Shown: in pieces, positions 1-64,000 of the stretch | Position numbering within the stretch: the stretch's first letter is position 1 | How the letters are laid out: every line of letters begins with the position of its first letter | DNA from: Rubripirellula sp. | Lineage (GTDB): Bacteria; Planctomycetota; Planctomycetia; Pirellulales; Pirellulaceae | Assembly (NCBI GenBank): GCA_029245125.1 | Contig: JAQWPZ010000177.1 | Location: 1 to 64,000 of the forward strand | Reading direction: 5' to 3' | DNA length: 64,000 nt | Translations under genes and position numbers: made by a program | The notes under the pieces: model-generated | Databases searched by the model: none | Told to the model about the DNA's origin: nothing | The model's input: the letters and a program-made list of their open reading frames with translations, nothing else

Positions 1-855
1 ATGTTGTTTGATTCTTGCTAGGATTTCCGGATTGCCGATTTCCTGATGTAATCCTTGATTCAAGGCTGCCAGCGTATCGAGCTGTCGGCGGCGATCGCTT
101 CCCGATACGCCTGCGGGATTACTGAGGTACAAGACCGGATCGCCCTCGCTGCGCATCAAAATCCCTTGATGGTCGGATGGCATGAATCCAGTCCCCCACA
201 AGCGATTGAATAGGCTCTGTTCGGCAAAGCTGGTCTTGGCATGCATCACCACATAATGCGGTAGGTCTTCGTTCATGCTACCCAAGCCGTAACTAAGCCA
301 AGCGCCGAGGCTCGGTCGGCCGGGAATCTGACTGCCGGTTTGGATGTAAGTGATGGCCGGGTCGTGATTGATTGCTTCGGTGAACGTGCTGTTGACCACG
401 CACAGTTCCTTGGCAACCTTAGCGGTGTGAGGAAGCAACTCGCTGACCCAAACACCGCCGTCGTTGTTGTCGTGGCGGGTGAATTTGTATTTGCTTGGAC
501 ACAAAGGCAAACCAGCTTTTTGATTCGCCGTCATCCCCGTGATGCGCTGACCGCTGCGAACGTGGTCCGGTAGTTGTTCGTTGAATTTTTCCGCGAGTTT
601 CGGCTTGTAGTCCCATAGATCAAGCTGGCTGGGACCACCGCTCATGAAAAGATAAATCACATGTTTGGCTTTCGCCGTGTGATGTAGGCCACCGTCACTA
701 GGACGTTCGGGTACCGAGTCAGCGCCGACCAGATTTTCTGCGGGCAGCAGGCCTGCCAGTGCGGCAGTGCCGAGGCCGAGTGTGGAACGCCCCAACAAAT
801 GGCGGCGAGTCATCAGGAGCCGATTCTCATGCAGGTGATCAATCATGTCGTTCAT
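1..855 (-). CDS. DUF1501 family secreted protein, 3' end cut by window edge
   Basis: An open frame of 285 codons runs leftwards from an ATG at 855 to base 1 with no stop, so the C-terminal part lies outside the window. The product starts with a twin-arginine-type leader (TRRHLLGRSTLGLG, then an Ala/Leu-rich stretch), followed by the DUF1501 signature region VIYLFMSGGPSQLDLWDYKP. DUF1501 proteins are sulfatase/phosphatase-fold proteins that planctomycetes carry in many copies, usually beside a DUF1549/DUF1553 partner; their biochemical role is not established. No partner is visible here because the left flank is missing. A second family member lies at 33017-34309. The family call is firm and the function is unknown. 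Confidence 0.85.
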   Translation of the reverse strand, partial: MNDMIDHLHENRLLMTRRHLLGRSTLGLGTAALAGLLPAENLVGADSVPERPSDGGLHHTAKAKHVIYLFMSGGPSQLDLWDYKPKLAEKFNEQLPDHVRSGQRITGMTANQKAGLPLCPSKYKFTRHDNNDGGVWVSELLPHTAKVAKELCVVNSTFTEAINHDPAITYIQTGSQIPGRPSLGAWLSYGLGSMNEDLPHYVVMHAKTSFAEQSLFNRLWGTGFMPSDHQGILMRSEGDPVLYLSNPAGVSGSDRRRQLDTLAALNQGLHQEIGNPEILARIKQH

Positions 856-1152
856 GATACCTGCTGAATCGGTGCTCGCGGGGTCGTGAGGCGAGTTCCA
901 TTGAATCGGGACAGACAGTTCAGGCAATGAGCGGCCGCGTGGAGCCTGTTACGGGGTATCGGTGGAGGGTCCGCGCTGCAGATTGCAGAGATCCCTCGTC
1001 TGCCCAGGCAGTTCGGGTATCCGGGAGTTTGGTCGGGTGGCTCGGCTGGTTTCAGTGGGCTTCATGACGAGGCGATTCATTGCCGTGCCAGCTTTAGGCT
1101 GCTGAGGTTCAAACGGCTGATTCGCGGACTGCTGTCAGAAGCAGCGAAAGGC
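856..1152. other. Intergenic spacer, no gene seen
   Basis: Spacer between the DUF1501 start and the ftsQ stop. It probably carries the DUF1501 promoter on the minus strand, but I see no clear -35/-10 pair or strong terminator. A weak hairpin (ctgctgtcagaagcagc) lies just downstream of ftsQ. Confidence 0.5.
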
Positions 1153-2139
1153 CTACTGCAAACTACTTCCAACGCCTGCCATGCGAAGGTCAGCATTCTG
1201 GGATTTGTCGACAGCCATTAGTGTCCGCAGTTTCATCGCCACGGTCGGTTCACCTGGTAATTCGCTGCCAGGTGGGCTGCCCCAAAATAAACGGGCGCCG
1301 GATTGCGTCGTCAATTCAAGCTGGGGCGTTTCTGTTTGGCGTGGATCACCGTGGACGCCGATGCTTCGCAGCGTGGTTTCCTCACGAACGGGTTGCAGCA
1401 GTTCCGCAAGCTTGGCTGCCGCTTCGACTCGTCGATCGCCGAATGGAGTCCCTGCATCATTGGTGGAGTAGACGCCCGGTACTTCGATGTACAGGTATTG
1501 ATTGGTTTCTGCTTGAGCGAATTCTGTCGTCGGTAGCAAGACACCCTCAGCATCGACTGGGAAAAAGTAGCTGCGAGTATCGCTGCGATCGGGTTTGAAT
1601 ACGTGCACCATCGCGACAGGAATCCGGTAATCGAGTCGAACATCGATGATGCCGCCCGGAAGTTTGCGGACCCCAATTACCTCTCGCACCCACGGATGCA
1701 TGGAAAAGGCCGAGGCAATTTTGGCAGTCGCTTGGCGGTCGAGCAGCGAAAGCTCTTCCATTGCTGTATCGCGATAAACCGCTTTAACAATATTGCTGCG
1801 AACGTGTTCAGGGGGATCGCTGATGAGGATCTGAGTTGGATCAATTCCACTATAGCGCTGGGTGACATGAACAGATCCCCAGCGATGCCAGGCAACATAG
1901 CCGCCGATGATGAGCAGTGCCGGCCACAATATTGAAAAAGCTGCTGGTGCCTTGATGAGGCGACGTAGCAAATCGCGGACAGGGCGCGTCGGTTCAGAGT
2001 CAGGCGATGGCGTCGCCACGGTGATTCCCTTCGAATAGTTCACCGCATTCGCAGTGCGTGCGGATGCCGCGATCGTTTGGCCGTTTGACACTTGGCCATT
2101 TGACACTTGACCATTGGACGTGGATCGTAACCACGACAC
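1153..2139 (-). CDS. ftsQ: FtsQ/DivIB-like POTRA membrane protein
   Basis: A 328-residue protein with the FtsQ/DivIB layout: a cytoplasmic N-terminal tail, one membrane segment at about residues 66-84 (FSILWPALLIIGGYVAW), then a POTRA-like and beta domain facing the periplasm, with the HPWVREVIGVRKLPGGIIDVRLDYRIP-type pattern (WV..V.V.R..P..I.V.V..R.P) typical of FtsQ at about residues 145-175. FtsQ links division proteins in most bacteria. It starts with GTG 8 bases after the murB stop, so the two are surely cotranscribed. The tail holds an in-frame repeat of SNGQV (15-bp units, 2076-2120). Sequence identity to FtsQ is weak; the call rests on topology, the beta-domain motif and the murB neighbour. 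Confidence 0.72.
   Translation of the reverse strand: MSWLRSTSNGQVSNGQVSNGQTIAASARTANAVNYSKGITVATPSPDSEPTRPVRDLLRRLIKAPAAFSILWPALLIIGGYVAWHRWGSVHVTQRYSGIDPTQILISDPPEHVRSNIVKAVYRDTAMEELSLLDRQATAKIASAFSMHPWVREVIGVRKLPGGIIDVRLDYRIPVAMVHVFKPDRSDTRSYFFPVDAEGVLLPTTEFAQAETNQYLYIEVPGVYSTNDAGTPFGDRRVEAAAKLAELLQPVREETTLRSIGVHGDPRQTETPQLELTTQSGARLFWGSPPGSELPGEPTVAMKLRTLMAVDKSQNADLRMAGVGSSLQ
2076..2120. repeat. 15-bp tandem repeat x3 inside ftsQ
   Basis: Three imperfect 15-bp copies (core ggccatttgacac) encode the pentapeptide SNGQ(V/T) near the N-terminus of the FtsQ-like protein. The length is a multiple of three, so the frame is kept. Confidence 0.85.
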
Positions 2140-2147
2140 CCTACGAT

Positions 2148-3023
2148 CTACCAGATTTGCAGATTCAGTTGCAAGTCGATCCCGGTTTGCAGCAAAACCT
2201 GCTCGCGGACCCGCTCAATCAGCCTCAGGCATTGATCGCTCGTCGCGCCGCTGTGAGCCAACAAGTACTGGGGTTGGTTGGTATCGAGTGAAACATTGCC
2301 TTCACGCAGACCAGCTAAGCCGACGTTTTGCAGCAATTCCTTGGCTGGCATTCCATCGGGGTCGACAAAGGGCATGGCAATCCGTGGTTCGTCGCTCGGG
2401 CGGGATGAGTTGCGGCTGATCCACAGCTTTTGCATTCGCTTGGTCAAAGCCGCCACATCACGGGTTTCCAGTTGGAAGGTGATTTTCAAAACCAGCAATC
2501 CCGTCAGGGAGGTTTTCCGGTGGGAGAACCCAGCCTCTTGTTGCGTCAGCGTCCGGATTGATCCATCCATGTCCAAGACGGTCACGGAGGCGACTGCCGA
2601 TCCAATATCTCGGCCTCCACCCGACGCATTTCCAACCACTGCACCGCCCACGGTTCCGGGGATGCCGACAAGATGCTCTAGACCGCCTAATCCAGCACCA
2701 ACCGATTTGATCACGGCGTGAGACAGTTTCACGCCCGATCCGACCGACATCTGCGTCCCGTCGATCGACGGCTGGCCCTCCAGTCCTGACAAGGAGATGA
2801 CGAGGCCATCAACACCCATCTCGCGGACCAGCACATTGCTGCCACCACCGAGGATTCGCACAGGTAGCCCTTGCTGATGGGCCGATTCCACGAGGCCTCG
2901 CAGGTCCGCTTCGTCGATCGGTTCCGCGAAGTACCGCGCCGGTCCCCCGATGCCCAACCAGACCAAGGGGCCAAGTGGCTCGTCAGTTCGAACCAAATGC
3001 ATGAGTGATTCGGGAAAAGTCAT
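2148..3023 (-). CDS. murB: MurB-like UDP-N-acetylenolpyruvoylglucosamine reductase homologue, catalytic motifs altered
   Basis: A 291-residue protein with the FAD-binding features of MurB, the enzyme that reduces UDP-GlcNAc-enolpyruvate to UDP-MurNAc in peptidoglycan synthesis: WLGIGGPARYF (22-32), GGGSNVLV (59-66) and GIPGTVGGAVVGNASGGG (120-137), plus the late GNVSL...ATSDQ block (242-264). The catalytic positions look changed. The usual YRxS reads HRKTS (168-172), the SxFKNP-type loop carrying the catalytic Ser reads AMPFVDP (216-222), and the C-terminal LEPEVR-type Glu segment reads DLQLNLQIW (283-291). It may be an inactive or repurposed MurB. The start is the ATG at 3023. It is followed 8 bases later by the ftsQ-like gene. 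Confidence 0.8.
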   Translation of the reverse strand: MTFPESLMHLVRTDEPLGPLVWLGIGGPARYFAEPIDEADLRGLVESAHQQGLPVRILGGGSNVLVREMGVDGLVISLSGLEGQPSIDGTQMSVGSGVKLSHAVIKSVGAGLGGLEHLVGIPGTVGGAVVGNASGGGRDIGSAVASVTVLDMDGSIRTLTQQEAGFSHRKTSLTGLLVLKITFQLETRDVAALTKRMQKLWISRNSSRPSDEPRIAMPFVDPDGMPAKELLQNVGLAGLREGNVSLDTNQPQYLLAHSGATSDQCLRLIERVREQVLLQTGIDLQLNLQIW

Positions 3024-3178
3024 GCCGCGTTACTGTTCTCGTTGGTAAAAGAGCCGCCCGCACTGCACAGGCTGTCCACCGAAAAGAATAGCGAATCACG
3101 CCCGGAAATGCTCTAGCCGCAAGCCTCTGTTTTTTGATGAATCCGAGACGATTGCGGCTTGCAGCCAGAGGGAGTCTT

Positions 3179-3601
3179 CTAGCTTCCAAGTTTGCCGAGT
3201 GCCCGCCGAATCAAGCTTCGAACCGGCTGGGATGATTGAAAACCAAGTAATTTTCGTCGCTTCCAACCGTTCTCCTGCGGTGTGTAAACAATGATCTGTG
3301 GGATCACGTTCTCGCCGTTGGTAAGCTGCTTGGCGAGTTCCGGCTGCTCGTCTCGATTGACCATTGTCAATGCAACCGCATCAAAATCCCCATTTTTTTT
3401 CATCTCTTTGAGCGTTGTTTCTTTCAAAACGTTGCAGGCGGGGCACCACGGAGCGCCAACGATCACCATCAGTGGCTTTTGCTCTTCCAGCGATTGCTTG
3501 TAGGCCGCCGCATAATCTTGGGTCTTCGCCTTTTGATCGGCGGAGGAGGTGGAAGGAGAGGTCCCCAGAAAAATCAAAGACAGGATCAACGAAATCATCA
3601 T
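3179..3601 (-). CDS. Secreted thioredoxin-fold protein with CPAC motif
   Basis: A 140-residue thioredoxin-like protein. I place the start at the ATG at 3601, because an AAGGG ribosome site precedes it and a hydrophobic signal peptide follows (MMISLILSLIFLG). The thioredoxin fold begins at about residue 30, with the redox motif WCPAC at 52-56 and a cis-proline segment NVIPQIIVY. A CxxC thioredoxin exported to the periplasm would act in disulfide exchange, but the substrate is unknown. It does not overlap its neighbours; the gene downstream in its direction is murB, 155 bases away. A longer frame reaching 3679 exists, but the extension lacks signal-peptide character. Confidence 0.78.
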   Translation of the reverse strand: MMISLILSLIFLGTSPSTSSADQKAKTQDYAAAYKQSLEEQKPLMVIVGAPWCPACNVLKETTLKEMKKNGDFDAVALTMVNRDEQPELAKQLTNGENVIPQIIVYTPQENGWKRRKLLGFQSSQPVRSLIRRALGKLGS

Positions 3602-4179
3602 TTGTTCCCTTGTGCTTGGTTGGACCAGCCGAACGCGTTCGACACCCTGTCGAAAAATATCCCACCCGAGATCAAGCATTCTGATCTCGCAAATTCGAGC
3701 CTGTAAGTTTTGTTTCGATGGCTTGGTGGTTTCAATAAAATCGTTCGGCGGTGTGCGAACTCTCGCTCGTCCCAGCTCTGACTCATCAACCTAAAAGGTG
3801 GTCAATTCAGTCGCCGCCCAGCTGGGTGATTTGGAACCACCACAGCCTTCCGGGGGGTATGCGTTGGCATTTCCGGTTAGTGCTGTCGCGGTAAGGTAGC
3901 GGGAGTATAGGGATCGACTTGGGCCGGGCAAGTGGCTGGCTTGCGAATGCAGAAAAGGTTCTCCGGTTCCCCTGTCGAAGCTCCTTTTGCTGGACCCTCA
4001 GGAATCATTTTTTGTTCATTTCAGCGGTCTGAGGGCGATCATTTGCATCTCATCGTTTGGGTGCGACAAAAGGTTGCATTTCAGTCGCTTTTGGCTGGAA
4101 ATGATGTCGGACTACCGTTGGTCGGGCGGTATGTTGGGGGATAACCTGTCTCAATCATCACCTTGAATCGGGATGCTCG
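3602..4179. other. Divergent intergenic region, no gene seen
   Basis: 578 bases between the leftward thioredoxin-fold gene and the rightward Gfo/Idh-like gene. It must hold promoters for both. Short frames here (for example 3932-4144, plus) have no ribosome site or recognisable motif. No repeats or RNA gene were recognised. Confidence 0.5.
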
Positions 4180-5157
4180 ATGAAACTTCGGATCGGACTG
4201 GTCGGATTAGGTGATGCATGGCAAACCCGTCACCGCCCCGCCCTGCGGATGTTGCATGATCGCTTTGATGTGAGAGCCGTTTTTAGCCCTGTCGCTAAGT
4301 TGGCCGAGAACACGGCGAGTGAATTTCAAGCTGATGCGATGGATGGCTATCGGTCGCTGGTTTCTCGCTGCGATATCGATGCTGTCATGGTCCTGCAACG
4401 AACCTGGTTGGGTTGGTTGCCGATGCTGGCCGCATGTGAAGCCGGGAAATCCATTTATTGGGCGGGCGATCTCGAAGTCGATCCAGAACGCGATCAGCAT
4501 GTTCGGACTGCGATTGAAGAGAGTGGGATCGCGTTCATGGCCGAGTTCCCACGGCGTTTCTCCCCTGCCACTCTGCGTTTGAAAGAGTTAATCGCAACGC
4601 GGTTGGGGGCTCCGCAATTGTTGTTTTGCCATCGGCGGATGCGGGGAGATACCAACGGGAGGTCGGAATCAGAGCGGTCTGAGTTCATCGAGCTGATCGA
4701 TTGGTGTCGATACATCGTTGGCTGTGAGCCGGAAACCGTTTCATCCGTCTCCCATCACTTGCCGGATCGTTTCGGTTACCGATGCATCAACCTTGATTTT
4801 CCTGCCACTGAGCGTGGGCCTTCGGTGACAGCGCAAATCAGTTGCGGAGACTACATCCGTCAATCGTGGCAGGAAGCCGACAGCTTTCGTCCTCCTTCCG
4901 CGTTGCAGATTTGTTGTGAGCGTGGGGTCGCGTTTATCGACTTGCCCTCCACGCTCGTGTGGTTTGATGACGCCGGTCGGCACCTTGAATCGTTGGAGTC
5001 AGAGCTTCCAGTTGCGGAGCGTTTGCTGACTCAGTTCCACCGTTCGGTGACGAGCTTGGTGCGCAACATCAGCGATGTCAACGACGCCTACCGGGCCGCG
5101 ACCTTGTTGTCGGCCGCGTTGGAAAGTGAGCAGCAAGGTAAGCGGATTCAGGTCTAG
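4180..5157 (+). CDS. Gfo/Idh/MocA-like protein lacking the EKP motif
   Basis: A 325-residue protein with an N-terminal Rossmann nucleotide-binding start (IGLVGLGDAWQTRH, 5-18) and the general course of Gfo/Idh/MocA sugar dehydrogenases (NAD(P)-dependent oxidation of sugar ring hydroxyls). The family's conserved E-K-P, whose lysine takes part in catalysis, is replaced by GDLEVDP at 96-102, and the C-terminal substrate domain is only loosely similar. A binding or regulatory role, or a diverged activity, is possible. No substrate can be inferred: the flanking genes (thioredoxin-fold and Nudix) are unrelated and transcribed the other way. The start is the ATG at 4180. Confidence 0.7.
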   Translation: MKLRIGLVGLGDAWQTRHRPALRMLHDRFDVRAVFSPVAKLAENTASEFQADAMDGYRSLVSRCDIDAVMVLQRTWLGWLPMLAACEAGKSIYWAGDLEVDPERDQHVRTAIEESGIAFMAEFPRRFSPATLRLKELIATRLGAPQLLFCHRRMRGDTNGRSESERSEFIELIDWCRYIVGCEPETVSSVSHHLPDRFGYRCINLDFPATERGPSVTAQISCGDYIRQSWQEADSFRPPSALQICCERGVAFIDLPSTLVWFDDAGRHLESLESELPVAERLLTQFHRSVTSLVRNISDVNDAYRAATLLSAALESEQQGKRIQV

Positions 5158-5294
5158 CCCGAGCGGTTGCTGCGGGTCGCTGTTTGTTAAGTCGATTTGC
5201 TCCGAACTCCATCTGCGCTTGTTCATCACGGCAACGACTGATCGCACAGCTAGCTTGTCGGCCGTGGTCGGCGGCTGATCGCGGGAAGTACCGC

Positions 5295-5831
5295 TCACCC
5301 GTTCAGCCAATACTCCACCGCTAATCGGTTGCTTGGGAACGCCATCTGATCAAGATGTTCTTCGCTCGGCTGAACCCAAATGTGAAGGTCCAATTCGTCT
5401 TTTGCCAGCACAATCGTTTCGGGAGCGATGACGCGTGCCGTGTAGAACAGGTCGACAACCGGCGATACGATTCCATGGTAGTCGTAATCATTAGGGTGGG
5501 ATGTCAAGTAGCGAGCATCGCAGACTTCTAGTTGAGTCTCCTCACGGACTTCGCGACGCATTGCAGTTTCGACTGATTCAGCTCGATCAATGAATCCGCC
5601 CGGCAATCCCCATTTACCCTTCCCCGGGTTGCGGGCACGGCGAACAAGAAGCAGTTCGTCAAGCTCGTTGCAGATCAACGCTCCGACTGCAGCAACTGGC
5701 CCAAAAAACTGTGTAAAACCGCAAGGCTTGCAGCGGAAGGGAGCCTCCGCGGTACAGTCATTCTTGGCACCGCAGCGCGGGCAGAAGTGGTAGTGCTGCT
5801 CGATTCGTTTGGGTTGCATCGTTGCGGCCAA
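5295..5831 (-). CDS. Nudix hydrolase with N-terminal zinc ribbon
   Basis: A 178-residue protein. It has a four-cysteine zinc ribbon at residues 17-37 (CPRC...CKPC), followed by a Nudix domain with a complete Nudix box at 79-101 (G-x5-E-x7-RE-x2-EE: GFIDRAESVETAMRREVREE). Nudix enzymes cleave nucleoside diphosphates linked to another moiety; the zinc ribbon before the box is the layout of NADH pyrophosphatase-type members (NudC-like), although this protein is shorter. The substrate is not predictable from the sequence. The start is the ATG at 5831. The gene is convergent with the upstream Gfo/Idh-like gene and stands alone. Confidence 0.85.
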   Translation of the reverse strand: MAATMQPKRIEQHYHFCPRCGAKNDCTAEAPFRCKPCGFTQFFGPVAAVGALICNELDELLLVRRARNPGKGKWGLPGGFIDRAESVETAMRREVREETQLEVCDARYLTSHPNDYDYHGIVSPVVDLFYTARVIAPETIVLAKDELDLHIWVQPSEEHLDQMAFPSNRLAVEYWLNG

Positions 5832-5972
5832 TTAGAGGTACCGATTTCGCGAGGGTTTGTCGATCGAATGAACGAAATCCGAGTGCTTGGAGTGGTGATT
5901 TATAGCTCTCACGCTGTGATCTTGCAGCGGCATCTTATGGGGTTCGGTGGGTGCCCGTCAGCGTGCGTGATT

Positions 5973-6016
5973 TATCCAACGTCCGCGTGCGGCGTATATC
6001 CAACGTCCGCATGCGG
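5973..6016. repeat. 20-bp direct repeat x2 between Nudix and lectin-fold genes
   Basis: Two copies of tatccaacgtccgc(g/a)tgcgg lie 24 bp apart. The second ends in the palindrome ccgcatgcgg followed by a T-run on the plus strand. Both neighbouring genes run leftwards, so this is not an obvious terminator for either. Confidence 0.7.
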
Positions 6017-6090
6017 GGTTTTTTTGATCCCGGTGGGGATTTGAGCCGTACGCGTTTCTGAGTGCAATCGGCTAAGCCTCGGCGTTTGAT

Positions 6091-6765
6091 CTAATGACTG
6101 CGAACGACAATCTCATCGAACTCATTTAAATCGTCAAACGAACCAATCCCGATTCGACCTTCTTTGAAGGTCTTGTCTTCCACTTCCATATGTGGCGTTT
6201 GCAGATCGTCAAAGAATATCTGAATGGTTCCCTGCTCAGCGTTTCGAACGAGTCGGACGTTGTGCCATTGATCATCCCAAGGGGTCATTTTTTGATTGTT
6301 TGTGATAGCGAGCCGCGGGGCTTCTTTCACAATCATGATTTGCCCACTGTGGGGATCTGGCTTCGCGCCGAGATGTACGTAGTAAAAGTGTTGATTGTCT
6401 TGGTACCCAAAGAAGACGCAGCAGTCACGATGGTTTCCGGTGTCCTTGGTGCTGCGGACTTTGAACGTGATGTCGAAGTTCGTCAGTTTTAAATCTCGAA
6501 TCAACGCCACGTGTCCGGGGCTACGAACGGGTGGTTTGTAATTGCTTTTTCGAGCAGTGATCTCAAGACAGTGGTTCCCCTCATGCTCGTTGATCTGCCA
6601 GGTTGCCGGATCCAGAAGTTCCCAGCGATCCAATCCTGACTCGAAGTCTTCGCGGAAAACTACTTTAGGTTCCTCCGCTGTCGCGATCTTGATAACGGTG
6701 GGAAAGGCGACGCTGAGGAAAACAGGGCCAGTTAAGATTGCCAGCGAAAGTAATCGTTGCATCAT
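6091..6765 (-). CDS. Secreted lectin-fold (LamG / 3-keto-disaccharide hydrolase-like) protein
   Basis: A 224-residue exported protein: signal peptide at about 1-29 (hydrophobic, ending near TAEEPKVV), then a single jelly-roll domain with the pattern FREDFESG...W.....W....G...L, FDITFKVRST, VFFGYQDNQHFYYVHLG and WHNVRLVRNAEQGTIQIFFDD. This is typical of the concanavalin-like domains that planctomycete annotations call DUF1080 or 3-keto-disaccharide hydrolase. It probably binds or processes a polysaccharide outside the cytoplasm, in keeping with the sulfatase gene that starts about 200 bases away in the opposite direction. I see no catalytic signature that decides between binding and hydrolysis. 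The start is the ATG at 6765. Confidence 0.75.
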   Translation of the reverse strand: MMQRLLSLAILTGPVFLSVAFPTVIKIATAEEPKVVFREDFESGLDRWELLDPATWQINEHEGNHCLEITARKSNYKPPVRSPGHVALIRDLKLTNFDITFKVRSTKDTGNHRDCCVFFGYQDNQHFYYVHLGAKPDPHSGQIMIVKEAPRLAITNNQKMTPWDDQWHNVRLVRNAEQGTIQIFFDDLQTPHMEVEDKTFKEGRIGIGSFDDLNEFDEIVVRSH

Positions 6766-6971
6766 CGTACTCGCTCACTCGGATGGGGCACGGGAAGGGA
6801 TTAGTCAATCAGCAAATGCGACGCATTCTAAATCGACTTGGTCGTGTTCAGTGGTGTGGTCTGAGGTATCCTAACAGATGACGGCAATCAGGTATTCTGA
6901 GCGACAAGCTGCCGAGGTTGCGACCCGTCAAACAAAATGTCTAGCCATCACGAAAAAAACAGAAGTTGCTG

Positions 6972-9900
6972 ATGATTGTTCGAATTGCTTTTCTGCTCGT
7001 AGCTGCCTTCGCAGGAGCACTGATGGCCCACGGTGTTGAACCGCCGATCAAATTGCAGCGAATGAAATACAACCATCCGGGATTGGCTGTTGATTTGGGG
7101 GTCGGTCTGTGGGGATGGCCATTGCCGATTGATTACGACCGTGATGGTGACCTTGACCTCGTCGTGTCTTGCAGCGATGTGCCTTACAACGGGACTTACT
7201 TTTTTGAGAACCCTGGTGCTGACGACGGGGCGTTGCCAGTTTTCAAGCCCGGCGTGAAAGTTGCTCCGGGGATTCGTAATCTTTCGTTTTCAATTACCGA
7301 CGGCCAGCCACGAATGATGGTTCCCGCCGCGGAACTGACGGGGGTGTTTGACGGTGATTTTTCGCAGCGTTTGAAAAGGTACCCCAACGCTAAACTGGAT
7401 GATGGTCAGGGGCGGATTCGTGCGAATCAATGGGGTGTGGTCGATTACGACGGGGATGGCGTCGAAGATCTGTTTGCAGGTCACGGATTGTGGGTCGAAT
7501 ATGGTTGGGACAATGCCTTTGATGAACAAGGGCATTGGACGCGCGGGCCACTTCGCGGCTATGTCTACATTCTCCGTAATCGCGGAACGACTGAACAACC
7601 AGAGTACGAACAACCGATGCGGTTGAGCGCGGGGGATGGGCCGGTCGATGTGTTCGGTATGCCCAGTCCTAACTTCGCTGACTTCGATGGTGACGGTGAC
7701 CTCGATTTGTTGTGCGGTGATTTCCTGGATGGCTTTACCTACTTCCAAAATGTTGGTTCGCGGAATGAGCCAAAGTATGCGTCAGGTCGTGTGCTAACGC
7801 GGAATGATCAGCCAATCGATATGCACTTGTGCATGATCGTTGTATCGGCGGTCGATTGGGATGGTGATCAGGATGTTGACCTCGTGGTGGGGCAAGAAGA
7901 CGGTCGAGTTGCTTTGCTAAGGCACACGGGGGTTGTCAGCGGTGGGATGCCGCAATTCGAGCCGCCCGTTTTCTTTCAGCAGCAAGCGGATGAAGTGAAG
8001 TTTGGTGCTCTCGTCACTCCCGTTAGTTTCGATTGGGACGATGACGGCGATGAAGACTTGGTGTGTGGAAACACGGCTGGCGAGATTGGTTGGATCGAGA
8101 ATCTTGACGGATTGAATCCGCCGAAGTGGTCAGCACCACGGTTGTTGGAAATCGATGGTCAACCGATTCGCATCATGGCTGGCGAGAATGGCTCGATTCA
8201 GGGTCCAGCGGAACGGAAGTGGGGTTACACCACAATTGACGTTGCCGATTGGGATCATGATGGGCTGCCCGATATCGTTGCGAATTCGATCTGGGGGAAA
8301 ATTGTTTGGTACCGAAACGTGGGAACAAGAACGCATCCCAAGCTTTCGGCAGCACAAAATGTGAGGGTCCAATGGGAAGGCGATCCACCCAAGCCGGAAT
8401 GGAATTGGTGGAACCCTGCGAAAGACGAATTGGCCACCCAGTGGCGGACCACACCGGTGGTTGTCGATTGGAATCATGACGGGCTGAATGACTTGGTGAT
8501 GCTTGACCATGAAGGTTATCTAGCTTGGTTTCCACGGTCCAAAATCGATGGCGAATCATCTGTGGGGTCTGTGTTGACAGAGCCTGTGTTGACGCTGGGG
8601 CCTGGGCAACGAGTCTTTTCCGGCGGAACCTTTGATAACCGTCACAAACGAGTTGGGGGGAATGACAACACGCCGCTGCAGCTTAATCAGGCTGCGGCTG
8701 GCAAGAGTGGCCGCCGAAAGCTGTGCGTCGTTGATTGGGATGGTGATGGTCGACGCGATTTGTTGGTGAACTCGGTCAATGTTCATTGGATGCGTCAGCA
8801 GGCTGGTGCCAAAGGGAAATACGTGTTTAGCGATGAAGGTCCCTTAAGCGATCGGCGATTGGCGGGGCACACGACGAGTCCCACCACAGTCGATTGGAAT
8901 GGTGATGGTCGACGTGAGTTGTTGGTCGGTGCGGAGGATGGGTACTTCTATCACGCCCCAGTCGACAAAGAATCGGATCAGGCCGCTAAGCGTCCACGCA
9001 AGAATGTGTTGTTCATCGCGGTCGACGATATGCGAGTCGAATTAGGGTGCTACGGTTCGCCACTGGTGCAATCACCTAACCTCGATCAACTCGCAAAAGA
9101 TAGTGTTGTCTTCGATCGTGCTTATTGTCAGCAAGCGGTTTGCAATCCTTCTCGCGCGTCGCTGATGACAGGTTTGCGACCCGACACGCTGGGCGTGACA
9201 GATCTGCCGACCCATTTTCGTGATCGGAATGACCAGTTGGTCACGTTGCCACAGCGATTCAAGCAGGGCGGTTACTTCACGCAAGGCATTGGCAAGCTGT
9301 TTCACAATTGGCGACAAGATCGATGGCGTGGAGATCCCGCATCGTGGACTGTTCCTGAATCGATGCATTATGCAAGTCACGGTCACGATCGACCGGTCGT
9401 GGACGGACCACTGTCCAAGAATCAGTTGCAGACTCCGCGAGTCGAAAGCCGTGACGTTCCAGACGACGCGTATTTTGACGGTCGGATCGCGGATCAAGCG
9501 ATTGATGCATTGCAGTCGATGAATGGCAAACCGTTTTTTCTCGGGGTTGGGTTTTGGAAACCGCACTTACCATTCAATCCGCCTGCCAAATATTGGGACC
9601 GCTACGATTTCAGTCATGTCCGGCTCCCCGATCATTCTCTTCCGCCCACTAATGTGCCGGCCATTGCACTTCATGACAGTCGAGAGTTGTTGCGAAGTTT
9701 TAAATCCGCACCACCGACGGATCATCAGATTCGTGTTCTGCGACACGGGTACTACGCGGCGATTAGCTATGTCGATGAACAGATTGGAAAAGTGATCGGT
9801 GAATTGGATCGGTTGGGTTTACGTGAACAGACAATCATTGTGTTCTGGTCCGACCACGGGTTTCATCTGGGTGAACATGGCCTGTGGTGCAAGACATCGA

Positions 9901-10379
9901 ACTTTGAATTGGACGCTCGTGTGCCGATGATGATCTCGGCTCCCGGTATCGGAACCCCTGGGACTCGGAGTGATTCGCTCGTCGAACTGCTTGATCTCTA
10001 TCCGACGTTGACAGAATTGTGTGGGCTGGATCCACCAAAGGGATTGGAGGGCACCAGTTTGGTGTCGATTCTGCGTGACCCTGCTGTCGAAGTGAAGCAA
10101 GCCTCAATGACTCAGCACACGCGACCCGCCTATCCGCCATCCGGTGGCGCCCCGGATGTTATGGGTTACTCAATTCGCACGTCTCGGTTCCGCTATACCG
10201 AGTGGCGGAACTTCGTTACCGGTGTTGTCGAAGCTGCCGAACTATACGACCACGAACTGGATCCTGCTGAAACCATCAACTTGGCCGCTGATGAGCAACA
10301 GGGTTCGGCAATTCAGGAACACGCGGCGATCCTGGCAGCGTTGCTTGAAAATCAGTCTGATACGGTTTCCAATCGCTGA
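6972..10379 (+). CDS. FG-GAP/VCBS beta-propeller fused to an S1-family sulfatase
   Basis: A 1135-residue exported protein. A signal peptide (ending near residue 22) is followed by a propeller-like region, about 30-660, with nine calcium-type D-x-D/N-x-D-G repeats (such as [25 protein letters not shown] and [13 protein letters not shown]). From about residue 677 comes a complete type-I sulfatase: [11 protein letters not shown] metal site, formylglycine motif CNPSR with Cys724, GKLFHNW, the substrate segment [10 protein letters not shown], the second metal site [13 protein letters not shown], and a normal C-terminal end. The sulfatase half is most like iduronate-2-sulfatase-type enzymes, which remove sulfate from polysaccharides. 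The ATG at 6972 is preferred over an upstream TTG. The fusion has no internal stop and may tether the enzyme to its glycan. Confidence 0.9.
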
Positions 10380-10497
10380 GCCTTTACAGCGTCGAGTGGT
10401 TATACTCGGCTAGGCAGATCGGCTTTGGTGGCGTCCACCATGCGCCGTCGTTTGCCTTCTCTTTATCTTTCAGTTTTGCTCTTTGGGTTTGATCACG

Positions 10498-11430
10498 ATG
10501 TATCGACGACAGTTTCTTCGTTCATGTGCGGCTTCGGTGGCAGCAACGACGGCGTTCCAGCTTCCTGCGTATGCTGACCATCACGAAGGGGATATGCCGT
10601 TCAAAATCTCGTTGGCTGAATGGTCTTTGCATCGGACGCTTCGTGATCCTGCGATCAAGATGACCAATCTTGATTTTGCCAGGGTTGCAAAACAGGAGTT
10701 TGGGATCGACGCGATCGAATACGTCAATCAATTCTTCAAGGATAAAGCCAACGATAAAAAGTACCTGGCAGATCTCAAGCAGCGGAGCGAAGACGAGGGT
10801 GTCAGGAATTTGTTGATCATGATTGACGGTGAGGGACAGCTTGGGGCACCTGATCAAGCAGAGCGGGCCAAGTCGGTGAAGAACCATCACAAATGGGTTG
10901 ATGCGGCAAGATTTCTCGGTTGTCATTCGATTCGCGTCAATGCTGGCAGTCGAGGAAGTTACGAGGAGCAGCAGAAGTTGGCGGCTGATGGTTTAAGTCG
11001 TCTTTCTGAATACGCTCAGACGCAGGGTTTAAACATCATCGTGGAAAACCATGGTGGACTGAGCAGCAACGGAAAATGGTTGGTTGGCGTCATCGAAAAA
11101 GTGGGGATGGATAATTGCGGTACCCTGCCCGATTTTGGCAACTTTACGATTTCGCGTGGACCAAACCCTGAACTTTACGATCGCTACCAGGGTGTTGATG
11201 AACTCATGGAGTACGCCCTTGCTGTCAGTGCAAAGACAAATGACTTTGACCAAGACGGTAATGAGACCAATACCGATTATAAAAAGATGATGCAGATCGT
11301 TGTCGAAAAGCATGGCTATCACGGGTACGTCGGGATCGAGTACGAGGGCCGCGATTTGAGTGAGATGGAAGGCATCAAGAAAAGCAAGGAATTGCTTCAG
11401 CGTGTCGCTAAGAGCCTCGTTAAGAAGTAG
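10498..11430 (+). CDS. Secreted sugar phosphate isomerase/epimerase-like TIM-barrel protein
   Basis: A 310-residue protein of the xylose isomerase-like TIM-barrel superfamily. It starts at the ATG at 10498 with a twin-arginine-type leader ([12 protein letters not shown], then an Ala-rich core, cut near AYADHH). Barrel strands include [47 protein letters not shown] and GYVGIEYEG; the acidic residues at VEN, DFGN and EYEG sit where family members bind a divalent metal. Exported members are common in planctomycetes, and their substrates are mostly unknown. It lies 118 bases after the propeller-sulfatase gene in the same direction and could share its transcript and act on the released sugar, which is inference. 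Confidence 0.8.
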
Positions 11431-11574
11431 CCCACCGCAATTGCCAATGGTGGAGAAGCCGCGAGGGTTTGGCCCTCGGGCTTGTTGGTCGGATGCTGAA
11501 TCGTCGGACTCTTCGGATACGAGCGAATCGTCGTCGCGATCGATCGACTTGCTGTCCCGGCGTCTCCGCGATTT

Positions 11575-12069
11575 CTAAGACTGACTCTTCGCTGCGTAGA
11601 TTTCAGCGTACTCAATCGACCAGGCGTCGATCAGCTGTTCGAATTCTTTCTGGTCGACCGCGGCGATCGGCAAATAGTAGTTGCGGTTAAATAACTCGCG
11701 ATTCATCACGGTGCCTTTACCCTTCAGTTCCAGCACACGCAGATCGCTGAAGGGACGGATGACCATTTCCAGTCGGCTGTACTGGTTGCTGCGTCGACCG
11801 GAATCTATTCTTAGGTCATCGCGGTGGCATGCTGATCCCCAGCCGACTTCCCCGAACAGTGATTCTTCTTGGAACCCCGGGAAATGATCCGCGACTTGGT
11901 GAACGGCTCCCTCGATTCGGTCCGAAAGGGCGAGTCGATACGACGTATGGAGTCGCCGCAGTTCTTCTTCGCTGAGTTCTTTTTCCCGCTGCTGCGAAGC
12001 TTTTTGGTCAGCTCGCTGCTTTCCTCGCGAGATTGCGGATTCAAGTCGCGATTGAAAGTCGTCACTCAT
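11575..12069 (-). CDS. Conserved-looking hypothetical protein coupled to the tex fragment
   Basis: A 164-residue protein without a domain I recognise and without signal peptide or membrane segment. The first 45 residues are charged and likely helical (RGKQRADQKASQQREKELSEEEL); the remainder is a mixed alpha/beta sequence with SLFGEVGWGSACHRDD and a basic beta-like stretch. Its ATG overlaps the TGA stop of the upstream tex fragment (TGATG at 12069), so it is very likely translated by coupling from the same mRNA. That suggests a partner in RNA or translation metabolism, but nothing in the sequence proves it. Confidence 0.7.
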   Translation of the reverse strand: MSDDFQSRLESAISRGKQRADQKASQQREKELSEEELRRLHTSYRLALSDRIEGAVHQVADHFPGFQEESLFGEVGWGSACHRDDLRIDSGRRSNQYSRLEMVIRPFSDLRVLELKGKGTVMNRELFNRNYYLPIAAVDQKEFEQLIDAWSIEYAEIYAAKSQS

Positions 12070-14591
12070 CAGCTCGAAACATCCGGAGAGGGATTCCCAC
12101 CATCGTTGGCTGGTGGCGGGTTCGCGTCATTCTTTTGTTCGGCTGACTGATTTGCATCAGCCGATTTGCCAGCGTTGTCGGTTTCAGCAGGGCTGCTGGG
12201 AGCCTCGCTCGGGGCAGACGGCGTTGGCATCGACGAGGCGTCCGAGTTCGCGGCTTGAGTGTTGTCACTGGCCGGAGTGCCTGAATCCTTTGTTTCCGCT
12301 TCCGCGGTTGGTGGAGCGGCTTCGGGGGGCGTTTCGGATTTTGGCTTGGCCGGTTTCGGTGCGGATGCCTTCGGTTTCTCCGTTGGAGCGGAGTGATCGA
12401 AAAACTGCATCAAGTCACCAAAGGATCGTAGTGGCTCCTCACCCTTTTGCATCGCATCGGAAATCGGTTTCGATTCCTTTTTGCCAACGACTCGATAAGA
12501 CTCGGGGCGCTTTTCACGTCTTTTTCCACCGCGTCCAGCATCACGTCCTCGGCCGCGCGGTTGTCCGCCGCCACGTGCTTGTCCGCCGCCACGTGATTGC
12601 CCGCCGCCACGTGCTTGTCCGCCTCTGGCTTGTCCACCACCACGGTTGCCTGATTCCGAACGGTTCGAGCCTTGTTGTCCGCCACCGCCACCGCGTGCTT
12701 GACCACCGCGTGCTTGACCACCACCTTGTGCTTGCCCGCCACTACGTCCGCGTCCACCGCCGTCTCGTCGTTGACCGCCGCCACGTGAGTGGTGTGCTTG
12801 TCTGGCTTGTTCGAGCTCTGCTTCACGTTCGGGGGATAGAGCGCTCAAGGCGACCCGCCGACGTTTTTCGTCGATCCCGCTGACCCAAGCGGTGACGATG
12901 TCACCAACTTGAACTGCTTCGTGGAGGTCTTCGACGTAAGAATCGGAGACTCGGCTGACATGGATCAATCCGCTGCAGTCGGGTGCTAGTTCGACAAACA
13001 CGCCGAATGGCATGATTCCGACCACGATTCCAATCGCTTGGTCGCCAGGCTTGAGTCCGCGAAGCGAGGGCATCGTATTCATGACAGCAGGAGCGTTTCC
13101 GCTGGCATCACTGTCACCAAAGGGATCGCACAACCATTGCACTAACTGTTGCGTCCGTCGGGCACCGATCTGCCACTCTTTGATGCATTTGTCTGTTTTT
13201 GATCGGTCGGGTTTTGCCCGCAAGACACGATCCGGGATCTCGGGTGGCGTGACCGAGCTTGATTCGGTCGAGGCCGACTCGGTCGTGCTGGTATCGTTCT
13301 GCTCTGTCTCCGCGGCCGGCTCCGTTTCAGTCGCAGCGGCCTGGTCGGTCACTGCTTCACCGGTATCGCCTGCCGCCGTGTTCGTATCTTCCGCTGCGGT
13401 TTCCTCACCGGCATCGGGAGTCTCCGCTGTCGGTTCGCTCGACGGAGTTCCGCCGTCAGTTGGGGCGGTCGCGTCTGGTGATGCAGAAGCGTCCTGTGCT
13501 TCGGAGGCATCAGCGGCTGTTTCTACAGCGGCTGGGACTTCTGCGGCTGGGACTTCTGCATCGATTGCAAACTCCGCAGCATTTTCACCTGCCGCCGAGA
13601 AATCTTCGACGGGTGCTGGTTGGGGCGTCGTTTGTCGTTCGGCCAGCTTGGTTGGATCGACTGGCTCGGTCAGTTGGGAGTAGTCGGGGGCTTCGTAACT
13701 TGGTGGCGCCGCGGGGGGCAACTCGATTTCCAGGGTTGCCGCCAATTTTTTCGCCAGCGGGTAATCCTCAGGATGGATCAGGGTGCCATCGAGGGGTTCC
13801 TCTGCATTGAAGACCCGCAAGAAGGGGATCGCTTGCCGCGAATTGGCTGAGCTTTCCCATTGCTCCAGGTCAAGCAGTGCTTGGCGTGAATTGAAAAGTT
13901 GTTCGCGGCGTGATTTATCGATCGTGGTCGCCATCTCCGCGGAAATCCCCGGCAGCTTCTGCAGCCAGGAAACGGGTGCAGAGTTAGCATCAACCCCACC
14001 TCGCGAAGCACCGCTGGTCATCACGTCGGTTAGTGCATCAGCGAGTGCATCGTCAGACAATTCCCGTTGAAAAGAACTGAGTCGAAGTTTGAGGGGATCG
14101 ACCTTCGCCAACGCTTGAGCTGGTTGCAGGACCGAAAACGCAAGCCATGCCGCAGCGCGGAATCGTCGTGGTGTGGAACGCATTTCGTCGTTGGCCACGC
14201 CGCTGCTGGCGTAAGCATCGGCACCGCTTCGATCGGCCAGTGTCCAACGTACGGTGTCGGGCGGCGATTGCGAGATCAGATCATTGAGGGCGATCATGGT
14301 CGCCCGTCGGGCGGGGCCGTTACTGATCACAATTAGATCAACGTGATAGGCGTGGATCAGCTCGCCCATTTTGTTGACGGCCTGGCCTCGCTGGCTGGCT
14401 GACAATTGGCAGGGCAGATCTTCGCAGTGCAACAACTGGCCGTCTGCAGAGACGATGGCGGTCGCTGCGGTGCGTGGGCCGACCGCGTCGATCGCAAGAA
14501 CCACCTTGGCATCGACTGCGCCACGATTGACGTGACGACTCAGGTGGTCCGCGGTGATTCCTACCAAGCGAGCTGACGCACGTTCGTGCAA
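12069..14591 (-). pseudogene. tex: C-terminal part of a Tex-like RNA-binding protein, separated from its N-terminal part by an in-frame TAA
   Basis: An 840-codon frame (from a TTG) matching the second half of Tex/YhgF: a YqgF/RNase H-fold region (VVLAIDAVGPRTAATAIV...LIVISNGPARR), the KIDPKSIGVGQYQ-equivalent (KVDPLKLRLSSFQ), the helix-hairpin-helix segment (GVDANSAPVSWLQKLPGIS, IPFLRVFNAEEPLDGTLIHPEDYP) and an S1 RNA-binding domain (LKPGDQAIGIVVGIMPFGVFVEL...GLIHVSRVSD). Long Ala/Pro/Glu and RGG/GGQ-rich inserts follow. The frame continues upstream without interruption to the TAA at 14634-14636; the 14 codons between (ASIREAAESAWWDD) also look like Tex. Either a broken gene, a genuine two-gene split restarting at TTG or at a GTG near the YqgF domain, or readthrough. 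Confidence 0.75.
12540..12775. repeat. RGG/GGQ-box repeat region in the tex C-terminal fragment
   Basis: Degenerate short repeats encode about 80 residues of GGGQ(A/S)RGG units near the end of the protein. RGG-type stretches are commonly disordered and bind RNA. Copy number is likely to vary between strains. Confidence 0.8.
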
Positions 14592-14633
14592 ATCATCCCA
14601 CCACGCGGATTCGGCTGCTTCGCGGATGCTCGC

Positions 14634-16103
14634 TTAGTGTTCCAAGACGAGCTGACGAAGTTCGTCTTCAAAACTTCGGTTCAATCCTGCGGCTACTCGC
14701 TGGAGTTCAGCCACGAGTTTTGTGGCGTCGTACTCGAACGTGCATTGGGCGACTTGACTACGCAAGCCTCGGCCGAGCATGACGACTTCGAAGGAGCTGA
14801 GTTTGTCGCAAGCGAGGCGTTTGCCTTCGAGCGGCTTGAGGACTCCGACTAACCATCGTCGCCGGCGTTGACGAGGCGAAATCTTCTTCTGCTTCTCGGA
14901 TGGTTTGTTGGCCTTGGCCGCCGATTCCTGCTTGCCCGCTTTCGCGGCTGGCTCGTTCTCGGTTGTCGACTGGGGTGCCTCCGCTGGGGCAGCTTCATCG
15001 CTCGAAGAACTTGTTGATTCAGCGACCGTCTCTGGCGATTCCGCTGTGGCAGCCGCTTCATCGGCAGCCACAGCTTCCGTGTTCACCGTTTCCGAGCTTG
15101 CAGCTTCGGGCGTGGCAGCTTCGGGAGTGGCAGCTTCGGGCGTAGCAGCTTCGGGCGTCAGTGCCTCAGCACCGGCAGTGTCAGTCGCTGCGGAGAGTGG
15201 TTTCGAAGAGGTGACCGCGACGGGATCGGCTGGTGCCGTCTCTTTCGAGGCAACTGCATCGGCCGGGGCGGCTGATGATTGGTTAGGGGAAGCGTTGCCA
15301 GCTGCGTCTTGTTCAGCGGCCGCTTGATTTTGATTTGCCGCGTCCTGGCCTGCCTGCGGTGGTTCCGCTTCAATATTCGGCTTGACTGCACCGCTGGCGG
15401 GGGGATCCCCGGCCGGCTGTACGGTTGCTTCAGCCTCAGCTTTATTTTCGCCGGGCGAGTTTGATTTCGCTCGTTTGGCCTTCTTTTCTTTCTTGGTCGC
15501 TGGCTGGGAGTCGGCCTTCTCATCGTGACCATGGGGGTCACTGATGGTGGCGATGTGGATACGGGCGTGTTTTGCCAGCCAACGAACCGCGGAACCGATT
15601 AAGCGCGGATCGCCAGCCAAACGCGTCGCGAGTGAATGGTCGAGATTTTCGGTCGCATTTGGGGCGTCGGTAATCGCTTCGATCTTTGCCGCGATTTCGG
15701 ACGGATCGCCGGGATCATCTTGGAGAGGATTCAACAGACGCACCGCTAGCAACGCTGAATCACTCGCATTTTCCCGCGATTCCGACTTCAACCGGCGTGA
15801 TAGCCGGGCCAGCATTCGTTGGGAATTTGCCTTTTTGATCGCGTGGCCAATGGCCGGATCGGCCAGCGACGTCTGGCTCCACGCTTCACTCAACTCCTCG
15901 CGGCGTGCCGCGATTTGTTGGTTCGTGCGTAGCGCAGCCTCAAGACTCCAGAGGGTTGCCTCATCGAGACCCCCTAGTTCGTCACGGCGGTACCGCGCCA
16001 GAAAAGGCGGCGAATAGCCTTGTTCGAGGAGTGGCAGTGCGAGTCGCAGGCTGGATACATCACAACGCCCGCGTTGGGCAATTGCTTCTAAATCGACGCT
16101 CAT
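14634..16103 (-). pseudogene. tex: N-terminal part of a Tex-like protein, ending at an in-frame TAA
   Basis: A 489-codon frame with an ATG at 16103. It begins like Tex_N: PLLEQGYSPPFLARYRRDELGGLDEATLWSLEAALR corresponds to the Tex segment LLDEG.TVPFIARYRKE.TGGLD..QLR.LE. Residues about 205-405 are a low-complexity Ala/Pro/Glu/Thr insert with Lys-rich edges, absent from ordinary Tex. The last 85 residues resume Tex-like sequence (LSSFEVVMLGRGLRSQV...) and break off at LVLEH followed by TAA (14634-14636), with homology continuing in the same frame beyond it. Tex is an RNA-binding protein implicated in transcription and RNA quality control. The canonical LEDLYLPYKPKR segment is not recognisable, so the protein was already divergent. 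Confidence 0.75.
15100..15159. repeat. 15-bp tandem repeat x4 (TPEAA) in the tex N-terminal fragment
   Basis: Four copies of gcagcttcgggcgtg (minor changes) encode TPEAA repeats in the disordered insert. The unit is a multiple of three, so expansion keeps the frame. Confidence 0.85.
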
Positions 16104-16466
16104 AATGAGTCCGTCTCTACTTGGCTGGTGCCGGATTTCATCGCGAATTGCGAGAGAATCGTAAAATTACGGCTACTGTCGAGAACTGTCAAGCGAGCCG
16201 CGTTCAAGGCATTTCGCTTTGGGCCTATTTCTGACCCGCTGAGCTGGACCTGTTTGGGCAGCTCGATCGGCCGGTCCAAATCGTTCTTCGTTCCCGCTCC
16301 GGCTCTTCTTAATGGTGTTCAGGAACCGTTCCCGGTCCCTGTTCCGTGTTCGATTCTCTCACGCTTCCCAGTTCCAGTTACCAGTTCCAGTTACCAGTTC
16401 CAGGTCACCCCTACCCGGAATCGAGTCTCCGGATGAATCCCGTAGCGGGATCAGCGTCAGGTTTCT
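16104..16466. other. Intergenic region with a 13-bp tandem repeat
   Basis: 363 bases between the tex start and the stop of RNase Y, both leftward genes. It holds three copies of cagttccagttac (16369-16408). It is presumably the tex promoter region; no convincing promoter motif or gene was seen. Confidence 0.6.
16369..16408. repeat. 13-bp tandem repeat x3
   Basis: Unit cagttccagttac; the last copy ends in gtcac. The unit length is not a multiple of three and the site is non-coding. Confidence 0.9.
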
Positions 16467-18029
16467 CTACTTGGCGGTCTCGGTGAATCGGGATTCTCTC
16501 AGTACGGTCACTTTGATCTCACCGGGGTAGGTCAGTTCGGTTTCAAACGCCTTCGCGATGTCGTGGCAGATCGTTGCGGCTTGTTCATCGGTGGTTCGGT
16601 CGCTGTTGACGATGACTCTCAGTTCGCGTCCGGCACTGATGGCGAATGCTTGGCGGACCCCATCGAAGCGGGTCGCAATTGATTCCAGTTCTTCCATCCG
16701 CCTGACGTATCGTTCCAGTGATTCGCGTCGAGCGCCGGGTCGGCTAGCACTACAGGCATCCCCGATTGCGACCAGCATGGTGTAGGGGCGTTCGGTGACG
16801 ATGTCGTCATGATGTCCCAACGCCGCGTGCACGACTTCTGCCGACTCATTGTGCCGTTGCAGGAGATCAGCACCGATCTTGGGGTGTCCACCTTCGAGTT
16901 CGTGATCGGCGGCTTTTCCGATGTCATGCAGCAATCCACAACGCCGCGCCAAGTCGGCATCCATCCCTAGCATCTCGGCCACTAGTCCAGAGACAAAGGC
17001 AACTTCGACGCTGTGGCGGAGAACATTTTGGCTGTAAGAAGTTCGGAAATGCAGGCGGCCAAGCATACGAACGACCTTGTCGTGAAGTCCCGGAACATTG
17101 GCTTCATCGGCGGCCTCTCGGCCCTTTTGCATGATCAGTTCGTCAATTTTCTTGCTTGTCTCTTCCACCACCTCCTCGATCTTGGACGGATGGATTCTGC
17201 CGTCGGCGATGAGGTGATTGAGCGCCAGTCGGGCGATTTCGCGTCGGACGGGATCAAATCCACTGACGATGACCACGCCGGGGGTGTCGTCAATGATGAC
17301 GTCGACGCCGGTGGCTTTTTCGAAAGCGCGGATGTTTCTGCCTTCGCGACCAATGATGCGGCCCTTCATGTCATCCGTTGGCACGTCGACTGTGCTGGTG
17401 GTTGATTCCGCCGTGTGTGCGGAAGCAAATCGCTGCATCGCGGTCAGCAGCATGTCACGGGTCTGCGTATGCACAACCTCGTCGAGCCGTTTTTGGTGCC
17501 GCAGCAGCACCGTCCCCCGCTCGTGCTCGAGTTCTTTTTCGAGTGCCTTGATCAGCTTGTTTGCTGCCTCGTCACGCGACATTCCGCTGGCCTGTTCTAA
17601 GACCGCCAGTTGCTGCTTTGTAAGTTTTTCCAACTGGGAGCGTTGTTCACCAATACCTCGCATTTGCGTCGCCAATCGAGTTTGACTCGATTCCAGCCCA
17701 CGTTGTTGTTTGCGGATTCCCTCTTCCTGCTGAGTCAGTTGGTCTTCACGGCGATCAAGCTTTTGCTCTCGCTGTAATTGTGATTTCCGCGAGACAGTTA
17801 ATTCATCTTCAGCAGTTGCCTTGGCTGCCAAAGCTTCTTCTTTCGCTCGTAACAGAACTTGGCTGCGCTCGGTTTCAGCTTGTTGATGGAGTGAGGCGAT
17901 TAATTTGTCGGCCTCCTCTTGCTGTTGAAGCTGTCGCTTATTCTCCTGCAGCTTGAAGAGCCCGAAAGTCAAAGCTGATCCCACCAGTAGGGAGATCAAG
18001 CCAATTAAAATCGTCGTCGATGTAAGCAT
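16467..18029 (-). CDS. rny: Ribonuclease Y
   Basis: A 520-residue protein with the full RNase Y order: N-terminal membrane anchor (1-25), a long Gln/Glu/Lys-rich coiled coil (about 30-200), a KH RNA-binding domain ([19 protein letters not shown], about 220-240), and an HD phosphohydrolase domain with LRHSVEVA and LLHDIGKA (metal-binding His-Asp), followed by the conserved C-terminal region GRELRVIV...[12 protein letters not shown]. RNase Y is a membrane-tethered endoribonuclease that starts mRNA decay. The length matches the family and the ATG at 18029 gives the expected anchor. It is transcribed away from tilS. The sequence is intact with no odd features. Confidence 0.97.
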
Positions 18030-18454
18030 TTTGTCCTCGGTATCGAGGACTCGAAAACCACCGATCGGGTCGTCGGGCGAAAAGGCCCAAATCCGGGTGC
18101 GTCCGGTTTACGGAGGTCTTCACGTTTGTGGCACTTCGATAAAGCGTGTCCCAAAATTGAAAACGCTGCCTGGAGAGGTGGCTACAGCAAAACTGTGAGC
18201 ACCAAGCCAATGGCTGCGTCCAACGCAGGATGAATTTGATGAGCAGGGTCCACATCGAGGCACGCAGGTTCGAAATGCGACGTTCAGCTGTCTGCCGAAT
18301 TCCAGTAGGCGAATTCCAGTAGGCGAATTCCAGGGGCAGGTCCGTTTAGCTTTCGCGTCGACCGGTGATTCTGTTGTCCAATGAAGTTGTTAATCTTGAT
18401 GGAGGCCGCTGACCAGATTTCCAATCGCGACCCCTCTCAAGTTAGCAGTTGATT
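18030..18454. other. Divergent promoter region with a 14-bp tandem repeat
   Basis: 425 bases between the divergent rny and tilS genes, expected to hold both promoters. It contains gaattccagtaggc in two full copies plus a partial third (18297-18334). No gene was recognised. Confidence 0.6.
18297..18334. repeat. 14-bp tandem repeat x2.7
   Basis: Copies at 18297-18310 and 18311-18324 are identical (gaattccagtaggc); the third is partial. Non-coding. Confidence 0.88.
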
Positions 18455-19489
18455 ATGCCTGACGAAAGCAACGTCCCAACGGTTAGCGCTGGACGATGCC
18501 ATGATGACCCGTGGCAAGTCCTGCTCGGCGAGGTTCGTCGGGCGTGGCCTGTGCGGCGTTGGCAGGGTGTTGGCGTTGTCGTGGGTTGCAGCGGAGGGGC
18601 TGACAGCGTCGGTCTGTTGACCATGTTGGCTGAGCTGCGTCGCGATGTCGCAGTGGCCCCGACAGGTTTTTTAGTCGCAGCCCACTTCAACCATGGGGTG
18701 CGTGGAGCGGAGTCTGACCGTGACCAGCAATTTGTGCAGCAACTTGCCCAGCGATTGGGGCTGCGTTATGCCTGCCGGAGCGGTGATGGGGCGGCGGCCG
18801 ATGAGGCTGGCATGCGTCAGCAACGAGTCGACTTTCTCACCGAAACCGCCCAGCGAATGGGCGCTCGTTACGTCGCCCTCGCTCATTCGGCAGACGACAA
18901 CATTGAGACGGTTTTGCATCATTTGCTGCGGGGCACGGGGCCGAATGGTTTGACGGGGATTCGGTCCTTTCGGCCGCTTGGCACCGATTTGGTTCTGGTG
19001 CGGCCCCTGCTTCAGTTGCGTCGCGAGCAGATCCGAGATGGGCTGCGGGCAAACAAGCAGTTGTGGTGTGAGGACTCGTCGAATCAGAATGCCGATTTCC
19101 GCCGAAACTGGATTCGTCACCAAGTGATGCCGCTAATCCAGGAGCAGTTTCCGAAGGCGGGAGACGCCATCTTGAGAGCGATTGATGGGCAATGCCAATG
19201 GAGCGATGTGATTCAACGTTCGGCCGAGCAATGGATCGCCAGTCATCAAGTGCGGGCGGCACCCCTGACGCTTGATTGTGATAGGGGGTGCCCAGAGACC
19301 CCCGGTGCCATCCTGGTTTCGGCCTGTCAGCGGCTTTGGGATCAATACGCCTGGCCCCGCCAAGAGATGAGCCAGCGGCACTGGAAGCGTCTTGCCACCG
19401 CGATTCAGACCGGTGCTCCGGCTCGGTTTTCACTGCCTGGGGGGATCGACGTTGTCGTGGATGCCAAGCAAATAATCTTGGCTCGTTGA
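18455..19489 (+). CDS. tilS: tRNA(Ile)-lysidine synthase
   Basis: A 344-residue enzyme that converts C34 of the CAU-anticodon tRNA-Ile to lysidine, so that it reads AUA. The PP-loop ATP site is GCSGGADSVGLL, followed by AHFNHGVRGAESDRD, the conserved AHSADDNIETVLHHLLRGTGPNGLTGI block and the RPLLQLRREQIRD and EDSSNQNADFRRNWIRH motifs, all expected for TilS. The C-terminal extension is short, so the protein is at the small end of the family. The ATG at 18455 is used; a TTG two codons upstream is possible. It is divergent from rny and is followed 295 bases later by the dnaJ-like gene. Confidence 0.95.
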   Translation: MPDESNVPTVSAGRCHDDPWQVLLGEVRRAWPVRRWQGVGVVVGCSGGADSVGLLTMLAELRRDVAVAPTGFLVAAHFNHGVRGAESDRDQQFVQQLAQRLGLRYACRSGDGAAADEAGMRQQRVDFLTETAQRMGARYVALAHSADDNIETVLHHLLRGTGPNGLTGIRSFRPLGTDLVLVRPLLQLRREQIRDGLRANKQLWCEDSSNQNADFRRNWIRHQVMPLIQEQFPKAGDAILRAIDGQCQWSDVIQRSAEQWIASHQVRAAPLTLDCDRGCPETPGAILVSACQRLWDQYAWPRQEMSQRHWKRLATAIQTGAPARFSLPGGIDVVVDAKQIILAR

Positions 19490-19784
19490 ATGGTTCGGCG
19501 TTTGCTCGACTAGTCGATCCCGAAAGAATTTGCCAAGTTGACAGTTCTGTGTTGCGGAAACAGCCCTCTTTGAACGGAGACTTCGCGAAACCGTCAGGAA
19601 ACGTTGCGAGCCAAATCGCTCCGGTTTCTCGGCGGATTTTGAAATCTCTGGACGTTTTTGAGTCGTTGTTCCCATTTGGACCCGTTCGCAGTTTTGACCC
19701 ATTCGCTTATCCGATTCCTCCGGCCGCTCTGTTTGGTTGAAGAATCCCCCGTTCATTGCCCCCTGTTGAAAAGAATCTTTGCTT

Positions 19785-20732
19785 GTGGCTGACGACCTGT
19801 ACCAAACGCTCGGCGTTCAGAAGAGCGCGACAAAGGACGAGATTAAAAAAGCGCATCGCAAACTCGCTTTGAAATTCCACCCCGACAAGAACCCCGATGA
19901 CAAAGTCGCGAGGGAAAAGTTCAAGCGGGTTCAGGAAGCGTACGATGTGCTGAGCGACGAAGAAAAACGGGCGGCTTACGACCGATACGGTGCCGATTTC
20001 GAGAAGATTCGCAGCACCGGATACCAGCAGGGTGGCGGCGGATTCGATGGCCTGGATCTCGATCAGGTGTTCGGTGGATCGCGTGGTGGAGCCCAGTTTG
20101 AGGGGTTCTCCGATTTCTTCGAGCAGATGATGGGTGGCGGTCGTGGGCCCAGGGGACCCGGCTCTGGTGGTGGGCGACGCCGTCAGCCAGCTCCGCCCAC
20201 TCGCGGCGCGAATCTGCGTCACGAACTGGAGTTACCGCTGCAAACTGCCGTGGTCGGTGGCAAGCCCGAGTTTTATCTGCACAACGATAAAATCTCTGTC
20301 ACGATCCCGCCTGGTGTCGAAACAGGATCAAAAATCCGGCTCCGAGAACGTGGACAACCTTCTCCCAACGGTGGGCCACCCGGTGACCTGATCCTGGTTA
20401 TCAAAGTTTCTGATCATCCGCATTTCAAACGAGATGGGCAGAACCTCGAGCTGACCTTGCCTGTCACACTTGCGGAGGCGGCATTGGGGGCGAAAGTTGA
20501 TATCCCGATCCCTGCGGGCACAGGTACCCTGAGCATCCCGGCGGGAAGCAGCGGGGGATGCCGACTGCGGCTTAAAGGGCAAGGTGTCAAGAAGCCAGAT
20601 GGATCAAGTGGAGACCTGATCGTCGTGCTGCAGGTGCAACTCCCCACCGAGTTGGACGAAGAATCCCAAAAACTGATTCAACAGTTGGATGAAAAAAATC
20701 CGCTGTCGCCCAGAGACCATTTGGCTTTTTGA
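19785..20732 (+). CDS. DnaJ/CbpA-family co-chaperone without zinc finger
   Basis: A protein of about 315 residues. J domain at 1-70 with the Hsp70-stimulating HPD ([10 protein letters not shown]), then a Gly/Phe-rich linker with [16 protein letters not shown] and an [14 protein letters not shown] stretch, then the two beta-sandwich substrate-binding domains of type II J proteins ([21 protein letters not shown]-like, [43 protein letters not shown]). The CxxCxGxG zinc repeats of DnaJ itself are absent, so it resembles CbpA/DjlA-like co-chaperones. The GTG at 19785 gives the usual [11 protein letters not shown] start; a TTG at 19779 is an alternative. It lies 140 bases before rnpA. Confidence 0.93.
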
Positions 20733-20872
20733 GAGACGTGATGCCAGGTGAAAAAGGTGATGCCAGGTATCGTTATGCAGAGAAACTTTGCCCACTGAGT
20801 CAATTCACTGGGTAGGCAAATTGCATCGACGTCGACAGATTTGGTTGGACCAGTCTTGCTGTGGTTTGAATC

Positions 20873-21214
20873 GTGACACAAATATTTCCTAAACACTATC
20901 GAGTTCTTCGCGGAGACGACTTCACGCGAATTCTGCGGCGTGGGAATTGCGCGGCCGACGGTACGCTTGTTCTTTTCGCAATTGCCAGTCGTTCCGAGTC
21001 ATCGCCTCGGCTGGGTGTGACCATCCCCAAAAAAACCGGCCCTGCGGTCGTTCGTAATCACTGGAAGCGATTGATCCGAGAGGCCTATCGAACACAACGT
21101 AAGCAATTGCCTCCCGGCTTTGACTTTGTTGTGCGACCGAAGAAGGGAGCACAGCCGAATGGTGAGGCGATTCGCCGTTCGCTGATCAAGTTAGCTAATC
21201 GCGGTGCGGGGTGA
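20873..21214 (+). CDS. rnpA: Ribonuclease P protein component
   Basis: A 113-residue basic protein that assists the RNase P RNA in maturing tRNA 5' ends. The signature RNHWKRLIREAYR (the family's RNxxKRxxRE) and the opening FPKHYRVLRGDDFTRILRRG are clear. It starts with GTG at 20873. In many bacteria rnpA sits between rpmH and yidD/yidC near dnaA; here it follows a dnaJ-like gene and is followed by repeats and a convergent aminotransferase, so that arrangement is lost. Confidence 0.93.
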   Translation: MTQIFPKHYRVLRGDDFTRILRRGNCAADGTLVLFAIASRSESSPRLGVTIPKKTGPAVVRNHWKRLIREAYRTQRKQLPPGFDFVVRPKKGAQPNGEAIRRSLIKLANRGAG

Positions 21215-21259
21215 TTCACAACAGGACGATTGCCAATTCAAGACTGCAGCCCAAAAGAT

Positions 21260-21325
21260 GTTGAGGTGGTAATGGTGTTGAGGTGGTAGTGGTGTTGAGG
21301 TGGTAGTGGTGTTGAGGTGGTAACC
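21260..21325. repeat. 17-bp tandem repeat x4
   Basis: Unit gttgaggtggtagtggt, the first copy with one change and the last partial. It lies just downstream of rnpA. Confidence 0.92.
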
Positions 21326-21432
21326 GAAGGTTCGGTTTTGACCGTTCGATCGAGATGCTGACGCTTGCGATGGACTTGGGTTTCGCGAGTAACCATCGTG
21401 AACCGCACGCCGCAGGCCGTCCGTTTATCGTG

Positions 21433-21556
21433 GTACCGGCGGCTAGCGCCGTTCCGCTCAGTGGTTGCGGTACCGGCGGCTAGCGCCGTTCCGCTCAGTG
21501 GTTGTGGTACCGGCGGCTAGCGCCGTTCCGCTCAGTGGTTGTGGTGCCGGCGGTTG
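21433..21556. repeat. REP-like 37-bp palindromic tandem repeat, 3 copies plus a remnant
   Basis: Three near-identical 37-bp units begin at 21433, 21470 and 21507, and a decayed fourth at 21544. Each has the inverted repeat cggcggctagcgccg (arms cggcg and cgccg around gctag) followed by gttccgctcagtgg. Location between convergent genes and the hairpin potential are typical of REP/BIME-type elements. No transposase is nearby. Confidence 0.9.
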
Positions 21557-21636
21557 AGGAGACCGATGATTGAGCCGCTGGACTACCGCTGTCGCTTGCC
21601 TGGATTGATGCCAGTCATTCAGGAAAGGTCATCCAG

Positions 21637-21675
21637 AAAAGCAAATCCTCCAGGAATGCATGCACTCCTGGAGGA
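21637..21675 (-). terminator. Rho-independent terminator after the aminotransferase
   Basis: A 10-bp perfect stem (21646-21655 with 21666-21675, tcctccagga/tcctggagga), a 10-nt loop, then TTTGCTTTT on the minus strand. It lies about 37 bases beyond the stop of the leftward aminotransferase gene. Confidence 0.85.
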
Positions 21676-21711
21676 CGGTTGTCGTTATTCGTGGTGGCTT
21701 GCTGCTCGTTG

Positions 21712-22866
21712 TTACGCGGCAGCCTTCACGCTGCTGGCGAAGTAGCCCGAAATGGTGTCGACGACGCGGATCTGTTCCGCTTCGGTCAGACTCGGGAAAA
21801 TCGGCAGATTCAAAACTTCTTCGCTGGCTCGCACCGTTTCGGGGAGCGAGTCTTTCTTGACCCCCAAGTATTCAAAGCACTGTTGTTGGTGCATTGGTAC
21901 GGGATAGTAGATCTCACTCGCGACACCGTTTTCGGCCATGTGATTTCGAAGTGCATCGCGTTGTCCACCGGCAACTCGGATGGCGTACTGATTCCATACA
22001 TGGAATGCGTTGGGGTCGACGGTGGGCAGCACCACCTGCTCGCCCGCTAAGTTCGATTCCGTTAGCATCCGCGTGTATCGCGTTGCAATCGCCGCGCGGT
22101 TGTCGACCGCTTGGGGTAGCGATTTCAGCTTCACTCGTAGGACAGCCGCTTGCATCGTGTCGAGACGGCTGTTGATGCCGACGACCTGGTGGTAATAACG
22201 AGGACGCATGCCGTGCCCGGCAAACAGTCGCAGGCGATCAGCGGTTGCGGCATCGCAAGAAGTCATCATGCCGCCGTCGCCCATGCCGCCAAGATTTTTG
22301 GTGGGGTAAAAGCTAAAGGATCCAACCAAGCCCCAGCTGCCGGCTGGTCGCGAGTGGTACGCGGCACCGATGGCTTGTGCTGCATCTTCCACCACTGGAA
22401 TATCGCGGTCTCCGGCGATTTGGCAAATGCGATCGATTTGAGCGCATTGACCAAACAGATGGACTGGGATGATCGCTTTGGTTCGCGGTGTGATCGCGGC
22501 TTCGATGGCATCCGGATCGACGTTGAATGTGTCGGGTCGAATGTCGGCGAACACGGGTGTCGCACCAAGTCGTGTGATGCAGCTGACCGAGGCAAAGAAG
22601 GTGAAGCTGGGAACGATCACTTCGTCGCCAGGCCCGATCCCTAATGCCATCAGTGGGAGCAGCAGGGCATCGCTTCCGGAGGCACAGCTAACAGCGTTTT
22701 CAGCTTGGCTGTAGGCAGCGATTTCGCGTTCTAGTTCGCTTACATCGAGGCCAAACAAGTAGCGACCGCTGTCGATGACTTCGGAGATCGCTTCGATGAA
22801 TTCCTCGCGATGCGGGCTGTTATCACGATTGACATCTAGGAGTGGGACGCTGGGAGTATCGGTCAT
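21712..22866 (-). CDS. DegT/DnrJ/EryC1/StrS-family PLP aminotransferase
   Basis: A 384-residue sugar-nucleotide aminotransferase-type enzyme. Features in order: LDVNRDNSPHREEF, ASGSDALLLPLMALGIGPGDEVIVPSFTF, EDAAQAIGA, and the PLP-binding lysine in FYPTKNLGGMGDGG, ending with YYPVPMHQQ..F..LG and NLPIFPSLTE. Such enzymes transfer an amino group to a keto sugar nucleotide for surface glycans. The ATG at 22866 is chosen for its AAGG site and because the family begins here; an upstream TTG adds an unlikely 32 residues. It has no sugar-biosynthesis neighbours; the flanking genes are rnpA and the CCA-adding enzyme. A good terminator follows. Confidence 0.92.
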   Translation of the reverse strand: MTDTPSVPLLDVNRDNSPHREEFIEAISEVIDSGRYLFGLDVSELEREIAAYSQAENAVSCASGSDALLLPLMALGIGPGDEVIVPSFTFFASVSCITRLGATPVFADIRPDTFNVDPDAIEAAITPRTKAIIPVHLFGQCAQIDRICQIAGDRDIPVVEDAAQAIGAAYHSRPAGSWGLVGSFSFYPTKNLGGMGDGGMMTSCDAATADRLRLFAGHGMRPRYYHQVVGINSRLDTMQAAVLRVKLKSLPQAVDNRAAIATRYTRMLTESNLAGEQVVLPTVDPNAFHVWNQYAIRVAGGQRDALRNHMAENGVASEIYYPVPMHQQQCFEYLGVKKDSLPETVRASEEVLNLPIFPSLTEAEQIRVVDTISGYFASSVKAAA

Positions 22867-23094
22867 CGGGGGCAACCTTCCTTGGTTGGACTCGATTGGA
22901 ATCGCAGATTGAATACGGTAGGACGGAATGCTGGAATAATCGGCAGCTGGCAACGCCGTCAAGATAGAAAGTCAGCGAGTGAACGTTTTGAGCCGCCGAG
23001 ATCACCCTTTATTGCAAGAATTTGTCCCCTCTGGCCCGCCGGCAGCGCGGTTCGAAAAGGCTTGCCGGTAGCTCGGGAAGCTTGCCAAGATGAC

Positions 23095-24420
23095 TCACGG
23101 ATCGACCGTTTTTCGCCATTTTTCAATGGTTTTCTCCGCTTCCTCGCGAGTCTGCAATTCTCTGTTCAGCTGGGCTTCCCTGGTTCTTTTGAGGAGCCGC
23201 CCCAGTTCCGGACCCCCAGGGATGCCAAGTTGTCGCAGGTCATCCCCATTGAGCAACGGTGGAGGATCGAGCCGCTCTGTAGGCCAACCCAGGGCTTCCC
23301 TCGCTTTTTCCACACCGACGCTGTCGAGTTGCTCCGCTGCGACTCGGGCGTCAGCCAACCAAAGGATGGTGTCGATATCACGATCGATCAGGATGGGCTG
23401 GACGGTTGACCATTTTTGCTGGTCAGCCGTCGCGATCGCCTGCCAGTGGCGGAGTGCTGAATCTGCCATGCGAACTTCCAGATTGGATAGCCTCCAGCGA
23501 TCGATCAGCGACAACGGGACTGACGATGGATCCTCCAGGCTGCTGACGAACGCAGCTAGCGATCGCGGGACATTCCATCGCCCCGATCCATCTCCCGATT
23601 CTTCTCGCATCCCCCATCCCTCTGCTCCCTTGCGCATTCCGCGCAGCAAATCCCAGTTCAGTGAGTTCAACTCGGGAAATACCTGTTGATCCAAACCGCA
23701 GGACTGCAGATGACGAAGGCCTTGCAGGAGGTTGGGATGAACCATCACCCGTCTCATTTCGGCACCGATCCGCTCACCGCTGACCTGAGTGATATCGGCT
23801 GCGTGATGAATGATTGCTGCTTGCGTGTCTGGGTCGATTTTAAATGCCATGGTGGTGGCGAACCGAACAGCACGCAGCATTCTCAGCTTGTCCTCTGCAA
23901 ACCGATCGACTGGCTTGCCGATTGTTCGAAGCAGACCTCGTTTCAGATCATCGACCCCGCCGACAAAGTCGATGACCCGATCGGCAAGAGGATCATAAAA
24001 CAGCCCATTGATGGTGAAGTCGCGCCGCAGCACATCGTGCTCAGCATCGCCAAAATGGACCGAATCAGGCCGCCGCCCATCGCTGTATTGACCATCGCTA
24101 CGAAAGGTCGCCACTTCCGTTGGTTCGGCTGATGATCCGCGACCGCCTCGCGAGGGCAGCACAGCCATTACTCCAAACGACGCACCAAAGGCGAGCGTCT
24201 TGCGTTTTCCGAATACATCGCGAATCGCATCCGGAGTCGCATCGGTTGCCACATCGTAATCCTTGGGGGGATTCCCCAGCATTGCATCACGCACGCATCC
24301 ACCCGCCATGTAGGCAGTGAAACCCGCTGCGTGCAATTCGGAAATAATCCGCAATGCCTCGGTTGCCTCAGGACCCCGTAGGAAACGGTGAGCGTTCTCC
24401 AGATTTTTGTGGTCAACCAA
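23095..24420 (-). CDS. CCA-adding tRNA nucleotidyltransferase / poly(A) polymerase family
   Basis: A 441-residue class II nucleotidyltransferase. The catalytic core reads YMAGGCVRDAMLGNPPKDYDVATDA, with the GG-x-x-RD and D-x-D metal motifs, followed by VMAVLPSRGG...VATFR, the RRDFTINGLFYDPLADRVIDFVGG block and the RFAEDKLRMLRAVRFATTM neck. These are shared by CCA-adding enzymes, which build tRNA 3' ends, and bacterial poly(A) polymerases; the motifs I can see do not separate the two. The start is a TTG at 24420 with AAGGGA ten bases upstream. The C-terminal region (about 250-441) is less conserved and probably binds tRNA. Confidence 0.9.
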   Translation of the reverse strand: MVDHKNLENAHRFLRGPEATEALRIISELHAAGFTAYMAGGCVRDAMLGNPPKDYDVATDATPDAIRDVFGKRKTLAFGASFGVMAVLPSRGGRGSSAEPTEVATFRSDGQYSDGRRPDSVHFGDAEHDVLRRDFTINGLFYDPLADRVIDFVGGVDDLKRGLLRTIGKPVDRFAEDKLRMLRAVRFATTMAFKIDPDTQAAIIHHAADITQVSGERIGAEMRRVMVHPNLLQGLRHLQSCGLDQQVFPELNSLNWDLLRGMRKGAEGWGMREESGDGSGRWNVPRSLAAFVSSLEDPSSVPLSLIDRWRLSNLEVRMADSALRHWQAIATADQQKWSTVQPILIDRDIDTILWLADARVAAEQLDSVGVEKAREALGWPTERLDPPPLLNGDDLRQLGIPGGPELGRLLKRTREAQLNRELQTREEAEKTIEKWRKTVDP

Positions 24421-24837
24421 ATCGAATTTATCCCTTCAAGCCAGTTAGGCGTTTGTTTCTTCGCAGTGCATCTCTTTGATGCCCCTGCAAATCATTGACG
24501 TTGACCTGCCTCTCTTGGGTTCACCTGCGGTCGTGGTGCCCCATCGTGTGCCCGTCATCCTACTCGCTTTGGCCCGTTTCCTTTTGGGGTGTTTAGTTCC
24601 CTTTGCGGATTTGTGTTTAGTGAGCTCACCAAGCTCGACCAGAAGGCCCCGCTGTTCTTGGGGTTAGGTTCGTTTTTGAACGGCTAATTATTTGCCGCTC
24701 TAAAGAGGGCTCCAATGCCGCTCAGCTGTTTCGCGTGAAGGGAATGCCAACGCGAAACGGGATCCGTCATGTTTCGTTGATTCGGCTTCGTTGTTAACGC
24801 ACATCTTCCCTTCTTTCACCGGTGCGTTTACAACAGG
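24421..24837. other. Divergent intergenic region
   Basis: 417 bases between the leftward CCA-enzyme gene and the rightward Nudix gene. A 9-bp inverted repeat (gtttcgcgt at 24728-24736, acgcgaaac at 24750-24758) could be an operator or a small hairpin upstream of the Nudix gene. Nothing else was recognised. Confidence 0.5.
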
Positions 24838-25269
24838 ATGATGAACCACGCCAAGCCTTCCACTCGTCATCGCCGCGGCGTTGTCGGCGTCATTTTTCGT
24901 GATGATCGTCTGTTAATTATTCGGCGTTCCATGACCGTCGCTGCGCCCGGGAAGTTATGTTTGCCCGGCGGAGGAATCGAATTGGGAGAGACTGAACCCG
25001 AAGCGTTGGTTCGCGAGATGCAGGAAGAATTAGCGATCGATGTGGACCCCATTCAGTTGTGTTGGCGAAGCGTCACCGCGTGGGGCACCAATCTTGCTTG
25101 GTGGTTAACTCATCTCGATCAAGAAGTCACTCCAGTCGCAAACCCAGAGGAAGTCGCGGAGGTTCACTGGATGACTGTGGAGCAAATTCGAACGGCCGAC
25201 GACATGCTACCCAGCTTGCCAGCTTTCATGGATGCGTGGGAGCGTGGCGAAGTCGATCTCACGCGTTAG
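24838..25269 (+). CDS. MutT-like Nudix hydrolase
   Basis: A 143-residue stand-alone Nudix domain with a complete Nudix box, GGIELGETEPEALVREMQEEL (G-x5-E-x7-RE-x2-EE, about residues 47-67), and the usual preceding beta-strand VVGVIFRDDRLLIIRR. Such small members hydrolyse modified nucleotides or other nucleoside diphosphate derivatives; the sequence does not reveal the substrate. The ATG at 24838 is immediately followed by a second ATG, and either may be used. It has no operon partners: nearly 1 kb of non-coding sequence follows. Confidence 0.85.
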   Translation: MMNHAKPSTRHRRGVVGVIFRDDRLLIIRRSMTVAAPGKLCLPGGGIELGETEPEALVREMQEELAIDVDPIQLCWRSVTAWGTNLAWWLTHLDQEVTPVANPEEVAEVHWMTVEQIRTADDMLPSLPAFMDAWERGEVDLTR

Positions 25270-26239
25270 CAACTGCGCGGAACAAAAACGTGCCGAACAA
25301 GCTTCCCCCTGTGTCTTGCTGAGTTTTTCAGAGACAACCTGGACGTTCCAAGAGAGCGAGCGTCCGCGACCGGGCACTCCTTGTACCCGGCCCGTGAGGA
25401 TCCGAAGATGACTCATGAACTCCTGTTCGGAGAGCCATCAAACGATGTCAGCCCGTGGCCGCAAGCTGACCGCGTTAACCCCACGCAAGGCGAACTCGCG
25501 GAAGATCATTGTACGGCGTCAGGAACGCCGAACCACTGGTCGATTTCGGTCGCAAGTCCAATGCTGTCAAAGGCTTGCGGAAAGCGAGTGGTTGTTGTCT
25601 GTAGTGGTGAAAAAAGGCACAGCTGTGCGGCCGTGCCCGTTCCATCGACAGCGTTAGGGTACGCCCTCGGCCAGTTCGGTCAACTGCAGATTCTCGCTTT
25701 TTCACCTCGGCAGACAGCTTGGATGCGGTAAAGCGTTGGGGAAGCGCGATTTAAAAAATTTGCCCGAATCTTTCTTGCCAGCCTGACCGAGCAATTTAGC
25801 GGTCCGTCACTCACCTGACCCCCCGGTAGGGGCCATCCGGGTCGAACGTCAGCCGACCGATGTCCGCTCCGAAATAGCAGCAAATCAATGGTTGAGTAGT
25901 CTTTGCCTATTTTGCCTGTTTTGTTGCTCGCTTTTGCGTTTGAACGGTTCGCGATAGGTTATCGGTCACGTGGGCGGGTCCGGTCCATCGGTTCGACTGC
26001 CTCGGGCATCCACCCGATCGTCCATCCGCCGACTGCCCGGGGCCACCGCCCGTGCTGGAGTCCCCGAGCTGGAGTCCCCGTGCTGGAGTCCCCGTGCTGG
26101 AGTCCCCGAGCTGGAGTCCCCGAGCTGGAACCCCCGGGCTGGGATCGAGTCCCCGCCTGGGAATGGATACCCCGCCTGGATTAGCCGGCTCCCCCTGTTG
26201 GGGATGTTGTAGTTTTCGCAAATTTGAGGAATCGCACCC
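25270..26239. other. Long intergenic region upstream of rhaB with a 14-bp repeat array
   Basis: 970 bases without a convincing gene. Short frames are present in both directions, but none has a recognisable domain or ribosome site. The right end carries a 14-bp repeat array (26054-26137) that lies about 100 bases upstream of the rhamnulokinase start. It could be decayed coding sequence or a regulatory region. Confidence 0.55.
26054..26137. repeat. 14-bp tandem repeat x6 upstream of rhaB
   Basis: Six contiguous copies of gctggagtccccg(a/t), the last decayed, with further loose copies to about 26180. The unit length is not a multiple of three, so the array is not a protein repeat. Confidence 0.92.
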
Positions 26240-27724
26240 ATGTCCGAAAAACGAATCCACCTGGCCGTTGACCTCGGGGCTTCCAGCGGCCGTGTCTTGG
26301 CGGGTGTGATTGAGGGCGAGCGGATGACGCTCGAGCCGATTCATCGTTTTGAAAATGAGGCGGTTCGGATTCAGAGTTCGTTGCAGTGGGATGTCGTCGG
26401 GCTGTGGCGAGAGATCCTGACAGGCTTGCGGCTGGCAAAGGATCGCTACGGTGACATCGCTTCGGTGGGTGTCGATACATGGGGAGTCGACTTCGTGCTG
26501 GTTGACAAGCAGGACCAGCAAACCGGGCCTGTTCGCTCGTATCGTGATCCGCGAAATGGCGGCATGGTGGAGCAGGCTTTCGAAACGGTACCGAGGCGTG
26601 AAATCTTTGCGGCGACGGGTTTGCAATTCATGCAAATCAATTCGCTCTACCAGCTGTTGGCAGCTATTTCTAATGAAGACCCAGCGCTGGAGATTGCTGA
26701 TGGTTTTTTGATGATGGGCGATTTCTTTCACTGGTTGCTGACTGGAAAACGAAGCATCGAGGTGACCAATGCTTCGACGACTCAGTTATTGGATCCACGT
26801 ACCAAGCAGTGGCACAGTGATTTGATTCATCGTTTTGGATTGCCTCGGCACCTGTTTATCGATCCGATTGAACCGGGCAGCAAGTTAGGCGTGGTTCAGC
26901 CCTCGGTTGCTGCGCAAACCGGTCTGGCTGATGTTCCGGTGGTCGTCCCTGCGACTCATGACACCGCGTCGGCGGTATTGGCTGTTCCGTCCGACGAGTT
27001 CGCGCCCGCTTCGCCATCCTGGTGTTACATCAGCAGCGGTACATGGTCGTTGATGGGATGCGAGTTGCCCGAACCGCAAATCAATGAACGATGTGCTGAG
27101 TTAAATTTCACCAACGAGGGTGGGGTGCGAGGTAGCACACGACTGTTGAAAAATATCGGTGGCCTGTGGATCTTTCAGCAGATTCGTAAGTCGATGGAAC
27201 GTCGTGGTCGTGCTTGCAGTTGGGCCGAAATGGTCGATGCAGCGCGGCACTCGCCTCCGTTTGCCTTGTTGGTCAATCCAGATGATCCCGCTTTTGTGGC
27301 TCCCGATGACATGGTCGATGCGATTGCATCGTTCGCCCAGCGAACAGGGCAAGCGACCGCTCATGACGATGGGGTGCTCTATCGTGCGGCATTAGAGGGA
27401 TTGGCTTTGCGGTATCGCGTCTGTCTGCAAATGCTCGAATCTTTGACAGAAAGTCACATCGAAACCATTCACATTGTTGGTGGTGGTTCCTTGAATGAAC
27501 TGTTGTGTCAAATGACGGCTGACGCTTGCAACCGTACCGTGATCGCTGGACCAGACGAGGCGACAGCGATCGGAAACGTGCTAATGCAAATGATCGGTAC
27601 CGGCAGCCTCGATTCAATTGACGCGGCCCGCAAGGTGGTCCGTGAGAGTTTCGAAACGGTCAGCTATGAACCTATGAATTCTGAGTTATGGACCGAGCCA
27701 GCGGCAAGGTTTGCCGAACTGTAA
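26240..27724 (+). CDS. rhaB: Rhamnulokinase
   Basis: A 494-residue FGGY-family sugar kinase that phosphorylates L-rhamnulose at O-1 for rhamnose breakdown. The ATP phosphate motif AVDLGASSGRV opens the protein, then SVGVDTWGVDF, YRDPRNGGM, FMQINSLYQLLA and FLMMGDFFHWLLTG, all characteristic of RhaB; the second domain has ATHDTASAVLAVP, WCYISSGTWSLMG and IHIVGGGSLNELLCQMTAD. The length fits RhaB. The ATG at 26240 has a GAGGAA site just upstream. No rhaA or rhaD is nearby, so the pathway is dispersed. L-rhamnose is a plausible product of algal sulfated-polysaccharide degradation, in line with the sulfatases here. Confidence 0.95.
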   Translation: MSEKRIHLAVDLGASSGRVLAGVIEGERMTLEPIHRFENEAVRIQSSLQWDVVGLWREILTGLRLAKDRYGDIASVGVDTWGVDFVLVDKQDQQTGPVRSYRDPRNGGMVEQAFETVPRREIFAATGLQFMQINSLYQLLAAISNEDPALEIADGFLMMGDFFHWLLTGKRSIEVTNASTTQLLDPRTKQWHSDLIHRFGLPRHLFIDPIEPGSKLGVVQPSVAAQTGLADVPVVVPATHDTASAVLAVPSDEFAPASPSWCYISSGTWSLMGCELPEPQINERCAELNFTNEGGVRGSTRLLKNIGGLWIFQQIRKSMERRGRACSWAEMVDAARHSPPFALLVNPDDPAFVAPDDMVDAIASFAQRTGQATAHDDGVLYRAALEGLALRYRVCLQMLESLTESHIETIHIVGGGSLNELLCQMTADACNRTVIAGPDEATAIGNVLMQMIGTGSLDSIDAARKVVRESFETVSYEPMNSELWTEPAARFAEL

Positions 27725-27820
27725 GCCTGTTTTGTAATCACCTTTGACCATCATTATCATCGCTTGGATCGCCATCACCCTTGTTGGTATCAAGTATTCG
27801 TAACCCTGAGGATTTTTTTC

Positions 27821-28423
27821 GTGAGTATGGAACAACTTTCTGAACGCAAAACTGAAATTCGAAAACTCGCCCATGCGGCCCGTAAAGAGCAAACGAATAA
27901 GGATGAAGTGAGTCAGCAGATCACTGATCGCGTGATTGCTTTGCCTGAGTACCAAGCGGCGAAGTGCGTGATGTGGTATGTCGATGTTCGTGCGGAGGCC
28001 CGTACGCGTCACGCGTTGCCGCAAGCATTGGAAAGTGGCAAGAGCGTCGTCATCCCTTATTGCGTCGATGGCGAGTTGGAACTGTTCCATTTGCAGTCCA
28101 TGGATGAGTTAGAAACAGGGATGTACAAGATTCTTGAGCCTCGAGAGGATCTTCGCAGTGTCGATGCCAAACGCATCGACGTCAGTGAATTGGATCTGAT
28201 TTTGGTGCCGGGTGTTGCCTTTGATGCACGCGGTGGGCGAACCGGCCACGGTAAAGGCTATTACGACAAGTTGCTCGAGAACGCGAAGGCGGAAACACCT
28301 TTGATTGCACTTGCGTTTGAGTGCCAGATGTTTGATGAGATACCGATGCAGGACCATGACATTTTCATGGACAAAGTCGTGACAGAAGCAAATGTCTATG
28401 AAGGGATTGGGCGTAGCGAATGA
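27821..28423 (+). CDS. 5-formyltetrahydrofolate cyclo-ligase family protein
   Basis: A 200-residue protein of the 5-FCL family, which converts 5-formyl-THF to methenyl-THF with ATP. Seen: an N-terminal KTEIRKLAHAAR segment, VMWYVDVRAEARTRHAL, and the diagnostic LILVPGVAFDARGGRTGHGKGYYDKLL, with the G-R-G-x-G-x-G-x-Y-Y-D-like nucleotide-binding loop. A GTG start at 27821 (VSMEQ) is chosen for a GAGGA site 8-10 bases upstream; the ATG at 27827 is equally possible. Its end overlaps the next gene's ATG by four bases (ATGA), so this enzyme is co-translated with Ftr, a C1-carrier enzyme of the tetrahydromethanopterin pathway. Confidence 0.9.
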   Translation: MSMEQLSERKTEIRKLAHAARKEQTNKDEVSQQITDRVIALPEYQAAKCVMWYVDVRAEARTRHALPQALESGKSVVIPYCVDGELELFHLQSMDELETGMYKILEPREDLRSVDAKRIDVSELDLILVPGVAFDARGGRTGHGKGYYDKLLENAKAETPLIALAFECQMFDEIPMQDHDIFMDKVVTEANVYEGIGRSE

Positions 28424-29358
28424 GCACTGGAACCACGATTGAATTGAAAAAACTGGTTGAAGACACCTACGCAGAAGGCTTTCGCAGTATTTACGGCGAG
28501 ATTCTTGTCACTGCTCGCAGCACGCGATGGTTGCAGCATTGCGTCGCGGCTGTGGTCGGGCACGCGTCCAGCACGATCTTGTGTGATTGTGAAGCCGGAG
28601 TGTCGCAGTGGATCGACGAGCAGCAAGCTGCCGATGGCGGCACACCCGACGGTCGACCTGGGGCAGTGATTCAATTTCACGTGCCGCGATTTGTGAAAAA
28701 TCGTCAGCGACACCTCGAGAAAGTGATGTTGGCTCGGATCAGTCAGAATGTGCTGACCTGTCCTTCCGCGCGGTGTTTCAATTGCCTGGAAACCGATGAC
28801 TATTTCAAGCTCGGCAGGAAGGTCGCCATGTTCGGCGATCGGCACCAGTTTCGTGAACAACGCTACGGTCAGCCAGGCTGGGTAGTGCCGATTCTTGGTG
28901 GTGAGTTTTTTCTCTCCAGTCGATTCGGTTTTCGCGATGGTGTGATGGGAGGGAACCTGTGGTTCTTTGGTGGTAATGAAGATGTTGCTTTGGATGCGGC
29001 CGAGCGGGCTGCCGAGGCCGTCGATCAAACCGCCAATGTCATCACTACCTTTCCAGGAGGTATCGCAGCGAGTGGATCAAAAGCGGGCAGTAGCTATGAT
29101 TTTTTAATCGCCGCGACCTACGCGGAGTATTGTCCGACCCTCAAAGAAAAACTTGGCGAAAAATCGAAGGTCCCGGAGGGGGTCGGCAGCATCATGGAAA
29201 TCATTCTCAATGGTCGAGATCTAGAGTCGCTGCAGCAAGCAACTCGAAATGCGATTTATGCCGCTGCCGAGACTCCCAACCTAATGCGAATCAGCGCTGG
29301 GAATTATGACGGACGGCTGGGGAAATCGTTGATCCACCTGCACGAACTGATCTCCTGA
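28420..29358 (+). CDS. ftr: Formylmethanofuran:tetrahydromethanopterin N-formyltransferase (Ftr/FhcD)
   Basis: A 312-residue protein that transfers a formyl group between methanofuran and tetrahydromethanopterin (H4MPT). It has the length and blocks of Ftr/FhcD: IYGEILVTARSTRWLQHCVAAVVGHASSTILCDCEAG near the start, PGAVIQFHV, a central TCPSARCFNCL, MGGNLWFFG, and the C-terminal YCPTLKEKLGEKSKVPEGVGSIMEIILNGRD. H4MPT-linked C1 genes occur in methanogens, methylotrophs and planctomycetes. It overlaps the cyclo-ligase by ATGA. Other Fhc subunits are not in the window. C1 detoxification or formaldehyde oxidation is the likely role. Confidence 0.95.
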   Translation: MSTGTTIELKKLVEDTYAEGFRSIYGEILVTARSTRWLQHCVAAVVGHASSTILCDCEAGVSQWIDEQQAADGGTPDGRPGAVIQFHVPRFVKNRQRHLEKVMLARISQNVLTCPSARCFNCLETDDYFKLGRKVAMFGDRHQFREQRYGQPGWVVPILGGEFFLSSRFGFRDGVMGGNLWFFGGNEDVALDAAERAAEAVDQTANVITTFPGGIAASGSKAGSSYDFLIAATYAEYCPTLKEKLGEKSKVPEGVGSIMEIILNGRDLESLQQATRNAIYAAAETPNLMRISAGNYDGRLGKSLIHLHELIS

Positions 29359-29668
29359 GCCAACTCATGCTGATCACTCGTTTGGCTGGTACCGACTAAA
29401 CAGCAAGGCCGACTGAAGCGGCGTTGCGTTTTCTCGGCTGCTGCGTTGTTGGGCGGGGACGCCACGGTTGGGTTTTTTCACTCGCTTCGTGTGGGCGAGT
29501 TTTTTGGTGGGGAACTCGCCCAGCAAGCCATTTTTGCGAACCTATCCCGGTTCGCGCATAATAGCGGCTCGATCCGCTTCATCGCGTCTCTTGCTGGTGT
29601 TGTGCGAAATCTTGCTGGATTTTGGCACTCGCTTGTCGAATGGAGACTCATTTTTTCAGCGTGTTGCT
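29359..29668. other. Intergenic leader region
   Basis: 310 bases between ftr and the DUF1553 gene. An open frame extends upstream of the ATG chosen at 29669, but it reads poorly and lacks a signal peptide. Nothing else was recognised. Confidence 0.5.
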
Positions 29669-32600
29669 ATGCGTATTCTGCTCGCTTGCCTGTTTGCTTT
29701 GAACGCCGTGGTTGTGCAGGCCGAGCGTTGGCAATGGGATTTTGAATTGCCGATGCCGCAAGGTTCTCTGCAGGGAAACGCAGAAGTGTTGCCGATCGGT
29801 CCGAGTGGCGTGGATTATGTTGGCATGCCCGAGGCAAACCGTGCTTTGCGACTCGATGGTAAAGGTGATTATGTTCGGGTCGCTGATGACGCCGAGCATG
29901 GTTCGCTCGACTTTCTGCAAGGAGACCCAATCACATTAGAAGCTTGGGTGCGTTTGGATCAAATTGGTTCCGGGCAAAATGTTTACATCGTCGGGAAAGG
30001 CAGAACGCATCGTGATGGTCCGAAGGACAATCAGAACTACGCCTTGCGATTGCGATCGGTTGGTGGTCAAGCCGCTCTGAGTTTCTTGTTCCGCAGCGAA
30101 GCGACCGACAAACAACCGGCGGATTGGCATCGCTGGACCAGTAAGTCTGGAATGCAACTTGACGGAATGTGGCACCATGTTGCGGTGACTTATCGGTTTG
30201 GTGAGCCGGACAGCATTCGTGGTGTCCTGAACGGAAAGTCATTGAGTGGTTCGTGGGACATGGGTGGGGCGACCAGGCGACCACCTGTTGTGGATGATGA
30301 CGAGGTATGGATCGGGTCTTCAATGGGGGCCGCATCTGGTTCGTCTTTTCAGGGCGGTATCGACCATGTCGTGATTGCCAGACGAATCACACCGGTCGAG
30401 GAGTACGCCAAGCGACGAATCGCCATCTTGCATCCACCTTCCCCGCCGGTTGGCGGACTGGTCGAAGGTGCCGTTGCGGTGACGCTCTACGAAAATGTTG
30501 GCAGCAATTCGGTGATGCCGTCGCGGTTGCCTCCGCCGCTGGTTCGATACACCCAGTCAGCATTTGGCTTTTCGCGGGTCCCCGTGCCCTACGCGCTGGA
30601 CGGAGTGCGACGTGATTGGAAAGGGCCGTCGCTGTTGGTTGCCATGGCGGAGATTGATTTACCCGCAGGGGAATTGCAGTGGATGCTTCGCGGCGGAGGC
30701 CTGTCGCGATTGTGGATCGGTAACGAGTTGGTTGCTGAAACACCCAAGCATCTCGGGAGTACGGGTGGTCATGGTGAGGTTGAGCCCTATCACGAACCAG
30801 ACCCTTGGTTGCGGCCTTTGCATCCGGGGCATCGGGAAGAGGTTGTCACTCACCAGACGACTGGAGGGCCAACTGTTGTGGCTTTGCAATCGATGATCGG
30901 AGGCAAGGGGTATCGATACGAAGCGGGTGAAATCATGCTCGCTTACCGTGCGGATGATTCTCAGGCGTGGCAGTTGCTGAGTTTGGATCGTGCGATCTCA
31001 TTGACCGATGAAGATTGGGCCGAGTACGAACATGAGCATCAAGCGGCCATGCAACGCGTCGACGATCGGCAGCGCCGAGCGACAGCTGCCAGCGAAGACG
31101 CCGTCTGGTTGCAACGCCATCAACAGGCTCGCCAATTCATTCGTCAACTCGATCCGATCGAGCTGCCGAATGACCGCATCGAAGGCGACCAACTCCGAGA
31201 CGATGAATCAACGAATGACTCACCTGAGCAGGTCATTGATCGATTAATTGATGCCGGACTGCGGGTGGCCGATGCTTGGGATCAGCGAACACCGAGTACA
31301 TCAGATGGGCAATTCCTGCGGCGGCTATATTTGGATTGTGTTGGAGTTGTGCCATCACCGGAGGAATTGCGAGCGTTTGAGGCGTTGTCATCTGATCCAG
31401 TTGAGCGACGAGTGAAAGTGATTGACCTCGTGCTGGAAGATTCTCGCTGGGCAGGCCATTGGACTGCCTATTGGATGGATGTTCTGGGTGAGAACGCGAG
31501 CGTGCTCAAGCCCAGTTTGAACAATAGTGGGCCGTTTCGTTGGTTCCTGTATGACAAACTTCGTGACAATGTCGCGGTTGATCGTTGGGTGACTGGGTTG
31601 CTGAAAATGCAAGGTAGCGAATTGTTTGGCGGCTCAGCCGGGTTCGCGATGGCTGCGGAAAATGATGTTCCGATGGCGGCCAAGGCTCATGTCGCGACCA
31701 GCGCATTTCTCGGTGTCAACATGAAGTGCGCCCGATGTCATGATGCGCCCTATCACGATTGGACTCAGCGAGATCTGTTCTCGTTGGCCGCCATGTTGGA
31801 ACGGAAGCCGTTGGAAATTCCTGTGTCCAGCAGTGTTCCTGCAGAGTTCTTTGAAGGTGAGGAAGCAAGTGAGTCACTGATTACGCTGAGCGTGGTGGCT
31901 GGCGATCGGATCGAACCAGCTTGGTCACTGAATCGCTTCATTCCAGATGCCTCAAACGATCAGTTATCCGAGGATTCTCGCCACCGTTTTGCTTATCAAC
32001 TGACGCGGGTTGAAAATCGGCAGTTCGCCAAGACGATTGTGAACCGGTTGTGGAAGCAGTTGCTGGGGCAAGGGATCGTCGAGCCAGTGGAGGATTGGGA
32101 AGGCGCAGATCCCAGTCACCCAAAATTGCTGGACTACTTGGCTCGAGAACTGGTGACCGCAGATTTTGATTTCAAGCACGTCGCTCGCTTGATTCTCCAT
32201 TCGAATGCGTACCAGCGGCAGTCAATCGACGAACCGATTCAACGGGATGAAACCAAGCGTCACTTCGCAGCCCCCCAGATGCGACGGATGACAGCTGAGC
32301 AGTTAGTCGATTCGATGCACGCGGCGGTTGGTCGAGCCATGGATTGCGATGAATTGACATTCGATCCCGAAGCCCGAATGAAGCCGACGGCACAAAACAA
32401 TTTGGGCAAGCCACGTCGGGCGTGGCAGTTGACTTCGTTATCAAATGAACGTGACCGCCCTGCTCTGTCACTGCCTCGCGCGGCAGCAGTCGCCGAGTGT
32501 ATGGAAGCGTTCGGTTGGACCGGATCCCGGCAAGAACCGACCAACCATCGGCAGGTCGAACCGAATGTGATTCAGCCTGGGGTTTTGGCCAACGGATTAT

Positions 32601-32998
32601 TGAGTATTCAATTGACCGTTGTGGCAGACGGCGATCATTTAGCAGACGATGCAATCGCGGCCGAATCGGTGGATGCGTTGGTGTCGCGTTTATTTGAACG
32701 CTTCTTGACTCGGCAGCCGACACGCAGCGAGCGGGCACAGTTTTCTTCGGTGCTGCGGCCCGGTTTTGGGCGGCGTGTTTTGGAGACCCCGCTGTTGCCG
32801 GAAACGCCCATTCGTGAACCAAATGTCAGCTGGGCGAACCATCTGCATCCCGTTGCCACTGAAGTGCGATTAAGGCAGGCGGAACGGTTGCGTGCCGGCC
32901 CAATGCCTAGCCGGTTGTTGCAGCCTGCTTGGCGTCAGCAGATGGAAGATGTCGTTTGGGCGTTGGTCAATACACCCGAGTTTTTGTTCATTCCCTAA
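29669..32998 (+). CDS. LamG + DUF1549 + DUF1553 secreted protein
   Basis: A 1109-residue exported protein. Signal peptide (MRILLACLFALNAVVVQA, cut near 18), a LamG jelly-roll domain at about 30-260 (ALRLDGKGDYVRVADD..HGSLDF, ITLEAWVR, WHHVAVTY), a linker, DUF1549 at about 540-720 with LRRLYLDCVGVVPSPEEL and a CxxCH heme-type motif CARCH at 687-691, then DUF1553 (about 760-1060) with RHRFAYQLTRVENRQFAKTIVNRLWKQLLGQGIV and SNAYQRQS. This is the standard planctomycete partner of DUF1501 proteins. The role is unknown; the heme motif suggests electron transfer, and LamG suggests glycan binding. The DUF1501 gene follows 18 bases later. Confidence 0.93.
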   Translation: MRILLACLFALNAVVVQAERWQWDFELPMPQGSLQGNAEVLPIGPSGVDYVGMPEANRALRLDGKGDYVRVADDAEHGSLDFLQGDPITLEAWVRLDQIGSGQNVYIVGKGRTHRDGPKDNQNYALRLRSVGGQAALSFLFRSEATDKQPADWHRWTSKSGMQLDGMWHHVAVTYRFGEPDSIRGVLNGKSLSGSWDMGGATRRPPVVDDDEVWIGSSMGAASGSSFQGGIDHVVIARRITPVEEYAKRRIAILHPPSPPVGGLVEGAVAVTLYENVGSNSVMPSRLPPPLVRYTQSAFGFSRVPVPYALDGVRRDWKGPSLLVAMAEIDLPAGELQWMLRGGGLSRLWIGNELVAETPKHLGSTGGHGEVEPYHEPDPWLRPLHPGHREEVVTHQTTGGPTVVALQSMIGGKGYRYEAGEIMLAYRADDSQAWQLLSLDRAISLTDEDWAEYEHEHQAAMQRVDDRQRRATAASEDAVWLQRHQQARQFIRQLDPIELPNDRIEGDQLRDDESTNDSPEQVIDRLIDAGLRVADAWDQRTPSTSDGQFLRRLYLDCVGVVPSPEELRAFEALSSDPVERRVKVIDLVLEDSRWAGHWTAYWMDVLGENASVLKPSLNNSGPFRWFLYDKLRDNVAVDRWVTGLLKMQGSELFGGSAGFAMAAENDVPMAAKAHVATSAFLGVNMKCARCHDAPYHDWTQRDLFSLAAMLERKPLEIPVSSSVPAEFFEGEEASESLITLSVVAGDRIEPAWSLNRFIPDASNDQLSEDSRHRFAYQLTRVENRQFAKTIVNRLWKQLLGQGIVEPVEDWEGADPSHPKLLDYLARELVTADFDFKHVARLILHSNAYQRQSIDEPIQRDETKRHFAAPQMRRMTAEQLVDSMHAAVGRAMDCDELTFDPEARMKPTAQNNLGKPRRAWQLTSLSNERDRPALSLPRAAAVAECMEAFGWTGSRQEPTNHRQVEPNVIQPGVLANGLLSIQLTVVADGDHLADDAIAAESVDALVSRLFERFLTRQPTRSERAQFSSVLRPGFGRRVLETPLLPETPIREPNVSWANHLHPVATEVRLRQAERLRAGPMPSRLLQPAWRQQMEDVVWALVNTPEFLFIP

Positions 32999-33016
32999 TT
33001 GGAGCGTTGGGCTGCT

Positions 33017-34309
33017 ATGTCGTGCAACCAATTCAATCGACGGTCCTTCATGGCGACCTCTGCCACGGCGCTTGCCGCGCGAGCGGGGGCGGAGGAACCG
33101 ACCGGCACGCTGCCAGTCGGGAAAGCCGATCGATGCATCTTTATCTGGCTCGGTGGCGGGATGGCGCAGATTGATACGTTCGATCCCAAGCGTCGCGGGG
33201 ATCCCAAGACTCGCAAAGCGGGCAGTGATTACGACGCCATTGATACCTGTGTCAATGATGTGCAAGTCTGCCAGCATCTGCCGCGTGTTGCGGACCGGAT
33301 GGACCGAGTCACCGCGGTGCGGAGTGTGCATCACGATGTGATTGACGAACATGCGGCTGCCGTGAATCGAGTTCACACCGGTCGCTCGGTCAGTGGTACC
33401 GTTCGCTATCCATCGATCGGTAGTATCGTTGCCAATCAACGAGGTGCCGCCGACGAGGGAGTTCCACCGTACGTGATGATTGGATACCCGAATGTGACTC
33501 GCGGGCCAGGGTTCCTGGGAGCGAAGGATGGGTACCTTTACCTGACAGATACCGAGTCTGGTCCGGCGGGGTTGAGTCCATCGCCGAGGGTTGATTCCGC
33601 AAGATTGGAGCGTCGCAGCGAGTTGTTAGATGCGCTGCGGGATACGCTGCAAGCCAGCGAGCGAACCCGATCGGCACCCTCAATTCAATCTTACGATCAA
33701 GCGATATTGGCGAGTCGCCGATTGGCTGGACCACAATTCATGGACGTCTTCGACTTGGCGAGTGAAAGTGATCAGCTGCGTGAGAGCTACGGAACCGAGT
33801 TTGGTCAACGATGCCTGTTAGCGAGGCGACTGGTTCAGCGCGGCGTCCGTTTTGTCGAAGTCTCGCATAATTTGAATTTCGTCAACGGCACCGGTTGGGA
33901 TACGCACAATCAAGGGCAACTCAAACAGCATGTATTGATTGATCAAGTCGATCGGGCGCTATCGGCGATGATGGATGATCTGCAGTCCAAGCAGATGTTG
34001 GACCGCACCTTGATCGTCGTCGCGACCGAGTTTGGTCGTCCCGCCGGTTTTGATGCGGGTGGCGGACGAGGCCACCAATCAACCGCCTTTACGATGGTTT
34101 TGGCTGGTGGCGGCTTGCAGCATTGTGGTGCCTACGGGGTCACTGATGACTTATCAAAGGAAATCGTGGATCGGCCCGTCAGTATTCCTGATTTTCACGC
34201 TACCATTCATCACGCACTGGGCATCGACCCGGCGAAATATTTGTACGATGGTGAGCGTCCTGTTCCGATCACGAACGGCGGACAGCCGATTCGTTCACTG
34301 TTTGCTTGA
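33017..34309 (+). CDS. DUF1501 family secreted protein
   Basis: A 430-residue member of DUF1501, starting at an ATG 18 bases after the DUF1553 gene, so the two form an operon. A twin-arginine-type leader ([19 protein letters not shown]) precedes the core [17 protein letters not shown]. Further family blocks are DGYLYLTD, the [16 protein letters not shown]-like [57 protein letters not shown] and [19 protein letters not shown]. The fold is sulfatase-like, but the catalytic role is not known. Export by the Tat route suggests it binds a cofactor or folds in the cytoplasm, as expected for a partner of the heme-motif protein. Confidence 0.95.
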
Positions 34310-34448
34310 AGACTGGTCAATCGCCAAGAGACTCGCTGACCAGTTGGTTTCTGCACCGACCAATCAGCGAGAAGCTAGTCGCCCGCTGCTTCTTGCTTGA
34401 GCTTCGAATCCGTTTTTTATCAACTCGCGTTAATCCTTGGAATCCAAC

Positions 34449-35744
34449 ATGAATCGTCTTCCCTTGATGGCTTTGGCAGGTTGCTTGCTGATTACCCCAA
34501 TGGTGAACGCGCAGGGCAAGTTCGTTGCGAATTATGACGAGTCAAAAATACCTGCGTACACTTTGCCCGATCCGTTGGTGACCGAGGCGGGGGATCAAGT
34601 AACCGATGCTGCGATGTGGGTTTCCAAGCGACGCCCTGAATTACTGAATCTGTTTGCGACTCAGGTCTATGGGACAGCGCCGCCGGCTTGTGAAATTTCA
34701 CATCGATTAGTGAGCACAAAAGAAGACGCGATCGGCGGCAAAGCGATTCGCCGCGAAGTCGATGTGCGATTCGGGTCAACAGATGAAGCTCATGCGATGC
34801 GATTGTTGATCTACACGCCGAAGTCCAACGAGGCAGCAGTGCCAGCATTTCTGACGCTGAATTTTCAGGGCAATCACAGTGTTGATCCTGATCCGACCAT
34901 CGCGTTGAATCAAAACTGGATGCGGTCCCGAAATGGGACTGTGAAAAACAATCAGGCGACCGAGTTGGCCCGTGGCGTGGCGGCGAACCGGTGGCCGGTC
35001 GAAACGATCATTGACCGTGGCTACGCATTCGTGACCATCTATTACGGTGACATTGATCCCGATTTTGATGATGATTTCGAAAATGGTGTCCACGGTCATT
35101 TTGAGCAGCAAGCCGCATCGATTCCGGCGAAGGAGCGGTGGGGGAGTATCGCTGGCTGGGCTTACGGCCTGAGTCGTGCGCTTGACTTTTTGGAACAGGA
35201 CAAACTCATCGATGGATCGGCTGTCGCCGTTTTCGGTCACTCACGATTGGGAAAGACGTCGCTGTGGGCGGGGGCCAGTGATCCACGTTTCAAAATGGTC
35301 ATCAGTAATAATTCAGGGTGTGGCGGAGCAGCCTTGTCGCGTCGCGCGATTGGTGAGACGGTTGGACGGATCAACACATCTTTTCCGCATTGGTTCTGTG
35401 CCAATTTCTTGCAATACAACCAGAACGAAGATGCTTGTCCGGTTGACCAGCATCAACTGATTTCTCTGATCGCACCGCGAGCGGTTTACGTTGCCAGTGC
35501 AACCGAGGACCGATGGGCGGACCCCAAGGGCGAGTTTCTTTCGGCCCGGTATGCTGATCCCGTCTATCGTTTGTTGGGAACCAGTGGACTGGGTGGTAGT
35601 GATCCACCTGCGAAGATGCCGGCCCCCAATTCGGCGATCAAGACCGGTGCCATCGGTTACCACTTGCGAACCGGCAAGCATGATGTCACGGATTATGATT
35701 GGGCACAGTACCTTGATTTTGCAGATCTTCACCTCAAGCAATGA
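34449..35744 (+). CDS. CE15-type glucuronoyl esterase-like alpha/beta hydrolase
   Basis: A 431-residue exported hydrolase. Signal peptide (about 1-21), then an alpha/beta fold with the nucleophile elbow GHSRLGKTSLWAGA (Ser265; G-x-S-R-x-G-K is a hallmark of 4-O-methyl-glucuronoyl esterases), the acidic residue in ATEDRWADPKGEF (Glu353) and the catalytic His in LRTGKHDVTDYDW (His411). WGSIAGWAYGLSRALDFLE before the elbow is also typical. CE15 enzymes cut ester bonds between lignin or other alcohols and glucuronate on xylan; marine relatives may act on uronate esters of algal polysaccharide. The ATG at 34449 is four codons inside a TTG-started frame. Confidence 0.88.
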   Translation: MNRLPLMALAGCLLITPMVNAQGKFVANYDESKIPAYTLPDPLVTEAGDQVTDAAMWVSKRRPELLNLFATQVYGTAPPACEISHRLVSTKEDAIGGKAIRREVDVRFGSTDEAHAMRLLIYTPKSNEAAVPAFLTLNFQGNHSVDPDPTIALNQNWMRSRNGTVKNNQATELARGVAANRWPVETIIDRGYAFVTIYYGDIDPDFDDDFENGVHGHFEQQAASIPAKERWGSIAGWAYGLSRALDFLEQDKLIDGSAVAVFGHSRLGKTSLWAGASDPRFKMVISNNSGCGGAALSRRAIGETVGRINTSFPHWFCANFLQYNQNEDACPVDQHQLISLIAPRAVYVASATEDRWADPKGEFLSARYADPVYRLLGTSGLGGSDPPAKMPAPNSAIKTGAIGYHLRTGKHDVTDYDWAQYLDFADLHLKQ

Positions 35745-35860
35745 TCTGTCGCGGCTGAGATGGCTCTTTTTTCGCAGCAGCAGTAGCAGCAGCCGTGGGA
35801 ATGTGAGAGGTCGATCGTCATGCAACCCTCACACAACACGCGATATTCTGAGATGACAGC

Positions 35861-38398
35861 GTGAATGGGCTCCCAATTGATGCCGTCCTGGGCCGAGTCG
35901 TTGACTCGGCCGTTGGCGATCAGCCCGTGGTGCTGCGTGCGCCACCCGGTGCCGGCAAGACGACCGGTGTTCCGCCCGCCTTGATGAAAGCTGGGCTTGC
36001 CGATGGTGGACAAATCTTGCTGGTCCAGCCCAGGCGGATGGCGGCTCGAGCTGTTGCCCGGCGGTTGGCTGAATTGGATCGGTCCCGTCTCGGAGACCGA
36101 ATTGGATATCACGTTCGATTCGACAAGCGGATCAGCAAACAAACGCAGTTGATTGCGATGACCACGGGGATTCTGTTGCGGCGTCTCGCGAGCGATCCTC
36201 TGCTCGAAGATGTGCAATGTGTCTTGCTGGATGAATTTCACGAGCGGAGCTTGGAGGCGGATCTTGCGTTGGGCATGCTGCGGAGGATTCGTGAGACGTT
36301 TCGTCCCGAACTGAAGCTGATCGTGATGTCGGCAACACTCGATCCCGCGCCGTTGTTGCAATTCTTCGGTGATGCAAACGCGATTGAAAGCGAAGGTCGT
36401 GCTTTTCCCGTCGACGTGATTCATACGCCAAGCGTTTCGCAACAACCGATTCAGCAGCAAGTTGCCGCGATGATTCCCGAGGCACTTGAATCATCGCGTG
36501 GGGACGTGCTGGTGTTTCTGCCGGGGGTGGGTGAGATCCGAAAAACGAATCGCTTGCTCCAGCAGCAAGGGATTTCCGAACATGTCGAAGTGATCGAACT
36601 GTACGGTGATTTGTCCGCGAAGCAGCAGGACAGTGTGTTGCGAGAATCCAATCGACGACGGATTGTTTTGTCGACGAATGTTGCTGAGACCTCACTGACG
36701 ATTCCGGGGGTGACTGCCGTAGTCGACAGTGGTTTGGCAAGGGTCATGCGTTTTGATCCTCGCGTTGGTTTGCCCAAACTGCAGATCGAGCCGATCTCGC
36801 GAGCTGCGGCCGATCAGCGGGCGGGCCGAGCGGGACGTGTCGAGGCTGGACGCTGCTATCGGTTGTGGCCAGCCGCCATGCACCGAAGTCGCCGTGAACG
36901 TGAGTTGCCAGAAATCGAACGGACTGACCTGAGTGCCGCGATCCTGATGCTTTCGGAATGGGGTGAGCGTGATCCGTTCGATTTTCCGTGGCTCACACCG
37001 CCACCCCGGGAAGCGGTCGATAATGCGACCCGATTGTTGCAGCGGCTTGGGGCAGTGGATTCAGACAACACAATCACGGATCGTGGTCGCGAGATGCTGC
37101 GTTTTCCCTTGCATCCACGATTGGCTCGTTTCATGGTCGAATCGGTGCGTCTGGGTGTGACTTCACCGGCCGCGATGATCGCCGCGATGCTGACCGAGCG
37201 TGATCCGTTTCGTTCAGGACGACAGAACGGGTCGTCTCATCTGTTGGATCGGTTGCAGCAGTTGCAGGATCTCATCGCAGAAGATCCAAGCGTCGATGGG
37301 AATCGCGAGGCTGCTCGAAACGTCGTGCGTGTAGCAAATCAAATTGAACGGATTGTTCCTCCTCGCGGTACTGTACCCCATTCAAGCGGGGCCAGTGTTC
37401 CAAGCGGGGCCAGTGGCAGTGCAGTGGTGGGTTCGCCGGAAGCATTGTCGCGAGCACTGCTGGCTGCTTATCCCGATCGGATTGCCCGTCGTCGAGAGCC
37501 CGGTTCTGATCGCGGTGTCATGATCGGTGGTCGCGGGATTCGAACAGGTGTTCAGTTGGCAGCACGAGATTCCGATTTGTTGCTTTGCGTCGATGTTGAT
37601 TCGAGTGGAGGTCGACCAGAGGCGACGGTTCGGGCTGCGCTTCCCATCGAAGAAAACTGGATCGATGGGAAGCGAATTCGCACGGTGGATGAATACGCTT
37701 TTGATAACACATCGCAAAGTGTTGTGGCTCGGCGAAGGCGTTACGTTGATGATCTGCGAATCTCGGAGGTTCCGGTTGCTTGCCAGTCTGGGCCGGAGGT
37801 TGCCGAGCATTTATTTCAATACGCGGTCGCGCAGTTGGATGCGGTGGTTCCAAGCGAAAGCTCGGCGGACGATTCGTTTTTACAGCGAGTGAGATTTCTT
37901 TGTGACCGGATGCCAGGGCTCGACTTACCGCCACTCAATCAAGCATCAATCGAAGAGACACTTCGTGAATTGTGTCAAAGTCGGACGAACATGAAACAAT
38001 TGGCTGCCGCGCCATGGCGGGATTATCTCCGTGGACGCTACAGCTATCAGCAATTGCAGCAGATCGATCAGCATGCTCCTGTCCGCTTGAAGGTGCCCAG
38101 TGGCAATTCGATCAAGCTTGATTATTCCGGCGGCAAGCCGATCATGCAGGTGCGAATTCAAGAACTCTTCGGCTGGCCAGAGACACCATGCGTCGCAGGC
38201 GGAGCGGTGCCGGTGCAACTGCACTTGCTGGGGCCGAATTATCGTCCCCAGCAGATTACCGAGGATTTGAAGAATTTTTGGGCTTCCACCTATCCGCAGG
38301 TGCGGAAAGATTTACGGGGACGTTACCCCAAGCATCACTGGCCGGAAAATCCTCATTCCGCAGTCGCGACACCGAACGGATTGAAACCACGCTCGTAA
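35861..38398 (+). CDS. hrpB: ATP-dependent RNA helicase HrpB family
   Basis: An 845-residue DEAH-box helicase. Motifs in order: the GKT loop in APPGAGKTTGVPPALM, QPRRMAARAVARR, MTTGILLRRL, the DEFHERSLEADL box, SATLD, the helicase C region RIVLSTNVAETSLTIPGVTAVVDSGLAR and the QRAGRAGRVEAG arginine-finger motif, then the HA2-type and HrpB C-terminal domains (YSGGKPIMQVRIQELFGW, PVQLHLLGPNYRPQQITEDLKNFW). This domain set marks HrpB rather than HrpA. The substrate RNA is unknown. It starts with GTG at 35861. It is followed 10 bases later by an ABC ATPase with no functional link known. Confidence 0.95.
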   Translation: MNGLPIDAVLGRVVDSAVGDQPVVLRAPPGAGKTTGVPPALMKAGLADGGQILLVQPRRMAARAVARRLAELDRSRLGDRIGYHVRFDKRISKQTQLIAMTTGILLRRLASDPLLEDVQCVLLDEFHERSLEADLALGMLRRIRETFRPELKLIVMSATLDPAPLLQFFGDANAIESEGRAFPVDVIHTPSVSQQPIQQQVAAMIPEALESSRGDVLVFLPGVGEIRKTNRLLQQQGISEHVEVIELYGDLSAKQQDSVLRESNRRRIVLSTNVAETSLTIPGVTAVVDSGLARVMRFDPRVGLPKLQIEPISRAAADQRAGRAGRVEAGRCYRLWPAAMHRSRRERELPEIERTDLSAAILMLSEWGERDPFDFPWLTPPPREAVDNATRLLQRLGAVDSDNTITDRGREMLRFPLHPRLARFMVESVRLGVTSPAAMIAAMLTERDPFRSGRQNGSSHLLDRLQQLQDLIAEDPSVDGNREAARNVVRVANQIERIVPPRGTVPHSSGASVPSGASGSAVVGSPEALSRALLAAYPDRIARRREPGSDRGVMIGGRGIRTGVQLAARDSDLLLCVDVDSSGGRPEATVRAALPIEENWIDGKRIRTVDEYAFDNTSQSVVARRRRYVDDLRISEVPVACQSGPEVAEHLFQYAVAQLDAVVPSESSADDSFLQRVRFLCDRMPGLDLPPLNQASIEETLRELCQSRTNMKQLAAAPWRDYLRGRYSYQQLQQIDQHAPVRLKVPSGNSIKLDYSGGKPIMQVRIQELFGWPETPCVAGGAVPVQLHLLGPNYRPQQITEDLKNFWASTYPQVRKDLRGRYPKHHWPENPHSAVATPNGLKPRS

Positions 38399-38408
38399 GG
38401 ATCGCCCG

Positions 38409-39095
38409 TTGAATTTCCCACCAATCATCGAAGTGCAAGATCTCCGACGGCGTGACGCCGAGTCGGAGCGGACAATCTTGGATGGAATCACTTTGCAGAT
38501 CGACGCAGGCGAATGTGTTGGTTTGATGGGACCCAATGGCAGCGGGAAATCGACCCTGTTGCGGGCAATCGCGCGACTTGACCCGCTAGAGCATGGTGAA
38601 TTGTTTTTTCAGGGAAATGCTGTTCATGGTGATCAAGTTCCCCCCTATCGCCGTCGCGTCGTTTACGTTTCGCAACAATCGGTAGTGGTTCAACCCACGC
38701 TCCGTGAGGATCTCCAATACGTTTTTCAGTTCCAGTCATCGAACCAATCATTGGATTTGCAGGATGCTGAAACGCAGCTTGTTCAATTCGGTAAAACGGC
38801 GTCGATGTTGGATCAGCCTGCGGAGCAACTGAGTGGTGGGGAAAGGCAGATTGCGGCGCTTGTTCGAGCGATGGCTTTGTCGCCCCTTGTGTTACTGTTG
38901 GATGAACCGACAGCGTCGCTCGATGCTGTCGCGACGGAAGGGATTGAAAGTGGGATCAAACAATGGCTTGCTGCCGACACGGAAGCCGCCGACGGGCTAC
39001 GCGCCGTCGTCTGGGTCAGTCACGATCAACAGCAACTTCAACGCGTCTCGACCAGAGTTGTTCAGTTAAATGCTGGACGTATCATTGAGTCATAA
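38409..39095 (+). CDS. ABC transporter ATP-binding protein, FetA/YbbL-like
   Basis: A 228-residue ABC ATPase: Walker A LMGPNGSGKSTLL, Q-loop YVSQQS, the signature LSGGERQIAALVRAM, Walker B VLLLDEPTASLD and the switch His in WVSHDQQQ. It starts at TTG 38409 with AAGGA seven bases upstream, and directly follows hrpB. A UPF0014/FetB-type permease comes 188 bases downstream, so the two form an ABC pair. Their E. coli counterparts FetAB (YbbLM) are described as promoting iron export; the substrate here is inferred from that similarity. Confidence 0.9.
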   Translation: MNFPPIIEVQDLRRRDAESERTILDGITLQIDAGECVGLMGPNGSGKSTLLRAIARLDPLEHGELFFQGNAVHGDQVPPYRRRVVYVSQQSVVVQPTLREDLQYVFQFQSSNQSLDLQDAETQLVQFGKTASMLDQPAEQLSGGERQIAALVRAMALSPLVLLLDEPTASLDAVATEGIESGIKQWLAADTEAADGLRAVVWVSHDQQQLQRVSTRVVQLNAGRIIES

Positions 39096-39283
39096 GATGG
39101 ATTGGCTAATGGCGTGAAGCTATTTTGCGGTCCCAGTCGTAGATTGCGTAAGTTGATTGTTTGCGAAACGTAAAATCGGTGGTCAACCGTGTGCCGCGGT
39201 ACATCGAGCGATTGAATCGACGAACGAACAACTAAATGCTCTGCTAAATCACAACGATTTCACTCACTACACAATTTGGACTT

Positions 39284-40111
39284 ATGCTTGCTTCCGCTTC
39301 TGACATCGCCATCAGTTGGCTGGACGTGAGCATCGCCGCTTGTCTGTTGGCGATCAATGCATTGGTGTCGGTGCGTTTGCAACTTGGGATGGCTAGCAAA
39401 ATTGCTTGGAGTTCGGTGCGGATGACGATTCAATTGGTCATCCTTGGGCTCGTCTTGAAACAGATATTCGCCTTGGCAACCGCTGCGCCCGTCCTCGGCT
39501 TGGCTGGCGTGATGACGGTCATTGCCGGAGTTTCGGCGGTTGGGCGGATTGATCATCGGTATCCGGGCATTTACTTGAACGCGATTTCCTCGGTCTGGTT
39601 GAGTTCGTGGCTGGTGACTTTGGTGACGGTACTTGCCATCATTCGTCCTGATCCATGGTACAGCCCACCCATTTTGATACCGTTGCTGGGAATGGTACTT
39701 GGTAATTCCTTGACTGGGATTTCACTTGGGCTCGATCGATTTCTCAGCGAGATGCACAACCGTCGTGGCGAGTTGGAGACCAGCTTGGCGTTGGGCGCGA
39801 CGCGGTGGGAAAGTTGTCGAGGTGTATTTTCTGTTGCCACGCGGACAGCGATGGTTCCGATTCTCAACACGATGGCTGTCGCGGGGATCGTCAGTATTCC
39901 GGGGATGATGACCGGACAACTGTTGGCTGGCGCGCCGCCCATTCAAGCGGTGAAGTATCAGGTCATGATCATGTTTGTGATCGCCGCTGCGATTGCGATC
40001 GGAATTGTTGTCGCGTTGTGGCTGACGTACCGAAACGTCACCACCGCCGATCATCAAATCAATTGGCAAGTTATTCGCGGTAAGAAAAAGCTGAAAGCAT
40101 CGATTCGCTGA
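39284..40111 (+). CDS. ABC permease of the FetB/UPF0014 family
   Basis: A 275-residue membrane protein with about seven hydrophobic segments. It shows the UPF0014 core LQLGMASKIAWSSVRMTIQLVILGLVL near the start, LGMVLGNSLTGISLGLDRFLSEM, LALGATRWES, RTAMVPILNTMAVAGIVSIPGMMTGQLLAGA and an ILGP-like QVMIMFVIAAA segment. It pairs with the ATPase at 38409-39095. The pair may move iron or another metal. The start is the ATG at 39284. The permease is convergent with the MBOAT gene; the 81-base spacer shows no strong terminator. Confidence 0.92.
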   Translation: MLASASDIAISWLDVSIAACLLAINALVSVRLQLGMASKIAWSSVRMTIQLVILGLVLKQIFALATAAPVLGLAGVMTVIAGVSAVGRIDHRYPGIYLNAISSVWLSSWLVTLVTVLAIIRPDPWYSPPILIPLLGMVLGNSLTGISLGLDRFLSEMHNRRGELETSLALGATRWESCRGVFSVATRTAMVPILNTMAVAGIVSIPGMMTGQLLAGAPPIQAVKYQVMIMFVIAAAIAIGIVVALWLTYRNVTTADHQINWQVIRGKKKLKASIR

Positions 40112-40192
40112 GCTGAACGAAGTCAGTTGATCAAAGTCAGCTGTTCGATCGCAACGTTTCAGGCTGGTTTCTGCCCACGTTCTGCTTGGGCT

Positions 40193-41575
40193 TTAGAATT
40201 GAAAATAGACGAAGGGCCGGAATCCACGTGGTGCGTACAGCAGCAGTGCCCAGATCATGATGGTCGTCGCAATCGGTGAATACCAGGCGTTGATTGGCAA
40301 TCGCATTGCCTTTCTCAGTCGGGTTCGCCAAGCGACATGTTCCAGCAGCAGACACGCAAGTGCCAGCATCGCCAGCGGTGGATACCAGGCGATTCCATCG
40401 GCGAAGGTTGCCATGCGGATCAGCATGGTTTGGGCGATGGTGAGATCGGGGCTGCGAAACAAAACCCACCCCAGCAGTACGACTCCCATTGTCAGTGTCC
40501 AGCCCACCACCGCCGGTGGTCGACGATGCGTGTGATTGGCAATCCATCGCTGGACGGATAACGCGATCCCATGCCAGGCACCCCACAGCACGAATGTCCA
40601 TGCCGCGCCATGCCAGAGGCCGCCCAGCGTCATCGTGATCATCAAGTTGCGGTACGTGACGATTGTACTGATGCGATTACCACCCAACGAAATGTAGAGG
40701 TAGTCTCTCAGCCAACGCGAGAGTGTCATGTGCCATCGATGCCAAAAATCCGCGGCGCTGCGGGCCAGGTAGGGATGGCGAAAGTTGATCGGAAAACGAT
40801 AGCCCAGCATCTTTGCGGCTCCGATCGCAATGTCGCTGTAGCCGGAGAAGTCGTAATAGATCTGTCCAGCGTAAGCGAATGCCGCCAACCAGAGGGTTGG
40901 TCCATCGTAGAAATCAGGATTCGCAAACACGATGTCAACAGCTTCGCCCAGGCGATCTGCCAACAGCATCTTCTTGACTGTTCCACGCAAGACCTGTTGA
41001 GCACCGCCATAAAATCGTCGCCCAGACCATGGGGGAACTGTCGCGAGTTGCGGCAGCAATTCGCGGGCACGCACGATGGGGCCAGCTACCAATTGTGGGA
41101 AAAATGCGACGTACAATGCAAAGTCTAGAAAGCGATTGACCGGCTTTAAGACACCGCGGTACACGTCGATCGTGTAACTGAGCGTTTGGAACGTGTAAAA
41201 AGAGATGCCAACTGGCAAGATGATCTGGAGCGTTTGCCCGCTCATCCCAATCGATTCGAGCAACGGACGCGCAGAATCGATGAAGAAGTTGAAGTACTTA
41301 AAGAATCCCAGCACACCTAAATTCACGACCAGACTGATCAGCAGCAATCCTCGGCGTCCCGAAGTCGTCTGTGCCCGGAACATCTGCCTCGCAACGACGA
41401 AGTCGACAACGGTTGACAGCAACAGCAGGCCGCAGAACCGGTAGTCCCAATAGGCGTAGAAGTAATAGCTGGCGATCAGCAGCAAGCTGTTCCGCGCGGT
41501 GTGTGTTCGGCACAGCCAGACGCTGATCAGAACCGCGATGAAGAAGATCGGGAACTCAAGTTGAGTGAACAGCAT
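40193..41575 (-). CDS. MBOAT-family polysaccharide O-acetyltransferase (AlgI-like)
   Basis: A 460-residue integral membrane protein with about 10-12 segments. It carries the MBOAT signature FWHRWHMTLSRWLRDYLYISLGGNR and the LGGLWHGAAWTFVLWGAWHG segment, whose histidine is catalytic in the family, as in AlgI. Such proteins pass acetyl groups across the membrane for O-acetylation of alginate-like exopolysaccharide or cell-wall glycans. It lies 15 bases downstream of the SGNH-like gene and is cotranscribed with it, like an acetyl shuttle and transferase. No alginate backbone genes are present, so the target glycan is unknown. Confidence 0.93.
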   Translation of the reverse strand: MLFTQLEFPIFFIAVLISVWLCRTHTARNSLLLIASYYFYAYWDYRFCGLLLLSTVVDFVVARQMFRAQTTSGRRGLLLISLVVNLGVLGFFKYFNFFIDSARPLLESIGMSGQTLQIILPVGISFYTFQTLSYTIDVYRGVLKPVNRFLDFALYVAFFPQLVAGPIVRARELLPQLATVPPWSGRRFYGGAQQVLRGTVKKMLLADRLGEAVDIVFANPDFYDGPTLWLAAFAYAGQIYYDFSGYSDIAIGAAKMLGYRFPINFRHPYLARSAADFWHRWHMTLSRWLRDYLYISLGGNRISTIVTYRNLMITMTLGGLWHGAAWTFVLWGAWHGIALSVQRWIANHTHRRPPAVVGWTLTMGVVLLGWVLFRSPDLTIAQTMLIRMATFADGIAWYPPLAMLALACLLLEHVAWRTRLRKAMRLPINAWYSPIATTIMIWALLLYAPRGFRPFVYFQF

Positions 41576-41590
41576 CGATGGTGCATCCCC

Positions 41591-42667
41591 TCACTTGTTT
41601 GGTTGTTTCATTGCATCGACCAGCAACGATGCAAGTAAGTTATTGCCGCAGGCATTCAGGTGGCCAGCTCCGATCTGTCCGTTTTGGAATCCATGCGGCC
41701 AATCACCGGCGAACGCAGATTTTAGAAGTGCCGGTCGGGCGTCGATCACTCGCACGTTGAGCGATTCGGCAATCGGCTTCATCGCAGCGAATGATTCCGC
41801 CGTCGGATCAGACGGCACCATTTGATTGCCGATGATCTGTGGCACTTTCGGAGCGTACAGAATCACAATTGGTCGGTCGGTCGATTGACGGAGCGCACGG
41901 AGTGCTGATTGCCAGTCAATCTCATCACGTTGCTGTTCGATCGCCGGTGAGGTCGTCAGTTGGTTCGCGGAGGTTTCTGCTACGGGGCCGATTCCAAACC
42001 GCAGCTTGCGTCGAGTGGTATCGTCAGATTCGGTCAGCAGGTGGCGAGCCGCTTGAATGATGAAGGCCGGCAGGCGAGCGGCGATTGCCGAATTGGCTGC
42101 CGAGATATCCGAAGTCGATGGTGGTGGTACCGGTGCGTTGACCGCCGACGCGAGGTCGGGAAGGTCAACGATCAGCAAGACGTGGGCATCGATTTGAAAG
42201 GGCTGTTCGACAAGCGGTATTTGTGTCACCCAATCGGCCGCGTCTTCGCCACTGCGGGCGAGTGGCAGAACGGCGATCTTGTCATCGGTTTGAGCTTCGA
42301 TGCGAGCGAAGAGTTTTTGTTGGTCCGCGACGCAGACCCCTTCGGCTTGAGAATCACCCCACAACGCCAGTCGCGTTCCCCATTCGCCAGGGCCAGCAGC
42401 CGTTTTCGGGCCAGCTGGATTTTTAGGGCCGTCGAGAGAGGTTCGCCCCGGCATCCCGTGAGGGCCAATGCTCGTGTTGGCATAGCCCTCACTCCGCCAG
42501 CGGTAGGTTTGCCCTGGCGGCAAGGTCCAGACGCGACGCACCGCGTCGGCATGAAGCGGCGCGTAGCTGCGGACAAACAGAGGGGAAGTCAGCGCGATCA
42601 ATAGCGTGCCGGTAATGGCACCGATCAACCAAGTTGTCACTAGCGATTGCACGGGGGTCGACTTCAT
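41591..42667 (-). CDS. Membrane-anchored SGNH-hydrolase-like partner of the MBOAT protein
   Basis: A 358-residue protein with an N-terminal membrane anchor (about residues 9-30) and a periplasmic SGNH-like domain: block I WGDSQAEG with the candidate serine, a central hydrophobic strand (VLLIVDLPDLASA), and block V GAGHLNACGNNLLA with the candidate histidine. The aspartate that usually precedes the histidine by three (DxxH) is Gly here, so a Ser-His pair or a loss of activity is possible. Together with the following MBOAT gene (15 bases away) it looks like the AlgJ/AlgX role in O-acetyl transfer. The ATG at 42667 is chosen; an upstream TTG adds eight residues. Confidence 0.72.
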   Translation of the reverse strand: MKSTPVQSLVTTWLIGAITGTLLIALTSPLFVRSYAPLHADAVRRVWTLPPGQTYRWRSEGYANTSIGPHGMPGRTSLDGPKNPAGPKTAAGPGEWGTRLALWGDSQAEGVCVADQQKLFARIEAQTDDKIAVLPLARSGEDAADWVTQIPLVEQPFQIDAHVLLIVDLPDLASAVNAPVPPPSTSDISAANSAIAARLPAFIIQAARHLLTESDDTTRRKLRFGIGPVAETSANQLTTSPAIEQQRDEIDWQSALRALRQSTDRPIVILYAPKVPQIIGNQMVPSDPTAESFAAMKPIAESLNVRVIDARPALLKSAFAGDWPHGFQNGQIGAGHLNACGNNLLASLLVDAMKQPNK

Positions 42668-42694
42668 CGGTTTTTCCAGTCGGTGCGGCAATCC

Positions 42695-42745
42695 AAGTGG
42701 ACCCGGCTAAACGAGCCGAACTAAGTGGGCCCGGCTAAACGAGCC
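42695..42745. repeat. 23-bp direct repeat x2 (28-bp period)
   Basis: Two copies of aagtgg(a/g)cccggctaaacgagcc. Each holds a small hairpin (ggct...agcc). The pair lies between the SGNH-like and cyclophilin genes. Confidence 0.85.
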
Positions 42746-42761
42746 CAGCGAGTCCGCCAGC

Positions 42762-43193
42762 TTACTCTTCGGTGACACGCACGGTAATCATCTTGTCGCC
42801 TTGGGCGATGGAATCGACAACGTCTTGTCCTTCGAGAACTTTGCCGAAGACGCTGTGGCGATCGTCCAGGTGGGGTGTCGCGAGGTGTGTGATGAAGAAT
42901 TGCGATCCGTTGGTATTGGGGCCAGCATTGGCCATCGACAAAACACCCGGTCCGTCGTGACGCAGGTCCGCATGGAATTCGTCTTCGAACTTATAGCCAG
43001 GGCCTCCGGTTCCGGTGCCTTCCGGGCAACCGCCTTGGACCATGAAGTTGTCGATGACGCGGTGGAAGGCCAGGCCGTCGTAATATTCTTTGCCACACAG
43101 AGTTTCAAAGTTTTCGACTGTCTTAGGCGTCTTGTCATCAAACAGTTCGATGCGAATGGTGCCTTTGTCGGTTTCGAAGGTAGCAACTTTCAT
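42762..43193 (-). CDS. Cyclophilin-type peptidyl-prolyl cis-trans isomerase
   Basis: A 143-residue cytoplasmic PPIase of the small bacterial PpiB type. It has the [29 protein letters not shown] block with the catalytic Arg, then [17 protein letters not shown] and [17 protein letters not shown]. No signal peptide is present. Cyclophilins speed proline isomerisation during protein folding. The ATG at 43193 is clear. It lies upstream of, and in the same direction as, the SGNH/MBOAT pair, but about 95 bases of repeats separate them. Confidence 0.96.
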
Positions 43194-43469
43194 TGGGTTC
43201 TCGTTAGGAAAGCGTGGTGCGTTTCAATCGCCTGTTGCGATTGGAATCGCGAATGGAACGTACAAAAATGGATGAATGGTGAGGCGAAGTGGTGGTGGAG
43301 TTGTTGGAGACGTGTTGCGTTAGTTGCTGGTTTTCCGGGGATGGCTTGCTCACCCGAACTTCGCTTCGGGACGGGTGTGTAAATTTTCTTGTGCCGATTC
43401 CTCGGTGGAATTTACCGGACTCTGTCACGGTATCGTTTTGATCAGAGCTTGTTTATGTACCAGAGCTTG

Positions 43470-44048
43470 CTACCGATTGGGTGAGTCGTTTCCGGTTGGT
43501 GCTTCGAAGGTGGGCGGAGCGGTCACGCTCTCTCCTGTATCAATGAGATCTTCTAGGTTCATATCGAGATCGTCTGCATCAAAGCCGCTGTCATCGCTTG
43601 GGAGCGAAAGGTCAAGGGGATAGCGGGAATCGTCCGGCAGGACGAGTTCGCTGTTGTCGAAGTTAACTTGACCGGTTTCATCAAGCATGAGGTGGATTTC
43701 CCCATCACCCTTGCTGCCGTTGATTTGCAGGATCAGGGCACCGGTATCGTCCTTTTTTTGTGCTTCGGCCATCCCGGTGTAGGTTCTGATCAAATCAACT
43801 GACAGGGAATCCACGTCTCCGATGTGCTCTTCGATGGTGGGGCTTCCTGCCAGGCGAGGTTTGATCTCGTTGGCCATCTGCTGGGTGCCAAAATTCATGG
43901 CGTAGTAGCCACCGCCACAGCAGACCAGCAGACCGAGAAGGCTGATCACACCACAACCGATCAGGCACCCGCGGAAGCCTTTTTTCGCTGGTGCGGTTTG
44001 CATTTGGTTGGTCGCCGTCGACGTTTCTTCGAAGGGGTCGTTTGCCAT
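43470..44048 (-). CDS. Single-pass membrane protein of unknown function
   Basis: A 192-residue protein with no family I recognise. A short polar N-terminus with Lys-Lys-Gly-Phe-Arg is followed by one membrane helix rich in Gly and Cys (residues about 26-50: GCLIGCGVISLLGLLVCCGGGYYAM), then an acidic external domain with an Asp-rich segment (SDDSGFDADDLDMNLEDL) near the C-terminus. The start is the ATG at 44048 with AAAGGA ahead of it; the open frame upstream lacks coding character. The acidic tail could bind calcium, which is speculative. It lies apart from its neighbours, with no operon. Confidence 0.75.
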   Translation of the reverse strand: MANDPFEETSTATNQMQTAPAKKGFRGCLIGCGVISLLGLLVCCGGGYYAMNFGTQQMANEIKPRLAGSPTIEEHIGDVDSLSVDLIRTYTGMAEAQKKDDTGALILQINGSKGDGEIHLMLDETGQVNFDNSELVLPDDSRYPLDLSLPSDDSGFDADDLDMNLEDLIDTGESVTAPPTFEAPTGNDSPNR

Positions 44049-44468
44049 GATTGAATCCTTTGTTCCTCGGGATCGGTTCTTTCTAAAAACTATCGGCAGC
44101 TTTGGGGCTGGACTGTCGGCTTTCGATTTCGCACCTGCTATCGGGAAACGAGCACGGTGAATTCCGCATGGATGCACATGTTACTCGCGTCATTTGTTTC
44201 ATGAGTCTTCGCGATCCTCGCCCGGCTTCGCGAAAACAGGATGTTGGCGATCACGGTCTCCAACGTTGTAACTCCGGTTTCCTCCCACGTGAATCCAGAC
44301 GCTTTATCCCCAGCTTCATTACCCTCTGTGAATCCGGACGCTTGGTCCCCAGCTTCGTTGCAGCTGTGTTGGCCCCGCGGTCACTCCGTCAAGGTAAACT
44401 ACAGGAGGTATTAGACCGGAGGTTTGCTCCCCGTCATAGCCGCATCATCTTCACGGACCTCGATTCTT
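44049..44468. other. Divergent intergenic region
   Basis: 420 bases between the leftward membrane protein and the rightward HEAT-repeat gene. It contains a loose direct repeat (tgaatccrgacgcttwtccccagcttc, about 44289-44315 and 44330-44356). Presumed promoters; no gene was seen. Confidence 0.55.
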
Positions 44469-45086
44469 ATGTGTCAGTCGCTTGTTGCCTTCTGGATTGT
44501 TGTATTTTCTTTCACGTCAGCGGCTTTTGCCGCTGACCCGCCGGCGGTTGCCGCCCCAGCTACGGTTGCCGGTCAAACGATTCAGCAATACGCCAATGAT
44601 TTGGATCACGAGAATCGCGTGGTTCGATTGCGGGCGGTGAAGTCACTTGGCGTTTTCGGGGCTTCGGCAGCCGAGCCGTTGCGGCGGGCGTTGGATCACC
44701 AGGATGCGGCTGTTCGCTATACGGCGGCGGTTCATCTGGGGCGGATTGGTGGGGAGACATTGGAGGCGTCGCAGCAGCGGTTGCAGCAATTGGCTGACGA
44801 CGAAACTTCCTTTGCTGTTCAAATGGCGGCTTCTTTCGCGCTGTGCCGGCAAGGCTTGGTGGAGGAGCATTTGCCGTTGTTGGTCCAGGGTTTGAAGTTT
44901 CCTGAGCGGGGGACTGCCTGCAGCGCAGCGGAATTGATCGGACAACTTGGTCCGTCTGCAGCAGCAGCCGTTGATCCTCTGCAACAGATTTACGACCAGC
45001 ACCGACCTGGTGTGAAAGGAGGGGACTACCACATTGGTGGGGCTGCCAAAAACGCGCTTGGGAAGGTTCGGCCATCGTCTCCGTAA
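44469..45086 (+). CDS. Exported HEAT-repeat protein
   Basis: A 205-residue exported protein: signal peptide (MCQSLVAFWIVVFSFTSAAFA), then about four HEAT repeats (VVRLRAVKSLGVFGASAAEPLRRALDHQD, AVRYTAAVHLGRIGGETLEA, VQMAASFALCRQGLVEEHLPLL, AELIGQLGPSAAAAVDPLQQI). HEAT repeats make protein-binding solenoids. Planctomycetes often carry them in or near cytochrome and sulfatase genes; here the next gene, 123 bases downstream in the same direction, is a sulfatase, so it may be a partner. The start is the ATG at 44469. Confidence 0.85.
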   Translation: MCQSLVAFWIVVFSFTSAAFAADPPAVAAPATVAGQTIQQYANDLDHENRVVRLRAVKSLGVFGASAAEPLRRALDHQDAAVRYTAAVHLGRIGGETLEASQQRLQQLADDETSFAVQMAASFALCRQGLVEEHLPLLVQGLKFPERGTACSAAELIGQLGPSAAAAVDPLQQIYDQHRPGVKGGDYHIGGAAKNALGKVRPSSP

Positions 45087-45151
45087 TGAGATGTAAAAGC
45101 GACACTTCTCCAAAGCGATCGTTATTCCTGCCCGCTGTTTTTGATCACAGT

Positions 45152-45187
45152 TTTTGCCCAGCGTTATTTTGCCCAGCGTTATTTTGC
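45152..45187. repeat. 15-bp tandem repeat x2.4 upstream of the sulfatase gene
   Basis: Unit ttttgcccagcgtta, two identical copies and a partial third, in the leader of the sulfatase gene at 45210. Confidence 0.9.
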
Positions 45188-45209
45188 ATGCTCCCGGGAT
45201 TTGCAAACC

Positions 45210-46805
45210 ATGAATCGATTGATCGGCTTCACGCTTCTGTTTCTCTTGGCTCCGCTTGTTTCTGTCAGCCAGGCGGTTGATCGCCCCAATATTGTTTGGA
45301 TTAGCTGCGAGGACATTTCGCCAAACATGGGGTGCTACGGCGATCCTCATGCCATCACACCCAACCTGGATCGATTGGCTTCCGAAGGTGTGCGTTTTAA
45401 TCGGGCCTTTACGCCGGCTGGGGTTTGCGCCGTTGTGCGTAGCGGCGTCATCACAGGAATGTACCCACCATCGATCGGCTCGCAGCACATGCGGAGCCGT
45501 ATCATTCCACCACCGGAGGTCAAAGCTTTTCCCGAATTGTTGCGGGCTGCTGGCTATTTCACCACGAATCGAAGCAAAACGGATTATCAATTCGAACCAA
45601 CTCCGAGCATCTGGGACCGACAGGGAAGCAGGCATCAGGATTGGCGAGAACGATCCGATCCCGAGCAGCCCTTCTTTTCCGTGATCAACATTACTGTTTG
45701 TCACGAAAGCCAGATTCGCCATGGTGAAAAGCGGCATGCTCAAGTGATCAAAGCGATCGGTGCGGAGAATCAGCGTGATCCGGTCAAGGTTGCCGACACG
45801 CTGCCGGCCTATCTTCCCAACACGCCGGCCACGCGAAAAAACTGGGCCTGGTACCACGACAATATCACCCTGATGGACAAAATGGCTGGCGAGGTATTGC
45901 AGCGGCTTGAGGAGGATGGGTTGGCCGACAATACACTGGTTGTTTTCTGGAGTGATCACGGCATGGGGATGCCTCGCGGGAAGCGTTGGATTTACGACAC
46001 CGGTACTTTGATCCCGATGGTCATGCGTTGGCCGGGCAAGCTGAGTGCTGATTCCGTTCGCGAAGATTTGGTCAACGTGATAGATCTTCCACCAACCATG
46101 TTGGCCGTTGCGGGCGTCGATGTGCCTGACTACATGCAAGGCCGGCAGTTGGTTGGTGACCAGCAAGCCGTTGAGCCACCTTATCTGTTTTTTCACCGCG
46201 ACCGAATGGACGAGGTTTACGAACTGCAGCGAGGAGTCCGTGACCGCCGCTGGAAGTACATTCGTAATTATGAGCCGCACAAGACCTACGCCCAGCGGCT
46301 GGATTACATGGATGAAATGCCGGCGATGCAAGATTGGCGGCGATTGGCGGCCGCTGGGAAATTGCAAGGTGGTCAAGCCAATTGGTTTCAGGTTCCCAAG
46401 CCGATCGAGGAGCTTTACGACACGCTCAAGGATCCGTGGGAGCTGAATAATCTTGCCAGTCGAAAGCAGTATGCCGACCGCTTGGTTCGGATGAGGGCTG
46501 CGACGGAATCGTTTCAGCAGCGATATGGGGATACCGGCTTGGTTCCCGAGGCCGTCTTGATGGAGGAAATGAAGCCAGGCGGGAAAACTCCCCAGACGGA
46601 ACCGCCCACGATCGACGCCAATGGTGGCCGATTCAGCCTTGCCTGTCCGACTGATGGCGCGTCGATGGTTTACCGGGTTCAGCAGGGAGACGGTTGGGGA
46701 AACTGGCAGTTGTATACCGGTTCAATCGTGGACGCGGGGAAGCCCGTTCAGGCGTTAGCATGTCGATTGGGCTTCGCCGACAGCGAGGTTGTTCAGTCCC
46801 CCTAG
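45210..46805 (+). CDS. Sulfatase-family protein with non-canonical CAVVR active-site motif
   Basis: A 531-residue exported protein of the type-I sulfatase family, nearest in layout to heparan N-sulfatase-like enzymes. Signal peptide 1-22; metal site NIVWISCEDISPNMGCYGDPHAITPNLDRLA; active-site segment VCAVVRSGVITGMYP with Cys73; then FFSVINITVCHES, WAWYHDNITLMD, the FWSDHGMGMPRGKRW site and VNVIDLPPTMLAVAGV. The normal CxPSR formylglycine motif reads CAVVR (73-77), so Pro and Ser are both Val; formylglycine-generating enzyme usually needs Pro (or Ala/Ser) at +2. Activity is therefore uncertain. The ATG at 45210 gives a proper signal peptide. It is preceded by the HEAT-repeat gene. Confidence 0.9.
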   Translation: MNRLIGFTLLFLLAPLVSVSQAVDRPNIVWISCEDISPNMGCYGDPHAITPNLDRLASEGVRFNRAFTPAGVCAVVRSGVITGMYPPSIGSQHMRSRIIPPPEVKAFPELLRAAGYFTTNRSKTDYQFEPTPSIWDRQGSRHQDWRERSDPEQPFFSVINITVCHESQIRHGEKRHAQVIKAIGAENQRDPVKVADTLPAYLPNTPATRKNWAWYHDNITLMDKMAGEVLQRLEEDGLADNTLVVFWSDHGMGMPRGKRWIYDTGTLIPMVMRWPGKLSADSVREDLVNVIDLPPTMLAVAGVDVPDYMQGRQLVGDQQAVEPPYLFFHRDRMDEVYELQRGVRDRRWKYIRNYEPHKTYAQRLDYMDEMPAMQDWRRLAAAGKLQGGQANWFQVPKPIEELYDTLKDPWELNNLASRKQYADRLVRMRAATESFQQRYGDTGLVPEAVLMEEMKPGGKTPQTEPPTIDANGGRFSLACPTDGASMVYRVQQGDGWGNWQLYTGSIVDAGKPVQALACRLGFADSEVVQSP

Positions 46806-47241
46806 CGGTTCGCGGGCTCCAGTTCGCGGGTACATGGCGGGTGGAACTTTGCTCAAAGGCAGCGAACAGGCCCTTATTGCCGCTTAAGGTTGTCTCGCTC
46901 GTGGCCTTTGTTTTGCCAATTGGCGGTTATTACTAAAACCACTTTCGCTGCTCCGAGAATTAGTTATTTTGAATGTGACTGGTTGGCGTCTCTGAAAGGC
47001 GTTTTTCAGAGGCGTTCGGGGTCGCGGAAGAGCAGGCACCGAGACGTGATTGTGGAGCGACGGAGGCTCTGGTTAGCCAGTGAAGGTGGAGGGAGCGGAC
47101 TAGGTTCCCGATATGGTGGGATTCAGTCGTTAGTCAGGCAGGACTTTGAAACCGGCGGTGGGTGACCCATTGTGCGGCCCGTGTGGGTCGAATTCACCGC
47201 GGTCAAACTCGTTTTTAGATTCACTAGGGGGAATCGATTTA
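46806..47241. other. glnA leader/promoter region
   Basis: 436 bases between the sulfatase stop and glnA. An imperfect hairpin (ctctgaaa at 46990-46997, tttcagag at 47004-47011) lies about 200 bases after the sulfatase gene. The AGGGGGAAT ribosome site of glnA is at 47225-47233. No gene was recognised. Confidence 0.6.
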
Positions 47242-48267
47242 ATGACCAAGTGCAAATTGGAGTACATCTGGCTCGACGGCTATCAGCCCACCCAGAGCCT
47301 GCGGAGTAAGACAAAGGTTGTCGACGATTTCAGCGGCAAGGTCGAAGACGCGCCGGTTTGGGGCTTCGATGGCTCGTCGACTGAGCAGGCTCCCGGTGGA
47401 TCGTCTGACTGTTTGCTCAAGCCTGTTTTCGTCTGCGAAGATCCGGGTCGATTGGGAACCGGTTTCTTAGTGATGTGCGAAGTGCTGAATCATGACGGCA
47501 CGCCTCACAGAAGCAATGGTCGCTCGACGATTGAGGACGACGACAACGACTTCTGGTTCGGCTTCGAGCAGGAGTACACGATTTGGGATCCAGAAATCAA
47601 CAAGCCGATTGGATTCCCGGCGGAGGGCTACCCTGGTCCACAGGGTCCTTATTACTGCAGTGTTGGTACTGGCAAGGCAGTCGGCCGCGAAATTGTCGAA
47701 GAGCATTTGGAGTTGTGCCTAGAAGCCGGCTTGAACGTGGAAGGCATCAATGCTGAGGTGATGATGGGGCAATGGGAGTTCCAAGTATTCGCCAAGGGTG
47801 CCCGGGAAGCTGGTGATCAGGTTTGGGTTGCTCGCTACTTCTTGGAGCGTGTGGCTGAAAAGTATGGCATGGGCATCAACTGGCACTGCAAGCCGGTACA
47901 GGGTGACTGGAACGGCAGTGGCATGCACGCCAACTTCTCCAACACCGTTCTGCGTACTTGTGGCGATCAGGCTGTCTTTGAAGCTGTTTGCCAGGCCTTT
48001 GAGCCTCGTATCAAGCATCACATTGATGTTTATGGTGCTGACAACGACCAGCGTCTGACCGGTCTGCATGAGACGCAGTCGATCGACAAGTTCAGCTACG
48101 GCATTTCTGATCGTGGTGCTTCGATTCGGATTCCCGTCTTCACTGTTGAGCATGGCTGGAAGGGCTGGTTGGAAGACCGTCGTCCAGCGTCGAATGCTGA
48201 TCCGTACATGGTTGCCAGTGCGATCATTACGACGGTCAAGGCAGTCGACGTTCCGCAGCCTGCCTAG
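47242..48267 (+). CDS. Glutamine synthetase, type II (eukaryote-like, GSII)
   Basis: A 341-residue glutamine synthetase that makes glutamine from glutamate, ammonia and ATP. It is the short GSII form rather than the usual 450-470-residue bacterial GSI: it begins LEYIWLDGYQPTQSLRSKTKVV, has the GFDGSSTEQAPG substrate loop, the metal/glutamate segment FGFEQEYTIWDPE, GPYYCSVGTG, EVMMGQWEFQ, NWHCKPVQGDWNGSGMHANFS and the C-terminal YGISDRGASIRIPV. GSII is typical of eukaryotes and some bacteria. The ATG at 47242 follows a strong ribosome site; a longer frame from 47146 is not favoured. A strong terminator follows. Confidence 0.96.
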   Translation: MTKCKLEYIWLDGYQPTQSLRSKTKVVDDFSGKVEDAPVWGFDGSSTEQAPGGSSDCLLKPVFVCEDPGRLGTGFLVMCEVLNHDGTPHRSNGRSTIEDDDNDFWFGFEQEYTIWDPEINKPIGFPAEGYPGPQGPYYCSVGTGKAVGREIVEEHLELCLEAGLNVEGINAEVMMGQWEFQVFAKGAREAGDQVWVARYFLERVAEKYGMGINWHCKPVQGDWNGSGMHANFSNTVLRTCGDQAVFEAVCQAFEPRIKHHIDVYGADNDQRLTGLHETQSIDKFSYGISDRGASIRIPVFTVEHGWKGWLEDRRPASNADPYMVASAIITTVKAVDVPQPA

Positions 48268-48294
48268 GCAGCGAGACTCGCATTTGAAATGACG

Positions 48295-48329
48295 GCCCGG
48301 CTTCGCGTTATGTGGAGCCGGGCTTTTTT
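48295..48329 (+). terminator. Rho-independent terminator after glutamine synthetase
   Basis: An 8-bp perfect stem (gcccggct at 48295-48302, agccgggc at 48316-48323) with a 13-nt loop, followed by six Ts. It lies 27 bases after the stop. Confidence 0.95.
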
Positions 48330-48428
48330 ATTGGTTGGGGTGGCCAGTTGGCTGGCGGGATTTGGCTGGCGGGATTTGGGGATCTGTGGCGATCCCTCCA
48401 GTTGTGGGTCTGCTTTATACTGGTGGCT

Positions 48429-49394
48429 ATGCAAAGCGAACCAATTCTTCTCAGTGGCACGGATCCGGACCTTCCTCGAGAGGTCGCTCCTGGCTTGAAA
48501 CGTTATCGGAACTTTCGTGAGATGAGTCGTGGCGGGAATGGTCTGCTGCGTTCTTGCTTTGATCCGGTGGCTGGTCGCACGGTCGTGGTCAAGACGTTGT
48601 TGCCGAAGTGTTGCAATGACCGGGGCGAACGTCGTCGGTTATTGCGTGAGGCGCGGGTCACGGCGCAGTTGCAGCATCCCAATACCGTGCCGGTTTATGA
48701 CATCGGCAACGACGAGCAGGATGGAATCTTCTTCGTGATGAAGCGGATTTCGGGCGAAAACTTTTTTGAGGTGATCAAGCGGATTGCGACGGGGGATGAG
48801 GCTACCATCAAGGCCTATCCGGTGAAGCGGCGTTTGAGCATCCTGGTCGATGCCTGCCAGGCCCTCGCTTACTCGCATGCCCGGGGTGTTATTCATCGGG
48901 ATGTGAAGCCGGAGAATATTTGGGTCGGGAATTTCGGCGAAGTGATTTTGCTGGATTGGGGAGTCGCGAAGGTCTGGGGGCACACCGACGATACCGACTC
49001 GATTCGAATGAGTGTCTTGCGAACTGAGCAAGAGCAGGAGTCATCGCAGTTGCAGACTCTCACCGGTGGTGGCCAGCGGCCGGGGACGCCGCTGTACATG
49101 TCACCCGAGCAGGTCGAGGGGAATCGGGGGATCGACGAGCGAACCGATATTTTTAGTGCGGGCGTTTGTTTGTATGAGCTATTGGCGATCCGAGAGCCGT
49201 TTCGCGGTCGTAATATTGATGAAACGTTTGAAAACATCAAGCTTCGCGATCCGGAGCCACCGAGTGTTCGGTCGCCGGATCGAGAGATTCCCGCGGGGGC
49301 CGACGAGGTCGTGATGAAGGCCATCCAGAAGCGGCCGGGAGCCAGATTTCAAACGATGCGAGATTTCATCGCTGCGATTGATGACTTGGGTTGA
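48429..49394 (+). CDS. Ser/Thr protein kinase
   Basis: A 321-residue PknB/Hanks-type kinase consisting of the catalytic domain only. A Gly-rich loop (MSRGGNGLLRSC), Lys in VVVKTLLPK, the helix LLREARVTAQLQHPNTVPVYDIG, the catalytic loop HRDVKPENI, the magnesium motif as DWG (LLDWGVAKV) in place of DFG, the GTPLYMSPEQVEG peptide-binding segment, and DIFSAGVCLYELLAIREPFRG. No membrane segment or sensor domain is present, so it is likely soluble. A long upstream frame overlaps the glutamine synthetase terminator, and the ATG at 48429 is taken as the true start. Substrates are unknown. Confidence 0.9.
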   Translation: MQSEPILLSGTDPDLPREVAPGLKRYRNFREMSRGGNGLLRSCFDPVAGRTVVVKTLLPKCCNDRGERRRLLREARVTAQLQHPNTVPVYDIGNDEQDGIFFVMKRISGENFFEVIKRIATGDEATIKAYPVKRRLSILVDACQALAYSHARGVIHRDVKPENIWVGNFGEVILLDWGVAKVWGHTDDTDSIRMSVLRTEQEQESSQLQTLTGGGQRPGTPLYMSPEQVEGNRGIDERTDIFSAGVCLYELLAIREPFRGRNIDETFENIKLRDPEPPSVRSPDREIPAGADEVVMKAIQKRPGARFQTMRDFIAAIDDLG

Positions 49395-49751
49395 GCATGT
49401 TGGTGAAGCGAGCTGCTTGGTCGGGCCAGTGAGGGAAAGTTGGTGATTCAGACTTGGGGCAGAAAGCCGCGCTCGGAGCGGCTTTGGCGGGCCTTTGACT
49501 GCCAGTTTTGGGGCAGCAGCGAGCCTACATTGCAGAGAGTTTGGGCCCGCCTGGGGGAAATTTTTGGCCCGCAGCGGGCCTGTTTCGGTACCGTGGACGT
49601 CTCGTTTGGCTTGTCTTTCAGCAATCGCGGCGAAGGAGTGAACCGAATTTTGCCAATTCCGTCTTGTCTGAGATGGGCGGATCACTACACTCTGCCCTTC
49701 CGAGAGCCAAGCTTTGGTTGTCGGCCGTTCGCAGGTTTTGCCTGCCGGTCA
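49395..49751. other. Leader of the tRNA-tuf operon
   Basis: 357 bases between the kinase and the first tRNA. It is expected to hold the promoter of the tRNA-tuf transcript. No gene was recognised; short overlapping frames have no motif. Confidence 0.55.
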
Positions 49752-49824
49752 GCCAGCGTAGCTCAGTTGGCAGAGCAGCTGATTTGTAATCAGCCGGTCG
49801 TGGGTTCGAATCCCTCCGCTGGCT
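49752..49824 (+). tRNA. tRNA-Thr (anticodon TGT)
   Basis: Cloverleaf: acceptor GCCAGCG/CGCTGGC, D-arm GCTC...GAGC, anticodon stem GCTGA/TCAGC with loop TTTGTAA, T-loop TTCGAAT, discriminator T. No CCA is encoded, consistent with the CCA-adding enzyme at 23095-24420. It is the first of four tRNAs before tuf. Confidence 0.95.
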
Positions 49825-49932
49825 CTCTTGGAAGATAGATGTAAGAATAGTGCCCTCAGGTTAGGTGGGCCGAGGAGTTTCAGCCAAGTCGAGGTGACGA
49901 GGTCAGCTAACCAAAATTGATAGAGATCTTTG

Positions 49933-50014
49933 GGGGGTTTGCCCGAGTGGTTAAAGGGGGCGGACTGTAAATCCGTTGGCTTAGCCTTCACAGGTTCGAA
50001 TCCTGTAGCCCCCA
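49933..50014 (+). tRNA. tRNA-Tyr (anticodon GTA)
   Basis: A class II tRNA of 82 bases: acceptor GGGGGTT pairing with AGCCCCC, anticodon loop CTGTAAA, a long variable arm (TTGGCTTAGCCTTCA region), T-loop TTCGAAT, discriminator A. Second tRNA of the cluster. Confidence 0.95.
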
Positions 50015-50090
50015 TTTCGAGACGGATAGTTGAAGTTCGGCGTGGGGAGTGCCCGTTTTGGCGCTTTGGATCTCCGGTTTCAACTCCTTC

Positions 50091-50161
50091 GCGGGTGTAG
50101 CTCAATGGTAGAGCAGCAGCCTTCCAAGCTGAATACGAGGGTTCGATTCCCTTCACCCGCT
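50091..50161 (+). tRNA. tRNA-Gly (anticodon TCC)
   Basis: Acceptor GCGGGTG/CACCCGC, D-arm GCTC...GAGC, anticodon loop CTTCCAA, T-loop TTCGATT, discriminator T. Third tRNA of the cluster. Confidence 0.95.
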
Positions 50162-50175
50162 TTGCTTTCGAGCAA

Positions 50176-50247
<72 letters not shown>

Positions 50248-50709
50248 CTCCAGCAAGGCATCGCCTCGTGCTGGTGAATTGGCCTTGTTCTCGCGAGACC
50301 GTGTTCTGGCGGCTCTGTTCTGGAGATCGCTGCGGCCGGTTTTGTCGGCCAAGCAGCCGGGATCCGCCGAGTCGATCCAGGCAGCGGCTTGGTGGGACGG
50401 TCGAATTTGCTTTTTTTCGCAACCTGTGATTGCAAGATTGGCGAGTTTCCGCGACAACTTAAGTGCTTATGAGAGATCGTCCGGGGTGTTTGATGCCTGG
50501 GCGACGCAAAAACAATGTATTTATGCCGCGTTCCACTGTGGATGCGCGGCTTTCCAATTCGTTTCGATATTTGTTGAACGAGCTAGACCAGTGCGGCTGG
50601 ATGGGCAGCGGTCAAACCGTGGGTGTGAACACGGTCGTAGTCCCTCCGGGTCGGTCCTGAGCGTATCTCGGGGTCGGTAATGGCACGGTAAGGTGCAGGT
50701 GAATGAGAA
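50248..50709 (+). other. Leader between tRNA-Thr(GGT) and tuf
   Basis: 462 bases. The right end has the tuf ribosome site (AAGGTGCAGGTGAATGAGAA before the ATG). It is longer than expected for a simple read-through spacer and may hold a second promoter; no gene or clear RNA element was recognised. Confidence 0.5.
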
Positions 50710-51906
50710 ATGGCTAAGGCAACTTTTGAACGGACCAAGCCCCACGTCAACGTAGGGACCATTGGTCACATTGACCACGGAAAAACGACCACCACTGGTG
50801 CGATCCTCGCCGTACAGGCTGCCAAGGGGATGGCCGAGGCGAAGGGTTATTCCGATATCGCCAAGGGCGGTACCGTCCGTGACGATACTAAGACGGTGAC
50901 GATCGCCGTGGCTCACGTTGAGTATGAGTCGAACAATCGTCACTACGCCCACATCGATTGCCCGGGCCACGCTGACTTTATTAAGAACATGATCACCGGT
51001 GCCGCCCAAATGGACGGGGCCATCTTGGTTGTCTCGGCCGCTGACGGCCCGATGCCACAGACCAAAGAGCACGTTCTGTTGGCTCGTCAGGTCGGTGTGC
51101 CTTACATCGTTGTGTTCCTGAACAAGTGCGACCTCGTCGATGACGAAGAGTTGTTGGAGTTGGTCGAGTTGGAATGCCGAGAATTGCTCAGCAAGTACGA
51201 CTTCCCCGGCGACGACGTTCCTGTCATCCGCGGTTCAGCACTGCCGGCTTACAACAAGCCAGATGATCCGGAAGCCAACAAGTGCATCGGCGAGCTGATG
51301 GACGCGTTGGACGAGTACATTCCTGAGCCTGTTCGTGAAGACGACAAGCCATTCCTGATGGCTATCGAGGATGTTTTCTCGATCGAAGGACGGGGTACGG
51401 TTGCGACCGGCCGTGTTGAGCGTGGTGTCGTCAAGGTTGGCGAAGAAGTCGAAATCGTCGGTCTCTCACCAGATTCCACGAAGACCACCTGCACCGGTGT
51501 CGAAATGTTCCGCAAGGAACTCGGCGAAGGGCGTGCAGGAGACAACGTCGGTTGTCTGTTGCGTGGTGTGAAGCGTGAAGAAATTCAGCGTGGTCAAGTT
51601 CTGGCAAAGCCAGGCAGCATCACTCCCCACACCAAGTTCGAGGCAGAGGTTTACTGCCTGAGCAAGGATGAGGGTGGCCGCCATACCCCGTTCTTTAGCG
51701 GCTATCGACCTCAGTTCTACTTCCGAACCACGGACGTCACCGGAACCGCCAACTTGGTCGGTGCCGAAATGTGCATGCCTGGCGATAATGTCAAAGTGAC
51801 GATCGAAATGCACAAGCCAATTGCGATGGATGACGGTGTTCGTTTCGCAATTCGCGAAGGTGGCCGCACGGTCGGTTCGGGTGTTGTTACCAAGATCCTC
51901 GAATAG
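50710..51906 (+). CDS. tuf: Elongation factor Tu with lineage-specific switch I
   Basis: A 398-residue EF-Tu, the GTPase that delivers aminoacyl-tRNA to the ribosome. The P-loop is GHIDHGKT (19-26), followed by [28 protein letters not shown] and [10 protein letters not shown], and the complete domains 2 and 3 ([57 protein letters not shown]). Oddities: the P-loop reads [12 protein letters not shown] instead of VDHGKTTLTAAI, and the near-universal ARGITI of switch I reads TKTVTI (60-65), keeping only the Thr equivalent to E. coli Thr61. The same form is, as I recall it, found in Rhodopirellula. The gene follows four tRNAs and ends at a strong terminator. Confidence 0.97.
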
Positions 51907-51930
51907 GGTCCCATCGGATGAATTTACGCT

Positions 51931-51971
51931 AATGGCCAACGAAGTGATGTCTTCGTTGGTCATTGGTTTTT
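51931..51971 (+). terminator. Rho-independent terminator after tuf
   Basis: A stem of 14 bases (51931-51944 with 51951-51964, aatggccaacgaag/cttcgttggtcatt), a 6-nt loop and a TTTTT run. It separates the tuf transcript from tRNA-Trp-secE. Confidence 0.9.
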
Positions 51972-52142
51972 AGAGGGTTTTCAAGTACGATCTGAGAATC
52001 AGAGCGTCACGACTGTGGCTCGACGCGAAGTCGGGTCGCACTTCGAGGCGACGATTTAGAAAGAAAAGACAGGTTTCGTGAGATGTTGAGGTTTCGATTC
52101 GAAATCCAGATTTCAAGCGAGGCAAGACTTGATGCCATGCTC

Positions 52143-52215
52143 AGGGGTGTAGCTCAATTGGCAGAGCACTGGTTTCCAAAACCAGCGGTTGCGGGTTCAA
52201 GTCCCTCCGCCCCTG
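52143..52215 (+). tRNA. tRNA-Trp (anticodon CCA)
   Basis: Acceptor AGGGGTG/CGCCCCT, D-arm GCTC...GAGC, anticodon stem CTGGT/ACCAG with loop TTCCAAA, T-loop TTCAAGT, discriminator G. It heads the secE-nusG-rplK cluster, as tRNA-Trp does in many bacteria. Confidence 0.95.
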
Positions 52216-52397
52216 CTTGTGAGTAGATTAGGGAGTTCGACCACCTTCCTGTCCAGCGAGGACGGCGGGCGGTTTGCACTTCGAATGATGAGATAACGTT
52301 GCCGCCATTGGCCGAAGCCAGTGGTAGCCTGACGACTGATTTACCGATTGCCATGGATGGGCGGTCGAACCTTTGATTCTTTTGCAGGAGCAAGCCG

Positions 52398-52841
52398 GTG
52401 TCCCGAGATCTTGCCGGATCCAGTAGCGCCCCGTTATGGAAAGAACTTACCCAGGCCTCGGTTTACAAACCGAACCAGGGTCGGATCGTTCGCCAGTTGA
52501 CTTGTTTGGCCATTTGGATCGTGATTGGTATGGGCTGTTGGGCCCTCAATTCGACCCTTCGTGGTTCCTCTGAGTCGAGTTCATTGCTGCCAACTCTGCT
52601 TCCCGGTCTTCTGCTCTTTTGCGGTGCCTGGTTCGGGTTCCGGGTTGTCAATTGGCCGAGGTTCGCCGACTTTTTGATCGCGGTCGAAGCCGAGATGAAT
52701 AAAGTGACCTGGCCGAGTAAGGATGAACTGGTGCGAGCATCGATCGTTGTGATGTTCACGATCTTTTTCCTCGCCATCGCGCTGTTTAGTTTCGATGTCA
52801 TCTGGCAAACGGTATTCAGCTTCATCGGTATCACGAGTTAG
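52398..52841 (+). CDS. secE: Preprotein translocase subunit SecE
   Basis: A 147-residue protein: an N-terminal tail, two hydrophobic segments at about residues 34-50 (LTCLAIWIVIGMGCWAL) and 60-78, then the SecE core EMNKVTWPSKDELVRASIVVMFTIFFLAIALFSFDVIW. The K-V-x-W-P-S/T motif before the last membrane segment is diagnostic. SecE clamps SecY in the inner-membrane translocon. It starts with GTG at 52398 behind an AGGAG site. The protein is longer than the minimal 65-residue form because of the extra N-terminal membrane segments. It is followed by nusG 68 bases later. Confidence 0.96.
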   Translation: MSRDLAGSSSAPLWKELTQASVYKPNQGRIVRQLTCLAIWIVIGMGCWALNSTLRGSSESSSLLPTLLPGLLLFCGAWFGFRVVNWPRFADFLIAVEAEMNKVTWPSKDELVRASIVVMFTIFFLAIALFSFDVIWQTVFSFIGITS

Positions 52842-52909
52842 TTGCTCGTCCAACAAGATCCGGCGCCCGTTTTTTAATCCCCCTTGTATGTGCCGTCAGC
52901 GGTGACAAC

Positions 52910-53713
52910 GTGAATCAACCTGAAACCTCCAATAACGCTCAAGAACCGGATGAATCAGCGCCGGAAGTGGCCGCTGCGATCGATGATGTAGCTGAGGATT
53001 CCTCGGCGGCATCTGTCGAGGAAGCAGCCGGTGATTCGGTAGCGGAAGTTGAGGATAGTAACAATCAAGCGGAGCAGGCTTCGACTGACGACGCACCCGC
53101 TCCGCCACCTCCGGCTCCCCCGCCAGCGGCTTCTATGCCAGCAGTCGAAAAGGCTGAGCCGGACGATGCCGGCAAGATGGAATGGTACATCTTGAAAGTC
53201 GCTTTCAACCGCGAAGACTCCATCGCTGACAACTTGCGAAAACGCGTCAAGATGGAAGGGATGCACGAGTTCTTTGGTGACATCGTTGTTCCGACCGAAG
53301 ATGTCGCGACATTCACCCGGGATGGTAAGCGACGGATCAGCAAGCGAAAGTTGTTGCCTGGGTACATCATGGCCCACATGCTGATCAACGATGACACTTG
53401 GTTCCTCGTCCGCGAGACAAATGGGATCAGCGATTTCACCGGGGCGGCTGGAAAGCCGATGCCGATGGAATCATCGGACATTGAACGCTTCATCACGCGA
53501 CCTCAGGAAGAAGTGGAAGAGGAAGCACCAGTCAAGATCGGAATTCCGTTCAAGGTTGGCGATCGCGTTCGTGTCAAAGAAGGCAACTTCGAAAATCAGG
53601 AAGGTGACGTGGATGCTGTCGATGAGGCGAATGGCCGCGTGACGGTCATCATCAATATTTTTGGCCGTAGTGTGCCGATGGAATTGGATCACTGGCAAGT
53701 CGAACCACTGTAG
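52910..53713 (+). CDS. nusG: Transcription factor NusG with acidic/proline N-terminal extension
   Basis: A 267-residue NusG. The core starts at about residue 84 with MEWYILKVAFNREDSIADNLRKRV, the NGN domain, then KRKLLPGYIMAHMLINDDTWFLVRET, and the C-terminal KOW domain FKVGDRVRVKEGNFENQEGDVDAV...VTVIINIFGRSVPMELDHWQVEPL. NusG binds RNA polymerase and couples it to Rho or to ribosomes. The first about 83 residues are an added acidic tail (many Asp/Glu) ending in a PAPPPPAPPPAA stretch. It starts with GTG at 52910; a later start at the core is possible, but the extension is in frame and directly follows secE. Confidence 0.95.
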   Translation: MNQPETSNNAQEPDESAPEVAAAIDDVAEDSSAASVEEAAGDSVAEVEDSNNQAEQASTDDAPAPPPPAPPPAASMPAVEKAEPDDAGKMEWYILKVAFNREDSIADNLRKRVKMEGMHEFFGDIVVPTEDVATFTRDGKRRISKRKLLPGYIMAHMLINDDTWFLVRETNGISDFTGAAGKPMPMESSDIERFITRPQEEVEEEAPVKIGIPFKVGDRVRVKEGNFENQEGDVDAVDEANGRVTVIINIFGRSVPMELDHWQVEPL

Positions 53714-53772
53714 CAATCGTAAATGGAAGGCTGCCCCTGTTCGGCGGCGAAAGTCTTCCGCTTTGCGAATTC

Positions 53773-53813
53773 AAAACTGACATCTGAAAACTGACATCTG
53801 AAAACTGATATCG
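53773..53813. repeat. 14-bp tandem repeat x3 before rplK
   Basis: Unit aaaactgacatctg; two identical copies and a third changed at its end, immediately upstream of the rplK start, which has no obvious purine-rich ribosome site. Confidence 0.92.
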
Positions 53814-53817
53814 AATC

Positions 53818-54243
53818 ATGGCTAAGCAAGTAACCGGTCAAGCAAAATTTCAAGTTCCCGGTGGGCAAGCGACCCCGGCACCTCCAGTCGGTACTTCGTT
53901 GGGTAAGTACGGGGTCAATCTGGGCCAATTCGTTCAGGCCTTTAACGACCGGACCAAGGAATACAACGGCACTCCGATCCCCGTCATCGTGACGGTTTAT
54001 AATGACCGTAGTTTCGACTTCATCACCAAGAGCCCACCAGCTGCTTCGATGTTGAAGCAAGCCGCTGGAATTGCCAAAGGGAGTGGTGTGCCGAATAAGG
54101 ACAAGGTTGCGACCGTGACCCGCGATCAGTGCGCGGAAATCGCCGAGAAGAAGATGGCTGACCTCAACGCGCGAAGCATTGACCAAGCCGTTCGGATGAT
54201 CGAGGGCACCGCCCGCAGCATGGGCATTGAAGTCGAAGGCTGA
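53818..54243 (+). CDS. rplK: Ribosomal protein L11
   Basis: A 141-residue L11 of the large subunit GTPase-associated centre. [31 protein letters not shown] and [22 protein letters not shown] are family hallmarks, as is the C-terminal [34 protein letters not shown]. The start is the ATG at 53818. It is third in the secE-nusG-rplK series. In most bacteria rplA follows at once; here no rplA, rplJ or rplL follows within the window. Confidence 0.98.
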
Positions 54244-55009
54244 GCGAGCCTGATCGCCGGCCGGAGCATCTGATCGCCGGCCGGAGCACCTCATCGCCGG
54301 ACCGTTGCTAGAAAAATTGGAGGGTCGAACTGCGGCTCGATTCGCTTGTCCCTTTCTTTGTTGGGACTCCAGGTCTGTAGCTCAAGCCGAGGTGGTGCGG
54401 TTCGTGATGGATACGTCGAGCCCTTCATCGCGACGGCTCTATTGCTGATTCATTTAAGCATGGCATCGTCTGTGCTAATTCTTCTCAGCTGATTCTTAAA
54501 TCCTCTGTCACGAATCGATGACGCTGTTGCGAATCGATAATCCCTTCCATGCAGAAGGTTATCGTGCCAGCGGTCAGGTGTAGGTGCCGTCGTTCGCGGT
54601 TGCTAATTCGGTCGGATTCTAACCGTTCGATTCGATTCAGAAGGTGTGTGTGTGCAATCGCTCGCCCGTGAGTCGGTTCGGTCGTTGACCAGGGTTGAGA
54701 AGCCCAATGGAATAAAGCGATTCCATTACGCGGGTATCGTCGGTTTGGCGCCGCCTTCACTTTCGTTTTCAACGGCAACTACTCGGGAGCATGTGGTGTT
54801 ACGAAAGAGGGGTGGCCTGAATTGAAGTGGGCCTTGGGTTCTAGGTCTGGGAACAGCAGCGGGTTTTGTGCATTCTGGTTGGTCTGCATTGATTGGGCGG
54901 TTTGGGGGGGGTTGACTCTGTAATACCGGTTGTTCATTCTTGAATCTCGTCAGATGGGTGGTATCTCGCTCATCCCCAATGATTTTCCCATCCTGAAAGG
55001 ACAGATTCC
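54244..55009. other. Long gene-free region downstream of rplK
   Basis: 766 bases where rplA would be expected. A 20-bp repeat array (54251-54305) lies directly after the rplK stop. A leftward frame at 54485-54778 has no recognisable motif. The right end presumably holds the promoter of the small secreted protein at 55010. Confidence 0.6.
54251..54305. repeat. 20-bp tandem repeat x2.7 directly after rplK
   Basis: Unit tgatcgccggccggagcacc, two close copies and a partial third. GC-rich palindromic core gccggc. A possible rearrangement site. Confidence 0.88.
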
Positions 55010-55378
55010 ATGATTCGTCTTACCTTTGCTCTTTGCTTGGCATTCGCTTTTTGTTTCGTTGGTTCGAACGCCGATGCAGCAGAGCCAGCCGATTCTGGTG
55101 TTTCTCAGTCGACTCTTTCGGCAATGGGCCTTGGTGGTATGCAAACCATCGACCGCGCTGAGTCCTCGGAGATTCGTGGACAGGGATCCGTAACTTGGGG
55201 TCGATCTTACTCGCGAACGACGATTCGGATCTTCGGAAGTACGTTTAGAAGCGGTAGCACGAACGGATACCGCAACAGTTTCCCAAATTTCTCCGCTGGC
55301 GGATCGTTTTCCTACTCGAACTCGTCATTTTCGCCGTTCATTTATGGCGGTGGATTCTCGATTGCTGGTGGATTTTAG
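55010..55378 (+). CDS. Small secreted Ser/Gly/Phe-rich protein
   Basis: A 122-residue protein with a signal peptide (MIRLTFALCLAFAFCFVGSNADA) and no family I recognise. The mature part opens with SQSTLSAMGLGGMQTIDRAESSEIRGQGS and then becomes rich in Ser, Gly, Phe, Tyr and Asn (GSVTWGRSYSRTTIR, NSFPNFSAGGSFSYSNSS, FIYGGGFSIAGGF). The composition resembles secreted fibre- or amyloid-forming subunits. The LSAMGLGGM stretch loosely recalls double-glycine leaders, and a C39-like peptidase gene lies 3 kb downstream; the link is inference. The ATG at 55010 follows AAAGGA. A strong terminator follows, so it may be highly expressed as a single-gene transcript. Confidence 0.78.
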   Translation: MIRLTFALCLAFAFCFVGSNADAAEPADSGVSQSTLSAMGLGGMQTIDRAESSEIRGQGSVTWGRSYSRTTIRIFGSTFRSGSTNGYRNSFPNFSAGGSFSYSNSSFSPFIYGGGFSIAGGF

Positions 55379-55803
55379 TTGAAGCGGAGGCAAGTTCAGC
55401 CTCAGGCAAACATCACGATGCAGTTGAAGCCGGTTCTTTGAACCGGCTTTTTTCGTTTTTCGAGTCACGAGTCCACCGCATCTTGGATGCCAGCGACAAG
55501 AGGTTCAGTTAGACCGATTCTCTGCATCGATCTTGTATTTGGGTTTGTCGTGTTGCTGCGTTTCATTTCGGATCACTCTGTCATACGTCTTGTTCCCGAT
55601 CTGTCGCCCCTCCGTATTTCTTTGTCTCTCATTCCGCCGATGTTCCGATCCAACCGCATAGACGGGATTCTGTCTTTGATTGCCGTTATAGCAATCGATG
55701 CATGGAATGACGTCGCGTTTTGAAATTGGAAGCTTAGCGAAACCGGGGCCGCAACTGTGAAGGCGCGGATGGTTTTATAAACACTTACGGATGAGTAAGA
55801 GAA
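55379..55803. other. Intergenic region with a terminator
   Basis: 425 bases between the small secreted protein and the first beta-barrel gene. It contains the terminator at 55427-55453; the rest is promoter region without a recognisable gene. Confidence 0.6.
55427..55453 (+). terminator. Rho-independent terminator after the small secreted protein
   Basis: A 9-bp perfect stem (aagccggtt at 55427-55435, aaccggctt at 55441-55449), a 5-nt loop and a TTTTTT run. Confidence 0.95.
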
Positions 55804-56871
55804 ATGAGAAAAAATCTCGCTTTTGCAGTGTGCCTGTTGTGGATGACAAGCAGCTCATTGCTTCATGCTGATGAAACTTGCGATACCGATTGGTGTTCAG
55901 CAGGTTGTGATTCAGCCCCTTCGTTTTTTTCCGGCAACGGATGTAGTAAAGGTTTGTACCTCGGAGTCGAGGCAACGTACTTGGCACCGCTATACGACGA
56001 GTCCCTCGCAACGTTCTCGTTGATTGATTTTGGTGCTGGGGTGCAGGTGATTTTGCAATCGGAATTTGGGACAGCAGAAGAGCTGACCGGTGCTCCGCGA
56101 ATTGTGTTTGGCTACGCAGGGAATAACGGTCTCGGGGTTCAAGCCCGCTACTGGGAATTAACGAGTTCTGCCAGTCAGAATGATATCCCCGATCCAATCG
56201 CAGGAAGTCAGTTTCAGGTATTGGGTGGTGAGGACCGTTTCAATGCATACACGATCGACCTGGAACTGACCAAAGCTTTTTGTCACCACGGTTGGGACAT
56301 GATGGGCACATTCGGTGTGCGACATGGAAGCATCGACCACCAACGGGCCGAGCAAGCTGTCGGTGCTGTCGAATTCGCTGCTGACCAGTTTGATGTGTTT
56401 TCGATGGGAGCCCAAACTGGCGAAGAATTTCATGGTACCGGTTTGACCTTTAGTTTGTCGGGATTGAAATCGATCAAGCCTTGTCGAGGATTAGCTTTTT
56501 ACTCGTCGGCACGCGGTTCGACTCTGTGGGGATCGGCCGAAACCCTCGCAGTGACTTATTCGAACGTTACCACGCCGGTGGGCGGTGGAGGCAGCATCGA
56601 TGGTGGGATCGACACGAATGACGTGACAATGTTCATTGGTGAAATCGGGGCGGGTCTGCAGTGGTCGCACTGTGCCAACAGCTACAGCGGTCGGATGTTT
56701 GCCCGAGCTGGTGTTGAGTACCAGTATTGGGGCGCATCGGATGGTTACGCACTCACTCAGTCTTCATCAGGTACCGCGCCGGGGGTCAGTGACGGAACTG
56801 TCACTGCCTTGGGTGGTAGCCAAGAAACCCACCTGATCGGTTTGGCCCTCATGGCTGGCTACGCGTGGTAG
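55804..56871 (+). CDS. Outer-membrane beta-barrel protein (Lpg1974-like)
   Basis: A 355-residue exported protein. Signal peptide (1-22), a Cys-rich segment (CDTDWCSAGCDS...GNGCSKG, about 26-48), then alternating amphipathic strands such as LYLGVEATYLAPLY, RIVFGYAGNNGLGVQARYWEL, GLAFYSSARGSTLWG, GRMFARAGVEYQYWG and THLIGLALMAGYAW, ending in an aromatic residue as outer-membrane barrels do. It resembles the Lpg1974-type pore-forming group that is abundant in planctomycetes; this is a topology-level call. It precedes another barrel gene and a C39-like peptidase gene in the same direction, with 214 bases before the next start. Confidence 0.75.
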   Translation: MRKNLAFAVCLLWMTSSSLLHADETCDTDWCSAGCDSAPSFFSGNGCSKGLYLGVEATYLAPLYDESLATFSLIDFGAGVQVILQSEFGTAEELTGAPRIVFGYAGNNGLGVQARYWELTSSASQNDIPDPIAGSQFQVLGGEDRFNAYTIDLELTKAFCHHGWDMMGTFGVRHGSIDHQRAEQAVGAVEFAADQFDVFSMGAQTGEEFHGTGLTFSLSGLKSIKPCRGLAFYSSARGSTLWGSAETLAVTYSNVTTPVGGGGSIDGGIDTNDVTMFIGEIGAGLQWSHCANSYSGRMFARAGVEYQYWGASDGYALTQSSSGTAPGVSDGTVTALGGSQETHLIGLALMAGYAW

Positions 56872-57085
56872 AAACCGGTGGTTACACCGATTCGTTGACT
56901 TGCCGCAGTGGAAAAGTTGCCACGCTTACGCGGCACAGGTTTGGTGCAGCATAAATCGTTGCGCGCAGAGGAACGGCAGCGGTGATGGTCGGTCAGCCAG
57001 CTTATCCCCGCAAAAATTGGTTTCGTAAAATTTCGCGACCAATCTCTTGAAACTTCAGCCCCTCAGGGAAGAGGAAACTCGCAAG

Positions 57086-58270
57086 ATGTACGATTCTCAA
57101 AACAGGCGATGCCTCGTCATCGCGACACTTCTATTTGTAAGCATGCCGCTTGGGTTTGGGACGGTCGCGGAAGCAAGAGAGCCCAGTACGGGATTTGATA
57201 GTGCACCGATCGGTAGTGCTTTCCCGCGTAGCTTGGCACTGGATGATGTCTTCTACTTCCAGCCTGGCGACGAGGCTGCTGGCGAAAATCGGCTCACCCA
57301 AATTTCGCTTGCACGGCGGCAGGCCCTCGGTCCGCAATTGGAAAATCCTCCGGCGGGCATCGCAGACCTGCCTGAGCCCATTGCCGCTGCCTCGGTTGGT
57401 CAAGGTGCGTCGGCATCGGGCGCGACCGAATCTCCGATCGAAAGATATGGAGAAGCGCCGGTGGATCGCTCTCGTCAATTCCTGCGCAGCGTAAGCCCAC
57501 TGCTTCGTCCTGGGCAGTGGCAATTTGACTACGGCTTGGTTTACGCACTTCAAGAATTCAATTTTCCCGTTTTGATTGGTGCGAATCCTGCGCGTGCTGA
57601 TTTGCGTTCGCGGGCCTTATTCGTTCCGCTGGCCGTGCGGTATGGATGGAATCGGCGAACCCAGTTATTTGCGAATTTGCCTGTCGGTTGGGCGAATACT
57701 GAGCTCGCCACGCCGGTCGTTGATGATGACAGCGGCAAGGGCGGCCTTGGCGATTGTACTTTTGGAATAACGCGTTTGCTGCATCAGAATTCATGCAACG
57801 GTCAGACATTGATCGGCACACTTCGCGCTGTTGCACCGACAGGTACAGAGGCTAGTCCGCTTGTCTTGACGGGGGCGGGACTTGGGAACGGTGTTTGGCG
57901 GATGGGTGGGGACTTGCTGGTGGTGCGTTCACTCGATCCATGTGTGCTGTTTTATGGAGCGGGATACACCTACAGCTTTCAAAGAGATTTTGACGGCGTT
58001 CAAGTCGAACTCGGGCATGAGTTTCAATACAACTTCGGACTCGGTTTTGCCGCCAATGAACGGGTCACCCTAAGTACTGCTTTCCTAGGTAGTTACATCA
58101 CTGAGACCCGGTTCAATGATCAGTTGGTTCCGAATTCGGATCAGGAGCCACTTCGCATCCGGTTGGCGGCAACCATCGCACAGAACTGCCGAATCGTAGA
58201 GCCCTTCGTGAACTTTGGATTGACCGAAACCGCACCCGCAGCAGAATTGGGGATCGTATGGACACGGTAA
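57086..58270 (+). CDS. Outer-membrane transporter-like beta-barrel, coupled to a C39 peptidase
   Basis: A 394-residue exported protein. Signal peptide (1-29, cut near EAREPS); an N-terminal region (30-125) rich in Ala/Gly/Pro; then SVSPLLRPGQWQFDYGLVYALQEFNFP and a beta-barrel (RSRALFVPLAVRYGWNRRTQLFANLPVGWANTE, YGAGYTYSFQRDFDG, VTLSTAFLGSYITETRF, IVEPFVNFGLT...LGIVWTR). The barrel course matches the transporter/MetA-type outer-membrane family and, in general layout, FapF-like exporters. I chose the ATG at 57086 behind a GAGGAAA site; a TTG at 57047 is not favoured. Its stop overlaps the start of the C39-like peptidase, so the two are translated together. Confidence 0.8.
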   Translation: MYDSQNRRCLVIATLLFVSMPLGFGTVAEAREPSTGFDSAPIGSAFPRSLALDDVFYFQPGDEAAGENRLTQISLARRQALGPQLENPPAGIADLPEPIAAASVGQGASASGATESPIERYGEAPVDRSRQFLRSVSPLLRPGQWQFDYGLVYALQEFNFPVLIGANPARADLRSRALFVPLAVRYGWNRRTQLFANLPVGWANTELATPVVDDDSGKGGLGDCTFGITRLLHQNSCNGQTLIGTLRAVAPTGTEASPLVLTGAGLGNGVWRMGGDLLVVRSLDPCVLFYGAGYTYSFQRDFDGVQVELGHEFQYNFGLGFAANERVTLSTAFLGSYITETRFNDQLVPNSDQEPLRIRLAATIAQNCRIVEPFVNFGLTETAPAAELGIVWTR

Positions 58271-58971
58271 TGGAGACCGGCTTTCGTCGGCGGTTCGTTT
58301 CATTCGCGGTGATTGCACTCTTGGGATTTTGTGGGGCCGCGTCCGCGCAGGTTTCGCTTTCACAGCGGAGTGTTGTTCGTGATCCTTCCTTTCGTATTGC
58401 GAAGCCAGTCAAAAGTTGGCGTGAGATCAAAACGGAAGGGATTGTGATGCAGCAACGCGATTATTCTTGCGGTGCGGCAGCACTGGCAACGTTGTTGCGT
58501 TTCTATTGGGGCCATCGTATCAATGAGGCGATGGTGCTGGATGTCATAGAGCAGCAGTTGTCGCCGGAAGAGTTGAAAGAACGGGAAAGTTCGGGACTCA
58601 GCATGGCGGACATCAAGGAAGCGGCGGTCGAACTGGGCTACCAGGCGACGGTCGGAAAGGTGAGCTTCGAGGACCTCACCGGCAGCAAGGTTCCCGTGGT
58701 TGTCGTCATCAACTTGGGTGGGCAGAATCACTTCGTGGTGTTTCGCGGTGTGGCTGCTGGCTGTGTTTTTCTGGCCGATCCGTTGCGCGGGAATCTGCGG
58801 ATCACGGAGAGTTCCTTTCAAAACAGTTGGCAGGAAAACGCCGTACTCGTCGCCGCACCCAAGGGTGAGACCCAATCCGAGCGTTCGCAACTTGCGATCA
58901 AGCCCGCCGAACTCTATCGAGGCAGCCTGAATCGACAAGTGATCCGACGCGCGACTTCGGCAGGGTTCTGA
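58258..58971 (+). CDS. C39-like cysteine peptidase, FapD-type
   Basis: A 237-residue exported single-domain C39-like peptidase. An N-terminal signal or anchor (about 12-30), then the catalytic Cys in QQRDYSCGAAALATLL (Cys71), SGLSMADIKEAAVELGY, the catalytic His in GGQNHFVVFRG (His158) and Asp in LADPLRG (Asp174). Unlike ABC-transporter C39 peptidases it has no transporter domains; it resembles the stand-alone periplasmic type found in Fap amyloid operons. Two starts overlap the upstream stop: ATG 58258 with GGGGA ahead of it (chosen) and ATG 58270 (TAATG). It would process an exported substrate. Confidence 0.85.
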   Translation: MDTVMETGFRRRFVSFAVIALLGFCGAASAQVSLSQRSVVRDPSFRIAKPVKSWREIKTEGIVMQQRDYSCGAAALATLLRFYWGHRINEAMVLDVIEQQLSPEELKERESSGLSMADIKEAAVELGYQATVGKVSFEDLTGSKVPVVVVINLGGQNHFVVFRGVAAGCVFLADPLRGNLRITESSFQNSWQENAVLVAAPKGETQSERSQLAIKPAELYRGSLNRQVIRRATSAGF

Positions 58972-59438
58972 TGCATTTCCGTGCGGTGGCGTCAGCCACC
59001 ACGACTGAGATGCTTGTCGTCAAGGGAGTTAGACGCTCCAATCATTTGCGAAACTCGCAATTTCACTCCAGCATTCATCGTTGGAAATGCGATCCGGTCA
59101 TCGAAAATCAGACATGGTTTTCGATGACCGAGGTTCAGGGATTATTCTTGCTCGCTGCAAGCTGCCTGTCTTGATTCGAATCCAATAGGCGATGAGTCAT
59201 GCCCCTGTTGCCACGCCGTTCTGCCGCGTGAATTCGGTGGATACGGGTCGCAATACGGAACCATGCGTATCGCAAGCTTGCAAGCAGTGCAGCGCTCGTG
59301 GTCTGCTTGGTGGGCTATTCTAGGCAGGACGGTTGTCGGGCGTATCGCGTTGAATCCCTTGTGTGGGACATTCGTTTGGCGAAGTGATGGATTTTGAGAT
59401 GCTGCAGTTCGCTGTTTGCAGAATGCGTCAGATGGGAA
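58972..59438. other. Intergenic region with inverted repeats, convergent genes
   Basis: 467 bases between the C39 peptidase gene and the leftward glycosyltransferase gene. It contains a small hairpin (ggtggcgtcagccacc, 58985-59000) and a larger perfect inverted repeat (59095-59130). No gene was seen. Confidence 0.65.
59095..59130. other. 13-bp perfect inverted repeat (hairpin)
   Basis: Arms cggtcatcgaaaa (59095-59107) and ttttcgatgaccg (59118-59130) with a 10-nt loop. Probably a bidirectional terminator-like structure between convergent genes, although a U-run outside the stem is lacking. Confidence 0.8.
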
Positions 59439-60863
59439 TCAAGCTGCCTTGCGATGATTTGTGTTTTTTCGTGACAGCGTAATCTTAATGACGTTGCAAG
59501 CGATATTGTCGAAATATCTTGCAAGCCTCGTTAACACCATGTTCCGCTGGCGAAAACCCAGAGGCTTCATCTTGCCAGTTTCCATTGTGATGTACTGATA
59601 GTCGTCACCCTCGGTGACCGCGAAAACAGCAAACTTCGCTGCGTTTTCTGCATTCCCTGGGTGCAATTCGCCATTGAGTTGCTCGATCAGTTCATCGACG
59701 GATTGCGGCGTGTAAGAGACATCGAGCTGGTCGTAGTAGGAGGGGCCGAGGATGAAGGACGGTTTGCCCATCCAGCATGCTTCCAACGCGATTGTCGATC
59801 CAAAGGTAACGACGGCATCACTCCAGTCAACCAGTTCGTAGCTGTTGACGGTATCAGAGGCATAGTAGATCTGAGTGTTCGGAAGTTCTTCGATATCTTG
59901 AAAGGCGGAGGTGATGTCGCTGGAGATGTCAGCCTGATTGGGGTGGAACCGAATACAGAAGAATGAGTCAGGTAGCGACTTGGCCAATTTTCGGATTACG
60001 GCTGCGTAGTCAGAGAACTGTGACCGCCACTGCTTTCCCAGCGACTCGAATTCATCCTGACTACTTAAAAATACCGTGATCCGCTGGTTGCTCGTTGCCG
60101 CTTTGGGTGGCGTAAACGTTCTGTTGTGGTGTTTTGCATATCGGTTTGCCGCCGGCGTTTTTCGCCGGTCAAAATAAGTTTTGGCAAGCTGCATGTCAGC
60201 GTCTTGCTGTAGGATTCTTTCTTGAATGCGAATTCGATCATGCGGTCGATGACCGACAAAGGTGATGGGCCGACCGGAGTGAGACACTTCGAGCGTGTTG
60301 TAGGGAATGTCGTATTGCTCCGCCGCGATCAGACAGAATCGAGAACAGCCATGTCGCCCATTGAAAACCTCGATGCGAGCAGCACCGTTTTGACGTACAA
60401 ACTCTTTTAATGAAATCAGTAAGGCCATCGAAGATTGCCAGTATCGCTGCTTGATCTTGCGGGTCAGTGAGTGCAATCGAAGATCACTGGGCAACATGCG
60501 AAAAGCAGAAATCAATCCGCTGCGAACACCCTCTAGCAGATCTTTCTTTTCGCCTGTGGAGAGCTGCTTGGAACTTTCCACTTGAGGGTCTCCGGATAAT
60601 GAAACCAAGGGCAGGCCCAGGGCGGTCGCCGTTGTACGCACACTTGAGCGGCAGATCGCACAAGTAACTGGGCTACCCATGAAATTGACGGCGCAAGTTC
60701 CTGAGGAACTGTTGCAGTACGTCACTGTTACATCGTCCCCCGCGTCCTGAAGTTCGCGGGCACGCGCCATCGCAACTAGGGCGTTCTTGCGCCACAGTGG
60801 GTAGGCAACATGCACAATGACTTTCTCACTCATGTGTTTTTCAGTCATGTGTTTTTCAGCCAT
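59439..60863 (-). CDS. Capsule/surface-polysaccharide-type glycosyltransferase, GT-B-like
   Basis: A 474-residue protein without signal peptide. It has a Rossmann-type N-terminal half (VIVHVAYPLWRKNALVAMARARELQDAGDDVTVTYCN) with a Cys cluster (CAVNFMGSPVTCAICRSS), a mid segment with GRHGCSRFCLIAAEQYDIPYNTLEVSHSG, and a second half typical of capsule polysaccharide/sialyltransferase-like proteins: VFLSSQDEFESLG, FFCIRFHPNQAD, and VNSYELVDWSDAVVTFGSTIALEACWMGKPSFILGPSYYD. The exact donor and acceptor are unknown. Its start is ambiguous: ATGs at 60863, 60848 and 60833 lie in a 15-bp tandem repeat. It is divergent from the Gfo/Idh-cytidylyltransferase-SDR operon. Confidence 0.8.
   Translation of the reverse strand: MAEKHMTEKHMSEKVIVHVAYPLWRKNALVAMARARELQDAGDDVTVTYCNSSSGTCAVNFMGSPVTCAICRSSVRTTATALGLPLVSLSGDPQVESSKQLSTGEKKDLLEGVRSGLISAFRMLPSDLRLHSLTRKIKQRYWQSSMALLISLKEFVRQNGAARIEVFNGRHGCSRFCLIAAEQYDIPYNTLEVSHSGRPITFVGHRPHDRIRIQERILQQDADMQLAKTYFDRRKTPAANRYAKHHNRTFTPPKAATSNQRITVFLSSQDEFESLGKQWRSQFSDYAAVIRKLAKSLPDSFFCIRFHPNQADISSDITSAFQDIEELPNTQIYYASDTVNSYELVDWSDAVVTFGSTIALEACWMGKPSFILGPSYYDQLDVSYTPQSVDELIEQLNGELHPGNAENAAKFAVFAVTEGDDYQYITMETGKMKPLGFRQRNMVLTRLARYFDNIACNVIKITLSRKNTNHRKAA
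60833..60863. repeat. 15-bp tandem repeat carrying three in-frame start codons
   Basis: On the minus strand the repeat reads ATG-x-GAAAAACAC, giving M(A/T/S)EK(H) units and three possible starts for the glycosyltransferase. No strong ribosome site precedes any of them. Confidence 0.85.
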
Positions 60864-61690
60864 GGGTCAGTGAAAGATTGGTATGAGCTGTGAACGAGCT
60901 GTGGAGATTCGTGAAGCACTCCAAGAAGCTGCTGTGGGGCCATCATCGATGGGATGCTGTTGGATAGCGATTTTGGATCGTCCCAATGGGGCTTGCAGGC
61001 CAGTTTTGCTTGGGATTTTTGACCCGTATTGACGCTTTTGAATCGCCTTTTGAGGAATCCATGTCTGTACTGGAATTGGAAGTTGTGATGGTCTGCTTAC
61101 CGTTCCAGTGCATTGGCCGCTCCAGTTGCCCAGTCTTGCTCGGGCTACCCGCGGCGTCTTGGCTTCGTAGCCATTGCAAAACGGCACTACTTTTCCGATC
61201 AAGGATGCCATAAACCAGCTCCTCGCCAACAGATTAATTTTCTGGTTACGGCAGATTTTGTCCTGGCTCGAGCGAGAACTGTTTGCTTGACCCTCGGGAG
61301 TGAATTGGAATTTGGTTGGTTCTGTTAGCGCGGCTCGGAAATCTCATCATGGTCGCTGCGATTAGAGGTTGATCACTCCTGTGGAATGAAGGTAGTTGTT
61401 TGTTGATTGTATTTTGGCGATTGATGCTTTTGCAGATTCATCAAGGTTTGGTGTCATTCGGATTCGGCTCATTGCTAGCAATCAATGTTCCTCTTGCTTT
61501 CTTGAAATCGTCTTATTCGTGAATAAATTCGGCAATTCTGGGGTGGTCGGGTGTTGGTCGGTTCCTTTCATTTATCCACTTTTGCGTTTGCTCTTTTCGG
61601 TTGTTGGCTGTGGAGGTAAAACCGGGGTCGAGGAAGCTAGGTGTTCGCGGAGCGACACATGGATTGGCGAATCAGAGGGACAAGGAAGTC
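60864..61690. other. Long divergent intergenic region
   Basis: 827 bases between the leftward glycosyltransferase and the rightward sugar operon. Several short overlapping frames exist in both directions (for example 61396-61800, plus), but none has a recognisable motif. Promoters for both directions are expected here. Confidence 0.6.
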
Positions 61691-62680
61691 ATGCGACGAC
61701 GTGGATTGGTGGTCGGATTAGGGAGTATCGGACGTCGTCATTTGGCGAACTTCCGAGGCTTATGCCCAGTGGACGAAATCGCGGTACTTCGCCGCAGTGA
61801 GGATGATGGAACGGCGCGCAAGTTGGGCGCGGATTTGGTATTCACGCAACTTTCTGAGGCGATCGCATTTTCGCCGGATTGGTCAATTATCGCGACGCCA
61901 GCCACGATGCACGTGGAGTCTGCGATCGCGTTAGCGAATGCGGGTTCGGGTCTTCTTGTCGAGAAGCCACTGGCGGCCTCTGTTCAAGAGGCTCGCATGC
62001 TGGTTGAGTGGTGTCAGCAACGCAATCACACCTTAATGACCGGCTACAACTTGCGGTTCGATCCGACACTGCAAGCACTTCAGCGATCAATCACTGATGG
62101 CAAGATTGGTTGCGTGTTGGGAATCGAGGCTTCGGTTGGTCAGTATCTGCCTGATTGGCGACCCGGCGTTGATTACCGCAAAAGTGTCTCCGCGCGACGC
62201 TCTCTTGGCGGTGGTGCGTTGCTGGAATTGAGCCATGAGCTTGATTACGTCAACTGGATTGGTGGCGGTAAGATGCAAGTCGTCGGAGCTCAGTTGAAAA
62301 AGACCGGAGCGTTACAGATCGATGTCGAAGATTGGGTTGACCTTCATTTACAGGATCCAAGTGGTGTTTTGGCTTCGATTCACCTCGATTTTTTGAGTCG
62401 CGTACCTCATCGAGTATGCAGAGTGACAGGGGCGGAGGGCTCCTTGGTGTGGGATGGAATTGGGCGAACAACGACTTGTTTGACGGTGGGTTCAGAGGAG
62501 ATTGTCTCTCAGGCTTCCGGCGACGACCGTAACGAATCCTATCTCGCGATGGCGCGTCATTTCTTGTCCTGTGTCTACGGAGACTCACCGCCTCTTGTTG
62601 ATGGATCACAGGGGCTAGGTGTCATTGAGATGGTCGAGGCTGCGAGACAGATGAATGACACTTTGAGTCAGGCGGCCTAG
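61691..62680 (+). CDS. Gfo/Idh/MocA-family sugar dehydrogenase
   Basis: A 329-residue NAD(P)-dependent oxidoreductase with the dinucleotide site GLVVGLGSIGRRHLANF (5-21) and the catalytic LLVEKPLAAS (EKP at 91-93), then TGYNLRFDPTLQAL and the C-terminal dehydrogenase domain (VSARRSLGGGALLELSHELDYVNWIGG, with the conserved substrate-binding His). It probably oxidises a sugar nucleotide. The ATG at 61691 has AAGGAAGTC ahead of it; the frame extends upstream to 61601, but that part lacks character. The cytidylyltransferase starts three bases after its stop, so the two are surely co-expressed. Confidence 0.92.
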   Translation: MRRRGLVVGLGSIGRRHLANFRGLCPVDEIAVLRRSEDDGTARKLGADLVFTQLSEAIAFSPDWSIIATPATMHVESAIALANAGSGLLVEKPLAASVQEARMLVEWCQQRNHTLMTGYNLRFDPTLQALQRSITDGKIGCVLGIEASVGQYLPDWRPGVDYRKSVSARRSLGGGALLELSHELDYVNWIGGGKMQVVGAQLKKTGALQIDVEDWVDLHLQDPSGVLASIHLDFLSRVPHRVCRVTGAEGSLVWDGIGRTTTCLTVGSEEIVSQASGDDRNESYLAMARHFLSCVYGDSPPLVDGSQGLGVIEMVEAARQMNDTLSQAA

Positions 62681-62683
62681 TCA

Positions 62684-63412
62684 ATGAATCGCAATCAAGT
62701 CACCGACAAACCACTGGTCTTTGCATACGTTTTTGCACGGGGTGGATCAAAAGGATTGCCTGGCAAGAACTTGCGAAAGCTGGGTGGGCATTCGTTGGTC
62801 GGGCGGGCGATCATGACAGCCTTGCAATCGCATCAAGTTGATGAGGTGATTGTTTCCACCGATAGCGAATCGATTGCCCGAGAGGCGGAACGATATGGTG
62901 GTCTGGTTCCATCCTTGCGGCCCGCAGAATTGGCAGGGGATCGGTCGAGCGAATGGCTGGCTTGGCGACATGCAATCGAACATCTTTCGCCACGTCGACC
63001 CGATATTTTTGTGTCAGTTCCGCCAGTGTCTCCGCTTAGAATCAGTCGCGATATTGATGCCTGTGTGGAAGAGCTGCAACGCGCAACAGCAGAATTGGTG
63101 TTGACGGTTTGCCAATCGAATCGGAATCCATATTTCAATCAAATCCGCGTTGAACCTGATGGTCGAGTCGCATTGGCGATTGAAACAAACGATTGTTTTC
63201 GTCGTCAAGATGCTCCGCCAGTTTTCGATATCACCACGGTTGCCTATGCCGCGAGACCGGATGCGATTTTGCATCGGAGTGGAATCTTCGATTGTGGCTT
63301 GAGCTACGTTGAGGTGCCAGAAGAGCGGGCGATCGATATTGATACTCCACTCGATTTCGAGATTGCAGAATTCCTTGAAACGCGGACGCGAATGAGGAGG
63401 CTAGCAGCGTGA
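62684..63412 (+). CDS. CMP-N-acylneuraminate (nonulosonate) cytidylyltransferase family
   Basis: A 242-residue protein that activates a nine-carbon acidic sugar with CTP. The nucleotide loop ARGGSKGLPGKNLRKLGG (19-36), then IVSTDSESIAREAERYGG, RPAELAGDRSSE, FVSVPPVSPLR and the C-terminal ERAIDIDTPLDFEIAEFL are typical of NeuA/PseF/PtmB-type enzymes; PtmB-like (CMP-legionaminate) is the best guess. It lies in an operon with a Gfo/Idh dehydrogenase upstream and an SDR downstream (GTG overlapping the TGA). Whether the sugar is sialic, legionaminic or pseudaminic acid cannot be decided from this gene alone. Confidence 0.9.
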   Translation: MNRNQVTDKPLVFAYVFARGGSKGLPGKNLRKLGGHSLVGRAIMTALQSHQVDEVIVSTDSESIAREAERYGGLVPSLRPAELAGDRSSEWLAWRHAIEHLSPRRPDIFVSVPPVSPLRISRDIDACVEELQRATAELVLTVCQSNRNPYFNQIRVEPDGRVALAIETNDCFRRQDAPPVFDITTVAYAARPDAILHRSGIFDCGLSYVEVPEERAIDIDTPLDFEIAEFLETRTRMRRLAA

Positions 63413-64000
63413 TCGAGCTAAATGGTCGAACAATTTTGATCACCGGAGGGGCTGGGCACATCGGCCGCGCTATCACTGAGGCTGCGGGGCGGGCCGGTGC
63501 TCGCGTGGCGTGGATCGACCGCGATGTATCGGCCACCTTTGAGTCCGCTGAGACCTTGAATGACTTGGTTGGTCGTCGGTTTGTCAGCGGTTTCGGATGT
63601 GACTTATTGAACCAGAAGGAAACCTGCGAAGCGGTGGACCGCGCGGTTCACTCGCTCGGTGGTGTGGATGGCTTGATACACAATGCCGCGTTCGTGGGAA
63701 CCAGCGAACTGGACGGCTGGGCCGTCCCCTTGCAGGAACAGTCTGTCGAAACTTGGCGAGCCGCCTTGGAAGTTAATCTGACGGTGCCCTTCTATCTCAC
63801 AAAGCATCTGATGGCGAACCTCAAAGCTTCCCGCGGAGCATCCGTGGTGATGATCGGATCGATCTATGGAATGGTTGGGCCTGATCAGTCGTTGTACGAG
63901 GGGACTTCCATGGGAACTAACCCTGCCGGTTATGGCGCGGGAAAGGGAGGGCTCCTGCAGCTCACCCGCTATCTTGCGACGACGATGGCACCTGATGTGC
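63409..64000 (+). CDS. SDR-family oxidoreductase, 3' end cut by window edge (PtmA-like)
   Basis: The first 197 residues of a short-chain dehydrogenase. NAD site TGGAGHIG (12-19), GVDGLIHNAAFVG, LEVNLTVPFYLTKHL, catalytic MIGSIYGM (Ser) and GYGAGKGG (Tyr-x3-Lys). It starts with GTG overlapping the stop of the cytidylyltransferase (GTGA), so it is in the same operon. An SDR of this size beside a nonulosonate cytidylyltransferase recalls PtmA of legionaminic acid pathways. The C-terminal part lies outside the window. Confidence 0.88.
   Translation, partial: MIELNGRTILITGGAGHIGRAITEAAGRAGARVAWIDRDVSATFESAETLNDLVGRRFVSGFGCDLLNQKETCEAVDRAVHSLGGVDGLIHNAAFVGTSELDGWAVPLQEQSVETWRAALEVNLTVPFYLTKHLMANLKASRGASVVMIGSIYGMVGPDQSLYEGTSMGTNPAGYGAGKGGLLQLTRYLATTMAPDV

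Follow-up and report, generated by a model that had tools for sequence, protein, structure and literature searches.

Identity and active site of the window protein

What would a MurB protein be kept for once the residues that make it an enzyme have been replaced? The question is raised by a gene near the start of the window (by which we mean the whole 64,000-nucleotide stretch of Rubripirellula sp. DNA that was analysed) and by the following features within it:

2148..3023, minus strand: murB homologue and pseudoenzyme candidate, ATG start, 291 aa (domain, alignment and fold matches)
2835..2849, minus strand: FAD-binding motif GGGSN, residues 59-63, kept (sequence)
2628..2666, minus strand: FAD-binding motif GIPGTVGGAVVGN, residues 120-132, kept (sequence)
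2520..2522, minus strand: codon of His168, which replaces the active-site Tyr (S. aureus Tyr187; alignment)
2373..2375, minus strand: codon of Met217, which replaces the catalytic Ser/Cys (S. aureus Ser238; alignment)
2163..2165, minus strand: codon of Asn287, which replaces the catalytic Glu (S. aureus Glu308; alignment)

By ancestry and fold, the encoded protein is a MurB. It passes the Pfam cut-offs for FAD_binding_4 (PF01565; 73.5 bits, cut-off 26.4) and MurB_C (PF02873; 63.8 bits, cut-off 27), and scores slightly below the cut-off of the NCBIfam murB equivalog TIGR00179 (137.4 against 144.5 bits). When its AlphaFold model (pLDDT 92.7, pTM 0.86) was compared with the PDB, a comparison that measures fold likeness only and says nothing on function, the best solved matches were all MurB enzymes (Z 30.7-36.6 over 263-290 residues), followed by a group at about Z 17 that includes cytokinin oxidase and DprE1 (Z about 16-17). 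No second MurB, which the original prediction had suggested looking for, was found in the 334 contigs of the window's own 91% complete assembly.

Residue equivalences were taken from a phmmer alignment to S. aureus MurB (1hsk) and from MAFFT, and are gapless at the three catalytic sites. They place His168, Met217 and Asn287 at Tyr187, Ser238 and Glu308, so that the original prediction was right in calling all three catalytic motifs lost and, with GGGSN and GIPGTVGGAVVGN both present, the FAD-binding blocks intact. Its account of the Ser loop holds for the loss and needs correction for the reference residue, the order-level norm being Cys (GCIFKNP) and not Ser. According to PMC3689657, the nicotinamide and the enolpyruvyl group are each touched by Ser-239 and Glu-335 of P. 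aeruginosa MurB, and the adenosine part of NADPH is held by Tyr-196 and Asn-243. The equivalent of Asn-243 is Asn in most planctomycete MurBs and reads Asp in the window protein; with Tyr, Ser and Glu gone as well, both MurB half-reactions should be affected, as far as sequence can predict this. The Arg of the YR pair is still present (Arg169), and at the Lys-227 position an Arg remains.

Compared with the MurBs of S. aureus (1hsk), E. coli (2q85/1uxy) and P. aeruginosa (4jay), the window gene thus has in common its location ahead of ftsQ and its product the full-length fold (Z 30.7-36.6) and FAD motifs; unlike them, the window protein has the Tyr, Ser/Cys and Glu replaced, together with the substrate-channel Asn, His and Lys, and belongs to a lineage without MurA. 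Judged by the chemistry that its residues predict, it should not be filed as a MurB enzyme (EC 1.3.1.98).

Loss of the catalytic triad across Planctomycetia

The loss is not peculiar to the window gene. All 20 same-genus MurBs examined have His for Tyr and neither Ser/Cys nor Glu (17 are H/M/N, with one each of H/L/N, H/V/N and H/M/D), an agreement (20/20) that rules out a sequencing error or a local pseudogene, and the MurB of Stieleria tagensis (Pirellulaceae; L247) likewise lacks all three residues. In a class-wide sample of 218 genomes, each at least 90% complete, MurB was present in 216 and MurA scored above its cut-off in 69, with three more slightly below (G043, G128 and G146), giving about 72; the remaining genomes had either no MurA score or one at AroA level, about 92 bits at most. 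MurA was also typed in 27 further genomes.

To compare the two traits, 194 MurBs were aligned (from 167 of the 216 MurB-positive genomes of the class sample and from 27 further relatives), and the triad was counted as intact when the resident copy read Tyr/(Ser or Cys)/Glu. It is intact in all 43 MurA-bearing genomes and in 8 of the 149 MurA-less ones; the other 141 have lost one residue (16), two (82) or all three (43). Two of the 194 (G021 and G043), which carry an extra murA-murB pair, were counted apart from the 43 and the 149, and the second MurBs of G021, G043 and G056, an identical second copy in G006 and a duplicate place (L218) were kept out of the counts. The eight MurA-less genomes with an intact triad are as expected if the loss was recent, and equally if another substrate exists. 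All 23 MurBs from other classes of the phylum keep the triad.

Triad loss recurs, with differing replacements, over most MurA-less families of Planctomycetia, and within families the replacement residues are conserved. The 50 proteins of family f23 mostly have Glu/Asp for Tyr and Arg for Ser and keep the Glu, the 19 of f21 mostly keep the Cys and have Gln for Glu, and the window's genus has His/Met/Asn. These two families, probably of Gemmatales and Isosphaerales type (order names after PMC12283558), share with the window protein the absence of MurA, the murB-ftsQ pair and a broken triad, but differ from it in what was lost: Tyr and Ser with Glu mostly kept in f23, and Glu with Cys mostly kept in f21. 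The MurBs of MurA-bearing f22 (probably Planctomycetales) and of basal Pirellulales come from the same class and have the same C-terminal Trp and Trp-Ile motif (W201 and I202 in the window protein); unlike the window protein they keep Tyr/Cys/Glu and GCIFKNP, and unlike its lineage they have MurA, plus MraY, MurG and transpeptidases in those tested.

We considered and rejected a planctomycete-specific aromatic docking interface, since neither feature is confined to the class: the C-terminal Trp, present in 180 of 180 Planctomycetia MurBs examined, is shared with Acidobacteria and other phyla, and the Trp-Ile motif with Phycisphaerae. Both features are therefore ancestral and perhaps structural.

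The association between MurA and the triad rests on few independent events, and the raw contrast is dominated by near relatives. When the three trait columns are left out of the MurB tree, it shows at least 8 changes of MurA and at least 11 of the triad. Independent contrasts, computed from the MurA table before its completion with further genomes, number 3 on supported and 8 on unsupported branches; in 2.7 of the 3 supported contrasts triad and MurA change together, and in none do they oppose each other (sign test p 0.25).

The rest of the peptidoglycan pathway

The original prediction had taken the gene to matter for peptidoglycan synthesis in this phylum, and here the evidence turned the argument around. 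MurA, MurG, MraY and penicillin-binding transpeptidases were not found in the closed genomes of the window's genus and family. In the closed same-genus genome G003, MurA is absent, the sole EPSP synthase being typed as AroA, and the Mur ligase family is represented by two PgsB, FolC and a weak MurE-like protein; a second same-genus genome (G018) has similar content. The window's own genome (G000) also yielded no MurA, although absences there are weak evidence alone because the assembly is 91% complete and lacks even AroA. Across 45 tested genomes, true MraY and PF00905 transpeptidases occur only in the 7 with MurA. The same 7 genomes have MurG-like proteins of at least 115 bits, as do 5 MurA-less members of families f6 and f7 that seem to represent an intermediate stage. 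With MurA, MurG, MraY and transpeptidases all missing from the lineage genomes searched, there is no known route to the substrate of MurB.

In PMC12283558, murA, murC, murD, murF, murG, murJ and ftsW are described as lost in Pirellulales, Isosphaerales and Gemmatales, and only murB, mraW and ftsK as retained throughout the superphylum. Complete loss of the pathway would conflict with the MurNAc, GlcNAc and DAP reported from R. baltica and G. obscuriglobus in PMC4432640. Those peptidoglycan sugars and DAP, the retained MurE-like ligase, Arg169 and the Arg at the Lys-227 position would all suit a MurB that still works with another proton donor on substrate from a divergent peptidoglycan pathway. 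We consider this improbable, given that the triad is complete in every one of the 43 MurBs that have a MurA partner, and that no MurA, MurG, MraY or transpeptidase was found in the closed genomes of genus and family.

Several other Mur-related genes were seen in these genomes. A divergent MurE-like ligase occurs in MurA-less genomes of the genus (L043, L046 and L056; about 114-126 bits against TIGR01085, cut-off 257) and may, like MurB, serve a new role. Each of two same-genus genomes (L041, L042, L048 and L049) has a pair of PgsB (poly-gamma-glutamate synthase) paralogues scoring 462-485 bits. In another genome of the genus (G021, L057:14238-16485) a MurA-like gene lies beside a second MurB, as it also does at L210 (G043) and L074/L218 (G056); in G021 and G043 this extra MurB is intact and the resident copy is broken. 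The surroundings of the G021 pair look by eye like a polysaccharide cluster, with a GC content of 0.517 against 0.552 at the resident murB locus. Horizontal acquisition of a murA-murB unit for making a MurNAc-containing polymer is one possible origin, a contaminant contig another.

Gene neighbourhood

Two genes flank murB on the same strand:

1153..2139, minus strand: ftsQ, 8 bases downstream of murB, with TM helix, POTRA and beta domain by model
3179..3679, minus strand: thioredoxin-like gene, directly upstream of murB

The NCBIfam match of the ftsQ product is weak (E 3e-4), and its structural model (pLDDT 83.5) has FtsQ or FtsQ-containing complexes as its six best PDB matches (Z 8.8-10.4). 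Of 139 MurA-less loci, 127 have an ftsQ-like gene immediately after murB in the same orientation, as do all 12 loci that had no MurA assignment at that stage, 10 of which later proved MurA-less; in 32 of 41 MurA-bearing loci, ftsQ is not the direct neighbour of murB. Other planctomycetes (L253 and L257) have the order Mur ligase (murC), murB, ddl, ftsQ, which makes the window's pair a remnant after murC and ddl went. As the pair is possibly leftover synteny, adjacency suggests a joint role and is no proof of one. PMC10632474 describes murB as very conserved in Planctomycetia, and murB and ftsQ as non-essential in P. limnophila.

Within the window's family, 18 of 46 loci have the thioredoxin-like gene upstream of murB; none of 148 loci from elsewhere does. 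Further along the window, at 6966-10379 on the plus strand, lies a 1137-aa ORF that by eye has FG-GAP/VCBS-type repeats and a sulfatase-like C-terminus, with a counterpart of similar length in G016 (L330:4725-8102).

Selection on the retained protein

The window MurB is not decaying: it is under strong purifying selection. Within the genus the median dN/dS is 0.061 (9 usable, unsaturated pairs of 153), and against its nearest relative, G016, the window gene has dN 0.035, dS 0.55 and dN/dS 0.064. Two genomes were left out of these and the segment statistics, one (G008) because murB meets a contig end and the other (G004) because of an internal stop, which was seen in that strain only. The dN/dS values of families f7, f21 and f23 (medians 0.23-0.33) were discarded, as their synonymous sites are likely saturated or codon-biased.

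The distribution of constraint within the protein has changed, most clearly at one feature:

2151..2225, minus strand: C-terminal helix and tail, residues 267-291, 93% identical in the window clade against 70% overall

Where MurA is present, no segment of MurB is better conserved than the catalytic-Ser loop (80% against 60% overall); in the window clade the loop has 65% identity against 70% overall. In this clade the tightest constraint now lies in the last 25 residues and no longer in the catalytic loop. Synonymous change in codons 266-280 proceeds at an ordinary rate, and thus the constraint on the C-terminal helix acts on the protein. A DNA element behind the C-terminal conservation was rejected, as clear excess codon identity is limited to codons 281-284. 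Those codons hold a 12-base motif, GGGATCGACTTG (window 2172-2183, minus strand), shortly before ftsQ and conserved at codon level in the clade, and a second exact copy lies 1.7 kb off at 3910-3921 on the plus strand in a stretch without obvious gene; a regulatory site is possible. Among 131 broken proteins, the residue of MurA-bearing proteins is kept in 88% of cases in FAD-motif columns and in 41% in catalytic/substrate columns, with the column sets assigned in part after PMC3689657.

These results bear directly on the idea of a vestige, a dead gene awaiting deletion. Most of the pathway is gone, and murB is non-essential in P. limnophila (PMC10632474), although that species still has murA. 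A vestige would hardly be found in 216 of 218 genomes, however, and it is contradicted by the genus dN/dS of about 0.06 and by a 25-residue C-terminus 93% identical across the clade, which leaves it very improbable.

A more serious rival is a neofunctionalised enzyme, in which the FAD-bound fold carries a re-built active site for some other redox reaction, differing by family. It would account for the retained FAD motif, for replacements conserved within families (in most f23 proteins Arg at the Ser position beside a retained Glu; in f21 a retained Cys and a Gln for the Glu; in the window's genus His/Met/Asn) and for the newly hyperconserved C-terminal segment of the window clade, and the MurB fold does resemble cytokinin oxidase and DprE1 (Z about 16-17). 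But the NADPH-contacting Tyr, Asn and Glu are gone, which makes the first half-reaction doubtful; the altered positions vary among families of the same gene order, which fits relaxation better than one new chemistry; and no linked metabolic gene besides ftsQ was seen. We regard this main rival, which is close to the planctomycete form with a different chemistry raised in the original prediction, as unlikely, while taking it seriously.

A probable orphan MurB in a lineage that appears to lack its pathway

The reading that we prefer, with a probability of roughly 55%, is that the window protein is an orphan MurB, a flavin-fold pseudoenzyme with a structural or regulatory function, most likely in the envelope or division machinery with FtsQ; the role and the link to FtsQ are our inference. 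The peptidoglycan precursor pathway was lost in the window's lineage, in whose well-assembled relatives no MurA, MurG, MraY or transpeptidase was found. Once there was no UDP-GlcNAc-enolpyruvate left for MurB to act on, the residues that hold NADPH and substrate in place (Tyr, Ser/Cys and Glu) would have been free to change, as the correlation with MurA suggests, and the catalytic residues appear to have been lost because the pathway was. The protein itself was kept, as its fold, FAD motif, strong purifying selection and C-terminal constraint show, and may now serve the envelope or division machinery with the product of ftsQ, the gene that directly follows. The pseudoenzyme proposal in the original prediction is, on predicted chemistry, well supported, with fold and FAD motif kept under strong selection and the catalytic and substrate groups lost. 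Land-plant plastid MurE, which works outside peptidoglycan synthesis, is a parallel case of a Mur protein kept for a new role after loss of the pathway, in another enzyme and another lineage.

More tentatively, MurB may have gained a second, non-catalytic role at an early point in Planctomycetia, one connected with FtsQ and with division that does without FtsZ. This role, rather than peptidoglycan, would explain why the gene outlasted MurA each of the several times that MurA was lost, and the result would be flavin-fold pseudoenzymes throughout the class that act in division or in the envelope.

The retention of murB without murA is already published; for the loss of MurB catalytic residues in planctomycetes we found no report in the open-licence literature. 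Peptidoglycan in Pirellulales, Gemmatales and Isosphaerales is disputed, and annotated murB genes belong to that argument. If it is true that these MurBs cannot catalyse, they cannot count as evidence for a wall, and another source would be needed for the reported muramic acid. They would also offer a testable entry to FtsZ-less budding division, since the protein is retained under selection and both its partner gene and its altered residues are defined.

Follow-up and report, generated by a model that had tools for sequence, protein, structure and literature searches.

A conserved leader family of secreted proteins tracks a FapD-like peptidase and a FapF-like outer-membrane barrel in planctomycetes

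In the Fap system, FapD is a periplasmic peptidase whose catalytic Cys is needed for the secretion of FapC (PMC5557850), FapF is the pore, and FapE is processed at its N-terminus (PMC5557850; PMC6173800). According to these two papers, the substrate of FapD had not been determined, and a canonical C39 site was not found in the Fap proteins. The leaders recognized by LahT and ComA have a consensus of Leu at −12, Glu at −8, Leu at −7, Val, Leu, or Ile at −4, and a terminal Gly-Gly/Ala/Ser, with residues −4, −7, and −12 occupying a hydrophobic groove (PMC6363468), and the nap island of Neisseria combines the C39 peptidase NapP and the FapF homolog NapF with the GG peptides NapA–C (PMC11798529). 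The full Fap operon has been found only in the Proteobacteria (PMC3792158). A preliminary description of the DNA analyzed here had considered a Fap-like system in planctomycetes to be new; this held only in part, as Rouse and colleagues had already reported colocalized fapD–fapF homologs from five Phyla beyond the Proteobacteria in 2018 (PMC6173800), and what is new is a substrate family defined by its leader.

The window, a stretch of 64,000 nucleotides from Rubripirellula sp. (contig JAQWPZ010000177.1), contains four consecutive plus-strand genes, each starting with a Sec-type signal (table 1). This locus adjoins a cluster of translation-related genes. All four genes are located where the preliminary description had placed them, and the overlap it had noticed between the start of P0004 and the stop of the barrel gene P0003 measures 13 nt; an alternative in-frame ATG of P0004 at 58270, forming TAATG with the barrel stop, is equally good. 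At the place of the strong terminator it had assigned to P0001, an 11-pair stem with a T tract (55426–55450) is the top-ranked terminator-like site of the region, yet the number of such sites there is not enriched over shuffled DNA (9 vs. 7.6 ± 3.2). In the window, P0001 and P0004 are 2.9 kb apart, with this terminator of P0001's own between them.

Table 1. Positions in the window of the four genes and of the elements discussed in the text
Feature	Coordinates	Strand	Description and basis
P0001	55010..55378	+	122 aa, proposed substrate; residues 1-23 form the Sec signal, followed by the leader and a mature part that is hypervariable and Ser/Gly/Phe-rich
Leader of P0001, residues 33-58 QSTLSAMGLGGMQTIDRAESSEIRGQ	55106..55183	+	Leader model A1; consensus of 97 leader proteins; C39 register (PMC6363468)
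Intrinsic-terminator-like hairpin (11 bp stem) and T tract, 3' of P0001	55426..55460	+	
P0002	55804..56871	+	355 aa, secreted, probable outer-membrane barrel, module partner gene
P0003	57086..58270	+	394 aa, FapF-like outer-membrane exporter
P0003 conserved pre-strand segment, residues 122-143	57449..57514	+	Alignment of 25 FapF-like proteins
P0003 PTG motif, residues 251-253	57836..57844	+	Alignment of 25 FapF-like proteins; PMC6173800
P0004	58258..58971	+	237 aa, Sec-exported stand-alone C39 peptidase, FapD type; Gln65, Cys71, His158, Asp174

Judged from its sequence, P0004 is a Sec-exported stand-alone C39 peptidase with FapD as its nearest relative. It matches Pfam Peptidase_C39 (5.8e-21) as well as the NCBIfam models of FapD (2.8e-29; the 102 bits compare with a curated cut-off of 330, so that it is not an equivalog) and FilB (2e-28, under the curated cut-off). 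The catalytic residues Cys71, His158, and Asp174 had been named earlier, and these are kept, together with Gln65 of the oxyanion, in 22–23 of 23 aligned homologs including three proteobacterial FapD-type ones. The predicted structure (pLDDT mostly 78–90 over residues 71–200) shows a fold matching the peptidase domains of PCAT1, ComA, and leader-bound LahT (6mpz).

The kinship to FapD that had been suspected is matched by one to FapF, likewise suspected: profile searches relate P0003 to this amyloid exporter, through the NCBIfam FapF model (5.3e-17, 61.7 bits against a cut-off of 700) and through a comparison of a three-sequence P0003 profile with solved FapF (5o65; E 6.8e-22, residues 138–383). 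Weak matches were obtained for NCBIfam FilC (0.009) and for Pfam Phenol_MetA_deg (2.7e-4), a family of uptake-type barrels. FapF and nearly all planctomycete homologs of P0003 have the PTG motif in common, which is proposed as a lateral gate of FapF (PMC6173800). A segment G..APxDxSRxFLRxxTxLLxPG is conserved directly before the first strand in nearly all planctomycete homologs; it sits at the position of the helical plug of FapF and, given this position, may act as a plug. Because the AlphaFold model of P0003, made from three input sequences, is of low confidence (pLDDT 32), both plug and pore are read from sequence. The N-terminal region, which in FapF includes a trimeric coiled coil, is Pro/Gly-rich in P0003 and by eye shows no clear heptads. 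As for the second, upstream barrel of the preliminary description, the gene stands, and P0002 is probably a β-barrel of the outer membrane, a reading taken from its sequence, with no match among the Pfam and NCBIfam family models. Homologs of P0002 were found in 20 of 21 module-bearing genomes among the 297 sampled from the class, and also in 15 without the module, which makes P0002 part of a wider family.

The most informative feature of the locus, missed by the preliminary description, is a leader in P0001. Homologs of this protein occur in 7 of 60 close relatives, all 7 with the peptidase and several with it within a few kb, and they share a Sec-type signal and a conserved stretch, the remainder differing from protein to protein. 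From 36 aligned leaders, a model of 27 columns (A1) was built, and P0001 is the sole leader protein of the window genome at E ≤ 0.01 (2.5e-9). The architecture of the family is a Sec signal, followed by a leader of about 27 residues ending in [VI]RG.G and a hypervariable Ser/Gly-rich part; a hydrophobic signal-like stretch just before the leader is present in 92 of 97 nonredundant proteins. Counting back from the proposed cut in these 97, we find Gly at −19 (95%), Leu/Ile at −18 (97%), hydrophobic residues at −15 (95%) and −12 (I/M/V/L, 93%), Ser/Thr at −11 (84%), Glu/Gln at −8 (65%), Gly/Ala at −7 (91%), Val/Ile at −4 (96%), Arg at −3 (94%), Gly at −2 (92%), a variable −1 (Q 22, L 17, A 15%, also K and T), and Gly at +1 (73%). 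In P0001 the register is Met44 at −15, Ile47 at −12, Glu51 at −8, Ile55 at −4, Arg56 at −3, and Gly57 at −2, and the predicted cut falls before Gly59, although the true site may shift by one or two residues.

The mature parts range from 16 to 163 residues (median 94; about 64 in P0001), are poor in Lys (0.9%) and Arg (1.9%), abundant in Ser, Gly, Ala, Thr, and Phe, and Cys-free in 87 of 97 proteins. Neither P0001 nor the GISFISGML-type leader proteins scanned gave a Pfam or NCBIfam match; by eye the latter resemble FapE, a suggestive likeness to which the FapE model lends no support. Up to ten paralogs are encoded per genome, with 8–10 in several close relatives and some on other contigs. A leader protein of genome G200 (L155:6730-7338), located beside its own peptidase, contains five Q[GS]G repeats at an exact spacing of 23 residues, a periodicity equaled in 0 of 5,000 shuffles. 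These look like curlin repeats, and Pfam, curlin repeats included, gave no match in the mature leader proteins scanned, this one among them. A ribonuclease likeness of the same protein in a search of solved structures (E 0.099) was set aside as a chance match. Internal periodicity at p ≤ 0.01 was found in 6 of 90 mature parts.

The distribution of the leader was compared with that of the peptidase in the 60 close relatives and in an even sample of 297 genomes across the class. Among the relatives, with module peptidases counted at E below 1e-30, the leader occurs in exactly the 15 genomes with the peptidase and in 0 of 45 others, an absence as sensitive as a 27-column model allows; the barrel accompanies the peptidase in 14 of them, and the remaining genome has its peptidase at the end of a contig. 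The weak matches that the peptidase gave in G014, G054, and G056 (E 9e-9 to 3e-4), those of G014 and G056 inside frames of 772–1,084 residues, were not counted as module peptidases. In the class sample, each of the three components (leader, peptidase, and barrel) occurs in 21 genomes, and these are the same 21, so that the gene set is no chance grouping; if genomes were independent, which they are not, agreement of this kind would have a probability of about 1e-32. By label, 18 of the 21 lie outside the training set of the leader model; as G261 is the same assembly as the training locus L026, 17 are truly held out, having contributed no sequence. In each of three genera (g1, g40, and g41) the module is present in some members and missing from others, and neither leader nor peptidase is found there without the other (within g1 alone, 11 of 22 genomes, chance ∼1e-6), indicating that the co-occurrence reflects more than shared ancestry. 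A Phylum-wide search found no leader outside the class, and yielded two extra peptidase matches, both weak (∼1e-11 to 1e-12), one in a frame of 730 residues and one with an internal stop.

Synteny of the module is kept across genera and families. A compact form, in which P0002, P0003, and P0004 are colinear and followed within ∼100–300 bp by a convergent leader gene, is present in many other genomes, among them G328, G108, G144, G074, G130, G085, G112, and G272; in the window, by contrast, the leader gene is upstream and on the same strand. The genome of L025 has a single leader gene, apart from the peptidase. The link of the small protein to the peptidase, earlier offered as inference only, now has a shared leader and matching presence and absence behind it, and none of the outcomes named in advance as speaking against the idea was encountered (barrel and peptidase separated, or the small protein absent, in most relatives; a barrel predicted as an ordinary porin without a FapF-like plug).

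Compared with the Fap system of Pseudomonas, the planctomycete locus shares the Sec-exported stand-alone C39 peptidase, the FapF-type barrel, the PTG motif, and a conserved segment before the barrel, and in the FapE of Aeromonas the signal peptide is followed by a comparable segment, ELxxLRGR. It differs in Phylum and in substrates that share a leader rather than the sequence of FapE. No homolog of FapA, FapB, FapC, or FapE was found among the proteins scanned: The NCBIfam models of FapB and FapC gave no match in the four window proteins and four planctomycete leader proteins, and that of FapE, which did match the Aeromonas protein (2.3e-12), gave no match in any scanned leader protein from planctomycetes. 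A search of a plasmid collection with FapE returned only the source Aeromonas record, and in the fap record of Aeromonas the leader model found nothing. Given the absence of FapB, FapC, and FapE from the proteins tested and scores under the family cut-offs, the four genes do not make up a Fap operon, although the system would work in the manner of Fap and Nap.

In the nap island, likewise, a stand-alone C39 peptidase, a FapF homolog, and several leader-bearing small proteins occur without an ABC transporter, but the Nap proteins are cationic microcin-like GG peptides for which the holin-like NapH is suggested as the inner-membrane passage (PMC11798529), whereas the planctomycete proteins have a Sec-like signal before the leader and a larger, Lys/Arg-poor cargo, their mature parts not being small cationic peptides (<10 kDa). 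The Fil system of Acinetobacter (FilA–FilF) is similar in that the FilB and FilC models match P0004 and, weakly, P0003, and in that FilA combines a Sec-like signal with an xLxxxTGQ segment; it differs in its own gene set (FilA, FilE, and FilF), the scores are under the cut-offs, and FilA resembles the leader proteins in motif only. With LahT, ComA, and PCAT1 are shared the protease fold and the leader spacing −12, −8, −4, and −2, yet their peptidase belongs to an ABC transporter as one of its domains and is cytoplasmic, as opposed to the free, Sec-signal-bearing P0004, and the planctomycete leader follows a Sec signal. Of the double-glycine positions −12, −8, −7, and −4, the leader family fits three and deviates at −7 (G/A 91%), and it does not end in Gly-Gly/Ala/Ser, since −1 is variable despite the prevalent Gly at −2. 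Secreted proteins neighboring such peptidases in proteobacterial loci bear a related xLxxh[R/T/A/V]G motif at the corresponding position (Aeromonas FapE, ELAHLRGR; Polymorphobacter, ELATMRGG and ELGEVAGK; Cupriavidus, KLDDVRGG; Croceicoccus, VLARQRGG; Indioceanicola, ELDRSVGR; FilA, ALSAATGQ), against 3 of 95 unrelated secreted-type proteins; as the motif was drawn by eye from the same proteins and then counted in the background, this is suggestive only.

Taken together, the four genes probably form a two-step export system, with entry by Sec, removal of the leader by P0004, and exit through P0003. P0001 would cross the inner membrane by Sec and shed its signal peptide; as the leader comes after the Sec signal, its exposure and cutting would be expected in the periplasm, alongside the Sec-exported peptidase. 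There P0004 would recognize the hydrophobic residues at −15, −12, and −4 and the near-invariant Arg-Gly at −3/−2, presented as in a double-glycine leader, and would cut beside the RG-x-G motif. Its recognition code would have to be another than the one used by LahT, as −1 is variable in place of G/A/S, −7 is G/A in place of Leu, and −3 is Arg in place of Ala. The freed Ser/Gly-rich mature part would then leave through the FapF-like P0003, with P0002 as a putative second outer-membrane partner, and its most likely role at the cell surface would be that of a fibre or matrix subunit. Observations that count against this proposal include these deviating positions, the distance of P0001 from the peptidase together with its own terminator, the leader gene located away from the peptidase in the L025 genome, and the lack of a leader-model match in the Aeromonas fap record.

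An extension of the export proposal is that the mature proteins polymerize into Fap- or curli-like fibres as a true functional amyloid, with P0001 as the subunit. The kinship of P0004 and P0003 to FapD and FapF, the composition and general lack of Cys of the mature parts, and the curlin-like repeats of the G200 protein all point this way; periodicity is however rare among the mature parts, the Pfam and NCBIfam searches described above, curlin repeats and FapB/C/E included, gave no match in the planctomycete proteins tested, and hypervariability would be unusual for a single fibre-forming fold. We hold this extension tentatively, at somewhat below an even chance. Release of small diverse peptides onto other or sibling cells, of bacteriocin, signal, or autolysis type, would follow the three-part logic of NapP, NapF, and NapA–C (PMC11798529), and a conserved leader with hypervariable cargo and multiple paralogs is typical of bacteriocin precursors. 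This is unlikely, considering that the mature parts are long and poor in Lys, Arg, and Cys compared with the cationic Nap peptides, that no immunity-like gene was seen, and that the window genome has a single leader gene. We give slightly less credence still to a model in which the peptidase trims the N-terminal linker of the barrel and thereby opens or closes the pore, the leader being a targeting element that stays uncut: cleavage of FapF by FapD has been raised (PMC5557850), and the gene overlap suggests tight coupling of peptidase and barrel, but the leader has the spacing of a C39 substrate and tracks the peptidase in all genomes tested. That an ordinary uptake porin, a peptidase with another substrate, and an independent small protein are merely neighbors, as the weak Phenol_MetA_deg match and the terminator of P0001 might suggest, is already contradicted by the matching presence of leader, peptidase, and barrel over 297 genomes and by the conserved synteny, and is highly improbable.

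As far as the open-access literature shows, what is new is the joint occurrence, from genome to genome, of a family of Sec-exported leader proteins with a periplasmic C39 peptidase and a barrel. About a hundred sequence-diverse proteins have the leader alone in common and follow the peptidase in every sampled genome, which suggests that a machine of the FapD/FapF type can serve many unrelated cargos under the export proposal. A Sec signal plus a C39-type leader, cutting by a FapD-class peptidase, and release through a FapF-class barrel may even constitute a general Gram-negative export route, in which the leader and not the cargo defines the substrates; we consider this broader idea about evenly balanced, leaning slightly toward doubt. 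If true, this route would include Fap, Fil, and Nap as particular instances, and the leader would show what FapD recognizes, the cut in FapE included. The leader offers a defined, mutable recognition sequence with a predicted cut site, and indicates which parts of FapE and FilA deserve inspection. For the planctomycetes, the surface biology of which is poorly known, the four genes provide a candidate system for the export of surface proteins.

Behind the signal peptide of secreted proteins that neighbor stand-alone C39 peptidases at proteobacterial loci, we observed an xLxxh[R/T/A/V]G segment, and Aeromonas FapE is itself one of these proteins. Among the leader proteins, one subset shares the mature motif GxSFISGMLxDPxTxSxxxG (alignment A4, n=10), which bears a vague likeness to the start of Aeromonas FapE (HGISYFGIEFISS).

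Several relatives carry a type II secretion/type IV pilus-like operon directly adjoining the leader-protein genes; that of L069 matches GspE (3.8e-83) and GspF (7.9e-90), and that of L066 includes a pseudopilin gene. The larger clusters of the same genus, and that of G028, encode an actin-like protein upstream of the FapF-like barrel, at a distance of one to three genes; in L066, where this protein was compared with NCBIfam, it matched the models MamK (1.3e-79) and BeeR (3.9e-43), both with scores below the cut-off. A single FapF-like barrel in G045 is adjoined by two tandem peptidase genes.

The best amyloid candidate among the leader proteins is the repeat protein of L155.

Features of the compared loci
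Feature	Locus	Position	Genome
Actin-like gene (copy tested by NCBIfam models)	L066	7276-8430	G015
Corresponding actin-like genes	L030, L031, L032, L034, L038, L039, L041-L044, L074		
Two peptidase genes in tandem	L072	4273-6055	G045
Leader protein, five curlin-like repeats at exact 23-residue spacing	L155	6730-7338	G200
Proteobacterial stand-alone C39 peptidase, neighbors with xLxxh[R/T/A/V]G	L161, L163-L167		
A4 leader protein (example)	L031	18458-18988	
A4 leader protein (example)	L044	3159-3653	
Leader genes with type II secretion/type IV pilus-like operon	L069	13-9258	G007
Same arrangement	L066		G015
Same arrangement	L067		G019
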